Origin: Opitutaceae bacterium
Lineage (GTDB): Bacteria > Verrucomicrobiota > Verrucomicrobiia > Opitutales > Opitutaceae
Direction: 5' to 3'
DNA: 64,000 bases
NCBI GenBank assembly: GCA_028691845.1
Contig: JAQUYL010000016.1
Span: forward strand, 1-64,000
Numbering within the stretch: the stretch's first letter is position 1; the number at the start of each line of letters is the position of its first letter. Of this stretch, positions 1 through 64,000 are shown one piece after another. Made by a program: the position numbers and the translations under genes. The notes under the pieces are model-generated. The model saw only the letters and a list, made by a program, of their open reading frames with translations. It searched no databases and had not been told where the DNA came from.

Positions 1-72
1 ATCCAGCGCCGTGCCTATGGCTTTAGGAACTTTAACAACTACCGCCTGCGCGTCATCGCCCAGTGCGGCTGA
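1..72 (+). pseudogene. ISL3-family transposase, C-terminal end (cut by window edge)
   Basis: The first 23 codons read IQRRAYGFRNFNNYRLRVIA-QCG and then TGA. The AYGFRNFNNYRLR block is characteristic of the extreme C-terminus of ISL3-type (IS204/IS1001/IS1096/IS1165) DDE transposases. Everything upstream lies outside the window, so whether the transposase is intact cannot be judged; it is listed as partial. A plausible right end of the element follows at about 103-124. Confidence 0.75.
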
Positions 73-124
73 CTTATGAACCTCCACTCCCTTCAACCCA
101 CTCCCCAATCTTTGGTGTAGACCC
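73..124. mobile_element. Probable right end of the ISL3-like element
   Basis: About 30 bases after the transposase stop there is a stretch ending in ...TTTGGTGTAGACCC at 124. Read from outside inwards it starts GGGTCTACACCAAAG, which resembles ISL3-type terminal inverted repeats (GG-rich start, about 20-25 bp). The matching left end is outside the window, so this boundary is an inference. Confidence 0.35.
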
Positions 125-195
125 GGCGAATCAGACCTTCGTCCTCCAGCGCGCGACCAAGACGGTCCTCACCGGAAGGGGGGAACCAGTCGGAT

Positions 196-618
196 TCAAT
201 GATCAGTCACCATGTCGAGCACGAGATTCCGCTCCGCGGGATAGCCGAAGGTCAGGACGCGGGCAGCGCGGGTGTTGATAAAGCGGAGACGGCTCCCCGA
301 GGTGATGCGGGCCCGCAACGCGTAAGTCTGGTCGGGGAGGATCTGGCCGGGATCGTAGCCGAGCTTGAAGAAAAGCGGAACCTGGGTGATGGGCGAGATG
401 GTAACCGTGCTCAGCACTTCCACCGGGGCATCGCGCGGAGCGACATGCAGGAGTTGCACCTCGAGCACGGCGTCGGGGGGCAGGGTGATCGACTCGCGGT
501 AGGTGACCGTGCCGATGATGAAGTTGCCGCTCTCCGGCGGGTAGTCGGCGCTGCGGCACGCCGCCAGCGCGACCAGCGCCGCCGCCACTCCGCACCAGAA
601 CAATGATTTCGTGAACAC
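196..618 (-). CDS. YbaY-type lipoprotein
   Basis: A 140-residue exported lipoprotein. Residues 1-20 form a short hydrophobic signal followed by a lipobox L-A-A-C with the lipidated cysteine at 21. The mature part (GTVTYRESITLPPDAVLEVQ, later APVEVLSTVTI and QVPLFFKLGYDP) matches the YbaY / type III secretion lipoprotein-chaperone-like family, a beta-sandwich built around a 'tolerable start, IPPDAVLEV' motif. The function of the family is poorly defined; it sits on the periplasmic side of the inner or outer membrane. It lies 13 bp downstream of the MBL hydrolase on the same strand and may be co-transcribed with it. Confidence 0.75.
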   Translation of the reverse strand: MFTKSLFWCGVAAALVALAACRSADYPPESGNFIIGTVTYRESITLPPDAVLEVQLLHVAPRDAPVEVLSTVTISPITQVPLFFKLGYDPGQILPDQTYALRARITSGSRLRFINTRAARVLTFGYPAERNLVLDMVTDH

Positions 619-631
619 GGGAGGTTAGTCG

Positions 632-1345
632 TCAAAACGGGGCGGGTTGTTCAGAAAGATCCATGACTTCACCGATTGGGGTCATGAATCGCGGCAGGGC
701 GGAACCTGGAAAACTGCCAAAAAGGCCCGGGTGGCATCGCAACAGGCCTTCGCGGGTGAGGCGGGCGATGCTGTTCAGGTTCAATTCGGGATCGCCGCAG
801 AAGAAGTGCTGACGGGCGGCGTTGGGGACAACCAGACTGCCGCGCAGGACATCCCCGATCAGCGCCTCGCCCGAAGCGAGCACCACGGACGCTGAACCTG
901 GGGTGTGGCCGGGGGTGGCCAGGACGCGACCGCGCACGCCATAGGGTGCGAGATCAAAACCGTCGTGAAAAGCAAGGTCCGGCACGAACGGTTCAAAGGG
1001 TTCGTCCACAAAAGGCCGCGCGAGGCGTGCCAGCGGCGAGGTGGGCGCCAGCACGCCGTTCCGACCAGCCTGCGCCAGCGGAACATCGGCGGCATGCAGG
1101 GCCACGGGGGCCTGGCTGCGGCGTTTCAACTCCGCCGTGCAGCCCGCGTGGTCGCTGTGGCCGTGGGTGAGCAGGATCAACGACAACCGCCCGGGTTCGA
1201 TCTGGTGGGCGCTCAGGGCGCGCAGAATCCGCCGAAGATCGCCAGGGGCACCCGTGTCGACAAGCAGCGGACGCTCGCCGATCACGAGATAGCAGTTCGA
1301 AATCGCACAACGGATACGGACAATCACGGTTGGATGGATTCGCAT
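632..1345 (-). CDS. MBL-fold metallo-hydrolase
   Basis: A 237-residue metallo-beta-lactamase-fold hydrolase. The metal-binding signature HGHSDHAG is at about residues 61-68, preceded by the typical LLVDTGAPGD at about 28-36 and followed by a second metal-ligand segment LATPGHTPGS. There is no signal peptide, so it is cytoplasmic. Family members hydrolyse thioesters, lactones or phosphodiesters; nothing here fixes the substrate. The glyoxalase-II-like size and the absence of a second domain suggest a generic hydrolase. Confidence 0.85.
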   Translation of the reverse strand: MRIHPTVIVRIRCAISNCYLVIGERPLLVDTGAPGDLRRILRALSAHQIEPGRLSLILLTHGHSDHAGCTAELKRRSQAPVALHAADVPLAQAGRNGVLAPTSPLARLARPFVDEPFEPFVPDLAFHDGFDLAPYGVRGRVLATPGHTPGSASVVLASGEALIGDVLRGSLVVPNAARQHFFCGDPELNLNSIARLTREGLLRCHPGLFGSFPGSALPRFMTPIGEVMDLSEQPAPF

Positions 1346-1370
1346 GGCGCGACCGCTGGCCGCGCGATGT
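1344..1370. repeat. Degenerate REP-like half palindrome
   Basis: GGCGCGACCGCTGG at about 1345-1360 followed by CGCGCG matches 14 consecutive bases of the REP arm found beside the RAYT gene (13479-13506) and inside lpxB (14814-14841). Only one arm is visible, in the spacer between the MBL hydrolase and the AMP nucleosidase. Confidence 0.4.
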
Positions 1371-1481
1371 TCAGATTTTCTGACAAATTTCCCCGATCTT
1401 CATGCTTTCGGCAAGACCCTTCCGAAGGGTGGGCGGCCGGAGGAGGTTGGGGCGGGAGGGCGGTCGGAGGCCGGGCGTTCG

Positions 1482-2252
1482 TCAGAACTTCAGGTGCTTG
1501 ACGGTAAGTCCTTTGTTGATGAGTTGCTTCAGAGAGGCAATGCCGATGCGGATGTGCAGCTCGACAAACTGATCGTCGATCTTCTGGTCGCTTTCGGCGG
1601 TCTTCACGCCCTCGGGTGTCATCGGCTGGTCGGAGACGAGCAGGAGCGCGCCGGCGGGGATCTCGTTGGCAAAGGCAGTGACAAAAATCGTGGCGGTCTC
1701 CATGTCGATCGCAATACAGCGGATGCGCTGGAGGTATTTCTTAAACTCGCCGTCGTGCTCCCAAACGCGGCGGTTGGTCGTGTAAACGGTGCCGGTCCAA
1801 TAGTCGTGGTGATGGTCGCGGATGGTGGTAGAGATGGCTTTCTGGAGGGCGAAGGCCGGCAGTGCGGGCACCTCGGGCGGGAAGTAGTCGTTGCTCGTGC
1901 CTTCGCCGCGGATGGCGGCGATGGGGAGGATGAGATCGCCGATTTCGGCGCGATGCTTGATGCCGCCGCACTTGCCGAGATAGAGGACGGCCTTTGGGGA
2001 GACGGCTGTCAGCAGGTCCATGACGGTGGCGGCGTTGGCGCTGCCCATGCCGAAGTTGATGATGGTGATGCCACCCACGGTGGCACTGGACATGGCCTTG
2101 TCGCGACCGATCACCGGCACATTGTGCCACTGGGCGAAGAGGTCTACGTATCGTTGAAAATTGGTCAGCAGGACGTAACGGCCGAAATCCTTGATCGGTA
2201 CGCCCGTGTACCGGGGCAGCCAATTGGCGACTATCTCGGGTTTGGTTTGCAT
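1482..2252 (-). CDS. amn: AMP nucleosidase (short form)
   Basis: A 256-residue nucleoside-phosphorylase-superfamily enzyme predicted to hydrolyse AMP to adenine and ribose 5-phosphate. Diagnostic pieces are the central YLGKCGGIKH glycine loop, GMGSANAATVMDLL, the active-site IAIDMETATIF segment that holds the ribose-contacting glutamate, and the SDQPMTPEGVKT tail. It lacks the extra N-terminal domain of the E. coli Amn (about 480 residues) and matches the short form seen in Bacteroidota and relatives. The start at 2252 gives MQTKPEIVANW. It is transcribed alone, with a 400-bp hairpin-rich spacer upstream. Confidence 0.85.
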   Translation of the reverse strand: MQTKPEIVANWLPRYTGVPIKDFGRYVLLTNFQRYVDLFAQWHNVPVIGRDKAMSSATVGGITIINFGMGSANAATVMDLLTAVSPKAVLYLGKCGGIKHRAEIGDLILPIAAIRGEGTSNDYFPPEVPALPAFALQKAISTTIRDHHHDYWTGTVYTTNRRVWEHDGEFKKYLQRIRCIAIDMETATIFVTAFANEIPAGALLLVSDQPMTPEGVKTAESDQKIDDQFVELHIRIGIASLKQLINKGLTVKHLKF

Positions 2253-2668
2253 GGGGTGGGATGCTTTGCCTTAAAAAAATTAACCCCATTTTATTCCGAG
2301 GCGAGGCAATTGAACGCCGTCCTTTCGCAAGCGCTGCTTCCCGGGGCAAGGCCCGGGAAGCCTCTGCGCGGCTTGACCAGCTCTGTTCGCGCCGGGCTGG
2401 TCAGGTGGCGCCCGGTATTGAATCCTCCGCTGCAAGCGGCGGAGGCTGTTGCAGGATTCAAAAACCGGGCCAAGGAATCCCCCGTTGCTGGTTTCTGAGC
2501 CGCGCTGCCGGGGCGCTCCGGCTCCGAGATCGGGCCCAATCCGCCTTTGTCCTTGGAAACGGCCGTATCGCCTGCGGCCATCACTCCGCTGCCCGAAAAA
2601 AAGGCGAGATTGCGGTCAGGGCGATCGCGGCTGCCCAGGAAGAGAGGAGGGGGAGACGAAGGTTGGTG
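2253..2668. repeat. Gene-free spacer with nested palindromes
   Basis: No convincing gene. Two clear palindromes are visible. One is CTTCCCGGG (2337-2345) pairing with CCCGGGAAG (2352-2360) across a 6-nt loop. The other is nested: outer arms TTGAATCCT (2418-2426) and AGGATTCAA (2453-2461), inner arms CCTCCGC (2424-2430) and GCGGAGG (2439-2445). They have no U-tract and look like extragenic palindromic elements rather than terminators. They separate two minus-strand genes. Confidence 0.5.
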
Positions 2669-3571
2669 CTACATCCCCTCTGACGCGCCTGCCTGATTCA
2701 AACGTCCGCCGCCGGTGAATTTTGCGGATTGCTCATCGGCGTGGTAGCTGGAACGCACCAGCGCGCCACTCTCGATGACGCCCATTCCGATGGAGAGGCC
2801 GAATACCTTCCAGTGCTTGAATTCCTCGGGCGCCACCCATCGGGTCACGGGCAGATGCTTGGGCGTGGGCTGCAGGTATTGGCCGATGGTGAGGATGTTC
2901 ACCTGATCCGCCGCGAGATCGCGCAGAGTCTGCTCGATTTCATGCTGCTCTTCGCCGATGCCGAGCATGATGCCGGTTTTGATGATGAATCCCCGGCTCT
3001 TGGCGTGGCGCAGCACGCTGCGGCTGCGATCGTAGCGGGCTTGCACGCGCACGGGCTTTTGCAGGCGTTCCACAGTCTCGACGTTGTGATTGAAAATATC
3101 CGGTTTCGCCTCGAGCACGAGATCCACGAGGTCAAACTGTCCCTTGAAATCCGGCACAAGCACCTCGATGGACGTGCGGGGATTGCGGTGGCGTACGGCG
3201 CGGATTGTGGCCGCCCAGACGCCTGCGCCACCATCCTTCAAATCGTCGCGCGCGACCGAGGTGATGACGCAGTGGCGCAGATTCATGCGGGCTACGGCAT
3301 CCGCCACGCGGGCCGGCTCGCCGAGGTCGTGCTCGGTTGGCCGGCCGGTCTGGATGGCGCAGAAGTTGCACGACCGCGTGCAGATGTTGCCCAAGATCAT
3401 TACGGTGGCGGTCCGGCGCGACCAGCACTCGCCGAGGTTGGGGCATTGGGCACTCTGGCAGACTGTATGGAGCTTGTTGTCGTCGACCAGTCGGCGGGTC
3501 TCAGCGTATTCCGGACCGGAGGGAAGTCTGGCGCGAAGCCAGTCAGGTTTGCGTTGTGGCGGTGGATACAT
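2669..3571 (-). CDS. lipA: Lipoyl synthase LipA
   Basis: Radical-SAM enzyme that inserts two sulfurs into protein-bound octanoyl chains to make lipoyl cofactor. It has both iron-sulfur clusters: the auxiliary cluster ligands C38, C43, C49 (TVCQSAQCPNLGECW) and the radical-SAM CxxxCxxC at C64, C68, C71 (NICTRSCNFC). The C-terminus keeps the conserved R-S-S-Y-H-A-D motif. I chose the methionine at 3571 (MYPPPQRKPDWLR, 300 residues) because the 19 residues ahead of it in the longer frame do not look like LipA. lipB lies upstream on the same strand, so the two steps of lipoate biosynthesis are clustered. Confidence 0.93.
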   Translation of the reverse strand: MYPPPQRKPDWLRARLPSGPEYAETRRLVDDNKLHTVCQSAQCPNLGECWSRRTATVMILGNICTRSCNFCAIQTGRPTEHDLGEPARVADAVARMNLRHCVITSVARDDLKDGGAGVWAATIRAVRHRNPRTSIEVLVPDFKGQFDLVDLVLEAKPDIFNHNVETVERLQKPVRVQARYDRSRSVLRHAKSRGFIIKTGIMLGIGEEQHEIEQTLRDLAADQVNILTIGQYLQPTPKHLPVTRWVAPEEFKHWKVFGLSIGMGVIESGALVRSSYHADEQSAKFTGGGRLNQAGASEGM

Positions 3572-3721
3572 CAGGTGCCGAGCACTGAATGGATACGAAT
3601 AAGCCCGCAGCACAAGTGGTTTTCGCAACTGGATCTGTGGGGGCGCGAGATTCCGCGCAAATCAGATGGGCAGGAACGGCTTTCCGTCCGATCCGGCCTG
3701 AAAATAGAATATCATGGGGGA

Positions 3722-4435
3722 TCATGCCTGGGGTGTAACGGCAGAATGTTGGTCGCGATTCGCCAATAATTGAGGGAGCAGCGTCCAGAATTCGGTGGCG
3801 AGGACGCGCTTGACCTCTGTCAGATCGAATTCACGGCCGAGCTCCTGCTTCATCGACGTTACCGTGCAATCCGTGATGCCGCAGGGCACAATGCCGGAGA
3901 AGGGCGTCAGGTCATTGTTCACGTTTAGAGCAAAGCCATGATAGGCGATCCAGCGCCTAACCGCCACCCCGATGGCGGCGATTTTGCGGTTGGCCAGCCA
4001 GATGCCCGTCTTGCCCGCCCGGCGGCCGGCTGCGAGCCCCATACAACCGAGGCTGTTGATCAGGACCTGCTCAAGAAAACGCAGATAGGCGTGGAGATCC
4101 GGATGTGCGGCGAGATTTACGATCGGGTAGCCGACAATCTGTCCGGGCCCATGATAGGTGATGTCGCCGCCGCGATTGGTCCGGATGACCGCGATGCCGC
4201 GTCGCTGCAATTCGGCTTCCGTCCAGAGCAGATGCTGCGGCGCCCCGGGCCGCAGCCCCAGGGTGTAGACCGGATCATGCTCGGTGAAAATGAGCTTGTC
4301 GCCGCATTCGCCCGCGAGCCGCCGCGCCACGAATTCCGTCTGCCGTTTCCAGGCGGTCAGGTAATCCGTGCGGTCCCAATCGAGCGTGTCGGAATGACCG
4401 GGCGGGATAAAATCGGTGGCGGGGGGAGAAGACAT
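3722..4435 (-). CDS. lipB: Octanoyl-[ACP]:protein N-octanoyltransferase LipB
   Basis: A 237-residue transferase that moves octanoate from acyl carrier protein to lipoyl domains, the step before LipA. Family motifs are present in order: TEHDPVYTLGLR, the RGGDITYHGPGQIVGYPI block, GKTGIWLANRKIAAIGV with the catalytic lysine, HGFALNVNNDL, and PCGITDCTVTS with the acyl-accepting cysteine. It is immediately upstream of lipA on the same strand (150-bp spacer). Confidence 0.93.
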   Translation of the reverse strand: MSSPPATDFIPPGHSDTLDWDRTDYLTAWKRQTEFVARRLAGECGDKLIFTEHDPVYTLGLRPGAPQHLLWTEAELQRRGIAVIRTNRGGDITYHGPGQIVGYPIVNLAAHPDLHAYLRFLEQVLINSLGCMGLAAGRRAGKTGIWLANRKIAAIGVAVRRWIAYHGFALNVNNDLTPFSGIVPCGITDCTVTSMKQELGREFDLTEVKRVLATEFWTLLPQLLANRDQHSAVTPQA

Positions 4436-4708
4436 GTGCGGCTGCTACTATTATCGAGATGCCTCGCCGCGCAACTCTGTCCGCCACCCTGCCGCGCGTC
4501 ATACGCTGCGGGGCAAGGGGGGGCCGCGCCTTCTGGTCGCAGCCCGGTTTGCGGGGCGAAGGCCGGTGATGATCGTTCCCGGGGCAGGCCGAGGCCGCCG
4601 TCTGGGACGTGCTGCCGCGATTTTCCTCGCCCAAGCGGGTTGGGAGGGAATGTGCCGCCAGCCGGATTTCCAGACGCCGAAACCCTCCGTCGCGGCCGGC
4701 GCCTTCAC

Positions 4709-6058
4709 CTATCGGCCGGCCAGCCAGAGGCAGATCATTCCCATGATGACGGTCATGCCCATTGCGACCGCCACGTGCCGGCGCAGGGCGGGGGTGCCGA
4801 CTGCGATCGCCATGCCCCCTTTCATCACGGAGTTGCCCACTGCGGCAATGATCACCGATCTCACCGCCACGTCCGACCCGACGAATCCGAGGCTGTGGTT
4901 GTTGGCCATCGTGAGCGCGATGGCGTCCATGTCGGTCAGCCCGGACACGAAGCTCAACGGCAGCATTCCGGCCTGCCATTCCAGTTGAGTGGCTGCTTTG
5001 ACCAGAAAGGCGATGATGGCGTAGGCGAGGGCGAACTTGATCGCGATGCCGAGGCTCAGCGGATTAGTGATGGAGGGTGTGCCCACCCCACCTGGGGCGT
5101 GCTGGCTGGAATACCACAACCAGAGCCCATAACCAAGGCCCGGCAGCGCCATCAGCCCAAGTGGCAGGAACAGCGACCTCATGAGAGTCTGGTTTAGCAT
5201 GCCGACCGCCACGATCACCCGCGGCAGCATCACGGTGCAGGCGAGCACGACGGCGAGGGAATAGCTGGACGAAAGCGCGGGCTCCGCGCGGCTGCGACGG
5301 CTGAAAGCCAGGGTGGCGGCGGTGCTGGAAGCCAGGCCGCCGAGCAAGCTGGTCAGGAGAATGCCGGCATTGGAGCCCAGCGTCCGCATCAACACGTAAC
5401 CGACGAAGCCGAGGCCGGATATCAACACCACCATGAGCCAGGTGGATTGGGGATTGAACGCCTCGAAAGGTCCAAAATTGCGATTCGGCACCAGCGGGAG
5501 CACGACCCCGGTAATCGCCACGAATTGCATGGTGGCACGAATGTCCTCGATGGTGAAATGGCGGGTCAGGGCATGAATCGGCTGCTTCAACCCGAGCAGC
5601 AGGACCGTCGCTGCTGCCGTCAGGACGGCCGCCTGGGTCTGATCCCACTGGACCAGCGTTCCCACCAGCACGGTGAGCAGGGAGGCGGCAAAGGTTGTGC
5701 TGCCGCCATGTCCGCCCAAAGCCAGACGTACTTGCTGGACGACCAAATGCGCACCGATCACGACGATCACGGCCGGAAGTACGGCGGCGGAGTATTGCTC
5801 GCTGAGCGCAGCGCCCACACAGCCCAGCACGCTGAAGAGCGAGAAAGTGCGCACGCCGGCGAACTCGGTCTCATGCGGTTTTTCGGCTTGTTCACTCCAC
5901 TGGCGGATTAGCCCCACCAGCGCGCCGAGGCAGGCGCTGACCACTATCGACAGTAGGAGGGAGGACACAACAGGGGCAGGATGTGCCCTGACCCAGGTTT
6001 GCGCAAGCGATTCCGCTCGGACCAACCGCTGTGGATCAGTTGGGGGCGAGCGGCGCAA
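4709..6058 (-). CDS. MgtC/SapB-DUF4010 family membrane protein
   Basis: A 449-residue multi-pass inner-membrane protein with around a dozen hydrophobic segments. The N-terminal part (LGALVGLIRQW, then FAGVRTFSLFSVLGCVGAAL) carries the MgtC/SapB signature, and the remainder (VLPLVPNRNFGPFEAFNP, LGSNAGILLTSLLGGLASSTA, FVSGLTDMDAIALTMA) is the DUF4010 domain typical of this fusion. The transported or sensed ligand is not known for DUF4010 proteins. The start at 6058 overlaps the end of the upstream decarboxylase-like gene by 23 bp, suggesting co-transcription; a later start is possible because the first 25 residues are poorly family-like. Confidence 0.8.
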   Translation of the reverse strand: MRRSPPTDPQRLVRAESLAQTWVRAHPAPVVSSLLLSIVVSACLGALVGLIRQWSEQAEKPHETEFAGVRTFSLFSVLGCVGAALSEQYSAAVLPAVIVVIGAHLVVQQVRLALGGHGGSTTFAASLLTVLVGTLVQWDQTQAAVLTAAATVLLLGLKQPIHALTRHFTIEDIRATMQFVAITGVVLPLVPNRNFGPFEAFNPQSTWLMVVLISGLGFVGYVLMRTLGSNAGILLTSLLGGLASSTAATLAFSRRSRAEPALSSSYSLAVVLACTVMLPRVIVAVGMLNQTLMRSLFLPLGLMALPGLGYGLWLWYSSQHAPGGVGTPSITNPLSLGIAIKFALAYAIIAFLVKAATQLEWQAGMLPLSFVSGLTDMDAIALTMANNHSLGFVGSDVAVRSVIIAAVGNSVMKGGMAIAVGTPALRRHVAVAMGMTVIMGMICLWLAGR

Positions 6059-6692
6059 GCGGCCGCGATCCGTCGTTCGGCACGACCTCGGCCGTGTTCA
6101 GCAGCATCGAAACCATTGTGTACGCGCCGCAGGCCGCCATGAGGTCCACCACCTGCTGTTCGCCGAGTAGTTCCTTCGCCCGCTTGAATGTGGCGTCGCT
6201 GACGAAATGGTCCCGCTGCAGCTCGGTGCAGAAATCGTACACGGCCGCCTCGTCGGGTTGCATCGCCGCGGGCCGTCGCCCTTGCGCGAGATCAGCCATG
6301 ATGGCTTCGGCCAACCCCGCTTCCCTCGCAATCCGCGTGTGAGCCCACCACGCATACTGGGCCGACCATTGCCGGGCCGTGATCAGGATGGCAAATTCGT
6401 TCAGTCGGAGGGGAATGGAGGTTCGCAGACGGACGTAATCCAGGAATTTTGTCAGCCGTGCGGCCATTTCCGGGCTGCGCAGCATGGGATTCCACGGCCC
6501 GGCCAGGCCAGCGAACCGGGATTGCTTCAGGATTTCGGCTGCGACGGGCTGCTGTTCCGCATTCAACGATTCCTTGGTGAGTTGAGGAAAGCGGTCGCTG
6601 CCAGCCTGGGCGTGAACGTCCGGAACCTGGAGCAAAAAGCAGGCCCCGATCACGGCCAGCCCGATGACGATTCTGCCGGTTTTGTCTCTCAT
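6036..6692 (-). CDS. Exported carboxymuconolactone-decarboxylase-like protein
   Basis: A 218-residue protein with a signal peptide (hydrophobic stretch ending VPDVHAQA) followed by an all-helical AhpD/CMD-like domain. The family segments include LRLNEFAILITARQWSAQYAW and the later AVYDFCTELQRDHFVSD. The CxxC of AhpD-type peroxidases is missing; the typical cysteine-pair position reads QYAWWAH. The start at 6692 is supported by an AGGAGG ribosome-binding site 4-5 bases upstream, so the longer frame starting at 6800 is rejected. Many exported members are annotated only by fold, so the reaction is uncertain. Confidence 0.8.
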   Translation of the reverse strand: MRDKTGRIVIGLAVIGACFLLQVPDVHAQAGSDRFPQLTKESLNAEQQPVAAEILKQSRFAGLAGPWNPMLRSPEMAARLTKFLDYVRLRTSIPLRLNEFAILITARQWSAQYAWWAHTRIAREAGLAEAIMADLAQGRRPAAMQPDEAAVYDFCTELQRDHFVSDATFKRAKELLGEQQVVDLMAACGAYTMVSMLLNTAEVVPNDGSRPLAPLAPN

Positions 6693-6842
6693 GGCATCCT
6701 CCTGATGGCGCGTGCGAAAAATCAACGCGAGCCGAAATGGTGACGGCCGCAGGCGACATGGCGAGACGCGAAAATCATGCACCTCCCCTCTCCGGGCCAC
6801 GGATAGGGGAGGGAAGAATACGGCCGGGCGCAGGCCCTCGCC

Positions 6843-8174
6843 CTATTGAAAGATTTTCAGCAGGATGGTCGCCAGCACGATCATCCAAGCGCCGCCGAGG
6901 CGGGTGGCGGCCTGGGCGAACGGCATCAGTCCTATGCGGTTGGAGGCGGAGAGAATGGCTACATCGCCGGTCCCTCCCAGCCCGGTGTGACATCCGGTAA
7001 CGATGGCGGTTTCGACCGGGTACATGTTCAGGAACTTGCCGACGAAGAATCCGGTCGTCCACATGGAGAGCACGACCGAGAGACAGATCGCAATATAGCC
7101 CGGAGAGAAGGCGCGCAGAACATCCGCCCACGAGGTGTACAACACGCCCAGGCCGACAAGCAGGGGCCACGTGAGGTTGGATGCGACAAACCGGTACAAG
7201 TGGTAGGCACCCTTTTGCATATTTTCCGGCAGGACATTGAAGTATTTTACAATGGCAGCGAAGAAGATCATGATGATCGGACCGGGGATGCCGATGAACG
7301 GACTGAGGACGAGGCCGAAGATGAAAAACGTGCAGGCGATCAGGAGACCGGCGCCCATCAGAGGAAACTCGATCGGTTTCTCCTTGTTCGCCTCCGCCAG
7401 CAAGGCCGCGTCGTCGCCGGTCTTCACCAGCAGGCCATTGCCGCTGTATTTGGGATATTTGTCCCCGAAGAATTTCATGCCGCCCGAGCAGATGATGGCG
7501 AAAAGATTGCCGATCATGGCCGCCGGGATCAGCTTGGGGATGAACGTGGCCTGCGGCTGGCCGAGAATATCAGACAAGGCCATGGAATAAGGCAGGGCGC
7601 CTTCGCCAATGCCACCGCCGATGATCGGGACGATGATAAAAAAGAAGGCATTCTTGACATCAAAACCCAGGAGGGCGGCGACCGAGATGGCGACCGAGAT
7701 GGTGACAATTTCGCCAACGAGGAGGGGAATGAACAGGCGCATGAACCCCTGGATTAGCATCTTGCGGTTCATTCCCAGGATGCTGCCGCAAACCAGGCAG
7801 GCGATGTACAGGTAAAGGAAATTGGCGGTCTTCATCACCGCTGTGATCGCGTTCAGAGCATTCGGGTTGAGCAGCTTGTAGAAAACGAGGATGGACGGAA
7901 CAAAAAGAGACAGGATCGCCGGGCCGCCAATATTCCGCAGAATGGGCGTTTTGATGCCCACTTCGCCGAGGAGCCAACCCATGACTATGATCACGGCAAA
8001 GCCACCGATCATATCGGCGGGCAATTTCCCCAAAACGGACGCCGTTAGAATAACCGCGAGCAGGATGAGATAGAGCGGCAAGGGCAGGGGCCCCACCTTT
8101 ATGCTCATGACTTTATCCCAGAAATTGCTTTTTTCAGGCGTAGCATCTGAAACATTCACATTGGAGCCATTCAT
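6843..8174 (-). CDS. 2-hydroxycarboxylate (citrate/malate-type) Na+ symporter family
   Basis: A 443-residue inner-membrane carrier of the 2HCT family (CitS, CimH, MleP relatives). Signature segments are LPADMIGGFAVIIVMGWLLG near the N-terminus, the GGGIGEGALPYS loop (first GGxG-type re-entrant loop) in the middle and the HTGLGGTGDVAILSAS loop (second GGxG) near the C-terminus. Start chosen at 8174 (MNGSNVNVSD), since the 91 upstream residues of the longer frame are unlike the family. It probably takes up a di- or tricarboxylate with sodium; the exact substrate cannot be read from sequence. A 636-bp divergent spacer separates it from lysS. Confidence 0.85.
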   Translation of the reverse strand: MNGSNVNVSDATPEKSNFWDKVMSIKVGPLPLPLYLILLAVILTASVLGKLPADMIGGFAVIIVMGWLLGEVGIKTPILRNIGGPAILSLFVPSILVFYKLLNPNALNAITAVMKTANFLYLYIACLVCGSILGMNRKMLIQGFMRLFIPLLVGEIVTISVAISVAALLGFDVKNAFFFIIVPIIGGGIGEGALPYSMALSDILGQPQATFIPKLIPAAMIGNLFAIICSGGMKFFGDKYPKYSGNGLLVKTGDDAALLAEANKEKPIEFPLMGAGLLIACTFFIFGLVLSPFIGIPGPIIMIFFAAIVKYFNVLPENMQKGAYHLYRFVASNLTWPLLVGLGVLYTSWADVLRAFSPGYIAICLSVVLSMWTTGFFVGKFLNMYPVETAIVTGCHTGLGGTGDVAILSASNRIGLMPFAQAATRLGGAWMIVLATILLKIFQ

Positions 8175-8507
8175 AGAGTAGTCTAAGTCAGTTGGTTTTC
8201 GGATAGAGGGAGAAAAACCTGGCGGTAAGATGCAAACAAAATTCCGTCCGGCTGCCGGCACTGGGGCCGTTGCCGCACGATTGATCCTCCACTTCGACGC
8301 CTTTCTGCGGCCGGGGGGAGCCTGGCCGGGTGAACGTCGCGCGCGAACAAACCGGCCCCAGGGAAGGATGAGCAGGGGGGATTTGCCGGCGCTACCAGAG
8401 TCCCCGGCCTGCACAACGGAAAGGTCGGAGAATCCGTAGCCAGGCACTAGGGGGAGGTCGGGCCAGAAGGAAGATTGGGAGGTGTATGGGAAGCAACGCC
8501 GGTGTTT

Positions 8508-8521
8508 GGTGAAATTTCACC
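8508..8521. promoter_or_regulatory. Perfect 14-bp palindrome in divergent spacer
   Basis: GGTGAAATTTCACC is a perfect dyad in the 636-bp spacer (8175-8810) between the 2HCT transporter and lysS. Its form fits an operator for a dimeric regulator, but no regulator gene is next to it. Otherwise I see no gene in the spacer; an A/T-rich patch with TAGAAT/TAGGAT at 8650-8676 could hold the lysS promoter. Confidence 0.3.
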
Positions 8522-8810
8522 ATTGAGGTTGCAACCGGCACTGCACTTCCGGTGGCCCCGTCCTGCTCCTGTCCCAGCCCCTGGCATCCTGGAGTCATTC
8601 GAAACGGCAAAGAGGCGGCAATCGCCCGCGATAAGATCATTTTCCGTGTCTAGAATATTTTCTGCTAGGATCGCTCCAAGGTGTCGGCGGGAGGCCGGCG
8701 GCAGGCTCGAACGGCCCCCTGATAATCCCGGGTGCAGGCTTCCTCGGTGGATGGAGAATGCCAGAATCCGTTTGCGCTGGCCCGAAGAGCTTGGCAACTC
8801 TTGCTGTTCG

Positions 8811-10277
8811 ATGAGCGAAATTCCGCAAGAAATCACCCACGACCAGCATGCCGTGCGACTGAAGAAGCTGGAGGAGCTGCGCGCCACCGGCATTGATCCG
8901 TTCCGGGCTAGTTTTACGCCGACGCATTTTTCAGGCGAGGCACTCAAGCTCCACGTCGATGGGCAGGACAACACCGTCAGTGTGGCGGTGGCCGGTCGGC
9001 TGGTGGTCATTCGCGACATGGGCAAGAGCCAGTTCGTCAAGATTCTCGACCAGGAGGGCCAGATCCAGCTCTACCTGAGGAAGGATGTCGTTGGGGACGA
9101 GGCGTATGTGGCCTTCAAGAAGCTCGATCTGGGGGATTTTCTTGGCGCGCAGGGCACGCTATTCAAGACGAAGAGCGGCGAGATCACGGTGAGGGTCGAA
9201 AAATTCGTGCTAGTCGCCAAGGCGCTGCGGCCGCTGCCCGAAAAATGGCACGGCCTCACCGATTCAGAGCAGGTTTACAGGCAGCGCTACCTCGATCTTA
9301 TCGTCAATCCCGAGTCGCGGGCTCGCCTCTTGCTCCGCAGCCGGGTGGTGTCGCACATCCGCCGCTTTCTGGAGGAACGCAAGTTCATCGAGGTTGAGAC
9401 GCCGGTGCTCGAGGGGACGGCGGGCGGAGCGGCGGCCAAGCCCTTTGTCACGCATCACAATGCCCTGGGTACCGACTTCTATCTGCGCATAGCGACGGAG
9501 CTCCGGCTCAAGCGCCTGCTCGTCGGCGGCATTGATCGCGTGTTCGAGATTGGGCGCATTTTCCGCAACGAGGGCGTTTCGCGCAAACACAACCCGGAGT
9601 TTACCATGCTGGAGGTCTATCAGGCCTACAGCGACTGCCGGGGGATGATGGAAATGATCAAATCGATGATCCAGTCGCTGTGCCGCGATGTCACCGGCTC
9701 TTTTTCCGTCCCGCATGCGGGGTCAGGACAGACAATCAATCTGGCCGGCGAGTGGCGGGAGGTGAAATACAAGGATCTCATCCGTGAGGCCACGGGCGAT
9801 CCGGACTGGTTCAGCCGCAGCCGGGCCGAACACGCGGCGGCGGCTGACAAGATGGGCTTGCACGTGGATCCCAAGTGGCAGGATTTCGAGATCACGAACG
9901 AGATCTTTGCCAAGAAGGTCGAGCCGACCCTCATCCAGCCGACTTTTGTGCTCAACCTGCCCAGGGAACTCTGTCCCCTGGCCAAGATCAGCCAGGAGGA
10001 TCCGACGACGCTTGATGTGTTCGAGCTGACGATCGGAGGGACGGAGATCGCCCCGGCCTACTCCGAGCAGAACGATCCCCTTTTGCAGCGGGAGATGTTC
10101 GAGCACCAGGCGGGCGAGGAAAAACAGAACATCGATCAGGACTTCCTGCTCGCCCTTGAGCATGGGATGCCTCCCGCAGGCGGCATGGGTGTCGGGATCG
10201 ACCGGCTGTGCATTCTGCTCACCGGTGCCGAGAGCATCCGCGATGTCATCCTGTTCCCGCAGCTGCGGCCCGGGTGA
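8811..10277 (+). CDS. lysS: Lysyl-tRNA synthetase, class II
   Basis: A 488-residue class II synthetase that charges tRNA-Lys. The N-terminal OB-fold anticodon-binding domain occupies about residues 50-150, followed by the catalytic core with motif 2 (FRNEGVSRKHNPEFTMLEV) and motif 3 (GMGVGIDRLCILLT), which are the LysS-type versions. The start MSEIPQEITHDQHAVRL at 8811 gives the usual family length; the frame is open far upstream but that part is not conserved. A 110-bp spacer leads into the lipoprotein-exporter permease gene. Confidence 0.95.
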   Translation: MSEIPQEITHDQHAVRLKKLEELRATGIDPFRASFTPTHFSGEALKLHVDGQDNTVSVAVAGRLVVIRDMGKSQFVKILDQEGQIQLYLRKDVVGDEAYVAFKKLDLGDFLGAQGTLFKTKSGEITVRVEKFVLVAKALRPLPEKWHGLTDSEQVYRQRYLDLIVNPESRARLLLRSRVVSHIRRFLEERKFIEVETPVLEGTAGGAAAKPFVTHHNALGTDFYLRIATELRLKRLLVGGIDRVFEIGRIFRNEGVSRKHNPEFTMLEVYQAYSDCRGMMEMIKSMIQSLCRDVTGSFSVPHAGSGQTINLAGEWREVKYKDLIREATGDPDWFSRSRAEHAAAADKMGLHVDPKWQDFEITNEIFAKKVEPTLIQPTFVLNLPRELCPLAKISQEDPTTLDVFELTIGGTEIAPAYSEQNDPLLQREMFEHQAGEEKQNIDQDFLLALEHGMPPAGGMGVGIDRLCILLTGAESIRDVILFPQLRPG

Positions 10278-10388
10278 GGAAGAACGCGAGAGAGGAAGAC
10301 ATGAAAGAGAGGAAGACGGTTTCTACGAGCCGTGACGACCAGTCTTCCTTGTCTTCTAAGTCCCGCATGTCTTGACCGTCTTTCCGCC

Positions 10389-11618
10389 ATGTCCTGGCCG
10401 ATCTATCTCGCCCTCAAGCAGCTCTTCCCGAGCGGGCGGCGGCTGCCTTTTTTCACGATCATCTCGGTCGTCGGGGTGGGGTTGGGCGTGGCATTGATGC
10501 TGGTGGCGACGAGCGTCATGGGTGGCTTCGGCCACCAGATCCGCCAGATGATCATCGACACGCAAGGGGAGGTGCAGGTGCGCGCCCGGGATTCGATTCG
10601 GGACCTGGCGGGCGTGGAGAAGGCTCTGGCCGGCGTTCCCGCCGTAGCGGCGTACGCCCCTTATGCGCAGGGGGTTGTCATGCTCGATCACGACCGGCGT
10701 CCAGGTTTCCCGGTAATCCAGGGCTACGACCTTGCCCGCATCGGGAAGGTGATTCCGCTGGAGCGCTATCTGCTTTGCGGGTCGTTGGACGACCTCGACG
10801 ACGATGCGGTGATCCTCAGTTCCTTGCTGGCCCAGGCGCTGGGCGTGGGGGTGGGAGGAAAGGTCAGTGTCTATTCACCCCTGATGCTCGAACGGTTGAA
10901 GCAGAACGAGGTTCTGCTGCCGCGGGACGTGCGGGTGGCGGGTATTTTCCAAATCGGGCACCAGCAGCTCGACAGCAGCACAGTCGTCTGCTCGCTGCGG
11001 CTGATGCAGGACCTGTATGGACTGGGCAACACCGTCCATGGGTACAACGTGCGTATCCAGCCTGGCGCGAACGAGGACGTCGTCGTCGCCCAGCTCAATG
11101 CCGCGCTGCCCCCCGACGTGCGGGCGCAGACCTGGTTTGAGTCCAACGCCGACTTTCAGGCCGTCCTCAGTTTCGAGCGGAACATGATTTTCTTCCTGCT
11201 CACCTTCATCATCGTTGTCGCCGCCTTCTCCATCACGAGTTCGTTGCTGATGTCCGTCGTGCGCAAAACGCGCGAGATCGGCCTGCTGGGGGCCCTGGGG
11301 GGCAGTACCCGGCAGGTGGCCGTCTGCTTCTGTGTGCAGGGCTTGATCCTCGGCTGTGCCGGGACGGCCGCGGGTCTCGCGTTCGGCTTTGCCCTGCTGC
11401 GCTATCGCGACGCGCTGGTGCATCTCATTGCCAGCCAGACGATGGGGCAGGAGGTTTTTGTGAAGTTCTACCAGTTCGCCCGACTGCCGGCGTACACGGC
11501 GCCGCGGGATGTCGTCCTGATTGTAGTGTTTTCGATTATCGCCTCGACACTGGCCGGCCTGATTCCCGCATGGCGGGCCGCCCGTCTAAAACCTGTGGAG
11601 GCTCTGCGCAGTGAATAA
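10389..11618 (+). CDS. LolC/LolE-type lipoprotein-releasing ABC permease
   Basis: A 409-residue inner-membrane permease of the FtsX/MacB-LolCDE class. One transmembrane helix near the N-terminus (FFTIISVVGVGLGVALMLVA) is followed by a large periplasmic MacB-PCD-like domain (about residues 45-255) and three C-terminal helices in the FtsX domain, with the typical RKTREIGLLGALGGSTRQV coupling segment. With the next gene it should form an ABC exporter that extracts outer-membrane lipoproteins from the inner membrane. Only one permease gene is present, so a homodimer (LolF-like) is likely. The start at 10389 is MSWPIYLALKQL. Confidence 0.88.
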   Translation: MSWPIYLALKQLFPSGRRLPFFTIISVVGVGLGVALMLVATSVMGGFGHQIRQMIIDTQGEVQVRARDSIRDLAGVEKALAGVPAVAAYAPYAQGVVMLDHDRRPGFPVIQGYDLARIGKVIPLERYLLCGSLDDLDDDAVILSSLLAQALGVGVGGKVSVYSPLMLERLKQNEVLLPRDVRVAGIFQIGHQQLDSSTVVCSLRLMQDLYGLGNTVHGYNVRIQPGANEDVVVAQLNAALPPDVRAQTWFESNADFQAVLSFERNMIFFLLTFIIVVAAFSITSSLLMSVVRKTREIGLLGALGGSTRQVAVCFCVQGLILGCAGTAAGLAFGFALLRYRDALVHLIASQTMGQEVFVKFYQFARLPAYTAPRDVVLIVVFSIIASTLAGLIPAWRAARLKPVEALRSE

Positions 11619-11725
11619 AATGTGCCATCGCGCGCCCCGCTTTGCGGGTCCGCAGAAAGGATGGGGGTGCCCCCGCTGGATTGCCATGGCGCCGGCGGTC
11701 CTCCCCTGGACAGGCGGAGGAGCCC

Positions 11726-12400
11726 ATGTCTGATCCTGTCCTTCATTCCCGCGGTCTGAGGAAGCATTACCCCAGCGGCGATGGCATGATCGAGGTGCTG
11801 CGGGGAATCGATTTCGAGCTGCATGCGGGCGAAAGCGTCAGCGTGCGCGGCCAATCCGGATCGGGCAAAACCACGCTGCTGAACGTGCTCGCCGGCCTTG
11901 ACCGGCCCGATTCCGGCGAATTGTGGTGGAATAACGAGCCGGCGCACCTCCTGAGCCTGGGCGATTTGACGGCCCGGCGCGGGCGCTTCCTCGGCCTGGT
12001 CTTCCAGGCCTACTACCTGATTCCCGAGATCGACGCGCTGGCCAACGTGCTCATGGGGGCGCGGGTCGTCGGTCCGGTCGGTCCGACCGAGCGGGAGCGC
12101 GCGGCGTCGCTGCTGCAGCGGGTCGGATTGGCGGAGCGGGCGTCGCATCTGCCCGCGCATCTGTCGGGCGGCGAGCGGCAGCGCGTGGCGCTGGCACGCG
12201 CCCTGATGAACCGGCCGCGGGTCATTCTCGCGGACGAGCCGACCGGCAATCTCGACGAGCATACGGCCGACGATGTCATCGAGCTCCTGCTGCAGGTTTG
12301 CGCGGAGAAAGGTGCCGCGCTGGTGCTGGTGACCCACAATCCGGCCTATGCGGGGAGAACCGGGCGTCAGCTTGTGCTGCACGAGGGAATTCTGGCGTAG
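11726..12400 (+). CDS. lolD: LolD-type ABC transporter ATP-binding protein
   Basis: A 224-residue ATPase. Walker A is GQSGSGKTTLLN, the Q-loop region reads LVFQAYYLIPEIDALANV, the signature is LSGGERQRVALARALM, and Walker B is VILADEPTGNLD. The ERER/AxxLLxxVGL spacing is that of the LolD/MacB group. The start at 11726 sits 3 bases after a GGAGGAG ribosome-binding site, so the upstream 28 codons of the longer frame are excluded. It is the motor for the preceding permease. Confidence 0.9.
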   Translation: MSDPVLHSRGLRKHYPSGDGMIEVLRGIDFELHAGESVSVRGQSGSGKTTLLNVLAGLDRPDSGELWWNNEPAHLLSLGDLTARRGRFLGLVFQAYYLIPEIDALANVLMGARVVGPVGPTERERAASLLQRVGLAERASHLPAHLSGGERQRVALARALMNRPRVILADEPTGNLDEHTADDVIELLLQVCAEKGAALVLVTHNPAYAGRTGRQLVLHEGILA

Positions 12401-12452
12401 CCCGGCAATCTTTTGAATGGCCGTCGCCGCGTTGGCCGCTACCGTGCCGGAC

Positions 12453-13439
12453 ATGGCTTCCTCCAAGATCAAATGCGGTGTCGCCGGCGCGGGCTCCCTC
12501 GGGCAGCATCATACTCGAATCTATGCCTCGTTGCCGGGGGCCGAGCTCGCCGGGATCTACGAGACCAGCGACACGCGCGCCGCCGAAATTTGCGCCCGCC
12601 ACAACTGCCGGCGTTTTGCCTCGCTCGCGGAGCTGGGTGAGGCCTGTGACGCCGTGAGTGTCGTTGTGCCAACCGACCAGCATGCGGCGGTGGCGCTTCC
12701 ATTGCTGGCGCAGGGATGCCATCTGCTCATCGAGAAGCCATTGTGCGCCAGCCTGGGGGAGGCGGAGCAGGTGCTGGCCGCGGCGCGGAAAAACAGCTGT
12801 GTCGTGCAGGTGGGGCACGTGGAACATTTCAATCCCGTGATGGCCTTCCTCGAGAAAGAGGTCAGTTGCCCTCAATTCATCACAACCGAGCGACTGGCGC
12901 CCTATCAACCCCGCGGCACGGAGGTGGGGGTGGTGCTGGACCTGATGATTCATGACATTGGCATTGTGCTGGCGCTGGTAAAGTCGCCCATTGCGCGCCT
13001 CGAGAGCGTGGGCGTCAGTGTGCTCTCGAAAACCGAGGACATCGCCAATGCGCGCATCCAGTTCGAGAACGGCTGCGTGGCGAACCTCAACGCCAGCCGC
13101 ATGAGCCTGAAAAAGAACCGCGAGATCCGGGTTTTTCAGGGCGACGCCTATCTTTCCCTCGATTTCATGAACCAGAAAGGGCACCTGGTGAAGAAGAGCG
13201 ACATCATTGCCTACGGGATGAAGATGAAGATCGGGTTGGTGAAGCCGGGCGATGCCAGTTCGATTCCCGTGCACGATATTCCCATTGAGAAGGGCGAGCC
13301 GCTCGCCATCGAGCTGGCGCACTTCGTGGACAGTGTGGCCCGGGCGAGACAGCCCAAGGTCGGTGCGGCGCTGGGCAAGTCGGCCCTCGAGGTCGCCATC
13401 GCGATCACGGATCAGATCCGAAAAATCGGGAAACAATGA
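12453..13439 (+). CDS. Gfo/Idh/MocA-family NAD(P)-dependent oxidoreductase
   Basis: A 328-residue oxidoreductase. The N-terminal Rossmann fold has GVAGAGSLGQHHTRIYASLP as the dinucleotide loop, the family's LLIEKPLCASLGEAEQ (E-K-P motif) is near residue 95, and the C-terminal alpha/beta domain carries VLDLMIHDIGIVLAL, where the aspartate-x-x-x-histidine-aspartate catalytic region lies. It lies between the Lol genes and lpxB, which suggests a nucleotide-sugar role in envelope synthesis; GnnA-like oxidation of UDP-GlcNAc in lipid A assembly is one possibility. The substrate is not shown by the sequence. Confidence 0.85.
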   Translation: MASSKIKCGVAGAGSLGQHHTRIYASLPGAELAGIYETSDTRAAEICARHNCRRFASLAELGEACDAVSVVVPTDQHAAVALPLLAQGCHLLIEKPLCASLGEAEQVLAAARKNSCVVQVGHVEHFNPVMAFLEKEVSCPQFITTERLAPYQPRGTEVGVVLDLMIHDIGIVLALVKSPIARLESVGVSVLSKTEDIANARIQFENGCVANLNASRMSLKKNREIRVFQGDAYLSLDFMNQKGHLVKKSDIIAYGMKMKIGLVKPGDASSIPVHDIPIEKGEPLAIELAHFVDSVARARQPKVGAALGKSALEVAIAITDQIRKIGKQ

Positions 13440-13478
13440 AACACGGAGACATCGAGGACTTCGAGGTCCGGTGGAAAT

Positions 13479-13506
13479 GGTAGGGCGCGACCGCTGGGCG
13501 CGCCGT
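13479..13506 (+). repeat. REP arm, left of the RAYT gene
   Basis: The 28-nt segment beginning GGTAGGGCGCGACCGCTGGG and ending CGCGCCGT is identical over all 28 bases to 14814-14841 inside lpxB. It ends 6 bases before the RAYT start codon. Its reverse complement closely matches the right arm at 13956-13986, so the two arms form an inverted pair around the transposase gene. Confidence 0.85.
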
Positions 13507-13512
13507 GACATC

Positions 13513-13995
13513 ATGAACGTATTGCCGCAGCGAAGGAAGTTACCGCACGAAGTTCCGGCCTGGGTTCGCGCTGGCGCCACATATTTCATCACGATTTGCG
13601 GGCAGCCTCGCGGTTTCGATCGGTTTTGTCGGCAGCCGATCGCCAAGAGCCTATTCGAGGCCGTGGCCTTTCGGCAGCGAACAAAATGCTGGTATGTGCA
13701 TTTGCTGCTTCTGATGCCCGACCATTTGCATGCGCTGGTATCGTTTTCGCAAGAGGAGAGCATGGCGAAAGTGATCTCCGGATTTAAGGAGATCACTGCC
13801 AAGCTGGCCGGCATCCATTGGCAGCGCGATTTCTTCGATCACCGACTGCGCAGCGATGAATCGTTCGAGGAGAAGGCCAGCTATATTCGGATGAATCCCG
13901 TCCGCACAGGGTTGGTGGAAAATCCGGAAGATTGGCCGTGGCAATGGGAGCCAACCGACGGCGGGCCCGGCGGTCCCGCCCTACCTGAGACATGA
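13513..13995 (+). CDS. REP-associated tyrosine transposase (RAYT, Y1_Tnp)
   Basis: A 160-residue single-strand DNA transposase of the IS200/IS605-related Y1 class that processes REP palindromes. The HUH pair is H71 and H73 in LMPDHLHALVSF, and the nucleophile is probably Y124 in ASYIRMNPVRTGLVENP, a typical RAYT stretch. It is flanked by inverted REP arms. The right arm is translated as the last 14 or so residues (TDGGPGGPALPET), and the stop overlaps the lpxB start codon (ATGA). The gene is inserted between the oxidoreductase and lpxB without breaking the run of plus-strand genes. Confidence 0.9.
   Translation: MNVLPQRRKLPHEVPAWVRAGATYFITICGQPRGFDRFCRQPIAKSLFEAVAFRQRTKCWYVHLLLLMPDHLHALVSFSQEESMAKVISGFKEITAKLAGIHWQRDFFDHRLRSDESFEEKASYIRMNPVRTGLVENPEDWPWQWEPTDGGPGGPALPET
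13956..13986 (-). repeat. REP arm, right of the RAYT gene
   Basis: Reverse-complemented, this segment starts AGGTAGGGCGGGACCGCCGG and follows the left arm (13479-13506) with only a few substitutions. It overlaps the 3' end of the RAYT coding sequence. Confidence 0.8.
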
Positions 13996-15245
13996 GTGCG
14001 ACGAACACCATGCTGCCCTTTGGTCTGCCTCCGCCGGCGGCGGAAACGGTCGATCTGCTGATCGTGGCCGGAGAGCATTCGGGCGACGAGCACGCCGCGA
14101 AGATGGTGCGCGAGCTGCGGACACGCTGTCCCGGGCTCAGGATCGCCGCCTTGGGCGGTCCGGCCCTGGCGGCGGCGGGTGCTCAACTGCTGCACGATCT
14201 CACGGCGACCTCGGTCGTCGGATTTGTGGAGGTGCTGAAGCATCTTTCGTTTTATCGCGCGCTGTTGGATGCGACGCAGCGCTGGATCGGGCAGTACCGG
14301 CCGCGCGCGGTCTGCCTGGTGGATTATCCGGGTTTTAACCTGCGGCTGGCGGCGGCGCTGCGCGAACGCGGCCTGACGGTGAAAGGCGGCGGCAGAATCA
14401 AGGCGCTGTACTACATCAGCCCGCAAATCTGGGCCTGGAAGGCGAAGCGGCGCTTCGCCATGGCGCGCGATCTCGACGCGATGGCGGTAATCTTCCCCTT
14501 CGAGCCGGGGTGTTACGCCGACACCATGCTTCCGGTCGAGTTCGTGGGCCACCCGTTTGCCGCGGCCGATTACGCCCCGCCGGTGCGCTTCGACGAAGCG
14601 GGACCAATTCTGCTGCTGCCCGGCAGCCGCCGGCAGGCGGTCGAGAGGATTTTCCCCGTGCTGCTGGAGGGATTGGCGGAATTTCTCCGAACCCAGCCGG
14701 CAGCCCGCGCGGTGGCACTCTATCCCAGCGAGGAGGTGGCGGTGGTGTTGCGCGGCGTGCTGGCTGGCCGGCCGGCGTTGGCGGACAAGGTCGAGTTGCG
14801 GTGCGTTTCTGAAGGTAGGGCGCGACCGCTGGGCGCGCCGTCAGAGCCGACGAACGGCGGACGGCCCGGCGGTCCGTCCCTACCTGTTGCAGCCTCGGCC
14901 GTGCTCACGAGCAGCGGCACGATGTCGATGCACTGCGCGCTGGCAGGCATCCCCGGCGCGGTGGTATACCGCACGAATCCGCTCACCTATTTGTTCGGCC
15001 GCTGGCTGGTCAAGGTACCGTACATTGGCATGGCGAACCTGCTGCTGAATGAGGCGATGTATCCGGAGTTTATACAGGGCGCCGCGACAGCGGCCGCCTT
15101 GGGCCGGCAGCTGGCCGACTGCACCGGGAATCCGGTCCGGCGCGAACAGGCGCATGCGCAGATGACGCGGTTGCACGACCTGCTGCGGCAGCCGACCAGC
15201 GGCAGCGCGGCGGACTGGCTGGCGCGGCAGCTGGCAACCGGCTGA
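13992..15245 (+). CDS. lpxB: Lipid-A-disaccharide synthase LpxB
   Basis: A 417-residue glycosyltransferase (GT19) that joins UDP-2,3-diacylglucosamine and lipid X. Family features in order are VAGEHSGDEHAA, VDYPGFNLRLA, YYISPQIWAWK, VEFVGHPF, LLLPGSRRQAVERIFPVLLE and SSGTMSMHCALAGIPGAVVYRT. It is longer than E. coli LpxB (about 382). Codons 275-298 are the translation of a 72-bp REP doublet (14814-14885) inserted in frame just before the conserved SSGT nucleotide-sugar-binding segment. The start overlaps the RAYT stop. A predicted envelope enzyme, peripheral on the inner membrane. Whether the insert is tolerated cannot be told from sequence, but the frame stays open. Confidence 0.92.
   Translation: MSATNTMLPFGLPPPAAETVDLLIVAGEHSGDEHAAKMVRELRTRCPGLRIAALGGPALAAAGAQLLHDLTATSVVGFVEVLKHLSFYRALLDATQRWIGQYRPRAVCLVDYPGFNLRLAAALRERGLTVKGGGRIKALYYISPQIWAWKAKRRFAMARDLDAMAVIFPFEPGCYADTMLPVEFVGHPFAAADYAPPVRFDEAGPILLLPGSRRQAVERIFPVLLEGLAEFLRTQPAARAVALYPSEEVAVVLRGVLAGRPALADKVELRCVSEGRARPLGAPSEPTNGGRPGGPSLPVAASAVLTSSGTMSMHCALAGIPGAVVYRTNPLTYLFGRWLVKVPYIGMANLLLNEAMYPEFIQGAATAAALGRQLADCTGNPVRREQAHAQMTRLHDLLRQPTSGSAADWLARQLATG
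14814..14885. repeat. REP doublet (BIME-like) inside lpxB
   Basis: Exactly 72 bp, or 24 codons. The left half is identical to the left RAYT arm over 28 bases; the right half (CGGACGGCCCGGCGGTCCGT then CCCTACCT) is its imperfect inverted copy, so the element can fold into one long hairpin. It contains no transposase gene. It looks like a non-autonomous element mobilised by the RAYT encoded 0.8 kb upstream. Confidence 0.85.
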
Positions 15246-15502
15246 CTGGCGACGATCTCGGCATCGGGCGATGGCGTCCGAGGCTATGGGATCGCCCGGC
15301 GGCCAGACGATGACCAACCGGGTTGGCGCGACCGCCATTGATCTGGTCTTGCCGAGGTGCCGGTGGTCGCACCGGCTGAACCTTCCGGCGACGGTCATTC
15401 CGAAACCCGCCCTTGGGGCGCGCTGATGGCCTGCAGAAACAGTCCGGGGAATATTCTGGGGCGGGGGAAGCAGAGCCGCCTTTTTTTACCCTGCAAAGCG
15501 AA

Positions 15503-15524
15503 GGGCGGCTTGGGTAAGCCGCCC
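15503..15524 (-). terminator. Hairpin downstream of the tandem PstS gene
   Basis: Perfect 9-bp stem GGGCGGCTT (15503-15511) and AAGCCGCCC (15516-15524) with a GGGT loop, 39 bp past the stop of the minus-strand gene. The U-tract is weak (TTCGCTTTGC). The rest of the 15246-15562 spacer between lpxB and this convergent gene shows no reading frame of note. Confidence 0.5.
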
Positions 15525-15562
15525 CTGGCTGTTAATCGTCCGAAGGTGATGGATGCCTGGTG

Positions 15563-17494
15563 TTATTCGAGCTTGGAGAGTTCCTCCTTCACCTCCGCTG
15601 CGGTCAGCGGGAAGTAGGCGGAAGTTCGCACCGGCTCCTGGCCCTCGCGGCTGAGGATGTAGCGGAAGAATTCCTTGATCTGTGGCGGCACCGGCTGGCC
15701 CGGCACGCGGTTCAGACGAACGTACATATAGCGTGTCAGCGGATAATGGCCGTTCATGGTGTTGGGGTAATCCATGGGCACGTATTCGCCGCCGTCCTTG
15801 GCGGCCACCGCCAAGGCCTTGAGGCCGGGGCCGCCTTCCTCCAAACCGCCAAAGCCGATAGCGCCCGGATCGCGGGCGATGGCCTCCGCAACCTCGGCGA
15901 GCGTGCCCTCGTGCAGGGTAGGGCTCCACGCCCCGTTGCCGAGCACGCGCTCCTGCATGTACATGGAGTTCGGCGCCACACGCGGCGGCACGTGGATGAC
16001 GATGGGCCGCTGCGCCCATTCACCCGTCAAGCCGAGCTGCCCCCAAGTGGTAATGGTCTGCGGCCGGCCGAGGATGGCCTTGAGCTGCGGCAGGGTGATG
16101 CCCTTCAGGGGATTTTTCTCGTTCACAAAGATCGCCTGGGCCGTCGTGCGCTGGGGCGTGTTGAAGCCGCCGCGCGCCACCTTGATCTCGAGCGGGTACG
16201 GACGATGGAACTTCACGTTGTAGACCACGGATTCGCCCGGCCACATCTCCCGCCCCATTGGGGCAAGGTCGGTCTCACATGCCATGAGAGAATGAAAGCC
16301 AACCAGGGTTCCGGGGTGGTCCCATCGCGCGCCCTTGTGCACCCCCGGCTGCAGGCGGCAGAACTCACGCATCCAGAGATCCATGAGGCTCTTCATGCCG
16401 TCGCTGCCGACGCTGCTGATGGCCCCGGCCACGGGAGTGGCAGGCGGTTGATAGGCGGGAAGACCCGGATCGAGCGGCGGTAGATAGCCCGAAAGCTTGG
16501 CCCTTTCCTCACCGGCATCCTGGGCGCTGAGCGCGAAGAAATGCTCAAAGTCGGCGATGATTTTCTGCCCTTCGCGACTGAGCACGAACGACAGGAACTC
16601 CTTGGTCTTCTGCGGCAGGGGGGCGCCCGGCCGGCGGTTGACCGCCAGGTAGATGTAACGGCTGAACGGGTAGCTGTGGTTAGCCACGGTCTCGGCAGAG
16701 GCGGTGACGAACGGTCCGGCATCGGTTTCGCCGAGCGCGAGGGTTTTCGTCCCCGGCGCATCGATAAATCCGCCATAGCCGATCGCGCCAGGCGTGCTGG
16801 CCACTTTCCTGACGATGTCCGGCAGGCCGGGCATCTCCTCGACATCGGCGCGCCAGAAGCCGTCTTGCAGCACACGCCGGCGAAACAGCTGCGCGACACC
16901 ACTGTAGTTGGCAAACCCTATCCCCACGATTGGCCGTTGCGCCCATTCGCCGGTCAGGCCCAGCTGCCCCCAGGTGCGCAATTCGGCCGGAGCGCCGCGC
17001 CGACGGGCCGTGCCGAAGATGGCCTCCAGCTGGGTGTACGAGATCTTCTGCAGGGGATTGGAAGCATGAACGTAGATGCCGATCACGCCGGCCTTGCCCG
17101 GCGACTGAAAGCTGCCCGATCCGACCCGCACCAGGTACGGAGCCGTCATCATGTCGCCTTTGAAGTGTATCCGGTAGGGTTCCAATTCGGAATGCCAGGG
17201 TTCGCGGGCGATCGGGGCGACATCGGCGATTTCGATGATCAGCGCGCCCACGGCCGTCGAGTTGGTCACGTGTTCCCAGTGCGATCCCCGCTTGATCTGG
17301 GGCTGGACTTTCTGGAAGGCGCCAAGCCAGGCATTGAGCAGCGGTTCCATCGCATCATGGCCGACGCTGCTAAAATCGCCGGCAACGGCGCTTTCCGGCT
17401 GATAGGCGGGCAGGGCCGGATCGAGCGGTCCGGCGGCCCGGAGCGCAGCGCTCGTGGCGAGCGTTGCAAGGAGAAACAGGGGGAGGGTTTTCAT
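15563..17494 (-). CDS. Tandem two-domain PstS-like substrate-binding protein
   Basis: A 643-residue exported protein made of two successive phosphate-binding (PBP type 2) domains. A signal peptide (MKTLPLFLLATLATSAALRA) is followed by domain 1 at about 23-345 and domain 2 at about 346-640. The same landmarks recur in both: LDP-LPAYQP start, SSVG-D-M--L phosphate loop, TWGQLGLTGEWAQRPIV (identical in both), GAIGYGG or GAIGFGG, and KEF-(S/R)-(F/Y)-(V/I)-LSREGQ near the end. PstS proteins are normally single-domain of about 330 residues. No pstC, pstA or pstB gene is nearby, so it may scavenge, store or sense phosphate rather than feed a local permease. Start chosen at 17494 for the signal peptide. 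Confidence 0.85.
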   Translation of the reverse strand: MKTLPLFLLATLATSAALRAAGPLDPALPAYQPESAVAGDFSSVGHDAMEPLLNAWLGAFQKVQPQIKRGSHWEHVTNSTAVGALIIEIADVAPIAREPWHSELEPYRIHFKGDMMTAPYLVRVGSGSFQSPGKAGVIGIYVHASNPLQKISYTQLEAIFGTARRRGAPAELRTWGQLGLTGEWAQRPIVGIGFANYSGVAQLFRRRVLQDGFWRADVEEMPGLPDIVRKVASTPGAIGYGGFIDAPGTKTLALGETDAGPFVTASAETVANHSYPFSRYIYLAVNRRPGAPLPQKTKEFLSFVLSREGQKIIADFEHFFALSAQDAGEERAKLSGYLPPLDPGLPAYQPPATPVAGAISSVGSDGMKSLMDLWMREFCRLQPGVHKGARWDHPGTLVGFHSLMACETDLAPMGREMWPGESVVYNVKFHRPYPLEIKVARGGFNTPQRTTAQAIFVNEKNPLKGITLPQLKAILGRPQTITTWGQLGLTGEWAQRPIVIHVPPRVAPNSMYMQERVLGNGAWSPTLHEGTLAEVAEAIARDPGAIGFGGLEEGGPGLKALAVAAKDGGEYVPMDYPNTMNGHYPLTRYMYVRLNRVPGQPVPPQIKEFFRYILSREGQEPVRTSAYFPLTAAEVKEELSKLE

Positions 17495-17522
17495 ATTAGG
17501 GAAGGGAGAGGGCATTAAAAAG

Positions 17523-17547
17523 CCCCGCACCGGATTCCGGTGCGGGG
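17523..17547 (-). terminator. Intrinsic terminator or attenuator just before the tandem PstS start
   Basis: Perfect 11-bp stem CCCCGCACCGG with a 3-nt loop; on the minus strand it is followed by CTTTTT. It lies only 28 bp upstream of the tandem PstS start codon. It would end transcription arriving from the exported-protein and PstS genes at 17970-19669, or act as an attenuator if the PstS transcript starts further upstream. Confidence 0.7.
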
Positions 17548-17615
17548 TCAAAAGCTTCTTTTCGCTGGGGACTACAGTGGTTTAAAAAACTTCGTGGCCG
17601 TGTCCTGCCGCTGAA

Positions 17616-17669
17616 GCGCGGGCGACCCGCCCGCGAGGCGGGTCCGATGCCGCGGCGGGTCGCCGCGGC
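17616..17669. repeat. REP-like GC-rich palindrome (second family)
   Basis: GCGCGGGCGACCCGCCCGCG (17616-17635) is largely the inverted copy of CGCGGCGGGTCGCCGCGGC (17651-17669), with the common core GGCGACCCGCC. It lies in the 17552-17969 spacer and does not resemble the RAYT-linked REP. No gene product is visible here. Confidence 0.6.
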
Positions 17670-17715
17670 TCCAGTCATTACGATGCGGTCTTCCTCAGGC
17701 CTCTCGGCCACAGTT

Positions 17716-17802
17716 TTACTTAAACCGCTGTAATCCGGCCCGGCGCAGAACAAAGCGGACGAATTCCTTCTGCGCGGAAGGGGGCGGAGGCTTGGCAAGC
17801 AC
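17716..17802 (-). pseudogene. Fossil C-terminus of a third PstS-like gene
   Basis: Reading the minus strand from 17802 gives 28 residues, VLAKPPPPSAQKEFVRFVLR-RAGLQRFK, then TAA. This matches the KEF-x-x-FVLSREGQ terminus shared by the two neighbouring PstS-type proteins (KEFLSFVLSREGQ, EEFIRFILSKEGQ), including the proline-rich lead-in. Nothing resembling the rest of such a protein precedes it; a perfect 17-bp hairpin (17816-17852) starts 14 bp upstream. It is best explained as a remnant of a deleted paralogue. Confidence 0.7.
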
Positions 17803-17815
17803 ATCGATTAATGCG

Positions 17816-17852
17816 TGGTCCGCATGGCATCGGTTCGATGCCATGCGGACCA
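17816..17852. repeat. Perfect 17-bp inverted repeat with 3-nt loop
   Basis: TGGTCCGCATGGCATCG (17816-17832), GTT, then its exact complement (17836-17852). There is no U-tract on either side, so it is not a terminator. It abuts the PstS fossil and may mark the deletion boundary. The remaining sequence to 17969 shows no gene. Confidence 0.8.
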
Positions 17853-17969
17853 GTGACGACGGGGAGATGCTTAGCGTGGCCGCCGTTCTACGGCACCTAT
17901 CCGGCAGCGTTGCAGTCTGGATATAGCGAGCAATGCTTGCCGCGAGACACGCAACGCTGACCGGGGGGC

Positions 17970-18479
17970 TTATTGGATTGGCTGGAAAAGTGCCGCGAGA
18001 CTGGGGGTGGCCCGGGCCATCTCGTTCCGCATCGCCACCGCGCGCATGTAATACGGATATTCGCTGTCGCCCGTTTTGAAGCCCTTGAAGATGAAGCAGG
18101 CAGTCCCGATGACGTTGCCGGAGGCATCCTGCAGGGGAATCATCACTTCAATGACTTCCGGCTCGGCCAGCTTCTGGAAGACAAGGGTCCAGTGCTTTTG
18201 GCTGACCCAATAGTCGTCCTCGGAATCTGGCTTGTTGATGCGGTCATGAGTGCACGCGATCATCTTCTGCTCCTTCTCGCCGGGAGCCACGGCATGCAGG
18301 CCAAGAAACTTAATATCGATATTCTTGAACTTGGCCATCTGCTCGTTGACCAGCTTCTGGGCATGGATCTTGTTATCGGCCGCATTGATCCACCCGGGCT
18401 GCTCTGCGCCTGAAAGAGCGCTGGAGACAAGACCGAGAGCCAGAGTGACAAGAACTAGGGTGACATGAGGTATTTTCAT
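17970..18479 (-). CDS. Exported protein of unknown function, PstS-cluster partner
   Basis: A 169-residue protein with a clear signal peptide (residues 1-24, ending SSALSGA). The mature part has few cysteines and ends in EVMIPLQDASGNVIGTACFI-FKG, a strand-turn-strand pattern reminiscent of PDC/Cache sensory domains (cf. 'pi.D..G.viGv'). That likeness is weak and no domain can be named with confidence. It sits between two PstS-type genes on the same strand, 71 bp downstream of the single-domain one, so a shared role in phosphate binding or sensing at the periplasm is possible. Confidence 0.6.
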   Translation of the reverse strand: MKIPHVTLVLVTLALGLVSSALSGAEQPGWINAADNKIHAQKLVNEQMAKFKNIDIKFLGLHAVAPGEKEQKMIACTHDRINKPDSEDDYWVSQKHWTLVFQKLAEPEVIEVMIPLQDASGNVIGTACFIFKGFKTGDSEYPYYMRAVAMRNEMARATPSLAALFQPIQ

Positions 18480-18550
18480 TTATTTCTGAGTTAGTTAGGA
18501 GTTGTTGGGAACGGAAAGGATAACGCGACTGCCAGCCGGCGGGAGTTCGG

Positions 18551-19669
18551 CTACGGGACAAGCAGCGCGCGGCTGGTCTTGGCCTGTTCGGCTCGCAGCG
18601 GGATGTAGAGCTGCTGGTCGAGGACGCACTGCTGGCCTTCCTTGCTGAGGATGAAGCGGATGAATTCCTCGAGCGCGGGGTTAAGCGGCTTGCCCGGCGC
18701 CTTGTTGACGTTGAGGAAAACAAGCCGGCTGAGCGGATAGTTGGCGAGGGCCACTTCCTCGTAACTTGGCGGGACGAAGGGGCCGCCCGGATCCTTCTGG
18801 AGGGCGATCAATTTGACGTCCTCGCCGACGTAGGCGATCCCGGCATATCCAATCGCATAAGGATCCTTGGCGACCGCCGGGGAGACCGGGAACACGGTTG
18901 GGGTGAAGTTCAAGTCCTCGCGCCATTCCCCGCGCTGGCTGCCGGGCATGAGCACCCGCTGGCGGACAAATTCCTCAAAGCCGTTCCAAGGCTTGATGGC
19001 CCAGACATGAATCGGCTTGTCGGCCCACTCGCCGGTGAGGCCGAGCTGGCCCCATTTGGTGATGGGCGCCAGGCCGCGATGCCGCGTCGTCGACAGAATC
19101 GCATCGAGCTGTGCAAAGGAAATCTTGTCGATCGGATTGTCCTTGTTGACGAAGACCCCGATGGCATCCAGGAAGCCGAAGTGCCGGTAGCTGCCGCCCA
19201 TGATCGGCACGCTCAGCGGAGGGTAGCCGAATTTCTTGGTGAAACCTTCCACGTCGGTCGGGATCAACTCCCGTGAGACGAGGGCGAAGTCACGGTCGCC
19301 TTTCACCAGCTCACCGGCGCCATAGCGGCCGGAATAAGGGGGCGGAACCTCGATCTGCACCTTGGGGTAATATTTCTGGAAGGCCGCGATCCATCTCTTG
19401 GCGACGCCGGGCAGCACATCCGAGCACGCTCCCTTGAAGCTGCCCGAGAGTTCGATGTCCTTGCGCGGCACATAGGCCGGCAGCGCCGGATCGATCGTCG
19501 GCTGGAGAACCTCGGGTGTGGGCAAGGTGCGCCCGTTCTGCCGCCAAAAGGCGGCGTCGGCAGCGGTGGGCGGCTTGGGCGCGGGGGGCCTGGCGTTGGC
19601 GGTCGCAACGAACAGACCGCTGGCGGCAAGTAGCAGGGCGATGGCGGGATTAATTTTGGGTAGGATCAT
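18551..19669 (-). CDS. PstS-like phosphate-binding protein (single domain)
   Basis: A 372-residue periplasmic binding protein. Signal peptide 1-26 (AIALLLAASGLFVATANA). The mature protein has LSGSFKGACSDVL (phosphate-loop region), YYPKVQIEVPPPYSGRYGAG, FALVSRELIPTDVEGF, the cluster-typical KWGQLGLTGEWADKPI, DPYAIGYAGIAYVG and a C-terminal EEFIRFILSKEGQQCV. It is homologous to each half of the tandem protein at 15563-17494. The start at 19669 was chosen for the signal peptide; the frame upstream of it is not conserved-looking. A 23-bp tandem duplication lies right upstream. No permease or ATPase partner is present. Confidence 0.85.
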   Translation of the reverse strand: MILPKINPAIALLLAASGLFVATANARPPAPKPPTAADAAFWRQNGRTLPTPEVLQPTIDPALPAYVPRKDIELSGSFKGACSDVLPGVAKRWIAAFQKYYPKVQIEVPPPYSGRYGAGELVKGDRDFALVSRELIPTDVEGFTKKFGYPPLSVPIMGGSYRHFGFLDAIGVFVNKDNPIDKISFAQLDAILSTTRHRGLAPITKWGQLGLTGEWADKPIHVWAIKPWNGFEEFVRQRVLMPGSQRGEWREDLNFTPTVFPVSPAVAKDPYAIGYAGIAYVGEDVKLIALQKDPGGPFVPPSYEEVALANYPLSRLVFLNVNKAPGKPLNPALEEFIRFILSKEGQQCVLDQQLYIPLRAEQAKTSRALLVP

Positions 19670-19680
19670 ATCAGGATTTG

Positions 19681-19726
19681 GGAGAAAAAGACCGCAGGGT
19701 ATGGGAGAAAAAGACCGCAGGGTATG
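19681..19726. repeat. 23-bp tandem direct repeat upstream of PstS gene
   Basis: A unit containing GAGAAAAAGACCGCAGGGTA occurs twice head to tail, at about 19681-19703 and 19704-19726, with no mismatch. It is 12 bp upstream of the PstS start codon, inside the likely 5' leader or promoter. On the coding strand each copy supplies a TTTTTCTCC stretch. Confidence 0.8.
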
Positions 19727-19903
19727 GGGGCAGGATTTGAACCCTAATATGCGCTCCATTCCTGAATCAAGGCTGAAACCTTGCTTAATAGGAATAAAGG
19801 TTGGTTGGGCGTTTCGGTCCATTGCCTCGGTCGTTCGGCCCGGACCGGAGGGTGCAGGATAGCGCAAGCGCAAGGCCGACCAGTGGCCAACAAAGCTTCG
19901 GCC

Positions 19904-21349
19904 TTATTCGTGAGAGGGGGCGGTCTTCCAGTGGGCCCCTTGCGTCAGCCAATTGCGCAGCAAGGCCGCAATGATGCACCCGGCGAGGGCGAAGAGGCCA
20001 AGCCAGAGCCACATGGCTGCCGGACTGTGCCAGTAGTCGACCTGGTTGGCGATCATGGCCTGCTGCAGGGGCACTTCGGTTCCGTTGACCGCGATTTTTT
20101 CCGGCGACCAATAGGAGAGCATGTCGCCGGAAAACCAGCTCACCACGGTTTTTGCGAGGAACCAGGGGATCATCGAGAGTCCGAGATAGGTGCCCTCCTG
20201 TCCCTTGGGCGCGATGGCGGCGGTATATTCGTAGAGTTTGGGCGACCAAAGGACTTCGCCGATGGTGACGATGACCATGCAAAGGATCGCCATGATGTAA
20301 TGGGCATGGGCGATGCCGGTGCCGAAGATCCGCCAGGGGACGGCCATGGGAAGGAGCGAGATGGCCGACACCATCGAGCCGAAGACAAGCATGTTGAAAA
20401 CCTTGAACTTGTTGGCGAGGGGGATGAACAGGATCAGGCCGATGACGATGCCGATCGGATTGATCATGTTGAGCGCGCCGATGGCGGCGTCGGGTCCGAT
20501 GGTGCGCTCCCAGTATTTCGGCATCAGGAGATAAAGGTAGGTGTAGACTGCGCGCACGCCGAGGATGAGTGCGATGAGAACGAGCAGCCGGAACAACGCC
20601 GGCTCGTGGATGACATCGCGCATGATCTCCAGCGGCTTCTTTCGCACGGGCGTGTCCCCCGGGGTTACCGGGCCTTCGTCCGGTCCGTGGAGTTGTTCCT
20701 CGTTGCGGAGCATCAATTCGCTGAAGAGGAGGCAGAGGACGGCGGTGCCGACGCCCATGGTGAAGATGTGGACATTGGGCACCCGGAGGACGAGGCGCAC
20801 GAAATCGATGGAGTAGCCGCCGGCGGCGGCACCGATGTTCATGAACAGGTACCAAAGATTGAAGCCGGCGCTGCGGGAGCGCTTGGTGGTGTAGCGCTGG
20901 GTCGACGCCTGAAAAATCGTCTGGATGGCAGCCATGAACGGCGCCATGAGCACCAGCAGCACGGCCGCCAGCAGGCCGCGGTGCGGCAGTGCGGGCATCA
21001 GGCCGACGGCCACCATCGCCCCCCGCAGTAGCAGCATCGCCCACATCGACAAACGCAGGGACTGCCGGATGCCCAGCCAGTCGCAAAACATGCCTGACAC
21101 GGTGAGCAGGATGGTGGTGGACGAAGTGAAGAGAGCGATTGTGCGGCCGGCGTTTTGATCGCTCATGCCCAGATCATGAGACAGAAACAGCGAGGCGATG
21201 GTCAGCATCGCAAAGTAAAATGTGCAGTCCAGGAAGTTGACGATCTGGATGCCCCAGTATTCCCTGCGGGTTTCCTTCAGGACGCCGAAATCGCGGAAAT
21301 AAGCGACAATCATTTGTCCCGCTGTTTGGGATGCGACTGGTTCACTCAT
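19904..21349 (-). CDS. MFS transporter, POT/peptide-transporter-like
   Basis: A 481-residue major-facilitator protein with about 12 membrane segments. GMFCDWLGIRQSLRL is the MFS loop 2-3 motif (G-x-x-x-D-x-x-G-x-R), and FNLWYLFMNIGAAAG resembles the second PTR2/POT signature (F-x-x-x-Y-x-x-x-N-x-G). Long cytoplasmic middle loop around NEEQLHGPDEGPVTP. Proton-coupled oligopeptide uptake is the family function, but verrucomicrobial members are uncharacterised. The start at 21349 (MSEPVAS) is preferred over one 30 bp upstream. It is the first gene after the convergent-sized spacer downstream of the TonB receptor. Confidence 0.75.
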   Translation of the reverse strand: MSEPVASQTAGQMIVAYFRDFGVLKETRREYWGIQIVNFLDCTFYFAMLTIASLFLSHDLGMSDQNAGRTIALFTSSTTILLTVSGMFCDWLGIRQSLRLSMWAMLLLRGAMVAVGLMPALPHRGLLAAVLLVLMAPFMAAIQTIFQASTQRYTTKRSRSAGFNLWYLFMNIGAAAGGYSIDFVRLVLRVPNVHIFTMGVGTAVLCLLFSELMLRNEEQLHGPDEGPVTPGDTPVRKKPLEIMRDVIHEPALFRLLVLIALILGVRAVYTYLYLLMPKYWERTIGPDAAIGALNMINPIGIVIGLILFIPLANKFKVFNMLVFGSMVSAISLLPMAVPWRIFGTGIAHAHYIMAILCMVIVTIGEVLWSPKLYEYTAAIAPKGQEGTYLGLSMIPWFLAKTVVSWFSGDMLSYWSPEKIAVNGTEVPLQQAMIANQVDYWHSPAAMWLWLGLFALAGCIIAALLRNWLTQGAHWKTAPSHE

Positions 21350-21617
21350 AGGTGAAAATGCATTCGTGGGATGGCGCACGGCGCCGCGTTGCGGCGAGGC
21401 AGTGCGACACTGATTCGGCTCCGGAGCAAGTCAATGGCGGGCTGGCTGGCGGACCTGGAAGCCGTTTCGCTGCCGAAGAGCGCGGCGTCCGCCGCCACTC
21501 TCCAGCGGATCAGGGCATCCATGCGCCAGGCCGGCCGGGGCCATCCCCCTCCCGGCGGTGCGGCTCCGGAAGGTTAAGCTGTGCCCTTGCCCATTGGTCC
21601 AACCCGCGCCGCTGGGT

Positions 21618-24050
21618 TCAGATTTGGTTGTCGTATTGCAGCGAGTCGTCCTTCGATTTCTTTGACGGCTTGCCAAAATTGTAAATCAGCCCGGCGTAAA
21701 TGACGCGCGCGGTCTTCCGGCGGATGATTTCCTCGTGTAGGATCGGGGTGTCGACGAGAGTCCGCTCCTTGTAGGAATCGAACACGTCTGAAACCGTGAG
21801 GATAAAGGAGGTCTTATTGTCCTGCAATTCATACCGCAGACCGAGGTTGGTCACGAAGGCCGGGTGGCGGTAGCCTTGGGGCGTCAACCGCTTCGCCTTA
21901 TAATTCGTATTGATCTGGAGCATGATGCTTTTCGTCAGGTGCACGTTGGTGTTGAACTTTGCATTCCAGGTAACCGTGGACTTTTTATCGCTGAACCCGA
22001 GATTGCTCGCATCGATCTGCTCGTAGTAGGCATCCGAGCTGAGGTTGATGGTGGCGAGACTGCCGATATTGCTGGAGGCAGCCAATTCCAGGCCCGCCGA
22101 ACGGTTGGTCGCGAGGTTTTCCTTCGTGGTCAGCAGCGTAGTACGGTCGATATAGCGGGCGACGTCGGTAAAGCCGTGGTACAGGTGGCGGTAATAGAGC
22201 GCGGCCAGGTATGTCGTCTCGTTGTTCCTGTACTGAATTCCCGTCTCAATGGAATGGATGTCCTCGGGCTTCAGATGCGGATTGCCGGCCTTCAGGTTAT
22301 AGGGATCCTGATATTCGGGGAACGGGTTCAGATCGTCGCCCTCGGGCCGCCGGACGCGGCGGCTGTAATTCAACTGCAGCTGGCAGGAGTCCGTCAGATT
22401 GTAGGTCAGATGCAGGGTGGGGAAGAGGCGGAAGTAGTCGTTGCTGTTGACGGTCTGGGTGGCTACCTGGTTGGAGTCGACGAACGCTTTCTCAACCCGC
22501 AGCCCACCGAGAAGACCGAAGCTGCCGACGGGCCGGCCGTAGGTCGTGTAAAAGGCATGGATGGCTTCGTCGACGAGGAAACGGTTGGTTGCCGTCGAAT
22601 CAACGGCCCATGCTTGGGCCGCAGGATCAAAGAAGGTGCCGATATAATCCATGTCGCTTTTATTCCCCAGCCGGCTGTACCCCGCCTCAATCTTCGAGTC
22701 GTCGCCCAATGGGTGAACGTATTCGGCGATGGTTTCCGTGCTCGTGTTATTCTCCCGGATCAGAGCGTTGTCGTACGTGGTCGGGGCCAGCGGGGCATGG
22801 TAGATGTTCGCGTAATGGTTGTCCTCCTGCTCCGTCTCCTCCCCGTGCCTCAGCTCGAGGTTCAGCTCCCGGCCATTCTGCGGGAAGCTGTGCTGGTACA
22901 GCGTCGTCAATTCCACCTCCTTCTCAAACTCGGGATCAGTCTTGGTCCGGTCGTAGCTGCTAGTGATGACGCCGGCGTCGTCGCGGGAGATGTTGGTCTG
23001 GATGGCGTGGTGGTGCGACGTCCGGTAGTTGTAATTTATCGCGGCGCCGAGCTTGTTCCGGTCGTCGAGGGTGTAGTCCACGCCGGCCTGGGCGATGCGA
23101 GACAGGGGCCGTGAGGTCTCGCGGGTCAGCTGGTCCGTGAAGACGACCTTGCCGGTGTCGGCATCGACATGCCAGCGGCTGTTCTCGTAATAACGCGGAC
23201 GACTATCCTGCCGGAGGCTGAAGTTGCCGTAGAGGTTGTATTTGCCGGGATTAAAATTGGCGTTCACGCCGCCGCTGTAGCGGCGATTGGTGCCGCCGGT
23301 GACACGGACGCTGCCCGAGTATCCCACCTCGCGTTTGTGCTTGAGGACGATGTTGATGATTCCAGCGGTGCCGTCCGGCTTGTATTTGGCCGACGGATTG
23401 GTGATCACCTCAATCCTCTCGATCGAATCGGCCGGCATCTGCTCGAGCACCGCGGCACGGTTCGCTCCCATGAGCGTGGAGGATTTGCCGTTGATCAGAA
23501 TCAGGACGCTTTCGGAACCGCGCAGGCTGACGTTGCCCTCGATGTCGACCTCCACCGAGGGGATGTTCTGCAGCAGGTCGCTGGTCGAGCCCGACAGGCT
23601 CTGGAGGTCCAGGCCGACATTGTAAACCTTGCGGTCGATTGAATTGAGAAAGGCTTCCTGCCGGGCAACCACCTCGAACTTGTCCATCGTCACGACGACG
23701 GCGCCCGCGAGGTCCAGCCGGCCGAGATTTTGCCAGCGGTGGGATGCGTCCACGGTGAAATAGGGCGTCGACTGGTTGCCGGATCCGGGGGTGCCATATA
23801 CCAGCCGGTATTCGCCGTATGGCACGCCTTTCAGCTCGAAGGCTCCGCTGTCGTCCGATACGGAGGTCTGTGCGATCTTGTCCCCGATTTTATTCCTCAG
23901 GACCAGGGTGGCCGTGCCGATGGGCCGGCCGGTTTTTTTGTTGAACACAAAGCCGATGACCGTGCCGTTCTCCGTTTTTTGGGCCAGAAGGGGGATCGTG
24001 CCGAACAGGCACAGGACGATGAGGACACGAGCGAGCTGCCATTGAATCAT
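21618..24050 (-). CDS. TonB-dependent outer-membrane receptor with carboxypeptidase-regulatory N-domain
   Basis: An 810-residue outer-membrane protein. Signal peptide (VLIVLCLFGTIPLLAQ), then a carboxypeptidase-regulatory-like domain at about 30-110 (TVIGFVFNKKTGRPIGTATL, GAFELKGVPYGEYRL), a plug domain (LLQNIPSVEVDIEGNVSLRG, then ILINGKSS), and a long beta-barrel domain ending in YNFGKPSKKSKDDSLQ. The barrel is of the type found in Bacteroidota-style OMP_b-brl_3 receptors. Such proteins import siderophores, glycans or other large nutrients with TonB energy. No SusD or TonB gene is nearby, so the ligand is unknown. Start chosen at 24050 for the signal peptide. Confidence 0.88.
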   Translation of the reverse strand: MIQWQLARVLIVLCLFGTIPLLAQKTENGTVIGFVFNKKTGRPIGTATLVLRNKIGDKIAQTSVSDDSGAFELKGVPYGEYRLVYGTPGSGNQSTPYFTVDASHRWQNLGRLDLAGAVVVTMDKFEVVARQEAFLNSIDRKVYNVGLDLQSLSGSTSDLLQNIPSVEVDIEGNVSLRGSESVLILINGKSSTLMGANRAAVLEQMPADSIERIEVITNPSAKYKPDGTAGIINIVLKHKREVGYSGSVRVTGGTNRRYSGGVNANFNPGKYNLYGNFSLRQDSRPRYYENSRWHVDADTGKVVFTDQLTRETSRPLSRIAQAGVDYTLDDRNKLGAAINYNYRTSHHHAIQTNISRDDAGVITSSYDRTKTDPEFEKEVELTTLYQHSFPQNGRELNLELRHGEETEQEDNHYANIYHAPLAPTTYDNALIRENNTSTETIAEYVHPLGDDSKIEAGYSRLGNKSDMDYIGTFFDPAAQAWAVDSTATNRFLVDEAIHAFYTTYGRPVGSFGLLGGLRVEKAFVDSNQVATQTVNSNDYFRLFPTLHLTYNLTDSCQLQLNYSRRVRRPEGDDLNPFPEYQDPYNLKAGNPHLKPEDIHSIETGIQYRNNETTYLAALYYRHLYHGFTDVARYIDRTTLLTTKENLATNRSAGLELAASSNIGSLATINLSSDAYYEQIDASNLGFSDKKSTVTWNAKFNTNVHLTKSIMLQINTNYKAKRLTPQGYRHPAFVTNLGLRYELQDNKTSFILTVSDVFDSYKERTLVDTPILHEEIIRRKTARVIYAGLIYNFGKPSKKSKDDSLQYDNQI

Positions 24051-24293
24051 GCCCAAGCCTACCCGTGGACGTAGAGTTGAACCTGTACGGGGCATGACAT
24101 AATTGTCATCTTTCCCTGGGCGTGCGGCGGCACGGGTTGGGGCGTCGATTTCAATGTCTGCCCTGATGCCACCAATGGGGGGTACCCTCCGGGGCAATGT
24201 GCGCAGCCGGCTCGGTCTTCCCATCCCGGTGCGTGCCCGGCTGCCAGTTGCAGCTCTTGCCACCCGCTTCCCCAGGGCGGGGCGAGGGCGCGA

Positions 24294-25262
24294 TCAGCGA
24301 CTGCTGGCTGAAAGGCTGAAAACTTCCCTGGAGGCATAGGGCGCGGCGCCGGCCTCCGACGGGCGGGGAAGCGTAATCGTGATTCGCGTCCCCACTCCAA
24401 GTCCGGACCGGATCCACATGCGGCCGCCGAACTGCTTGGTGACAAGGAATGCCTTGGTTAGTCCCAGGCCGCCGCCCATCGTGCGCACCTTTTGGACGTT
24501 GCTGCCGCGCACCCCGAAGTGCACGACTCGCTGGATTTCATCCGGCGGGATGCCGCAGCCGGAATCCTGGACGACGAAGCGCAGTTCCTTGTCCGACTCG
24601 CACAGACCTACATTGATCGTCCCCCCGGGTGCGGTGTATTTGCGGGCGTTGGCGATGAGATCGCGCATCACGTCCTTGAAAAGCAGCGGAAGGGAGACGA
24701 TGGAACTGCGAGCGCCCTCAACCACGAAATCGACATAATAATCGAGGGATTGCTGCAGCGCCAGGTTGTAGATGATGCGGAAGCGGCCGTGGCTGTTCTT
24801 CTCGATGGCGGCAAAGACCTCCTGAAAATCCATCCGCAACCTGTCGATGGGGATTTCGATCCATTTGCCCGGCTCACTGGCGCGGGTCAGGATCTCCTGG
24901 GCGCGCACCTCGAGGATGTGAAACACGCTCCGGATGTTCTCCAGTGATTCTCGGATCTCGGGACTGGCCTCCCGGGAGGGGAAGCGGGCGGATTGGGCAG
25001 CGATTTCATTGAGGATGAATTGCTCCTCCTCCCGCACCCGGGCGGCAAATCGCAGCGCGGCCGCTGTGTCGGAAAACGATGCTTTCACCCGTCCGCAGAC
25101 CGCCAGGCTTTCGCGCAGCAGATCGGGATCGTCAGCCAGCTCCTGGCCGATCAGCATGGTTTCACCCTGGAGAACATTCAGAATGTTCAGCAGCGAGTGC
25201 ATATTGAGCAACGAAAGCTCACCGGGCTTCAGCGGTGGAACTTCGGTGATTTCAATTTCCAT
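24294..25262 (-). CDS. Soluble sensor histidine kinase
   Basis: A 322-residue kinase without transmembrane segments. The C-terminal HATPase_c domain is clear: N-box MRDLIANARKYTAPGG, G1 box VVQDSGCGIPPDEI, G2 box TMGGGLGLTKAFL. The phosphoaccepting helix is atypical; the best candidate histidine is H22 in LLNMHSLLNILNVLQGE, followed by a long helical stretch. Start chosen at 25262 (MEIEITEVPPL), because the preceding 54 residues of the longer frame show no domain. The first of four two-component proteins on the minus strand between here and 30882. Its response regulator is not fused. Confidence 0.8.
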   Translation of the reverse strand: MEIEITEVPPLKPGELSLLNMHSLLNILNVLQGETMLIGQELADDPDLLRESLAVCGRVKASFSDTAAALRFAARVREEEQFILNEIAAQSARFPSREASPEIRESLENIRSVFHILEVRAQEILTRASEPGKWIEIPIDRLRMDFQEVFAAIEKNSHGRFRIIYNLALQQSLDYYVDFVVEGARSSIVSLPLLFKDVMRDLIANARKYTAPGGTINVGLCESDKELRFVVQDSGCGIPPDEIQRVVHFGVRGSNVQKVRTMGGGLGLTKAFLVTKQFGGRMWIRSGLGVGTRITITLPRPSEAGAAPYASREVFSLSASSR

Positions 25263-25497
25263 TGGTATGAGGGAGTAGGTCCAACCGGCTTCCATTTCGG
25301 CTATGCGGTCAAGCGTGCCGTTGGGCGGTTCGGTTAGACCAGTGCAGATAGCAGAATAGCCCCTGCAATAAAAGACGGATAATTTTACGTGCAGGCTGAC
25401 AGGGAAGGCGGCGTCGCGTCCCACCGCTGGTGCAATCGCGGCAATCCAGCCCTGGGGGATGGACAGACCGAAGGCTCACTGACATGCGAGGTCGAGG

Positions 25498-27345
<1,848 letters not shown>

Positions 27346-27350
<5 letters not shown>

Positions 27351-28531
27351 CGCCAGCTGAGCCAGCGTTCGGCCGTGGGATTTAAGGCGGTGATCGTCCC
27401 GGCGGCATCGGTGGAGATGACCGAGACGTTGGCCGCCCGGAGAATCGCCATGTTGAGCTCGGAAGCCCGTTGCAGCCGCTCCGCGGCCTCGCGCCGGTTG
27501 CCGTAGATCCACACGCCGAACGAAGTGGCCCCGAGCAGGATGAGGCCGACGAACAGAAAGGTCACCTGCAACGGGCGGAACGCCTGAATCCACTCGGTGT
27601 CGTCAAAGTCGGACGCGAGGACCAGAAACCTGTCGGCGGCCTGGCCCGGCAGGCCGCCGTGATTAAGGATGCTCGTGGGCGAGAGCTGCTGCCACGTGAA
27701 GAGCCCCCCGGCAAAACGCACCTGGCCTTCGTCGCGGGTCGCAATCTCCCGCCACAGCGTGGGCGCGGTGCGTGCCAGCGTACGGGACGTGCCACCGGGC
27801 AGCATGTTCCCCCATTCATCCCCGGGCCGCGCGCCGCGCAGCCAGTAGCCGTCGGCATTGAGCAGCCGGAGCCGGTGCTGATAGGCGGGGGCCAGCGTGA
27901 CGAAACGATCGATCAGGCGGGCGCCGAGATAGTTGATGACGACGAGACCCCGCCACCGGCCGGCCGGGTCGAAGACGGGCGTGGCAAAGCGCAGCATCGG
28001 CTTGAGCGGTTGCTCCACCACCCCGTTTTCGACGTTGAGATCGAACGCCGAGATGTAGACCGCCGAGGCGGAAAGTCCGCGCGTGGCGCGGAAGTATGCG
28101 GTGCTGGACTTGTCCTGCAGTTGTGCGGCGGGCACGATGCCGTCGAGGAGATTCACGCGGACGCGTTCCTGCCCCGTTTCGTCAATGTAACGGATCTGGT
28201 CGTAGCCGACTCTTGGGTCGCTGAAACGCAGCCACTCCTTGGCGAGCCAGTCGAGGGACTCGGTTTGGCCCTCGACGAGAAAATCCTGCAGCGCGTCGCT
28301 ATGGCTGAAGGCCCGCAGGTCGGCCGTGACGTCGAGAACATCCTCGGCGAGGAGTCGCGTAAAAAGCCCGACACGGTAGGTCTCGCGATCGCGGATGGAA
28401 TGCTCGAGCAGGCGTGCCTCGCGGAGGTAGAGCACAAGGCACAATCCGATCACGAACAGAATTGAGGCTATCCACACCGGCAGCATGCGCCATCGGGAGC
28501 GCGAGGGGAGGGGACTGACCAGAAGAGGCAC
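27346..28531 (-). pseudogene. Hybrid histidine kinase, N-terminal part (sensor and PAS start)
   Basis: About 395 residues: a transmembrane helix (MLPVWIASILFVIGLCLVLY), a periplasmic double-Cache-like domain (about 45-320; RYIDETGQERVRVNLLDG and RFATPVFDPAGRWRGLVVIN are typical dCache pieces), a second helix (VTFLFVGLILLGATSFGVWI), then the start of a PAS domain (ASELNMAILRAANVSVIST, ALNPTAERWLSW). After W-R-A the frame runs into arginine-rich nonsense, while the real PAS continuation is found in another frame. The original product was a membrane sensor hybrid kinase of about 1000 residues. Confidence 0.85.
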
Positions 28532-28740
28532 GGGAAAACTATTGTCGCGCCGGAGGCCGGGGTCGAAACTATATTGCTTGGGCCGTCAGGCGGCAGCCAG
28601 GCACGGCCAGACCCTGCCCTCCCGGGATCGGGTCGCCGATCCATCTGGCGCGGGGGCAGGTTCGGCCGGAAGGGTTTGCCTGAATACTGAAACAATCCTG
28701 GCTGCAATGGCGGGGTTCCCCGGTTGAAATCAGCACATCG

Positions 28741-28890
28741 CCCGGGCAGCCGGAAGCGAGCTGCCTGCGGCTGGTCCAGGCCCTCGCCGTCGAGACCCAC
28801 GAGGAATGGGTCGACGAAAACCGCTACCTCAACATGGACCTGCTGCGCGAGGCCCTCAAAAAACCGCTCTTCGACCGCAAGGTCGCCTAA
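28741..28890 (+). pseudogene. IS256-type transposase, C-terminal remnant
   Basis: The frame reads RLVQALAVETHEEWVDENRY then LNMDLLREALKKPLF-DRKVA and TAA. The pattern RL-AL--E--EEW---RYL-M is the C-terminus of IS256/mutator-type transposases. About 50 codons remain; the segment upstream to 28532 shows no further transposase similarity and no start, so it is a relic. No terminal repeats were recognised. Confidence 0.65.
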
Positions 28891-29161
28891 CCGGCGGGAG
28901 GCTGACCGCCTCCCTGCCACCCTCCGCTCAATCCGGGCAAGGGAGGAAGCTTCGCCTCCTCCCTTCAACCCTCCTCATAAATCTTCTTAACTCACCAATC
29001 CGCCTTACCACCGATCTACTTTTTGCTGACTTGACGTACACAACCCGATCTTGACGGGTGCGCGGGCAATCGTCTGCACGCTGCGATCCTTCGAAATCGA
29101 CTGGGCTGTTCTCCTCGGCGATCGGCACTAGGGCATTTTCTGTTTTCAAGGACGTGCACAA

Positions 29162-29225
29162 TTGTAGCCAGCGTCGTTGAGGCCGGTCGGGAGGGGGTCC
29201 CGGGGTCAGCGACCTCGGCTACAAA
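29162..29225. repeat. REP-like doublet (third family)
   Basis: Ends are exact inverted copies: TTGTAGCC at 29162-29169 and GGCTACAA at 29218-29225. Further in, GCGTCG...GGCC-GG and CC-GGGGTCAGCGAC pair imperfectly, giving a 64-nt unit that can fold into one long hairpin. It is unrelated in sequence to the RAYT-linked REP and is in non-coding DNA. Confidence 0.6.
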
Positions 29226-29320
29226 AAGCGTCAATCTAAACCGAAAACGCTCTAACTCATGGAATCGACGCAGCCCTTGCAGCCGGCGTTGCGAGTGATT
29301 CCCCCCGGGCGCGGGAGGAA

Positions 29321-29352
29321 CCGGAGGAATTTCCTGCTGGTGATTCCTCCGG
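29321..29352 (-). terminator. Hairpin after the receiver gene
   Basis: Perfect 10-bp stem CCGGAGGAAT / ATTCCTCCGG with a 12-nt loop, 20 bp beyond the stop of the receiver gene. No U-tract follows, so it could protect the 3' end of the message rather than terminate. Confidence 0.4.
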
Positions 29353-29372
29353 GGGCAGATTCATGAGTAAAA

Positions 29373-29765
29373 TCAAGCGGGTATGTCACCAAAGCAGGCA
29401 TCGATGATCCTGGCCAGTTGAACGGCAATCTCCTCTCGTGGGAGGTCCTTTCGCAGGCAGTCGGCGGCGCCCAGACGCAGGCATTCCTCGGCCGTCAGGT
29501 GGTTGACGAGTGAGGTAAGGATGACGACGAGGCAGTCGGGATCGATCTGTTTGAGGGCTTGGATTGTCTGGATGCCGTCCCTCTGGCGCATGTTCACGTC
29601 GAGCAGGACGAGGTCAGGTTTTACGCTTTGGTAGAGCAGCAGCGTCTCCTCGCCGTCAGCGGCCTCGAACAAGACGTGCTGGCCCAGCGATTTGACGATG
29701 AGCGACAATAATCTGCGGAGGTGGACCTTCTCCTCGCAAACAAGCACTTTGCCGGTAAAAGGCAT
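29373..29765 (-). CDS. Single-domain response regulator
   Basis: A 130-residue CheY-like receiver. The phosphoacceptor is D56 in DLVLLDVNMR, the conserved threonine is in VILTSLV, and the lysine is K106 in CLRKDLP. The acid pocket reads E11-E12 instead of the usual two aspartates. No output domain. It is 1 bp from the receiver-kinase gene upstream on the same strand and probably receives phosphate from it. Confidence 0.88.
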   Translation of the reverse strand: MPFTGKVLVCEEKVHLRRLLSLIVKSLGQHVLFEAADGEETLLLYQSVKPDLVLLDVNMRQRDGIQTIQALKQIDPDCLVVILTSLVNHLTAEECLRLGAADCLRKDLPREEIAVQLARIIDACFGDIPA

Positions 29766-29766
29766 A

Positions 29767-30882
29767 TCAGGACGGGAGGGTTATCTGGAATTCGCAACCT
29801 CCGTCGGGATGATTGGCGGCGCTGATGGTGCCGCGGTGTGCTTCCATGATTTTGCGACAGATGGCGAGGCCGAGCCCCGTGCTTTTTTCTCCGCCGGTGG
29901 GGCGGACTGACGTGCGGCCGAAGTCCTTGAACAACTTATGCTGCTCGTCTTTCGGGATGCCCGGGCCCTGGTCCCGGACGGAGACGGAGCAGCCGTTAGC
30001 CCCTGCCTCCATTCGCACGGTGATGGTGGAGCCGGACGGGGAGAACTTGACCGCGTTGCTGAGCAGGTTGTCGAGGACTTGCTTGATTTTCTGAGCGTCG
30101 ACCAGATAGGGCTGGGGCAGGTCGCACGTCTGCAGCACAATCCGGGTGTGTTTTTGCGTGGCGTTGATGTTGTTCAGATAGACCGCCTTTTCAATCAGGG
30201 CCGTGAGCGAAACCGGGGCACGGTTGATCTTGAGTTCGCCCGCCTCAATCACGGAGACATCGAGGAGTTCGTTGACGAGCTCGAGCATCGACTGGCTAGC
30301 ATCGTGAATGTTGTTGACGAGATCGAGCTGGTCCGTGGACAGGGGGCCGACCGTGCCGTCGCGCAGAAACTCCGTCAGGCCGCGGATGGACGCCAGAGGA
30401 TTGCGAAGATCGTGCGCGGCCATTCCGAGAAGGCGGTTTTTCGCGGCGTTGGCCTTGCTGAGCTGTTCCAGCAGAAGGCGGTTTTGCAGATGGGTGCGGA
30501 TGCGGGCCAGCGCCTCCTTTGCCCGGAAAGGTTTGGGCAGATAATCGACGCCGCCCGCAGCCAAGCCTTCGACCACATCTTCAGATTCGCTCCTGGCGGT
30601 GATGAAGATGATCGGCGCACAAGCGTCGCCGTAGAGGCTCTTGAATCTGCGGCAGGTCTCGAAACCGTTGAGGCCGGGCAACACCACGTCGAGCAGCACG
30701 AGATCGGGCAGAAACTGCGGGTATGCGGCCAGCGCGGCTTCGCCGGAATCGGCATCGGCGACTTCATAACCCTGGGGCCTCAGTATGCCTCGAATGATGC
30801 GGGTGTTAAGACGGTCGTCGTCCACGACGAGGATTTTCCGCCCTTTGAGATCCATTGGGGATGGTTGGTCGGAGACGTTCAT
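29767..30882 (-). CDS. Receiver-histidine kinase (REC-HisKA-HATPase)
   Basis: A 371-residue soluble protein. The N-terminal receiver (about 15-135) has D65 in LVLLDVVLPG, and the kinase core has H157 in GMAAHDLRNPLASI, N-box DNLLSNAVKFSPSG, G1 DQGPGIPKDE, and G2 STGLGLAICRKIM. This inverted layout (receiver first) is common in phosphorelay hubs. Start chosen at 30882 (MNVSDQPSP); an internal ATG at 30855 is also possible. It forms a pair with the single receiver downstream (1-bp gap). Confidence 0.88.
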   Translation of the reverse strand: MNVSDQPSPMDLKGRKILVVDDDRLNTRIIRGILRPQGYEVADADSGEAALAAYPQFLPDLVLLDVVLPGLNGFETCRRFKSLYGDACAPIIFITARSESEDVVEGLAAGGVDYLPKPFRAKEALARIRTHLQNRLLLEQLSKANAAKNRLLGMAAHDLRNPLASIRGLTEFLRDGTVGPLSTDQLDLVNNIHDASQSMLELVNELLDVSVIEAGELKINRAPVSLTALIEKAVYLNNINATQKHTRIVLQTCDLPQPYLVDAQKIKQVLDNLLSNAVKFSPSGSTITVRMEAGANGCSVSVRDQGPGIPKDEQHKLFKDFGRTSVRPTGGEKSTGLGLAICRKIMEAHRGTISAANHPDGGCEFQITLPS

Positions 30883-30891
30883 CGACAATGT

Positions 30892-30897
30892 ATTATA
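30892..30897 (-). promoter_or_regulatory. Candidate -10 box for the receiver-kinase gene
   Basis: On the minus strand, TATAAT occurs 9 bases before the start codon at 30882 (CACACTATAATACATTG context). No good TTGACA lies 16-18 bases upstream, and the distance to the start would give an almost leaderless message, so this is tentative. Confidence 0.3.
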
Positions 30898-31010
30898 TAG
30901 TGTGTGCACCGTTTAGGAAGAGGCAAGAGGCATGTGGCCGGCCGGCGGCCAGCCGTCCGCGCACCCTGGCAGCGTCAGGAGAGGTTCGCTCCCCCGGCGC
31001 CAAATCCATC

Positions 31011-31072
31011 GTGACCAAAGCCGCTTCTTGCGACGAGCCTTTTGGCCCATTCCAAGAAGCGGCTTCAGTCAC
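31011..31072. repeat. Long inverted repeat upstream of ligA
   Basis: Perfect 13-bp arms AAGCCGCTTCTTG (31018-31030) and CAAGAAGCGGCTT (31053-31065), extended outwards by GTGAC/GTCAC. Spacer 22 nt. It lies in the 30883-31289 divergent spacer between the receiver-kinase gene and ligA, where no gene is visible. It could fold as a cruciform or bind a regulator. Confidence 0.7.
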
Positions 31073-31289
31073 GGCCCTGCGTCCATTCACGGAGCGGGAC
31101 ATGCGAGCCCGGTCGCATTAGACCCTAGGTGAACAAATTGAATGACCGGGTTCCTTTGCCAGTATTCGAAAAAGTGGGGTGGTGGCCACAGGGGCGAGGT
31201 GGTTCGTCCCAAGCTCCTTATGCCCGCCCTTTGACGAAAGGCCCATTTTCTCCGCGACGACGGACAAACTTTCCCTCAAGCTGGTAATC

Positions 31290-33530
31290 ATGTCACCGGC
31301 AGAGGCCAAGAAACGCATCGCCGAGCTGCGCGAACAAATCGCCCGGCATGATGAGCTTTATTATCGCCGCGCCCAGCCGGAGATCGGCGACTTCGAATAC
31401 GATATCCTGAAGCACGAGCTGGCAGAGTTGGAGAAGCAATCCCCCTCGTTGGCCGTCGGGACATCTCCGATGGAGCGTGTGGGCGACGACCGGCTGGAGG
31501 GGTTTGCCACGTACCGGCACCGCCAGCCGATGCAGAGCCTCGACAACACCTATTCGGAGGAGGAATACCGCGCCTTTCACCAGCGGCTTGCCAAGCTTTT
31601 CGGGCGCGAGGATCTGGCCTATGTCGTGGAACCGAAGATCGACGGTCTGGCCGTGAGCCTGACCTACGAGAACGGCCGATTTGTGCGTGCAGTCACCCGT
31701 GGAAATGGCGAGGAGGGCGACGACGTCACGGCCAACGTCCGAACCATCCACACGCTGCCACCCGAGCTAAAGGCCACGAAGCTACAACCGGCGCCCGGAG
31801 CCATAGAGATTCGCGGTGAGATTTACCTGACAACGGCGGAGTTCCAGCGCATCAACCAGGAACGCGAGGAGGCGGGCGAGGCGTTGTACGCCAATCCGCG
31901 CAACCTGGCCGCCGGTACCATCAAGCAGCTCGACCCGAGGCTGGTCGCGCAGCGGAAGCTCGAGATCGTGCTCTATGGCATTGGCTATTGTGAACCGGCC
32001 GTCGCGGATTCTCAGAGTGAATTTCTGGCCTTGGTGAAGCAATGGGGTCTGCCTACCGTGGAGAAATTCTGGCCGGTTCGGGGCATCGACGAGGCCTGGA
32101 AAGCGGTGCGCGAACTCGACAAACTCCGGCACGCCTTCGCCTATGGCACGGACGGCGCCGTGACCAAGCTCGACTCGTTCGCGCTGCGACGCGACGCCGG
32201 CAGCACGAGCAAGGCGCCCCACTGGGCCATCGCATATAAATTCGAACCCGAGCGCGCTGAAACCCGCATCAACGCCATCACTGTCCAGGTCGGTCGCACG
32301 GGTGTGCTCACACCGGTGGCGGAACTCGAGCCAGTGCTGCTTGCGGGCTCCACTGTCGCCCGTGCAACGCTGCATAACCGTGACGAGATCGCCCGCAAGG
32401 ACATCAGGGTCGGCGACTATGTCCGGGTGGAAAAGGCGGGGGAAGTCATTCCTGCGGTGATCGAAGTCAACCTGCAACGCCGTGTATCGGAGTGCCGGCC
32501 CTACCAATTCCCCGACAAGTGCCCCGAATGCAGCACGGCGGTCATTCAGATTGAGGGAGAAGTGGCGATTAGATGTCCCAATCTTTACTGTCCTGCCCAA
32601 TTAACAAGAAGGCTGGATTTCTTTGCCTCCAAGAGTGCTCTAAACTTGGAAGGCTTGGGCGGAATTATCGCTGAGAAACTTGTCGAACGTGGTCTAGTGG
32701 CAGAACCTCTAGACCTGTTTACACTTAGCACGGACAAGCTTGCCGATTTGAATTTGGGTTCCGACGTGGAACCTCGGATCTTCGGGGAAAAGAACGCTCG
32801 AAAAATATTGGAGGCAATTGAGCGGGCAAAACAGTTGCCACTCGCACGCTGGCTCCTTGCCTTCGCGATTCCAGAAGTGGGTGAAGAAACAGCGCACGAC
32901 ATAGCCTCATTGCACAGTAGTCTTAAGGAAGTGGCTTCATCGAGCATCCTCAGAGATTACGTCGAGCTTGATCAGCTGAACAGTGAGATGCTGAGGAATA
33001 GCCCCACGACCAAGGAGAATAAGGCGAAGTCAATTGAGGAGCGGAACCGGATGCGTCCAGACTACGAGAAATACAAGAGCTTGGCCGACGCATTGGGTAA
33101 TCGGTTGATTGCTTCTGGCCTCGCAAAACCTGCGGCGAGCAAAAATCCACCGCCACGTAATGCGGTTGCTACTGTTGGTCCTGTAGCTTCTCGTTCGGTT
33201 TTGAGCTGGTTCAGTAGCGAAAGAGGGGTGCGTGTATTAGAGCGAATGGACGAACTTGGCATCGCGCCGACGTCGTCGAAGCATGCAAACACCGCGTCCC
33301 CATTTTTCGGGAAAAGCGTAGTGTTTACTGGGACGTTTTCCACTCTGTCTCGCAATGAAGCCCAAGATAAGATTCGCGCTCTTGGAGGAAATGTGGCCGG
33401 AAGCGTTAGTCGGAAAACCGACTTGGTTGTCGCGGGTCCTGGAGCAGGTACGAAGCTCAATGACGCCCGCAAATATGGCATATCTATTATCGATGAAGCC
33501 GAATTTCTCCGACTTTTGACGGTGCGATAA
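31290..33530 (+). CDS. ligA: NAD-dependent DNA ligase LigA (chimeric 3' end)
   Basis: A 746-residue ligase that seals nicks in replication and repair. N-terminal Ia domain (DELYYRRAQPEIGDFEYD), adenylation domain with K116 in VEPKIDGLAVS, OB-fold (VQVGRTGVLTPVAELEPV), a four-cysteine zinc finger (CPECSTAV, later RCPNLYCPAQL), helix-hairpin-helix repeats and a C-terminal BRCT (FTGTFSTLSRNEAQDKI through IIDEAEFLRLL). The start MSPAEAKKRI was chosen at 31290. From about the zinc finger (32560) onward base composition changes: line 32761-32820 has 30 A/T of 60, versus 18 of 60 at 31861-31920. A displaced second ligA end lies 430 bp downstream. The protein still looks complete. Confidence 0.93.
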   Translation: MSPAEAKKRIAELREQIARHDELYYRRAQPEIGDFEYDILKHELAELEKQSPSLAVGTSPMERVGDDRLEGFATYRHRQPMQSLDNTYSEEEYRAFHQRLAKLFGREDLAYVVEPKIDGLAVSLTYENGRFVRAVTRGNGEEGDDVTANVRTIHTLPPELKATKLQPAPGAIEIRGEIYLTTAEFQRINQEREEAGEALYANPRNLAAGTIKQLDPRLVAQRKLEIVLYGIGYCEPAVADSQSEFLALVKQWGLPTVEKFWPVRGIDEAWKAVRELDKLRHAFAYGTDGAVTKLDSFALRRDAGSTSKAPHWAIAYKFEPERAETRINAITVQVGRTGVLTPVAELEPVLLAGSTVARATLHNRDEIARKDIRVGDYVRVEKAGEVIPAVIEVNLQRRVSECRPYQFPDKCPECSTAVIQIEGEVAIRCPNLYCPAQLTRRLDFFASKSALNLEGLGGIIAEKLVERGLVAEPLDLFTLSTDKLADLNLGSDVEPRIFGEKNARKILEAIERAKQLPLARWLLAFAIPEVGEETAHDIASLHSSLKEVASSSILRDYVELDQLNSEMLRNSPTTKENKAKSIEERNRMRPDYEKYKSLADALGNRLIASGLAKPAASKNPPPRNAVATVGPVASRSVLSWFSSERGVRVLERMDELGIAPTSSKHANTASPFFGKSVVFTGTFSTLSRNEAQDKIRALGGNVAGSVSRKTDLVVAGPGAGTKLNDARKYGISIIDEAEFLRLLTVR

Positions 33531-33562
33531 GAATTCTGAAAATCAGTCGACGTCCGCAGGAA

Positions 33563-33895
33563 TCAATTCATTAACGCCCGTGCCAGTTTTTTCTTAAAAA
33601 CCGCGAATTCGCGTTTGGCTGCTTCAAGACGTTCTTCCGCAGAGCGGACATCGTGTAGGGCGGTCTCGACATCAGTGCCGCTTAGCCAAGAAGCAACCTC
33701 CTTTACTTGCTCTTGATTGCCGCTTACTATTCCCTCGTTATCTCCTTTGAGGATTCGGAAGCGATGCTTGCAGTATTGTCCGATAACTCCAGCCGGGCAT
33801 GTGCAATGTGCAGTCAAGTTACTGCCGTTCTTCGTGAATCGCACGACATAGGGCTCTACAGCAGATCCTTGGACAAGGAATGTAATTTCTCCCAT
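33563..33895 (-). CDS. Small SWIM zinc-finger protein
   Basis: A 110-residue protein opposite in direction to ligA. It holds a SWIM-type motif CxCx8CxH (C31, C33, C42, H44 in HCTCPAGVIGQYCKHRFRI) at 27-50, then a helical C-terminus rich in charged residues (about 75-108, EERLEAAKREFAVFKKKLAR). SWIM fingers bind DNA or proteins; the protein's role is unknown. It shares the AT-rich composition of the adjacent ligA 3' segment and lies between that segment and the leftover ligA end, so it arrived with the insert. Confidence 0.75.
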   Translation of the reverse strand: MGEITFLVQGSAVEPYVVRFTKNGSNLTAHCTCPAGVIGQYCKHRFRILKGDNEGIVSGNQEQVKEVASWLSGTDVETALHDVRSAEERLEAAKREFAVFKKKLARALMN

Positions 33896-33926
33896 AACAA
33901 CAGTTGGTAGCCTTTCTTCTTATTAA

Positions 33927-34112
<186 letters not shown>

Positions 34113-34133
34113 GCGAACCCTGCCCGATCCATC

Positions 34134-34151
34134 CGCGGAGGAGTCTCCGCG
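34134..34151 (+). terminator. Hairpin after the ligA remnant
   Basis: CGCGGAG (34134-34140), GAGT loop, CTCCGCG (34145-34151): a 7-bp stem 22 bases after the remnant's stop. Probably the terminator of the original ligA; no strong U-tract. Confidence 0.4.
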
Positions 34152-34580
34152 CCTTCCCTTCCGCCGTCCGATGTGGCATTTTACACGGGGGAAGCGATGC
34201 CGATTATCCTAAATTCCGCAGTTGGATATGAACCGCAGAACAGCGGTGTTAACGGACAAGAATAAATTGAGGGTCGGCACGGCGTCCCGGTCGTTGCAGC
34301 CCAGACCTCGCGGCCAATCAGCTCAGTCCCACTTTTTTGCGTCTCCTGCGCCTCTTCGCGGCTAAAACATACTGATCCTTGCACCTTCTTGGCCTTCGCC
34401 TCTCGCCTCACGCCTGTCGCCTCTCCTCTGTGCCTCGGTGGTTCCTTTGCGCTTTCTAGGATTAAAGCAAACGGCGGTTCAAGCTGGCAGCAGAACGGCG
34501 GCGAAGGCGCCGTGACACCATGCAATACCGGCTGGTTGTGAGGTTTGAGCTGCCGACCTCAGTGCCCAGCGCAGTGTGGG
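34152..34580. other. Gene-free spacer after the ligA scar
   Basis: No gene seen. It contains a low-complexity stretch of repeated TCGCCT-like hexamers at about 34390-34440. A tRNA-like fragment near 34545 was considered and rejected. Confidence 0.5.
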
Positions 34581-35165
34581 CTAAAACCCGTGCCGCTGAA
34601 GCTGGATGCTGAGTTCGCGTTGGAAGGCTTGGATATCGGAAGCTGGAGGCTGGTAACCGGTTTTGCCACTGTCGAGTATCAGCCGGCCGTATTGGTCGAG
34701 CGACCATTTGCCTTTGACGCCGTCGCTGAACGTGACTGAGCCGCTGGCAACCGCGCCGGGGCGCACAATGCGGTCGACGTCGATCTTGACCTGTCCCGCG
34801 CCGCCCGGCGGCAACTCGTCGAGGTCCTCATCGCTGAGGGAATCGTCCTCGTCGAAGGCTTCTGCATTGTTGGGGTCGGGCGTTTCCTGCCCGATGACCT
34901 TCGCCTTTAGTTTTTCAAACAGGCCCTTTTTCTCCGCGCCGGGTGCCGGCTGGGCTGGCTTGGCCGTGGAAAGATCCGTATCAGCCGCCGATGTCACGGG
35001 AGTGTTCTTCAGTTCCAACCCGAGATCGTCCAGGAGGAATCGCAAATCCATGTAGGTGATCGAGATTTTGAACTCATCGGAGAGCTTTTTCTGGACAACG
35101 GAAAGATTGTCCCCGGCAGCGAGCCAGGAGACGAGGGCTTGTTTTTGCTCGGGTGTGAGGGTCAT
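34581..35165 (-). CDS. Conserved-looking protein of unknown function
   Basis: A 194-residue cytoplasmic protein. The N-terminal 50 residues (LTPEQKQALVSWLAAGDNLS, VQKKLSDEFKISITYMDLRF) look like a small helical, winged-helix-like or DnaA-docking-type domain; the middle is acidic and low-complexity (EAFDEDDSLSDEDLDELPPG); the C-terminus (about 120-190) has GQVKIDVDRIVRPGAVASGS and FSDGVKGKWSLDQYGRLIL, suggesting a compact beta domain. I do not recognise the family. Start chosen at 35165 (MTLTPEQ); it lies 149 bp downstream of dnaA on the same strand. Confidence 0.65.
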   Translation of the reverse strand: MTLTPEQKQALVSWLAAGDNLSVVQKKLSDEFKISITYMDLRFLLDDLGLELKNTPVTSAADTDLSTAKPAQPAPGAEKKGLFEKLKAKVIGQETPDPNNAEAFDEDDSLSDEDLDELPPGGAGQVKIDVDRIVRPGAVASGSVTFSDGVKGKWSLDQYGRLILDSGKTGYQPPASDIQAFQRELSIQLQRHGF

Positions 35166-35313
35166 GACGTAGTTAATGACTCCACGGTTTACTGTCCGTG
35201 GTTTGATGCAAGGCAACACTATGATCAAGCGCCGGAGCCGGGCAACTCCAGGGAACGGAGCATCGCTCCAGGCAGAGGCCTATCCCTGACGGGCTGAGGT
35301 GTGTCCCGGCAAG

Positions 35314-36705
35314 CTACTTGGACAACTGCGCCTTGAGGAAGTCGACGCTGCCGCGGACCGAGTCATCCTGTTCCATCATGTTTTCGACAGTTTTGCAGGC
35401 GTGGATGACGGTGCCGTGGTCGCGCCCGCCGAAGGCCTCGCCGATTTCCTGGAGGGAATGGCGGGTCAGGGTGCGGGATAGATACATGGCGATCTGGCGC
35501 GGGAAGGCGATGGCGTTGGGCCGGCGCTTGCTCGTCATGTCAGAATGGCGGATCTGGTAATGGTCGGCGACGCGCTTCTGGATTCCCTCGATGTTGAGGC
35601 GGTTCTGCGCCTCCTCCATGAGCACGTCCTGCAGCAGTGACTCGGCGGTGGCGAGGTCAAGCGGCTTGCCGGTGAGAGCGGCGTAGCTGGAGACCTTGAT
35701 CAGCGCGCCCTCCAGCCGGCGGATGTTTTTGAGGATGTGCTGGGCCATGAACTCCACGACCGAGGCCGGGAGGTCGACCTTGAGGGTGGCGGCCTTGGTC
35801 TTGAGAATGGCGACGCGGGTCTCGAAGTCAGGCGACTGGATGTCGGCGACAAGCCCCCATTGGAAACGGGAGACAAGGCGCGACTCGAGAGTGGCGATTT
35901 CGCTCACCGGGCGGTCGCTGGAGAGCACGATCTGTTTCTGCGCCTCGAAGAGTTCGTTGAAAGTGTGGAAAATCTCCTCCTGGATTCGCTCCTTGCCGCT
36001 GAGGAACTGCACATCGTCGAGCAGCATCACGTCGACATGGCGGTAGCGCTGGCGGAACTTGGTCAGCGCGTTTTCCTGGATGGCATGGATGAACTCGTTT
36101 GTGAATCGTTCGGTCGAGAGGTAGGCGACCTTGGCATCGGCGTTGCGCACAAGGATGCTGTGGCCGATGGCGTGCATCAGGTGCGTCTTTCCGAGGCCGG
36201 TGGCCCCGTGAATGAAAAGGGGATTGTAGGCCTGCGCCGGGGCTTGCGCGACCGCGAGGGAAGCGGCATGGGCAAGCTGGTTGGTGGGGCCGATGACGAA
36301 GTTTTCGAACGTATTGCGCGGGCTGAGGGTGCCGGTGGTGGCGACGCGTTCGTCGTAACGCGCGCGTTTACCCGGAGTCACGCGGTGGGTGGCGCGGCCG
36401 TGGCTTTCGCTGGCGGGGGTGGCCGGGCGGGCCGCGGTCGCCGTGGCGTCGTGCTCCATCTTCTTCAGTGCCACGTTGATCACCCGGCCGGCAGTAAGGC
36501 GCAGGCGTTGCGAGATGAGATCGAGATAGTTGTCGTTGATCCAGATGGCGGCGAAATCGTTCGGCACGCCCAGCGTCAGCGTGTCATCGGTGGCGGTGAG
36601 GCAGACCATGGGATCGAACCACATTTGGTACACGTCCTCGGGGAACAGCCCTTTGAGGTCGCATTTCACGGATTCCCACAGACTGGCTTGAAGTGAAAGG
36701 GGCAT
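35314..36705 (-). CDS. dnaA: Chromosomal replication initiator DnaA
   Basis: A 463-residue initiator. Domain I (about 1-80; LWESVKCDLKGLFPEDVYQM), a linker rich in A, T and R (85-125), AAA+ domain III with Walker A GATGLGKTH (about 167-175) and Walker B VMLLDDVQF, and DNA-binding domain IV with the DnaA signature FGGRDHGTVIHACKTVE. Start chosen at 36705 (MPLSLQASLWE). It binds DnaA boxes at oriC and opens the origin. No dnaN neighbour is present; the flanking genes are an unknown protein and ispG, so the canonical dnaA-dnaN-recF order is not kept. Confidence 0.96.
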   Translation of the reverse strand: MPLSLQASLWESVKCDLKGLFPEDVYQMWFDPMVCLTATDDTLTLGVPNDFAAIWINDNYLDLISQRLRLTAGRVINVALKKMEHDATATAARPATPASESHGRATHRVTPGKRARYDERVATTGTLSPRNTFENFVIGPTNQLAHAASLAVAQAPAQAYNPLFIHGATGLGKTHLMHAIGHSILVRNADAKVAYLSTERFTNEFIHAIQENALTKFRQRYRHVDVMLLDDVQFLSGKERIQEEIFHTFNELFEAQKQIVLSSDRPVSEIATLESRLVSRFQWGLVADIQSPDFETRVAILKTKAATLKVDLPASVVEFMAQHILKNIRRLEGALIKVSSYAALTGKPLDLATAESLLQDVLMEEAQNRLNIEGIQKRVADHYQIRHSDMTSKRRPNAIAFPRQIAMYLSRTLTRHSLQEIGEAFGGRDHGTVIHACKTVENMMEQDDSVRGSVDFLKAQLSK

Positions 36706-37116
36706 GATGCAGCGGTATGATTGACGCCTCCCGATTGCTAATTTGCAGCCTCCGTTTTGGCGAATTGGTCCCGCGGTTGCCGAGAAAAGTCGATTTCCCC
36801 CGTCAGAAGGGAAGTGGGGTGTGCTTTCACTCCACAAAAGAGAGGAGACGGTGGGCAGTTAATGGAATCTTCGGAAACTTGGGACGAACTGCGTGTGGCG
36901 GATACGGCAAAGAACAACCAAGAGAAACGAGATAAAAGTGAATCTGGCTATAACGTGAATCTAAAAATGCGTTTCAAGTGCAACTTCCCGACAAATTGTT
37001 CACACCGGCCAAGGGCATAAGTTTTTGGTTTTTGTTGTTGCGTGAACCGGGGGGAGGGTGTTGGCCGCGAGCCGCGGATGGGCGACCGCACAACGTGTGC
37101 CAACCGTCCTCGCAGA
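36706..37116. other. Spacer upstream of dnaA with one DnaA-box-like site
   Basis: No gene. The 36890-37035 part is visibly AT-richer. One site, TTGTTCACA at 36996-37004, fits the relaxed DnaA-box consensus TTRTNCACA; I found no cluster of further boxes. It could serve dnaA autoregulation or be part of an origin region, but the box number is too low to call oriC. Confidence 0.4.
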
Positions 37117-39177
37117 TCATGGTTGACAGGCGGAATGGGGCCCTGGCTCGAGCCACAGGCCTTGCTCCTTTATCAGGGAAATCAGCCGGTCGTCGGCCTC
37201 GGCCTGAGGGATGTTATACCGGACGCATTTCCTGCCGACATAGAGGTTGATCCTGCCCGGCGCGCCGCCGACATAGCCGAAATTGGCGTCGGCCATCTCG
37301 CCCGGCCCGTTCACGATGCAGCCCATGATCGCTATCTTCACCCCCTTGAGGTGGCCGGTTTTCCCGCGGATGCGCTGGGTGGTGGCCTGCAGATCAAAGA
37401 GCGTGCGGCCACAGCTCGGGCAGGCGACAAATTCGGTCTTCGAGAGGCGTGCGCCGGCGCCCTGCAGCACATTATATGCGAGGCGGATGGCCCGGGCGAC
37501 GTCGGTCTCGGTCTCCACGCTCACCAGATCGCCGATTCCGTCACCGAGCAGGCCACCGGTCAGAAAACTTGCCTCGATCAATTTGGAAGGAAACGCGGGT
37601 TCGTCCCGCACGGCGGTGGCCGCAGTGTTGCGAATCCAGATCGGTGCGCGGGAATCAATGCCGCGGAGAAATTCGGCGAGGAGACGGTAGCCGCCGGTGG
37701 GGTGCGCGGGCGGAGGGACGTTGGAAAGGGTGAAGACCAGGCGGTCGTCGCCGATGGCACGGAGCGTGTCGCCGAGGGCGGAAAAAGAGTCGGGGGGCAA
37801 ATCGACAGCGAGGAAATGCCCGTGCCGCCGCACGAGCGATGCAAAGTCGGAGAGCAGTTCCCCTTCCTGCGGCGCAAACCGCCGCACGAGCAGCAGTCGT
37901 ATGTGGTCGGCCGCGAGCGTGGAGGCAACGTCGGCCGGGGCGATCCGGGTGGACAGTTCCAACGCGAGAAATTCGACTGAAGGATTGAGCTCCGACACGA
38001 CCTGCCGAAGTGCGACCAGGTCTTCGGGACTGCCGATCGGGACGAGCAGCCCCTCGACTGGGGTGTCCTTGAGGGACGGCATGGCGAGCGCCCGGGCGGC
38101 CTCTGCCAGTCCGGTGACAGAACCGGTGGCCACGATCACGCGGGGCGGGTGCGCCGGGCCGACGACACATCGGGTGGAGAAAGTCAGGGTGCCCGTGGCG
38201 CGGCGATTGAAATGATGGGGATCGACTGAGTCGAGGGCAGGGGAGGGAAGGCCGATGGCCAGGCTGTCTTCCGGGGGGGGGCCTTGGGCAGCCCACAGAC
38301 TCATCGCCTTGCCGGCAATGGCCCGGGCGACCGGGATTTCATGGACGGAGTCCTCGGTCAATGACACCCGGATGGTATCGCCGAGGCCGTCGAGCAGCAG
38401 TGAACCGATGCCGATGGCGCTTTTGATCCGGCCATCCTCGCCGTCCCCCGCCTCGGTGACGCCGAGGTGCAGCGGATAGGGACGATGTGCGGCATCCAGG
38501 CGCTCCACGAGCAGGCGGTAGGCCTGGATCATGACCTTCGGATTGCTGGCCTTCATCGAAAGGATGAGGCCGTGGAAATTGTTGGCCTCGGCGATGCGGA
38601 CAAACTCGAGTGCGCTTTCGACCATTCCGAGCGGCGAATCGCCATAACGGTTCATGATGCGATCCGAGAGCGAGCCGTGGTTGGTGCCGATGCGCAGCGC
38701 GCGGCCGAGGTCCCTGGCGCGCCGCACCAGCGGCGAAAACGCATCGTGCAACCGCTGCAGTTCGCGGTCGTAGTCGGCGTCGGTGTATTCCTTGACGGCG
38801 AATTTCTTTTTATCGGCGTAATTGCCGGGGTTGATGCGCACTTTTTCGACGTGCTCGATCGCCTCCATCGCCGCCTGCGGCAGAAAATGGATGTCGGCCA
38901 CCAGCGGGATATGGCCGAAGCCGGCCGCGGTTAATCGGGTGCGGATTTCCTTCAGGCACCGGGCGGCCGGGACGTTGGGCGCGGTGACGCGCACGATTTC
39001 GCAACCAGCCGCGGCCAGCGCGATGCCCTGCATCAGGGTGGCGTCGATGTCCTCGGTGGCGCTGGTGGTCATTGATTGCAGCCGGATGGGATGCGCGGCG
39101 CCGACCCCGACGGCGCCAACCTTAACCTCGACGGTCTGCCGGCGGATCGTGCGGAAACGGGAGGCGCAATAGGACAT
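37117..39177 (-). CDS. ispG: 4-hydroxy-3-methylbut-2-enyl diphosphate synthase IspG (long form)
   Basis: A 686-residue enzyme of the MEP isoprenoid pathway, converting ME-cPP to HMBPP with a [4Fe-4S] cluster. The N-terminal TIM barrel carries PIRLQSMTTSATEDIDATL, GCEIVRVTAPNVPAARCL, IPLVADIHFLP and GTNHGSLSDRIMNRYGDSPL; the C-terminal reductase-like domain has FVACPSCGRTLFDLQA, IAIMGCIVNGPGEMADA, providing the cluster cysteines. Between them about 300 extra residues make the long form known in plants, Chlamydia and Bacteroidota (usual bacterial length about 370-400). Single gene, divergent from the DUF899 protein. Confidence 0.93.
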   Translation of the reverse strand: MSYCASRFRTIRRQTVEVKVGAVGVGAAHPIRLQSMTTSATEDIDATLMQGIALAAAGCEIVRVTAPNVPAARCLKEIRTRLTAAGFGHIPLVADIHFLPQAAMEAIEHVEKVRINPGNYADKKKFAVKEYTDADYDRELQRLHDAFSPLVRRARDLGRALRIGTNHGSLSDRIMNRYGDSPLGMVESALEFVRIAEANNFHGLILSMKASNPKVMIQAYRLLVERLDAAHRPYPLHLGVTEAGDGEDGRIKSAIGIGSLLLDGLGDTIRVSLTEDSVHEIPVARAIAGKAMSLWAAQGPPPEDSLAIGLPSPALDSVDPHHFNRRATGTLTFSTRCVVGPAHPPRVIVATGSVTGLAEAARALAMPSLKDTPVEGLLVPIGSPEDLVALRQVVSELNPSVEFLALELSTRIAPADVASTLAADHIRLLLVRRFAPQEGELLSDFASLVRRHGHFLAVDLPPDSFSALGDTLRAIGDDRLVFTLSNVPPPAHPTGGYRLLAEFLRGIDSRAPIWIRNTAATAVRDEPAFPSKLIEASFLTGGLLGDGIGDLVSVETETDVARAIRLAYNVLQGAGARLSKTEFVACPSCGRTLFDLQATTQRIRGKTGHLKGVKIAIMGCIVNGPGEMADANFGYVGGAPGRINLYVGRKCVRYNIPQAEADDRLISLIKEQGLWLEPGPHSACQP

Positions 39178-39387
39178 TGCTGTCTAAAGGAGCCCAGGTG
39201 GCGCATCCCGTCAAGGCCGGGCCGGGATTGGGCGGCGCACAAGGGAGGAGAGAGTTCCCTGGCGGCTGCTGCTGGCGCGCCGGCTGGTGAACTCTCTGGG
39301 GTTGCGTTCCAGCCTCCCGGGTGCCTGTTTCTGTCGGAGGCCACCCCGCATGAGATTCGCCCATCACAAGATCAATCACCTCCTGTC

Positions 39388-39996
39388 ATGAAAGCCGCAA
39401 AGAAGCATCATGCCCTGCGCAGGAAGATCGAAAGGCTCGAACGGAAGCTGGTCCGCCAGCATCAGAAACTGGCCGAGCTCAAACGCGAATTGCCCCTGCA
39501 GCCGGTGAAGGATTACCTGCTGGCCGGCCGGAAAGGGCGGGTTCGGTTGTCGTCCTTGTTCGGCGCCAAATCGGACCTGATCATCGTGCACAGCATGGGG
39601 CGTTCCTGCCGGTATTGCACGATGTGGGCCGACAGTTTCAACGGTCTTCTCCCGCATCTGGAGGACCGGGCGGCGTTTGTGGTGGTCTCCCCCGACACGC
39701 CGGCGGTGCAGCACGCCTTTGCGCAGGGGCGCGGCTGGCGATTCCCGTTTTACTCCGACGCCGGGTCGTCGTTTAGCAAGGATCTGGGCTTCCTGCCCGA
39801 GCCGGACGAGCCTTGCCCGGGCGTTTCCACCTTCGTGAAGCGCGGCCGGAAAATCTATCGCGTCGCCTCGGCGCCGTTCGGACCATATGATCCCTTTTGC
39901 AGCGTATGGCATTTCTTCGCGCTGCTCGCGGATGGAGCGGAGGAATGGGCGCCCAGGTTTCGGTACATGGCGCAGCAGATGGATACGGCTCGGTGA
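39388..39996 (+). CDS. DUF899-family thioredoxin-like protein
   Basis: A 202-residue cytoplasmic protein of the DUF899 group (thioredoxin fold). A basic coiled-coil N-terminus (KKHHALRRKIERLERKLVRQ) precedes VRLSSLFGAKSDLIIVHSMG, the CRYCTMWADSF active-site-like CxxC segment, and PFYSDAGSSFSKDLGF. Such proteins are predicted dithiol-disulfide oxidoreductases with unknown partners. ATG at 39388; its stop overlaps the GTG start of the broken LysE gene (GTGA). Confidence 0.8.
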   Translation: MKAAKKHHALRRKIERLERKLVRQHQKLAELKRELPLQPVKDYLLAGRKGRVRLSSLFGAKSDLIIVHSMGRSCRYCTMWADSFNGLLPHLEDRAAFVVVSPDTPAVQHAFAQGRGWRFPFYSDAGSSFSKDLGFLPEPDEPCPGVSTFVKRGRKIYRVASAPFGPYDPFCSVWHFFALLADGAEEWAPRFRYMAQQMDTAR

Positions 39997-40631
39997 GCGG
40001 CGATTACTGGCCGGAATTTGCCAGGATGGCCGTGGTGAACCTGCTGGCGGTGGTGAGTCCGGGGCCGGACTTCGCTATCGTGCTCAAGTAGAGCATCACG
40101 CATGGGCGGAGTACCGCGGTGTGGACCAGCATGGGCATTGGCACGGCGGTACTGCTGCACGTCACCTATTCATTGCTCGGCATCGGCTTGCTGGTCGCCG
40201 GTTCGCAGATGTGGTTCGACGCGGTCAAATACGCCGGTGCCGGCTATCTGGCGTGGCTCGGCGTGCAGTCGCTGCGGGCCAGACCGCGCACAGCCACGCC
40301 CGGTGGCGGCGCAGCCGCGGCGATCCCGGGCGGCCACTCCGCATTTGCCACCGGCTTCCTGACCAACGCCCTCAATCCCAAGGCCTCATTGTTCTTCATC
40401 GCGTTGTTCTCCGTGGTCATCGATCCACAGCGGACGCCGAAGCCAATCCAGGCCGCCTACGGTGTGTGGATGGCGCTGGTGACAATGGCGTGGTTCACGA
40501 TCGTGTCGCTGGCGTTTACTCGCGACAATGTGCGGCGCGTCTTCCTGAGCCACGGGCACTGGGTCGACCGGATGCTCGGGCTGGTATTTCTGGCGCTGGC
40601 CCTCAGCCTTGCCCGGGCGTCGATGCCCTAG
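39993..40631 (+). pseudogene. LysE/RhtB-family amino-acid exporter, broken by an amber codon
   Basis: Reading from GTG at 39993 gives 32 residues (DYWPEFARMAVVNLLAVVSP, GPDFAIVLK), then TAG at 40089-40091, and then, in the same frame, SITHGRSTAVWTSMGIGTAV and about 170 more residues to 40631. Read through the stop, the product is about 212 residues, the normal length of LysE/RhtB exporters, and the SPGPDFAIVLKxSITHG signature is continuous across it. Most family members have Q or R or N at the stop position, so a single CAG-to-TAG change fits. The downstream part alone could start at 40119 but would lack the first membrane helix. Confidence 0.85.
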
Positions 40632-40711
40632 CGGCTCTGATGTGCCCATCAGGCGGTTTCAGGCACCCTCCCTTCGGCAAAAGACTGGATGAGTTGGTCG
40701 ACAGAAGCGGC

Positions 40712-41839
40712 CTACGCGAATATGCCGCCCCCGAGGAGCTTTTCACCGTCGTAGAGAGCGAGGACCTGGCCGGCGGCGAGAGCACGCTGCGGCTGAGCGA
40801 AACGGAGCAGCGCCGTGCCGCCGCATTCAGGCGTGAAATCGACTGGCACGCGTGGATCGCGGTAGCGCACGCGGCATTCGATCCGGCCGGGCCGAGTCAG
40901 CGGCGTGCCGATGAAGCCAAGGCTGTGGACGCGCGCCTCGTTCGTCCACAGACCGGGCGCGTCGGGACCCTCGAAGGCGACAAGCAGCGCGTGGTCGGCG
41001 GCGCGCTTGCCGACCACAACATAGTTTTTGAAATCGGTGTTGGATGGGATGCCGATGCCCTTGCGCTGGCCAATGGTGTAGTAATGCAGGCCGCGGTGCC
41101 GGCCGATCTCCACGCCGTCGGTCGCGCGCACGACGGGCCCGGGCTGCTCTGGCACGTAAGCGCGGAGGAAATCGGCCATCTTCACCTCGCCGATGAAGCA
41201 GATGCCCTGGCTGTCCTTCTTGCCGGCGTTCGGCAGGCCGGCGTCGCGGGCGAGCTGGCGCAGCTCCGGCTTGGTGAGGTGGCCGATGGGGAAGCGGGCG
41301 TCGCGCACCTGCTCCTGGTTGAGCAGCGCGAGAAAATAGGACTGGTCCTTGTTCTTGTCGGCGCCTTCAAGAAGCGAGTAGGTTGGGAGGACGTCGGTGC
41401 CAATACCGGCGCCTGCCGTTGATGAGGACATCGAAGGCCTCCCGGTATCCTCCACCCGGCGGGCGTAGTGGCCTGTGGCGACTGCGGCGAAGCCCTCGGC
41501 CTTGGCGTAGGCGCGGAACACGCCGAACTTCACCTCGCGATTGCACATCACGTCGGGGTTGGGCGTCAGGCCGCGCTGGTAGCCGTCGAGCAGGTAGTCG
41601 ACGACGAGACGGCGGTAATCGCGCATGAGGTTGACGACGCGGAACTCAAGGCCGATGCGCTCCGCCACGGCGCGGGCGTCGTCGATGTCCTGCCTCCAGG
41701 GACAGTGGCCGATGACGTGATCCTCGTTGATCCAGTTTTTCATGTAAGCACCGACGACATCAAACCCCTGCTGTTTGAGAAGAAGGGCGGCGACGCTGCT
41801 GTCGACGCCTCCGGACATGGCGACGAGAATTCTTTCCAT
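40712..41839 (-). CDS. mnmA: tRNA-specific 2-thiouridylase MnmA
   Basis: A 375-residue ATP-pyrophosphatase that adds the s2 group to U34 of tRNA-Lys, Glu and Gln. N-terminal PP-loop [14 protein letters not shown] at about 8-22, first catalytic cysteine in [14 protein letters not shown], second in [12 protein letters not shown], and GQRKGIGI in the C-terminal half. The start at 41839 is [11 protein letters not shown]. Oddity: about 20 extra residues, rich in S, T, G and A ([20 protein letters not shown]), sit between HYARR and [17 protein letters not shown], where most relatives have a short loop. Confidence 0.94.
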
Positions 41840-41946
41840 CGTGCCGAGGCAAACAGGTTGGCGTGCGGGGGGGAAGCCAATCGTGAAAGGCGGGGGATGT
41901 GCCGAAGCAGGCTCCCGCCGCCGGCGCCGCCGCCCTCGCCGGAGCC

Positions 41947-42861
41947 TCAGGGGTGTTGGACCGCGAGGAGATTGCGCCATACGGCTCGTCGGTAAACGAG
42001 CGCGGGATGCCCGAGGATGAGCACGAGGGCGGGCTTGTGGCCGGGCGGGATGCCATGTTTCGCACACAGTTTCCGGCTGCGTGCCAGAGGGGGTGCGACG
42101 CAGCCGATGATGCAGGAACCCAGGTTCAGGGTCTCGGCGGCAAGCATCGCATATGTGCAGACGATGGTGGCGTCGGCCATATCGGCGTAAGGCGAGACAT
42201 AAAAGAGCAGCGCTGCCGGTGCGGCGTACAGTACTTTGTCCTCGCCGGCTTTCGCATGGGCGACTATTTCGCGGCCGAGCGGCAGGATGAAGGAGCGAAG
42301 CTGGCGGAAGGTGGCACTGGGGAGAAAGAGCCGCAGCAACCACAGGATCGGTGGATGGTCGACGAGCCTCAGGAAGCCAGCGTAGAGTTGCACGGTGTCC
42401 CGGGCGAGTTCGCGCACCCGTTCACGTTCCGACAGCACGACAACTCCGACCTCCGATGGCGGTATGCCCATCGGGGCAGTGGTGGCGGCGGCGACAACGC
42501 GTTCCAGCAGTTCCCGTGCGACAGGCTGGTCCTGAAATTGCCGCATGCTGCGCCGGGAGCGGAACAGGGCGTCGAGCTGCCCCGGCGTCGCTCGTTCTTC
42601 GGGGCGGGGCAATGCCGCGATATCGTCGCGGCGCAGGCCGCGACCGGTCACGTGCACAGCGTCCGCCGGACAGACCATCATGCAATGGGCGCAGGCAATG
42701 CAGCCGAAGCTCGTCTCGGTCCCGATCCTGATGCCGCCGTCCGGCCCCGCCTGCAGCACGCCGGTCGGGCAGGCTTCCGCGCAGGCTCCGCAGCGTGTGC
42801 AGACATTGCAGTCGATAACAGGAACTCCGGATACTTCGCCGAGACTGGAGATGACGCTCAT
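41947..42861 (-). CDS. Ferredoxin-nitroreductase fusion
   Basis: A 304-residue flavoprotein. N-terminal bacterial ferredoxin domain with two [4Fe-4S] sets ([14 protein letters not shown] at 21-34; [14 protein letters not shown] at about 51-64), then a nitroreductase fold from about 95 ([53 protein letters not shown]). Such fusions take electrons from the Fe-S domain to FMN and then to an unknown acceptor. The minus-strand gene lies 107 bp upstream of mnmA. Confidence 0.87.
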
Positions 42862-43028
42862 GGGGGGGGACTCCTGTGCCTGGAGATAATCAGATTCCCG
42901 GCCGACAACGCAAGTAACACCTGGGCGTCCGGGTCGTCGGCAGCCGCGAGCCGCGAACGACTCGCGGGCGAACCGGCCAGCGTCGCTTTGGGCTTGTGCG
43001 GGGACGGTTCGACCAAATCATGCCGGGC

Positions 43029-45467
43029 ATGGAGGCTCGCAGCATTCGCATCGTCCGTGCCTGGCTGGATTCACCGCGCTCGGGCGTCATCGAATTGAGC
43101 GAAGACTGGCGGGAGGAGGGGCTGCCGCCGCTGGAACCAGGCGAGGCTACATTTGCGTTTGAGTCGCTGGCGCCGGCGCCGCGCTGGCGCCACGCCCGGG
43201 ACAACGCCTATTTTGTCGATACAGACGGGCGGATGGTTTTCGTGGTGGAACCGCAGCGATACACCTGGATCGAATGGGGGGAGACAAAGGTCTACGTGGC
43301 CGGCGACTTCAACAACTGGCAGGAGGCGCTCGGCAGGGAGGAATGGCAGCTGCAAGCGGAAGAATTGGAGGGGCAGCCGGTCTGGCTGCTGCGAAGGGAG
43401 GCCGGACCGTTGTTGCGTGATCCGCCCCTGCGGTTCAAATTTGTGACGGAGGAGGGCCGCTGGCTCGAGGTGCCCTCCGAGGCACACAATGCGGTGCACG
43501 ACACCGCCGGGCGGGTCAACCATGCGATCCATGCCCATCGCACCGGCCGCAATCTTTTCACCTTTGTGGCCAATGCTTCGCTGGCCCTGTCGGCCACTCA
43601 TTCGGTGGCGCTGCGGCACGCCGGGACATGGCACAAGACGCGGCTGCGGCTGGGCGCGTTCTTCCATGACTTGAAGACCGGACGGCCGCTTGGCGCCATC
43701 GTGCAGGACAAGACGACGATCTTCCGGCTTTTTGCACCGCGCGCCAAGCACGTGCGGCTCTTTGTCTGCGAGAATATCGATGCCCAGGACAAGGCCTACG
43801 GTTTTGAACTAGACCCGCTGGGCGAAGGGCTGTGGGAAGCCCAGCTTGAGGGGAATTTGCATGGCTGGTATTACTGGTATCTTGTCAGCGGACCGCGCGA
43901 CGTGTTCGGCCATTATAACCCCAACCAGCGCGTGCTCGATCCCTATGCGCTGGCAGCGGTGAGCCGCGAGGGGCCCGGCATTGTGCTCGATCGCAAGTGG
44001 GTGGGGAAGGGCGACCGGAGATTCCGCACCCCCCCGTGGCAGGATCTAGTCATCGCAGAGGCGCATGTGCGCGATTTGACGGCGCATGCTCCAGTGTCCT
44101 GCACGAGTGAAGAACGATTGGGGTTTACGGGGCTCCGGCAATGGGTGGAAAGCCCGGATTTTCACCTCAAGAAGCTGGGCGTCACTGCCGTCGAACTGCA
44201 GCCGATCCAGGAATTCGACAACCGCACGCGTGACGAATACCATTGGGGATACATGCCGGTGAATTACTTCGCCCCGGCCAGCGCCTACGCGCTCGAACCG
44301 GCGCGTGCGTCGCAAGTGAAGGAATTTCAGCAACTCGTGGCTGCCTTTCACAGGCAGGACATGGCAGTCATCATTGATGTCGTCTACAATCACGTCGGAG
44401 AGCCCAATCACCTGCTCGGCATCGACAAGCAATATTATTTCGAAATGGGAGACGACGGCGCACTCGCCAATTGGAGCGGATGTGGCAACGACCTGCGCGC
44501 CCGTTCCGCGATGACCCGACGGCTGATAATCGACAGTTGCACGCACCTGATCGAGGCCTACGGCGTCGACGGCTTCCGCTTCGATCTGGCGGAACTGCTC
44601 GGGGTGGAGGTGCTGCGCGAGGTCGAGGCAGCCTTGAAGCAGGTGAAGTCCGACGTCATCCTGATTGCCGAACCGTGGAGCTTTCGCGGACACATCGCGG
44701 CGGAGTTGCGGACGACCGGCTGGACCGCGTGGAACGACGGCTACCGCAATTTTCTGCGCGACTACGTGCGCGGCACCGGTCCGGCCGACAAGCTGGAGTA
44801 CTACCTCAAGGGTTCGCCGTGGCATTTCGCCTACTGGCCCGCCCAGACGGTGAATTACACCGAGTCGCACGACGACCGCACGTGGATTGACGTGATCACC
44901 GAAAACACCGCATTCAATGGCCTGCATCCCACGCTGAACGACCGGCGGCGGACGCACCTCATGGCGGCGATCCTGTTTGCCTCCATTGGCATACCGATGA
45001 TTTCCGCGGGTCAGGACTTCCTGCGTTCGAAGCGCGGAGTGAACAATTCATATCAGCGCGGCGATCTCAACGCCCTCAATTACAGGCGTCTTTACCACTA
45101 TCCATCCACCCACGCTTATTTTGCGGACTGGATCGTGTTCCGGCTTTCGCCGGCCGGACGGCTGTTGCGCCAGTGGTCACGGCCGTCGGAAGGATTTTTC
45201 CGGGCTTATTCTTCCCCGAATTCGCCGGCGCTGGCGTTGGTCTACAATGCCGACGGCAGCCAAGGGCGTCAGCGGCTCATGTTCGCCGTCAACCCGTTGC
45301 TTGAGGATGTGACGGTGCCCATTGCCGAAGTGGCGGACTGGGGCTGGCACCAAGTGGCCGATCAAGAGTGTTTTTTCACGACGGACGGCCATGAACCCCC
45401 TCTCCCGGTTGGTCCGGAGCTGGTTTTGCCGGTTCTCGGCTGCGGGCTCTGGCTCGCGGAGCTGTGA
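43029..45467 (+). CDS. GH13 glycoside hydrolase, pullulanase/debranching-type
   Basis: An 812-residue alpha-glucan-active enzyme with no evident signal peptide. Two CBM48-like beta-sandwich modules are visible: ETKVYVAGDFNNWQEAL near residue 90, and KTTIFRLFAPRAKHVRLFV near 230. The GH13 barrel then carries AVIIDVVYNHVGE, nucleophile D in DGFRFDLAELLG, acid/base E in ILIAEPWSF, and transition-state D in NYTESHDDRTW. YHWGYMPVNYFAP resembles the YNWGYDP motif of type I pullulanase but lacks its final D. Likely role: branch removal from glycogen or starch. ATG 43020 is an alternative start. Confidence 0.85.
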   Translation: MEARSIRIVRAWLDSPRSGVIELSEDWREEGLPPLEPGEATFAFESLAPAPRWRHARDNAYFVDTDGRMVFVVEPQRYTWIEWGETKVYVAGDFNNWQEALGREEWQLQAEELEGQPVWLLRREAGPLLRDPPLRFKFVTEEGRWLEVPSEAHNAVHDTAGRVNHAIHAHRTGRNLFTFVANASLALSATHSVALRHAGTWHKTRLRLGAFFHDLKTGRPLGAIVQDKTTIFRLFAPRAKHVRLFVCENIDAQDKAYGFELDPLGEGLWEAQLEGNLHGWYYWYLVSGPRDVFGHYNPNQRVLDPYALAAVSREGPGIVLDRKWVGKGDRRFRTPPWQDLVIAEAHVRDLTAHAPVSCTSEERLGFTGLRQWVESPDFHLKKLGVTAVELQPIQEFDNRTRDEYHWGYMPVNYFAPASAYALEPARASQVKEFQQLVAAFHRQDMAVIIDVVYNHVGEPNHLLGIDKQYYFEMGDDGALANWSGCGNDLRARSAMTRRLIIDSCTHLIEAYGVDGFRFDLAELLGVEVLREVEAALKQVKSDVILIAEPWSFRGHIAAELRTTGWTAWNDGYRNFLRDYVRGTGPADKLEYYLKGSPWHFAYWPAQTVNYTESHDDRTWIDVITENTAFNGLHPTLNDRRRTHLMAAILFASIGIPMISAGQDFLRSKRGVNNSYQRGDLNALNYRRLYHYPSTHAYFADWIVFRLSPAGRLLRQWSRPSEGFFRAYSSPNSPALALVYNADGSQGRQRLMFAVNPLLEDVTVPIAEVADWGWHQVADQECFFTTDGHEPPLPVGPELVLPVLGCGLWLAEL

Positions 45468-45600
45468 CCTGCGGTTATTTATGACATCATTCCCGGCGGA
45501 GCCAGTCCATGCCGGCTCCACCATCGTTCTTGCCAAACCCCGGGCAGCTCCAATGATTGATAGACTAATTCGTTCATCGTTTATTTAACTCAGAAATTAA

Positions 45601-46686
<1,086 letters not shown>

Positions 46687-46822
46687 ACGCTGCGATTGCC
46701 CCGCCGCTGTGTAGCGAGGAGTGAGTTGCCAGGAGCGAGCATCACCAGCGTCGCACCGCCTCACTCCTTTTTCCGTTTCCATCATTCCCGTCTGCCCGCC
46801 ATCAGCTCCCCTGTAATTCATC

Positions 46823-48073
46823 ATGCCCAAGTTCAAAACCATCCGCGATCTCAACCTCGCCGATCGGCGTGTTCTCATGCGGGTCGACTTCAACGTTCCG
46901 CAGGACAAGGTTACCGGCGCCATCACTAACAACCAGCGCATTGTTGCCGCGCTGCCGACCATCAGGTACGCCCTCGAAAAAGGCGCGTCAGTCGTGCTGA
47001 TGTCGCACCTTGGGCGTCCCGATGGCAAGGTCGTGGCCAGGTTCTCGCTGCGTCCCGTGGCCGAGGAACTCGCCAAACTGCTCGGCCGTCCGGTAAAGTT
47101 TCTCGACGATTGCGTCGGCCCCGCGGTTGAGGCCGCCTGTGCCCCTGGAACCCTCAGGGCCGGTGACGTCGTCCTGCTTGAGAACCTCCGCTTCCATATC
47201 GAGGAGGAAACCAAGGTTAAGCAGGAGGACGGTTCCAAAAAGGCCGCCGACAAGGCGGCAATCGCCGCGTTTTGCGCGAGTCTGACGAGACTCGGCGATG
47301 TCTACGTCAACGATGCCTTCGGTACGGCCCACCGCGCCCACTCGTCAATGGTTGGGGTCAACCTGCCTCAAAAGGCCGCCGGTTTCCTGATGGAGGCCGA
47401 ACTCAAGGCTTTTGCCGCCGTCACCGAGATGCCGCAGCGCCCACTGCTTGCCATCCTCGGCGGCGCCAAAATCGCGGACAAAATCCCGTTGATCAACAAT
47501 CTCCTCGATAAGGCCGACGAGATCATCATTGGCGGCGGCATGGCTTTTACGTTCAAGAAGGTTCTCAACGGCCTGGAAATCGGCAGCAGTCTCTTCGATG
47601 CCGAGGGAGCCAAGCTGGTCGCCGGGATCGCCACCAAGGCACAGGTCAGGGGAGTGAAGATTCAACTGCCAGTCGACTATGTTTGCGGCGATAAATTCGC
47701 CGAGGACGCCCAGGTCAGGGCGGCAGACGATGTGACGGGCATCCCGGCCGGCTGGATGGGCCTCGATGTCGGCCCGAAGTCCATCGCGCTATTCAATGCC
47801 GCCATTGCCCGCGCCCGGACCATCGTGTGGAACGGGCCTCCGGGAGTATTTGAGTTCCCGAACTTTGCGGCGGGGACGCGGGCTATGGCCGACGCAATCG
47901 CCCGGGCCACAGCGGACGGTGCCACGACCGTCGTCGGCGGCGGGGACACCGCCACGGCGGCCAAAAAGTGCAAGGTGGCCGACAAGGTCACGCATTGCTC
48001 GACCGGCGGTGGTGCCAGCCTTGAGTTCCTGGAAGGCAAAGTGCTGCCCGGTGTGGCATTCCTCGAAGCCTGA
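46823..48073 (+). CDS. pgk: Phosphoglycerate kinase
   Basis: A 416-residue kinase that makes ATP from 1,3-bisphosphoglycerate. Substrate loop [34 protein letters not shown], and the nucleotide-binding [18 protein letters not shown] near the C-terminus are all present. It follows gap by 136 bp and precedes tpiA by 88 bp on the same strand, forming a glycolytic run. Confidence 0.96.
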
Positions 48074-48161
48074 GGCAGCAGGCCCGAGTTTTTGATTGGA
48101 TTGAGGTAAGCATTGCGCTCCCTCCCCTAAATCTCAACCTCCACTCTAATTTTTCCCATTC

Positions 48162-48932
48162 ATGAATCGAAAAAAGATCATTGCTGGCAACTGGAAGATG
48201 AACAAGACGGCCCTTGAGGGCGGTACGCTGGCACAGGAGATCGCTGCCGCGGTGGGCAAGGAGACGGTCGTCGAGGTCGTGCTATGCCCGCCTTTCACCG
48301 CGCTGGAAAGCGTGGGGCGTGCGATTGATGGCACGGCCATCCGGCTCGGCGCACAAAACATGCATCCCGAAAGGAATGGCGCCTTTACCGGCGAAGTATC
48401 CGCCGAGATGCTGCGCGCGCTCTTCACCACTCATGTTATCCTCGGCCACAGCGAGCGGCGGATGTATTTTGGGGAAAACGACGCTTTCATCAACCGGAAG
48501 GTGCTGGCGGCGCTGGCCAACCAGCTTCGGCCTATTCTTTGTGTGGGCGAGACGCTCACCGAGCGCGAGGCAGGTTCGACTCTGGCGGTCGTGCAGCGCC
48601 AAATCGAAGGAGGCCTGCAGGGGGTGACCAAAGAGCAGATCACCACAATCATCATTGCCTACGAGCCCGTCTGGGCCATTGGCACCGGCAAGGTGGCTAC
48701 CGCCGCGCAGGCCCAGGAAGTGCATGCATTCATCCGCAATCTGATCACCAAGCTTTATGGGCAGGCGCTGGCCCAGAAAGTGCGCATCCTCTACGGCGGT
48801 TCCATGAAGCCGTCCAATGCGCCTGAGTTGCTGGCCCAACCCGACATCGACGGCGGCTTGATTGGTGGCGCCTCGCTCGAAGAGCGGTCCTTCCTCGATC
48901 TCATCACGGCCGCAGCCGCGGTGAATCAGTAG
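48162..48932 (+). CDS. tpiA: Triose-phosphate isomerase
   Basis: A 256-residue TIM-barrel enzyme. Catalytic K12 in NWKMNK, H96 in GHSERRMYF, E168 in AYEPVWAIGTG, phosphate loop YGGSMKPSNA. Third gene of the gap-pgk-tpiA run. The 274-bp spacer that follows (48933-49206) shows no gene. Confidence 0.96.
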   Translation: MNRKKIIAGNWKMNKTALEGGTLAQEIAAAVGKETVVEVVLCPPFTALESVGRAIDGTAIRLGAQNMHPERNGAFTGEVSAEMLRALFTTHVILGHSERRMYFGENDAFINRKVLAALANQLRPILCVGETLTEREAGSTLAVVQRQIEGGLQGVTKEQITTIIIAYEPVWAIGTGKVATAAQAQEVHAFIRNLITKLYGQALAQKVRILYGGSMKPSNAPELLAQPDIDGGLIGGASLEERSFLDLITAAAAVNQ

Positions 48933-49206
48933 GCCGGGAAGTACGGCGCGAATCCTCCATCTGCCCTCCGGTTTCTGCCTGGGCCCTGGCACATGGGACT
49001 CAAGCATCGTCTTGGCATTGGCGTTCGGGCGGCCGCGGGAAGGGAAACCGTTCCGCCGGCCCTTCAGCGGCAGGGGGATTTTACGCTCGGGGTGGGAAGT
49101 GAGTGCCCCGCAATCGGCGGCGATGATTTGCTGCGATCAGGATGAAAGGTAACTCGTTTCCTGCATCCCGATGGACGGCCCCAGGGGGGGGCAGGAGTGC
49201 CGGGGA

Positions 49207-50109
49207 TCACTTCACCCGGACGGCCATATCAGCGACAAGCGCGGTGAGGAAGCCAATGTCGCCCGGGAGGCGACAGAGCGTGGCCAGGGCAACGTCGGAG
49301 TGCTCGCGGGAAAAACGGCGGGCGGCCTCCAATCCATGGATTTTGACGAAGGTGGTCTTGTCCGCCTTGGCGTCCTTGCCGGCTGTCTTGCCGAGAGTGG
49401 CGGTGTCAGACGTGGCATCAAGGATGTCGTCTATGATTTGAAACGCTAGCCCCAGATGCCGACCGGTCTCGCGCAGCAGATCGAGTTGCGCCTCAGTTGC
49501 ACCACCGCACAGACCGCCGGCCACAAGCGAAACCGTGATCATAGCGGAGGTCTTGTTGAGGTGGATGAATTCGAGCTGCGCAGGCGTGGCATCGGCCTTC
49601 TGCTCTGCAAGCAGATCCTCCATTTGCCCACCAACCAGTCGCTCACTGCCGGCGGCATCGGCGATCGCGAGCGTCAGCGCCGCGGCGAGTGCCGGCTCGT
49701 CCGAGTAGTGGCGTCCAATGAGTTGGAAGGCGAGGGTGAGCAGCGCGTCGCCGGCGAGCAGAGCGGTGGCTTCGTCGAAGGCCCTGTGTGCGGTCGGGCG
49801 GCCGCGCCGGAGGTCGTCATTATCCATGCACGGCAGGTCATCATGGATTAGCGAATAAGTGTGAATGCATTCGATGGCCACGGCGGCGGGCAACGGATCG
49901 GACCGTGCCGGTGCGGTCACGGCGACCGTTTGGAACAAATCGGCAGCAGCAAGGGTTAGCACCGGTCGGAGGCGTTTGCCGCCGGCCTGCAGGCTGTAAC
50001 GCATCGCCTCGTGCAGGCGGGCGGGTCGGGTCGTAATGGAAGGGACGAGCGTATCAAGACCGCGATCGATGCGCTGGCGATAGGCATTGAGCTGTGTGGG
50101 AAAATTCAT
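49207..50109 (-). CDS. ispA: Polyprenyl synthetase (farnesyl-diphosphate-type)
   Basis: A 300-residue trans-prenyltransferase. First aspartate-rich motif DDLPCMDNDDLRRGRP with the FARM DDxxxxD pattern typical of short-chain bacterial FPP/GGPP synthases, second motif FQIIDDILDATSD, and the substrate-binding GGKRLRP. It condenses IPP with allylic diphosphates in isoprenoid synthesis. It is divergent from the FmdB-like gene. Confidence 0.9.
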   Translation of the reverse strand: MNFPTQLNAYRQRIDRGLDTLVPSITTRPARLHEAMRYSLQAGGKRLRPVLTLAAADLFQTVAVTAPARSDPLPAAVAIECIHTYSLIHDDLPCMDNDDLRRGRPTAHRAFDEATALLAGDALLTLAFQLIGRHYSDEPALAAALTLAIADAAGSERLVGGQMEDLLAEQKADATPAQLEFIHLNKTSAMITVSLVAGGLCGGATEAQLDLLRETGRHLGLAFQIIDDILDATSDTATLGKTAGKDAKADKTTFVKIHGLEAARRFSREHSDVALATLCRLPGDIGFLTALVADMAVRVK

Positions 50110-50234
50110 GCGGTGCCCTTCGAAATACTCCCAGCGTATAGCGCTGTTGGCAAACGCTTTGTTTGGAGTCTATCGGAGCAAGAACAAGCTCGCAAAACTG
50201 CCGTCCTCGGTTCATAAGCCAAACAGTTTCCAAA

Positions 50235-50525
50235 ATGCCCACTTACGAATACGCCTGCACCAAATGCGGTCATAAACTTGAAGTGTTCCAATCGATGAAG
50301 GCCGAACCGCTCCGGAAATGTCCGGAGTGCGGCCGTCTGGCACTCAAACGCATGATTGGCCCCGGATCAGGGGTCATCTTCAAAGGTGCCGGCTTTTACG
50401 TAAATGACTATAAAAAGCACGGATCGGGCAACAAAACCCGTTCCAGCCACAAAGCCAAATCGCCAGATGCAGCGTCGAAGCCTGAGGGCAAGCCCGCTGC
50501 CGCCACGTCCACCACCACCCAATAA
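50235..50525 (+). CDS. FmdB-family zinc-ribbon protein
   Basis: A 96-residue protein. The N-terminal 42 residues form the FmdB/CxxC_CxxC_SSSS zinc ribbon, with C8, C11, C29, C32 (PTYEYACTKCGHKLEVFQSM, then CPECG). The rest is a low-complexity tail rich in K, S, A, P. FmdB proteins are putative regulators but their role is unclear. Start at 50235. Confidence 0.85.
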   Translation: MPTYEYACTKCGHKLEVFQSMKAEPLRKCPECGRLALKRMIGPGSGVIFKGAGFYVNDYKKHGSGNKTRSSHKAKSPDAASKPEGKPAAATSTTTQ

Positions 50526-50539
50526 AACCATTTCCGGCC

Positions 50540-51253
50540 ATGGCTATCTCAAAAAAAGTGGATAGAGCGCTCTACGGTCCAGGGATGCTGGAAGTCGCAC
50601 TCGGGGCGATCCTAGGTTTCGCACTCGGACTCATGCTGGCGTTTCTCTTCCTTGCTTTCAAACCGGTCCAGGTGGTGAAGGAGGTGCCGAAGGAGCCCGC
50701 CAAGGGCATGGTTTATTACCAGGAAGGATCAAAGGATTCCAGCAAGTCCCGCTCCCTGCTCGTCAAGCGCCAGCGGTTCGTGGAGGGCAGTACGGTCGCG
50801 TTCACCGAGGATGAGCTGAACGCCTGGGTCGCGACTTGGTCATCCCCGCCAACCGCCACCTCGCCGGCCCCGGCAGCGAAGCCCGGCGAGCCTCCCGCTC
50901 CTGCCGCCACTTCGCAGGGACTCTTCGTTCCCTCGACGCCCAATTTCCGAATCCACGACGGCAAGCTGCAGGTCGGGATGAAGTGCAAAGTGAATCTTGC
51001 GGCCCTGGGATTCACCCAGGATGTGATTGTTCAGGCCGATGGTGGATTTAAGAAGGAAGGGGACCGTTTCGTGTTCGCCCCGGATGCCGTCTACCTCGGT
51101 TCCTGCCCGGTGCAACGCTTGGTGGGAGTGGCTGGTCCGCTGGTGAGCCGACTCTCGGCGCTGTTTCCCGTCCCAGATGATATCAAGACGGCGTGGGGCA
51201 AACTCACCGATGTCGCCGTGGATGGCAGTGCGCTCAAATTGACGGCACCTTAG
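50540..51253 (+). CDS. Single-pass membrane protein of unknown function
   Basis: A 237-residue protein with one N-terminal transmembrane helix (about 18-40, LEVALGAILGFALGLMLAFL) and a long outside domain. A proline- and alanine-rich linker (about 100-128, PTATSPAPAAKPGEPPAPAA) splits that domain. The C-terminal half (VPSTPNFRIHDGKLQVGMKC to AVDGSALKLTAP) looks like a lipid-binding beta structure of the kind seen in some periplasmic proteins; I do not recognise the family. It follows the FmdB-like gene by 14 bp. Confidence 0.65.
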   Translation: MAISKKVDRALYGPGMLEVALGAILGFALGLMLAFLFLAFKPVQVVKEVPKEPAKGMVYYQEGSKDSSKSRSLLVKRQRFVEGSTVAFTEDELNAWVATWSSPPTATSPAPAAKPGEPPAPAATSQGLFVPSTPNFRIHDGKLQVGMKCKVNLAALGFTQDVIVQADGGFKKEGDRFVFAPDAVYLGSCPVQRLVGVAGPLVSRLSALFPVPDDIKTAWGKLTDVAVDGSALKLTAP

Positions 51254-51267
51254 GCCGGCCCGGAATT

Positions 51268-52299
51268 TCAAGGCGTGCCGTAGAGCAGGCGACGGTCGAT
51301 GGCCTGGCAGCCGACAATGGCCGCCGCGCCTAAAATATCATGCGCGCTGGCGCCACGGCTGACCGCCACCGCCGGTCGGCTGAGACCGGTGATAACCTGG
51401 CCATAGGCATACGCGCCGGCGAGGATGTGCACCAGTTTGTAGCCGATGTTGCCGCTGTTGAGATCGGGGAAGATCAACACATTGGCCCGTCCCGCGACTT
51501 CGCTGGTGATCCTTTTCTGCTCAGCGGAGAGAAGGTCCAACGCAGAGTCGACCTGCAGCTCACCATCGATCTCCATGACGATGCCGAGACTCAACGCCTT
51601 GACGCGCGCCAGTTCCGCGGCATGGCGCATCCGGGAGACGGAAGGATGGCCCGATTCGTTGTGACTGGCGAAGCTCAGCATGGCGACCCGCGGAAGCTCG
51701 CCGGTCAGATGGTGCGCCACATTGGCGGTGGTGAGGGCGATGTCGCAAAGCTGCTCGGCGGTCGGCTCGGGGATGACGCCGCAGTCGGCGAAGAAAAGCG
51801 AGCCGCCAATGCCCACCTTCTTCTCGTCGAAATCGATGATGGTCATCGACGAGGCCGTAAGCACGTTTTCTTGCATCGGGATGTACTGCAGCAGCGGTCG
51901 CAGCACGCCGGCAATGGGCATGGTCGTGCCGGAGACCAGCGCCTCGGCCTGGGCATCGAGGAGCATCATGGCTGCAAAGCAGTTCGGGTCGCGCAGCGCC
52001 GCGCGGGCGCCAGCCTCGCTCATGCCAGTGTCGCGCTTCATCTCCGCCAGCTTCGACACGAATCCCTCCATCTCGTCGCTGCGTTCGGGATCCAGCACAC
52101 GGATGCCCTGAAGCGAAATGTCGAGCCGCTGGGCGGTGTCCTTGATTTGGACCCGGTTGCCCAGCAGCACCGGCACTCCCATCCGGAGGGCCACGAACTG
52201 CCGTGCCGCCTGGATCACGCGCGCCTCCCCTCCCTCGGGGAATACGATGCGCTTCGGGTGCCGTTGCAGCTTCGCAACAATATTCTGGACGATCGACAT
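51268..52299 (-). CDS. pta: Phosphate acetyltransferase
   Basis: A 343-residue enzyme that interconverts acetyl-CoA and acetyl phosphate. RIVFPEGGEARVIQAA at the start, SGTTMPIAGVLRPLLQYIPM, FADCGVIPEPTAEQLCDIAL, and FPDLNSGNIGYKLVHILAGA are Pta/PTB signatures. It is the short form (no N-terminal DRTGG domain). No ackA is adjacent. It is divergent from murJ, 127 bp apart. Confidence 0.92.
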   Translation of the reverse strand: MSIVQNIVAKLQRHPKRIVFPEGGEARVIQAARQFVALRMGVPVLLGNRVQIKDTAQRLDISLQGIRVLDPERSDEMEGFVSKLAEMKRDTGMSEAGARAALRDPNCFAAMMLLDAQAEALVSGTTMPIAGVLRPLLQYIPMQENVLTASSMTIIDFDEKKVGIGGSLFFADCGVIPEPTAEQLCDIALTTANVAHHLTGELPRVAMLSFASHNESGHPSVSRMRHAAELARVKALSLGIVMEIDGELQVDSALDLLSAEQKRITSEVAGRANVLIFPDLNSGNIGYKLVHILAGAYAYGQVITGLSRPAVAVSRGASAHDILGAAAIVGCQAIDRRLLYGTP

Positions 52300-52426
52300 G
52301 ACGGGGCAGGTTGGGAAGCGGACGGAGCTGCGTCAATGGCCGTCTCGGACGGCGGACCACGGTTTCCCTGGCGGGGCCGCTGCCCCTTGGTTGACTCGCG
52401 CCCGCAAGCCCGCTGACCTGTCCGCG

Positions 52427-53983
52427 GTGTCCAAAAGCCTCAAAAACATCAGTGTGGTGGCAAGTCTCACGGTGGTTTCCCGCCTCCTCGGGCTCGTGCG
52501 CGACCAGTTGGGGGCGGCGATTTTTGGAACCAGTGTGCTCAATTCGGCGTTCATCACGGCGTTCAACCTGCCGAATCTCTTCCGGCGCTTGCTGGGGGAA
52601 GGTTCGCTGACCGCAGCCTTTGTTCCGATGCTGCAGGAGGAGTTGCACGAGCACGGGCGGCCAGGCGCGTTCGCTCTCCTGAACAAGGTGACGAGCTGGC
52701 TCCTCGTGACTGCTGGAGGGCTCGTCCTGATGGCGATGCTGGGGTTTAGTCAGTCGCGGCTGGTGCCGGGGCAGGAGGGCAAATGGTATCTCGCCGCCGA
52801 TCTGACCGTGATCCTGTTCCCCTACCTGGCGCTGGTGTGTCTGGCGGCGGCATTCAGCGCGACGCTCAACGTCTTCCAGCGTTTCTTCGAACCCGCGCTT
52901 TCCCCGATCTGGCTGAATCTCGCGATGATCGTGTCGCTGGGCGGGGCAGGGCTGCATTTTGCGTCCACGCCGATGGGGCAGATGTACTGGCTGTGCACCG
53001 GGGTGCTCGTCGGCGGATTTCTCCAGATGGTGGTGCCTGCCGCGGTGCTGGTGCATATGGGGTGGCGACCGCGTTTTGATCTCGGTCTGTCGCCGCGCAT
53101 GCGGGAGATCGTCCGGCTGATGGCCCCCGGTCTGTTCGGCACCGCCATCTACCAGATCAACATCTACGTGTCCCGGCTGCTGGCCTTTTCGCTCAACGAC
53201 TCGGCCGCGACCGTGCTGTTCTATGCGAATCGACTCATGGAGCTGCCCATTGGAGTCTTTGCGATTGCGGTGGCGACGGTCGTTTATCCGCTTATCGCCC
53301 GCCATGCGGTCGAACGGAACTATGGCGCGATGGCGGAGGATTACCGCAAGGGTGTCCGGCTTGTCCTGATCATCAACGTGCCGGCGGCGGCCGGCCTGGC
53401 GCTGCTGAGCGAGCCGATCATCCGTCTGCTCTTCCAGCGCGGGGCGTTCACGGCGGCTGATACCCGGCTGATGGTGCCGCTGCTGGCACTGTTTGCCGCC
53501 GGCATGCCTTTTTTCTCCGTGGTAAGCCTAACCACTCGCGCGTTCTACGCCCTCAAGGACACCGCCACCCCCGTCCGGTATGGCGCGGCTAGTTTCGTGG
53601 TGAACCTGGCGCTTAGCCTCCTGTTGATGCGCTGGCTTGCGGCGGCCGGGCTGGTGCTGGCCAGCACCGTGGCGATCATCGTGCAGACGGTCCTGCTGCA
53701 GAGCGCACTGACCCGAAACGTGAGGGGTTTGCATTTTGCCCCGCTCTGGCCAAGTCTTGCCAAGGTGATCGCGGGCACGGTCGTGATGTCTGTGGCGGTC
53801 GCCGCCGGCTGGCAGGGGCTGCAGGTGGCGATGGGCGGCCGCATGGCGGATGTGGTGGCGGTGGCCGGATTGATTCCCGCCGGGGTCATGGTCTACGCCA
53901 TGGTACTGTGGGCGTTGAAGATTGAGGGGCGTGAGGAGCTTGGCGCGCTGCTGGCGGCGAAATTACGCCACCGGGCGAAATGA
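52427..53983 (+). CDS. murJ: Lipid II flippase MurJ
   Basis: A 518-residue MOP-superfamily protein with about 14 helices. N-terminal SLTVVSRLLGLVRDQLGAAI, the GEGSLTAAFVPML signature, and FFSVVSLTTRAFYALKDTAT are MurJ traits. It flips peptidoglycan precursor across the inner membrane. A GTG at 52427 (VSKSLKNISV) is the best start; the frame is open far upstream but overlaps pta on the other strand. The BASS-type transporter follows at 13 bp. Confidence 0.92.
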   Translation: MSKSLKNISVVASLTVVSRLLGLVRDQLGAAIFGTSVLNSAFITAFNLPNLFRRLLGEGSLTAAFVPMLQEELHEHGRPGAFALLNKVTSWLLVTAGGLVLMAMLGFSQSRLVPGQEGKWYLAADLTVILFPYLALVCLAAAFSATLNVFQRFFEPALSPIWLNLAMIVSLGGAGLHFASTPMGQMYWLCTGVLVGGFLQMVVPAAVLVHMGWRPRFDLGLSPRMREIVRLMAPGLFGTAIYQINIYVSRLLAFSLNDSAATVLFYANRLMELPIGVFAIAVATVVYPLIARHAVERNYGAMAEDYRKGVRLVLIINVPAAAGLALLSEPIIRLLFQRGAFTAADTRLMVPLLALFAAGMPFFSVVSLTTRAFYALKDTATPVRYGAASFVVNLALSLLLMRWLAAAGLVLASTVAIIVQTVLLQSALTRNVRGLHFAPLWPSLAKVIAGTVVMSVAVAAGWQGLQVAMGGRMADVVAVAGLIPAGVMVYAMVLWALKIEGREELGALLAAKLRHRAK

Positions 53984-53996
53984 GGGAGGATGCCGA

Positions 53997-54962
53997 ATGA
54001 AGTTCAAATTTGACTGGTTCCTGACGGGATTAGCCGGTGTGACCGTGCTGGCTTGGTTGATTCCCGGGCCGGGTGCGGCAGGCGGCTGGATGCACCCGGA
54101 GTTGCTGACCAAGGCTGGCATCGCCCTGATTTTTTTCCTGCATGGTCTGGTGTTGTCGTTTGTCGCGATGCGCGCCGGGGCCCTCAACTGGCGGCTCCAT
54201 CTGCTGGTGCAGGCCAGCACGTTTTTGATCTTTCCCCTGCTCGGGTTGCTGGGCAACGCCCTGCTCGGCGAGTTCCTTCCGTCCGGCCTGAAGCTGGGTT
54301 TTTTTTATTTGTGCGCCTTGCCGTCGACCGTCTCCTCATCGGTGGCCATGACGGCGACGGCGGGCGGCAATGTCGCCGGAGCTGTGTTCAACGCCACTCT
54401 GTCCAGCGTGATTGGCGTGGTGCTGACACCATTATGGGTGGGCGTGGTGCTGCATGTCTCCGGCCAGACCCAGTCGCTGGGTCCGGTGATTCTCGATCTG
54501 GTGCGCTGGCTCGTGCTGCCGCTGGCCATCGGCCAGGCCGTCCGGCCGTGGCTGGGCGCCTGGGCCGAACGCCGCAAGGCGGCCATCAATGTCGTGGACC
54601 GGGTGATTATCTTGCTGCTCGTTTACACGTCGTTTTGTGATTCATTCAAAAACCGGATTTGGTCCGATCACGGCGGCGGGATCCTGCCGATTGTCCTGGG
54701 CGGGTCCCTGGTGCTTTTCGTGATCGTCATGACCCTGACTTCGCTGGCCGCGACCGCGTGGCGTTTCAACCGCGCCGACCGGATTGCAGCCGTGTTTTGC
54801 GGGTCCAAGAAGACCCTCGCCTCCGGGGTCCCGATGGCAAAATTAATCTTCGGCGCCCACCCCGGGCTTGGTCTGATCCTCCTGCCGATCATGATCTATC
54901 ACCCCCTGCAGCTGATCATCTGCAGCGTGTTGGCCGCGCGCTGGCGGAAGGATGCTACCTGA
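53997..54962 (+). CDS. Bile acid:Na+ symporter (BASS) family transporter, YfeH-like
   Basis: A 321-residue protein with about 10 hydrophobic segments. Segments such as KAGIALIFFLHGLVLSF, LPSTVSSSVAMTATAGGN, and FCGSKKTLASGVPMAKLIFG are typical of the SBF-like/YfeH branch. Likely sodium-coupled uptake of an organic anion; substrate unknown. ATG at 53997 is preceded by GGGAGGA at 6-7 bases. It is coupled to murJ. Confidence 0.87.
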   Translation: MKFKFDWFLTGLAGVTVLAWLIPGPGAAGGWMHPELLTKAGIALIFFLHGLVLSFVAMRAGALNWRLHLLVQASTFLIFPLLGLLGNALLGEFLPSGLKLGFFYLCALPSTVSSSVAMTATAGGNVAGAVFNATLSSVIGVVLTPLWVGVVLHVSGQTQSLGPVILDLVRWLVLPLAIGQAVRPWLGAWAERRKAAINVVDRVIILLLVYTSFCDSFKNRIWSDHGGGILPIVLGGSLVLFVIVMTLTSLAATAWRFNRADRIAAVFCGSKKTLASGVPMAKLIFGAHPGLGLILLPIMIYHPLQLIICSVLAARWRKDAT

Positions 54963-55025
54963 GCTATTCGGTTGAACCAGGCGGCCTCTCCGTGCCGGCC
55001 CGGCGCCTTTTGCTCAAGGATTCAA

Positions 55026-55739
55026 TTACTCGCCAAATTTCTGGCGCATGGCCTCGATGGCGACACGCGCTGCCTTTGCCGTCTGAAGGCGACTCGTATT
55101 GATGATCAGATCGTAAAGGTGCGGATCGTTGATATCCTCGTCGAAGTGAGTTTTGACATAGCGCTGGCGCGCCGTGTCTGTCTTTTGGATGTACGCTTCG
55201 GCGGCGGCCCGGTCACATTTCATCAAATCCATCATGCGGCTGATGCGAGTCTCCGGCGGGGCAACCAGCCGGATGTGGAATCCGCCTGGCAGCGACTTCG
55301 TGATCACATGAGCGGCCCGGCCGACGAAGATGACCCGCCCGACATGGGCCAATTGCAGGACGACTTCCGCCACCTGGTGCTCAATCTGCCAGAGTGATGG
55401 ATGCAGCCCCACGAGTTCGCCGATCACTCCCTTGACTTCTGAGATCCGGTCCTCCGGCAGATATTCGGCCAGGCGTGCCGGCAGTTGACTCTGGGAGAGG
55501 GCGAAGGAGAGCAGGTTCCGGTCGAGAAACACCCAGCTCTGGTGCTCCTCCCCAAAGGTGTTGTTCAGCAGGGGAAGGAGCGCATGACCAAGTGAGGTTG
55601 CGCCGGCTCCGGCCTCGCGGGAGATAGTAACGAATGGGCGAACTTCGAGTTTGCCGGCCAGAGAGCGCGACTCCAGCGGCTCATTCAAGCGTGTTTGCAG
55701 AATCGTCAATCCCTGAGCGAGGAAAGTATGCTGAGTCAT
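55026..55739 (-). CDS. Cytidylate-kinase-like P-loop protein
   Basis: A 237-residue protein of the cytidylate-kinase-like (AAA_26) family. The nucleotide loop region reads FVTISREAGAGATSLGHALL rather than a classic GxxGxGKS/T, then VFLDRNLLSFAL and IFVGRAAHVITKSLPGGFHI; the lid-like part is TARQRYVKTHFDEDINDPHL followed by YDLIINTSRL. These proteins are related to Cmk but their substrate is not established. Single gene. Confidence 0.82.
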   Translation of the reverse strand: MTQHTFLAQGLTILQTRLNEPLESRSLAGKLEVRPFVTISREAGAGATSLGHALLPLLNNTFGEEHQSWVFLDRNLLSFALSQSQLPARLAEYLPEDRISEVKGVIGELVGLHPSLWQIEHQVAEVVLQLAHVGRVIFVGRAAHVITKSLPGGFHIRLVAPPETRISRMMDLMKCDRAAAEAYIQKTDTARQRYVKTHFDEDINDPHLYDLIINTSRLQTAKAARVAIEAMRQKFGE

Positions 55740-56020
55740 GTGTTACTCCCTTGATATACCGATGTGATGGCGGTGGCGGCACCGCAGAACTATTAACGCA
55801 CTTTCAGAACTGAATTTTTATGAAACCCTCTATCAGGGCAAATAGTGAAAATGTCCTGAAGGAGCGAGCAAAAATTCCCCCCGGAAGCGGCGTCTGGTTG
55901 CGCGGTGTGGCGTGCCGGCGTTAGTGATGGGAAGTGTTCCTGTTGTCATCCGGCTGGAGGTGCGAAACGCACTTGATACGGTGACGACCGCGGGGCAGAG
56001 AGGTAAATCCCTGTAATTAT

Positions 56021-56314
56021 ATGAATTCAGCGAATCCAGAAAACTGTGACGTCCGGCACAATGCCGCAGCCGGGCGATTTGAGATCGAAGAGGCCGGTCA
56101 TTCGGCGGTTGTCGAATACCGGCTGGACGGCGAACTCACTGTGTTTACGCACACCTTTGTGCCTCCGGAGCTGCGCGGCCGCGGCGTCGCCGAGAAACTC
56201 GTGCGGGCAGCATTGGCGGAAACCCGGCGGCAGGGGCGGAAGGTGGTTGCACAATGTTCTTACGTCTCGGCCTTTATCCGACAGAATCCGGAATATCACG
56301 ACCTGCTGGCGTAA
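56021..56314 (+). CDS. Small GNAT-type acetyltransferase (YidJ/Gcn5-like)
   Basis: A 97-residue protein of the short GNAT_2/YjdJ group (about 90-95 residues). The acetyl-CoA-binding motif is FVPPELRGRGVAEKLVRAAL, followed by VVAQCSYVSAFIRQNPEYHD, which contains the conserved C and YV. Function unknown in this group. It sits alone; its stop codon overlaps the rpmB terminator arm. Confidence 0.85.
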   Translation: MNSANPENCDVRHNAAAGRFEIEEAGHSAVVEYRLDGELTVFTHTFVPPELRGRGVAEKLVRAALAETRRQGRKVVAQCSYVSAFIRQNPEYHDLLA

Positions 56315-56317
56315 AAA

Positions 56318-56341
56318 AACCCGCAGCTGTTGCTGCGGGTT
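56318..56341 (-). terminator. rpmB intrinsic terminator
   Basis: Perfect 10-bp stem AACCCGCAGC (56318-56327) and GCTGCGGGTT (56332-56341) with a TGTT loop. Read on the minus strand the stem is followed by seven U residues, so it ends the rpmB message. It lies only 4 bases past the stop codon of the convergent acetyltransferase, which it may also help to end. Confidence 0.9.
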
Positions 56342-56373
56342 CGTGTGCGGGGAATTGGGGAGGGGGATCGGGA

Positions 56374-56604
56374 TCAGGCCTTTCGGACCAGGCCGGCTTT
56401 GAGGGCTTTGACCGACACCCACATGCGCTTGGTGCTGCCGTCGGGCAATTTTACGCGAATATGCTGCAAGTTTGGCCGGAACTGGCGGGAGGACGCACTG
56501 GTGACGTGCGTGCCGATGCCGCCGCTCTTCTTGGACTGGCCCTTGCGGTTGATGATTTTGCCTTTGACGGCTTTTTTTCCGGTGATGGCGCAAACTCTGG
56601 ACAT
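56374..56604 (-). CDS. rpmB: 50S ribosomal protein L28
   Basis: A 76-residue ribosomal protein. SRVCAITGKKAVKGKIINRK and a later FRPNLQHIRVKLPDGSTKRM-WVSVKAL stretch are standard L28. The two-cysteine zinc form is not present; only C5 remains. Monocistronic, ending at a strong terminator. Confidence 0.95.
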   Translation of the reverse strand: MSRVCAITGKKAVKGKIINRKGQSKKSGGIGTHVTSASSRQFRPNLQHIRVKLPDGSTKRMWVSVKALKAGLVRKA

Positions 56605-56713
56605 GATGATTTCGGGTGTTAAAGGGGCGTGAGTAAAGGGTGGGCGTCGGGCGAAGCAAGGGAAATCGCGACGCGCAGCCTTGAGTGACCTGTGTGCGGT
56701 ATGCTGGTGGAAT

Positions 56714-57706
56714 CTATCGGCGTAACGCCCAGAGCACCTGAAACTTCTGGCCCATTTGTCCGGGATGCAGCAGCTGCAGGAGACTTTGTTTGCGTGCGCT
56801 GAAGCGGCTTGCCTCGGCAGTGATTATGGCCTCCATCGCCCCTGTGGCGTGATGGGTGAAAAAGCTTTCCTGTGACTCCACCCGCGGTGAGGCAAAACCA
56901 TGCCGGCTGAGCGTGGCCTGCAGCCAGTCCCAGCAGATGTGACAGGTAAGATCCTGTTCGCCGGGCCGGGCCAGCAGATCGTTCGACAGGGTATGCCGGT
57001 AATACGCCCGGGCGGTGCCGCCGGGGGTGCTTTCACAGAGCTCCCGCCAAGTCTTGCCGTAGTCGAATGCGACAAAGAGTCCACGCCAGGTTGGAGCCAC
57101 GAGCGTTTCGAGCAGGCGACTGGCCCTCAGTGGCAGGTCGAGAAGATAGCCTTCGCTAGTTGAGACCGGCAGCCGGTCGCCTATAGCGGCAATTTCTGGT
57201 GACAGCTCAGGGAGTTCGACCACGCGCAAACGGTCGCCAGCCAGCGCCACCCCCAGCTCCCGCCAAGCTGCGCCGCGCCGGACGAGGCGGTGGCAGGGTT
57301 GGGCATCGAAGAGCTCGTTGGAAAAAACGACGCACTGCGCAGGCAGTGCCAGCGGTTCGCCGAGGAGGCGTACTTCACTGGCGGCAAAAGGATGACGCAG
57401 CCCCTGCACCATCCCTCCTCCGGGTTCGGCGCCGATTTCCACAAAGAAGAAGTCCCGGGCCGCCTGGGGCCGGAGCAGCCCGGAGCAGGCCGCCAGCACC
57501 AGTTCGCCAAACACCGCGCCGGAAGACTCGGCCGTGTAATAATCAGTGCCGGGGCTCTGCCCGATCCGGTGTCGCGGTCTCGTGTAATAGCCGACCGCCG
57601 GATCATAAAGCGCGAGCTCCATGAAGCGGACAAACGGCACGCCGCGGGCGGCGTCAGGTTCGCGGGCGAACCTCAACAGAAATTCGGCGGAGACACAGGA
57701 ACCCAT
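56714..57706 (-). CDS. SAM-dependent methyltransferase, MidA/NDUFAF7-like
   Basis: A 330-residue protein of the DUF185 (MidA) family. The N-terminal segment VPFVRFMELALYDPAVGYYT is diagnostic; the SAM site appears as FVEIGAEPGGGMVQGLRH, and SNELFDAQPCHRLVRRGAAW and FVAFDYGKTWREL are further family blocks. NDUFAF7 arginine-methylates a complex I subunit; the bacterial role is not known. Divergent from the C-terminal protease gene. Confidence 0.85.
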   Translation of the reverse strand: MGSCVSAEFLLRFAREPDAARGVPFVRFMELALYDPAVGYYTRPRHRIGQSPGTDYYTAESSGAVFGELVLAACSGLLRPQAARDFFFVEIGAEPGGGMVQGLRHPFAASEVRLLGEPLALPAQCVVFSNELFDAQPCHRLVRRGAAWRELGVALAGDRLRVVELPELSPEIAAIGDRLPVSTSEGYLLDLPLRASRLLETLVAPTWRGLFVAFDYGKTWRELCESTPGGTARAYYRHTLSNDLLARPGEQDLTCHICWDWLQATLSRHGFASPRVESQESFFTHHATGAMEAIITAEASRFSARKQSLLQLLHPGQMGQKFQVLWALRR

Positions 57707-57739
57707 TTACAAGCACCAGCATTTGCCCACAGTGGCGTC

Positions 57740-59008
57740 ATGCTCAAACGGTTTCTTGCGATCACCGCCGCCGTGGCGCTGGGGTATCTGCTGGCCCATC
57801 TGGCAGGATCCCGCTTGGGCGCACCGACCTGGTGGCCGGATCGCGATCGCGACCGCAGCGTTCGGTACTTCCGCGATGTGGTGCAGCTCGTCCATGAAGA
57901 CTACGTCGACGAGTCCAAATCGAAATACGACGATCTGACCCGCACGGCGCTGGAAGGCATGGTGAACCAGCTTGATCCCCATTCCGAGTTCCTGGACGCC
58001 GAGGAATTTGCCGATATTGAGGACGAGCTGAAAAACGAGATCAGTGGCATCGGCATCCAGGTCGAGCAGCGCAGCGGCCGTATCGTGGTCATCACCCCGA
58101 TCGCCGGCACGCCGGCCGAGCGGGCGGGCATCCGTCGTGGCGACCGGTTGCTTAAGGTCGATGGCAAGGCGCTGGAGAATATGACCCTTGATAAGACAGT
58201 GAAACTGTTGCGCGGCGACCCCGGATCGACGGTGACAGTGACCATGGAGCGGCCGCCCCAAAGCCAGCCGCTCGACTTTGCGCTCAAGCGCGAGCGCATC
58301 CGTCTCGACAGCGTGCGCAACCCGGCTCTGCTGCCCGGTGGCATCGGCTATCTGCAGGTCACCCAGTTCAGCGAACGGACCGGGGAGGAATTTACCCGGA
58401 CACTCGCGGGGCTTGAGCGGCAGGACCTGCGCGCCCTGATCCTCGACCTGCGCAATAATCCGGGCGGACTGCTGGAGGCGGCCATCGAGGTGTGCGATTC
58501 GTTTTTCGATCGCGGCCAGTTGATCGTCTACACGCAGGGCCGGGCGCCGGATTCACGGGAAAATTATTATTCGGACGGAATGCATCCGCGACGCAGTTAT
58601 CCGGTGGCCGTGCTCGTCAACGGCGGCACCGCCAGTGCAGCGGAGATTGTAGCCGGCGCCTTAAAGGACACGCAGCGGGCGGTCGTGGTGGGCGAATTGA
58701 CCTTCGGCAAGGGTTCCGTGCAGAGTGTCATCGAATTGCAGAAGGGCGAGGGCCTGCGCCTGACGACCGCGCGCTACTACACTCCGAGCGGCATCACCAT
58801 CCACGAACATGGCATCGCCCCGCAGATCGAAATCGCGATCTCGCCGGACGACGAGGCGAAGCTCCGGCTGCAACAGTCGCGAACCGATCTCCTTGCACCG
58901 GCGGAGTTCGCCGATCGTTTTGGCTTTCAGCCCATCACGGACCGGCAGTTGCAGGCTGCTTGCGAGGTGCTGGCAGGCGTGCTAGCCCTCGGGGAGGGCC
59001 AACCATGA
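57740..59008 (+). CDS. C-terminal processing peptidase (S41, CtpA-like)
   Basis: A 422-residue periplasmic protease. One N-terminal hydrophobic anchor (about 4-24), PDZ domain at about 95-175 (SGIGIQVEQRSGRIVVITPI), and peptidase S41 domain with the Ser/Lys dyad S299 in NGGTASAAEIVAGAL and K324 in TFGKGSVQ. Such proteases trim C-termini of exported or envelope proteins. Start at 57740 (MLKRFLAIT). The stop overlaps the tsaD start (ATGA), so the two are translationally coupled. Confidence 0.92.
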   Translation: MLKRFLAITAAVALGYLLAHLAGSRLGAPTWWPDRDRDRSVRYFRDVVQLVHEDYVDESKSKYDDLTRTALEGMVNQLDPHSEFLDAEEFADIEDELKNEISGIGIQVEQRSGRIVVITPIAGTPAERAGIRRGDRLLKVDGKALENMTLDKTVKLLRGDPGSTVTVTMERPPQSQPLDFALKRERIRLDSVRNPALLPGGIGYLQVTQFSERTGEEFTRTLAGLERQDLRALILDLRNNPGGLLEAAIEVCDSFFDRGQLIVYTQGRAPDSRENYYSDGMHPRRSYPVAVLVNGGTASAAEIVAGALKDTQRAVVVGELTFGKGSVQSVIELQKGEGLRLTTARYYTPSGITIHEHGIAPQIEIAISPDDEAKLRLQQSRTDLLAPAEFADRFGFQPITDRQLQAACEVLAGVLALGEGQP

Positions 59009-60039
59009 TTCTGGCATTGGAAAGTTCCTGTGACGAGACCGCCTTGGCGGTATTCGATCCCACCTGCGGGCTGGTGGGAGAGTGGGTGCACAGCCAGATC
59101 GCGCTGCACGAGGTGTATGGCGGAGTCGTGCCCGACCTGGCGAGCCGTGAGCATCTGAAAAATTTCGGGCCGCTGCTGCACCGGGCCGTGGCGGCGGTCC
59201 CGGCCGCCCAGGTGACGCAACTCGCCGTCACCCGTGGACCCGGACTGGCGGCGTGCCTGGCCATGGGCTTGGCGACGGCAAAGAGTCTGAGTCTGGCCTG
59301 GGGCGTCCCGTTGGTCGGCGTCAACCACCTGCGGGCCCATGCCTTTTCCCCCTTTATATCGCTGCACGCGGCCGACCCGGCGCGGTTCGATGCCGAGATG
59401 GGGAAACGGCTGCCACATCTGGGCCTGCTCGTGTCGGGGGGCAACACGGCGCTTTTTTCGATCGACGCCCAGCGGCGGATCCGGCTGCTCGCCTCGACTT
59501 TGGACGATGCCGCCGGCGAAGCGCTCGATAAAGGCAGCAAGCTGCTGGGCCTTGGGTATCCGGGCGGGCCGCAAGTGGAAAGATTGGCGCGGACCGGAAA
59601 CGCCCGTGCGTACGCCTTTCCCAAGGCGGTGGCGCAGCGGAGTTCGCTCGATTTCAGCTTTTCCGGCCTCAAGACCAGCCTCCGCTACCAGCTCGAGAAA
59701 ATGCCGCTGGCAGAAGTGGAGGGCCGGCGTGCCGATCTGTGCGCCAGTTACCAGCGCGCAGTCGTCGATGCGCTGGTGCGCAAGACGCGGCTGGCGCTGG
59801 AACGGGGCGCCTACCGCAGCCTCGGGCTCTCGGGCGGCGTGGCCAACAACCAGCTTTTGCAGGCTGAACTGGAGCTGGTGGCGCGCAAACAAGGCGTGGT
59901 GTTTTATCGGGCGCTTTCTCAGCACACCGGCGACAACGCCGGTATGATTGCATTTGCCGCATGGGCCGACCGCGAGCAGGGCGGAGTCGATGCTTCGGGC
60001 TACGCGCTCGAGATATCCCCGAGCCTGCCGCTGGCGTGA
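59005..60039 (+). CDS. tsaD: tRNA N6-threonylcarbamoyladenosine synthase subunit TsaD
   Basis: A 344-residue Kae1/Gcp protein. ILALESSCDETALAVFD at the start, metal site HLRAH in GVNHLRAHAFSP, TRGPGLAACLAMGLATAKSL, LGLLVSGGNTALF, and LSGGVANNQLLQ near the C-terminus. It transfers threonylcarbamoyl to A37 of ANN-decoding tRNAs with TsaB and TsaE, not seen here. The ATG at 59005 overlaps the protease stop. Confidence 0.95.
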   Translation: MILALESSCDETALAVFDPTCGLVGEWVHSQIALHEVYGGVVPDLASREHLKNFGPLLHRAVAAVPAAQVTQLAVTRGPGLAACLAMGLATAKSLSLAWGVPLVGVNHLRAHAFSPFISLHAADPARFDAEMGKRLPHLGLLVSGGNTALFSIDAQRRIRLLASTLDDAAGEALDKGSKLLGLGYPGGPQVERLARTGNARAYAFPKAVAQRSSLDFSFSGLKTSLRYQLEKMPLAEVEGRRADLCASYQRAVVDALVRKTRLALERGAYRSLGLSGGVANNQLLQAELELVARKQGVVFYRALSQHTGDNAGMIAFAAWADREQGGVDASGYALEISPSLPLA

Positions 60040-60203
60040 GGAGGATCGGCGGGCGAAGGTGTGCCCGGATGCCTTCCATGTTTCCGTTTCGATCCTGCGC
60101 TAGGCGGAAAAACTAGCCCGGTCCGGACTCGACGGGACCGGCGGCATCCCTTGCCGGGAAGACGCGGATCCGCCCCCCTAAGGATGATTGAATCCTGCGT
60201 TTG

Positions 60204-63200
60204 TCATGGCCGACAGATGGCGGCACCGAGCCTGGCCGATGGCTGACGGCCGAGTTTGTCAATGAGGTACGGTGCGGTGGGGCTGCGCCTGACTTTAAGG
60301 ATGCCGGCAAGCGGCCCCTGATAAAGAATCCTCCCGCCGGCGGGTCCACCGCCAGGTCCGAGTTCGACCAGCCAGTCGGCCTCGGCGAGCAGATCGAGAT
60401 GGTGTTCGATCACGACCACCGTGTGGCCCTGATCGACGAGGCTGTGCAGCACGAGGATGAGCTTTTCGCAATCGCTCGAATGCAGGCCGATGGTCGGCTC
60501 CTCCAGCAGGTAGAGATTGCGGGGCCGGAGGCCGCAGGAGCGTTCCGTGTAGGACGGCAGGCCGTGCGCGAGCTCGGAGACGAGTTTGAGGCGCTGGGCC
60601 TCGCCGCCGGAGAGCGTGGGACTGCTCTGGCCCAACGTGAGGTAGCCGAGGCCGCAATCGACCATGAGCTGACAAATCTCGCGGAGGCGTGCATGAAAAT
60701 CGAAAAACACCGCGGCCTCGTCGAACGAGAGCTGCAGTACCTGCCCGATGGTCCGGCCTTTCCATGTGATGTCGGAGAGGTCGGCGCTGTAGCGCAAGCC
60801 GCCGCAGGTCTCGCACGGCAGATACGAGTCGGGCATGAATGCCATCTCGAGCTTGATGCGGCCGGCTCCGGCGCAGGTCTCGCAACGGCCGCCGGCGGTA
60901 TTGAAGGAAAACCGGCTGGCGGTGAATCCCCGGATCTTGGCTTCTGGCAGTGAGGCAAAAAACTTTCGAATGAGGTCGAAGATGCCGAGGTAGGTGGCCG
61001 GCGTGGAACGCGGGGTCTTGCCGATGGGCGCCTGGTCGACCTCGATGACGTTTTTGAAGAGCTGCGCGTTGCGCAGTTCCTCAAAGGGGGGAGAGGGGCG
61101 TGGGGAGGAAGGCGGGTGACCACGCCGGCGGGGGATCGCATGTGGCGAAGTCATCCCTCCGCCATCGTCAAACCGCGTGCGCTTCAGAAATTCCCGGCCC
61201 GGGAGCTTCGTAAGCTTTCGCTTGATGGCGCAAGTCACGGCGGGGTGGAGCACATCGCGGAAGAGAGTGGATTTGCCGGCGCCGCTTGGCCCGCAAACCA
61301 TGATGAGCCGACTCAGCGGCAGGCGCAGATCGACCTCCTGCAGATTGCGGTAGCGCACGCCGGTGAGGGTGAGCCAGCCCGGGTCGCCGGCGGAGGTCTG
61401 GGCGAGGCGGCTTGCCGCCGGCTTACCGGGCTGGGTGCGGGCACGCCCGTTCCCACCGGCAACAGGCCGATAGGAGCCGCGTAGCGGATGCGGGATGCCT
61501 TGGTCAAGATAGAGGCCGGTGAGGGATTGTTGGATTTTCCTGAGGTTGGCGGGGGTATCGTTGGCGACAACCTGGCCGCCATTGATTCCCGCACCGGGGC
61601 CGAGGTCGATGATGCGGTCGGCGCGTTCCATGACGGTTTCGTCGTGTTCGACCACCAGCAGCGTGTTGCCCTGGGCGCGCAGGGATTGGAGCGATTCGAT
61701 CAGCCGCTCGTTGTCGCGGGCGTGCAGACCGATTGAGGGCTCATCGAGCACGTAGAGCACTCCGGAGAGATTTGACCCCAACTGGGCCGCAAGGCGGATG
61801 CGCTGGGCCTCACCGCCGGAGAGCGTGATCGTTGGCCGGTCGAGGGAAAGGTATTCCAGTCCGACCTGTCGGAGGAAGCACAGGCGCTCCTCGATTTGCG
61901 GGACGATGTCTTGCGTGATGAGGCGGCCGCGGGCGTCAAGCCGGAGATCCCTCAACGCTGCGAGCAATTCGTCCGGCGTCAGGCGCAACAAGGCCGGCAG
62001 GGAGAGCTGGCGGCCCTTCTTGAAGTGCAGCCGGACGGCACGGGCGACGCGATTGAGGCGCTCACCGTGGCAAACCGGGCAGGGTTGGCCATCCGCCTCG
62101 GGATTGTCAGGGTCGAACACCCGGAGCGCATCGGCGACTTCGGGAGGCAGTTCCTCCGCTTCCTCACCCGTCGCAGGCCGCATCCAGTCGTAGATCCGCC
62201 CATGACCGCGGCAGGCCGGACACCAGCCCCTGGGCGAATTGAAGGAGAAATGCTTCGGGTCGAGTTCCGGGAAGGATTCGCCCGTTATGAGGTCGGTGCG
62301 CGTGGTGGAGAACCAGGCGAGTTTCTCGCCTGTGGGGGTAAGCAGAAAGCAGGCGCCATGGCCGAGATCCAACGCGCGATCGAGCTGCATGCCGCTCCAT
62401 TTCGTCTTTTCGAGTTTCGATTTCGTCCCGGGAGGCTGGCCGAGATCGGCTACCACTACGTCGATGTAGTGATCCTTGTAGCGGTCGAGCTTCTGGAAAT
62501 TTTCGACCCGCAACAACCGGCCGTCTGCGCGCATCAATTCGTAGCCTTTTTTGGCCAACCAGGTTGCGATGGGCTGGTGGTGGCCCTTGCGTCCGCGGAT
62601 AAGCGGGGCGCACAGGTAAAGGTGTTTGGCCCCGCGGGCCGGGGGCGAGGCCAGCGTATCGCGAAAAAGCTTGCGCAACTGGCTGGGGGAGAGCGGGGTG
62701 ATCTCGCGGTCCGTGTCCGGATGATGCTGCACGCCCAGACGGGCGTAGAGCAGACGCAAGTATTGCGCGACTTCGGTGATGGTTGCGACGGTGGATTTGC
62801 GGGTGCCGCGCGTGGCGCGCTGTTCGATGGCCACGGTGGGCGGAATGCCGCTCAGACGGTCGATGTCCGGGCGCGGCAATTGCTCCACAAACTGCCGCGC
62901 GTAGGGCGACATCGACTCCATGAAGCGGCGCTGCCCCTCGGCGAAGATGATGTCGAAGGCGAGCGTTGACTTGCCCGAGCCCGACACGCCCGTGACGACG
63001 GAAAACTGGCGATGGGGAATCGATACGGAGATGTTCTTCAGGTTGTTCTCGCGTGCGCCCAGCACGGAGAGTTCGCTGCCGCCGAGAGGGAGGCCGGTTT
63101 GATACGTGGCGGGAGCCTCCGCGGCAGCGAGTTCGGAGTGCATGTAACCCAATAGGTTACTTTCTCCTAGGGCGCGGCGGAGGAAGGGCGAGGTGGCTGC

Positions 63201-64000
63201 GTCGACGCGGGCGAGATCCTCGGGGGTGCCCTCGGCAACAATGCGTCCGCCGAGCGCGCCGGCCTCCGGGCCGATTTCGACGAGCCAGTCAGCGGATTTT
63301 AGCACGTCGAGATTGTGCTCGATCACGATGATACTGTGGCCGCGGGCGACGATGCGCTGCAGTACCTCGAGCAGACGTTTGACATCGTGGCGATGGAGGC
63401 CCGTGGTCGGCTCATCCAGCAGGAGCAGGGCGCCGGCGGCCGGTGGGAGGCGGGAGGCGCCAGGCGCCAGGACCGAATCGGTGGAGAGGTCGCCGAGGTA
63501 GCGGACGAGCTTGAGGCGCTGGGCTTCGCCGCCGCTGAGCGTGTTGAGCGGCTGGCCAAGCGGGAGGTAACCGAGGCCCACGGAGTCCAGCGCGGCCAGT
63601 CGCTGCTGGATGGCGGAATGTCCGGTGAACAAGGGCAGGGCGTCGGTGATCGTTGTGGCCAGCAGTTCGGCGATTGATTTCCCCTTCCAAGTGATGGCGA
63701 GGACCTCGGACTTGAAGCGCCGGCCTTCGCACACGGGGCAGGGGACAAATACGTCGGTGAGAAACTGCAATTCGACGCGTTCGCTGCCGAGGCCCTGGCA
63801 ATGGTCGCAGCGGCCGTCGCCGCTGTTAAAGGAGAAGCTGGAGGCGTTGAAGCCCGCGGTCTCCGCCGCCGGCGTCGCGGCGTAAAGTTCACGGATGGGC
63901 TCCCATGCCCCGCAATAGAGCGCCGGGTTGGAGCGGGGTGTGCGGCTGAGGGGCGACTGGTCGACCAGTACCACCTCGGTCAACGCCAGATCGGAGCGGA
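60204..64000 (-). CDS. uvrA: UvrA, double-length form (partial, N-terminus outside window)
   Basis: At least 1265 residues, open at the right edge. The visible part begins inside the C-terminal half of one UvrA copy ([18 protein letters not shown], zinc finger CDHCQG...CPVCEG, signature [20 protein letters not shown], Walker [12 protein letters not shown]), followed without a break by a second, complete copy (Walker [18 protein letters not shown], zinc finger CPACRG...[33 protein letters not shown]; then [24 protein letters not shown]...[33 protein letters not shown]). Ordinary UvrA is about 940 residues with two ABC modules; this has at least three and presumably four, as in Chlamydia (about 1800). 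DNA damage recognition in nucleotide-excision repair. Confidence 0.93.

Follow-up and report, generated by a model that had tools for sequence, protein, structure and literature searches.

Described GTAG elements and the doublet in lpxB

GTAG REPs were defined by Di Nocera et al. (2013, PMC3733652), who found some of them wholly inside ORFs, most of them in Opitutus terrae. The REP dimers inside ORFs encode 20–30 residues; two uvrA genes, DNA ligase and RNA helicases of O. terrae are mentioned with internal REPs, and recB has REPs at nearly one position in two Xanthomonas species, but different ones (PMC3733652). Gene-internal REPs are already known in the Opitutaceae through that work. REPINs have been described as mostly extragenic (PMC3116915, PMC8266576), and the RAYT (REP-associated tyrosine transposase) cleaves at CT with GTAG as a guide (PMC8266576).

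The window analyzed here is a stretch of 64,000 nucleotides from an Opitutaceae bacterium (contig JAQUYL010000016.1, positions 1–64,000), in which a 72 bp REP doublet lies inside lpxB. The doublet shares with the intragenic GTAG REPs of O. terrae (PMC3733652) the GTAG-tagged dimer in an ORF, the association with a RAYT and the bacterial family. It differs from that account in the target, lpxB, in the comparison with about 130 relatives, and in the presence of several REP families, in both orientations, at one loop. As in REPINs and TnpA-REP REPtrons (PMC3116915, PMC8266576), the two REPs form an inverted pair with a GTAG foot and the genome has a single RAYT with the same REPs, but the lpxB copy is within a coding sequence rather than extragenic. 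The Rickettsia palindromic elements (RPE; via PMC3733652), an older parallel, are likewise translated in frame in conserved genes; however, RPE-4 and RPE-6 are CGTC-tagged and without a known transposase (PMC3733652), whereas the lpxB doublet is GTAG-tagged, does not match the CGTC-type consensus at its ends, and adjoins a RAYT. The features of the locus are:

13479–13506, plus strand: left REP of the RAYT element (28 bp match to the lpxB arm)
13513–13995, plus strand: RAYT, Y1_Tnp/HUH (NF047646, PF01797)
13958–13985, minus strand: right REP of the RAYT element (sequence comparison)
13992–15245, plus strand: lpxB, lipid-A-disaccharide synthase, 417 residues, single copy, with REP-encoded residues 275–298 (PF02684, TIGR00215, structural model)
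14814–14885, plus strand: REP doublet, two GTAG-type arms arranged head-to-head (sequence, exact arm matches, fold)
14814–14841, plus strand: left REP arm GGTAGGGCGCGACCGCTGGGCGCGCCGT, same as the left REP of the RAYT element
14857–14885, minus strand: right REP arm, reverse complement GTAGGGACGGACCGCCGGGCCGTCC, same as arms on C18, C24, C31 and C33

A preliminary description of this locus gave the position, length and frame of the palindrome correctly. Position 14814 is base 1 of lpxB codon 275, and the 72 bp supply 24 codons without a stop to the lpxB frame, GRARPLGAPSEPTNGGRPGGPSLP, as had been claimed. As 72 is divisible by three and no stop interrupts the GGT-AGG phase, the lpxB frame is preserved. 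The GTAG foot is present at both ends of the imperfect palindrome (GGTAGGG... and ...CCCTACC), and the inverted arms are separated by a short spacer, as in REPINs. All 28 bases of the left arm equal those at 13479–13506, and this arm is also found at several further genomic sites; the right arm has exact copies at four more genomic places (on C18, C24, C31 and C33). The exact identity with the left arm of the RAYT element thus stands as first reported, but the reported distance of 0.8 kb does not: the identical arm begins 1,335 bp upstream, whereas the right arm of the element lies about 0.83–0.9 kb upstream of the doublet. The 72 bp fold as RNA with an energy of −52.8 kcal/mol (z −4.8), which none of 200 shuffled sequences equalled. 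A chance palindrome is ruled out by the shuffles together with the exact copies elsewhere in the genome. Both arms have exact matches elsewhere in the genome and the insertion is therefore recent, which supports the earlier proposal of a recent insertion from the REP family of the resident RAYT.

The RAYT, flanked by the same REPs, scores 92.9 bits against NF047646 (cutoff 80). The RAYT element (13479–13987) has lpxB on one side and a Gfo/Idh/MocA-type oxidoreductase gene on the other. The right REP is covered by the last codons of the RAYT, whose TGA stop and the lpxB ATG overlap as ATGA. Save for one weak match, no other RAYT is present in the source genome. A genomic search with a REP arm pattern, allowing up to two mismatches, returned 17 arms at about ten places, compared to none for the reversed control pattern. 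Since reading of the ORFs at the remaining places gave no convincing gene spanning a REP, the source genome has no clear intragenic REP besides that in lpxB; the automatic coding score is too insensitive to serve as proof.

At one of the other places (L006, G000:C18:72618), the GTAG foot of the REP provides the TAG stop of a PEP-CTERM-type protein gene. The doublets at L002, L003, L004 and L006 seem nested in a larger MITE-like repeat, as they have longer flanks in common, e.g. TAGCTATTAGACTTATCCCGCGAGTG. Beyond lpxB, on the minus strand, a 662-residue ORF (15563–17551) consists of two similar halves and resembles a duplicated phosphate-binding-type protein, an identity judged by eye.

The predicted enzyme and its extended loop

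The lpxB gene is intact, with a match to PF02684 (E 1e-68) and a TIGR00215 score above the cutoff. The preliminary description had counted another intact lpxB as evidence against its reading; the source genome (2.95 Mb, 37 contigs) contains one copy, and no second intact gene was found elsewhere in it.

The AlphaFold model of LpxB, built with 33 sequences, has a mean pLDDT of 84. Values below 50 occur solely at residues 1–7, 75–79 and 276–294, the last of these being the REP-encoded stretch, which is located between two strands. The REP-encoded residues are therefore predicted to form a disordered loop in an otherwise well-folded enzyme. Structural comparison of the model with the PDB identified GT-B relatives, including E. 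coli LpxB, in an alignment that reaches only model residue 343. The disordered insert would be expected to spare the active site, and the REP segment is presumably translated and accommodated during folding in the cell.

The loop was measured from YPS to SGTM in about 130 distinct Opitutaceae LpxBs. It comprises 68 residues in the source LpxB and 40–46 in most relatives. The source genome is the sole member of its genus in the comparison, such that the short loops are read from other genera. Relative to the nearest short-loop LpxBs (45 residues), the net gain is 23 residues, and relative to G172 (50 residues), it is 18. The 24 added codons of the preliminary description are thus accurate as the length of the element and one too many as the net gain over the nearest short loops. 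Residues 275–298 are absent from most relatives in the alignment, as expected for an insertion, and nothing corresponds to the REP-encoded segment in the E. coli LpxB structures in the PDB. These comparisons rule out that the segment is ancestral to LpxB. The lpxB doublet has the genomic features of an intragenic REP: it lies in a conserved gene, in frame, and is absent from orthologues.

Other long loops (G022, L075, L081, L093 and L131) contain extra residues with no recognizable REP and were left out of the count of carriers. LpxB of G002 (Ereboglobus; L198) contains residues encoded by a REP-like palindrome in another loop nearer the N-terminus, before the AVVLYPS strand; G125 of the same genus does not have them.

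REP-derived residues in other LpxBs and other proteins

Ten Opitutaceae LpxBs from five genera, the source and nine others, hold REP-derived residues in the loop preceding the SGT motif. A pattern for the right end of a REP in the vicinity of the SGT codons was run over 252 genomes of the family and found eight lpxB genes, those of G000 (the source), G001, G070, G167, G171, G174, G192 and G196; its other matches were not lpxB. Direct reading of the loops added G128 and G131, in which the REPs are degenerate. The inserts of G171 and G174 have an ACTCCG core. The matching REP family counts over 60 arms per genome in these two and is represented in the source genome by a single weak match. The remaining inserts belong to ACCGCYGGG-type families; an ACCGCYGGG core is found in the source, g15 and g16 inserts, and it is abundant or present in their own genomes. 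G001 and G070 retain a single right arm. The arms of the G192 doublet are in the opposite order to those of G196 and the source, although G192 and G196 share a genus.

Translated REPs also occur outside LpxB. A conservative coding test of 43 REP sites in G174 and 23 in G131 flagged six gene-internal insertions, all with Pfam support:

HrpA-type protein with DUF3418, in-frame REPs in both G174 (two) and G131
U32 peptidase, MiaB, Mfd (possibly two) and TrmA-like methyltransferase, in-frame REPs in the same G174 and G131 sample
Loci besides MiaB: L300, L307 and L315 (G174); L335 and L343 (G131)

This codon-score census is a lower bound, as it missed the insert in the source lpxB. In MiaB of G174 (L309:558–2030), an in-frame doublet, FGRAGTPLPAAAASGVAALP, is located just before the radical-SAM cysteine motif and is absent in all 19 of the genus relatives that could be read. 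The insert of the TrmA-like protein, KGRARPLGAPPSDGRPSGPSLP, nearly equals the REP peptide of the source LpxB. The LpxB doublets and the REPs in other genes have a common left arm phase, GGT AGG GCN; one alternative phase contains TAG.

A translated REP inside a gene had been considered exceptional in the preliminary description. This is contradicted by the published cases (PMC3733652), foremost those of O. terrae, and equally by the nine other LpxBs and the other conserved genes described above. The new part is the recurrent insertion site in LpxB with its common left context, and lpxB may already be in the gene list of PMC3733652; the recurrence at one loop extends the remark made there on recB. 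Genomes of the Opitutaceae, with translated REPs in several conserved housekeeping genes, will be misjudged by tools that treat REPs as extragenic.

Origin of the loop insertions

It is probable, in our assessment, that the doublet was inserted into codons of the LpxB loop, that it was mobilized by a RAYT and is near-neutral, and that insertion into this loop has been recurrent across the Opitutaceae. A REPIN-like doublet from the GTAG REP family resident in the genome would have been inserted or copied into lpxB, within surface loop codons before the strand that leads to the SGT motif. By analogy with known RAYT biochemistry, it was probably mobilized by a RAYT as single-stranded hairpin DNA; the neighboring RAYT may plausibly have made this particular insertion. 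The resulting enzyme would possess about 23 extra disordered residues, and this class of insertion may survive because the loop tolerates changes in length. The pre-SGT loop would have received REP material several times across the family, each time from the resident REP family of the genome. Rather than an adaptation, the inserted segment is most likely selfish DNA that is nearly neutral.

A tree of 90 LpxBs was calculated with the loop left out (SH-aLRT support only). The presence of REPs requires nine changes on this tree, at least eight of them forced by well-supported branches, and a single clade of carriers receives no support. Such trees cannot distinguish one gain followed by many losses from many gains. 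The lpxB genes of G192 and G193 are about 93–97% identical over most of their length but diverge at the loop, where a complete doublet is present in G192 and absent from G193, G186 and the next outgroup, G014; this favors a gain in G192. About 30 bp of flank at the G192 insert also differ from the sister gene.

A short left context, C[CT]GA[AG], read as [VIT][ST or A]EG, precedes all six complete doublets, and a comparable context is found in four of 123 distinct LpxBs without a doublet (Fisher 4e-8, kinship ignored). It is shared neither by other REPs in these genomes nor by the MiaB insert. This regularity could reflect a target preference, a residue preference, or REP-bearing loop alleles that move by local recombination. 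Together with the changed flanks of G192, it points to loop-allele exchange, conversion or target preference over simple random independent insertions.

These same data bear on a possible, if somewhat doubtful, alternative, in which one old doublet entered an ancestral lpxB, was passed between species by local recombination of lpxB and mostly lost, and had its arms gene-converted from resident REPs. The left context, the nearly identical insertion position and the altered flanks of G192 would agree with such a history, as would the non-REP loops of G172 (VAEGRATNPFAAS) and G194 (IAEGGAPALAAS), which resemble truncated left arms. However, the different REP families and the one inverted doublet would require repeated replacement of the whole element, and the g2 and g16 inserts are without the left context. 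A further possibility, likewise somewhat doubtful, is that REP doublets in the Opitutaceae have a preferred docking site in the pre-SGT loop, either through targeting of a CYGARGG context in lpxB by the RAYT or through short-tract recombination that exchanges REP-bearing loop alleles among species, the incoming REPs then being replaced by those of the recipient genome.

A RAYT element or REP doublet is found directly upstream of lpxB in five of the ten carriers, compared to two of the 103 non-carriers with enough flanking sequence (Fisher 3.5e-5, kinship ignored). This association, the 28/28 identity of the left arm and the similarity of the spacer, GAGCCGACGAACGGCGG, to the 3′ end of the RAYT, GAGCCAACCGACGGCGG, are what might be expected if the source doublet had arisen from the adjacent RAYT element by internal deletion and a local move of about 0.8–1.3 kb. 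We consider such an origin unlikely, as the right arm fits distant genomic doublets rather than the right arm of the RAYT element, and the doublet upstream of lpxB in G174 belongs to a different REP family than the loop insert of that genome. It is very improbable that the insert was selected as a functional part of LpxB, acting in regulation, membrane contact or hairpin control of the mRNA: one site has been hit repeatedly in several genera and the RNA hairpin is very stable, but the residues vary among carriers, are predicted to be disordered and are absent from most relatives, and the same elements are found in unrelated proteins.

For the study of REP spread, and of how conserved enzymes accommodate REPs, the LpxB loop offers a dated natural experiment: in a single loop of one enzyme, several REP families occur in either orientation, and nearly identical sister genes can be compared of which only some have the insert.

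Four divergent lineages have a RAYT element immediately upstream of lpxB (13479–13995 of the window, L196, L139 and L133). The four RAYTs are 59–64% identical to each other, much like LpxB itself, and an old resident RAYT upstream of lpxB is therefore possible.
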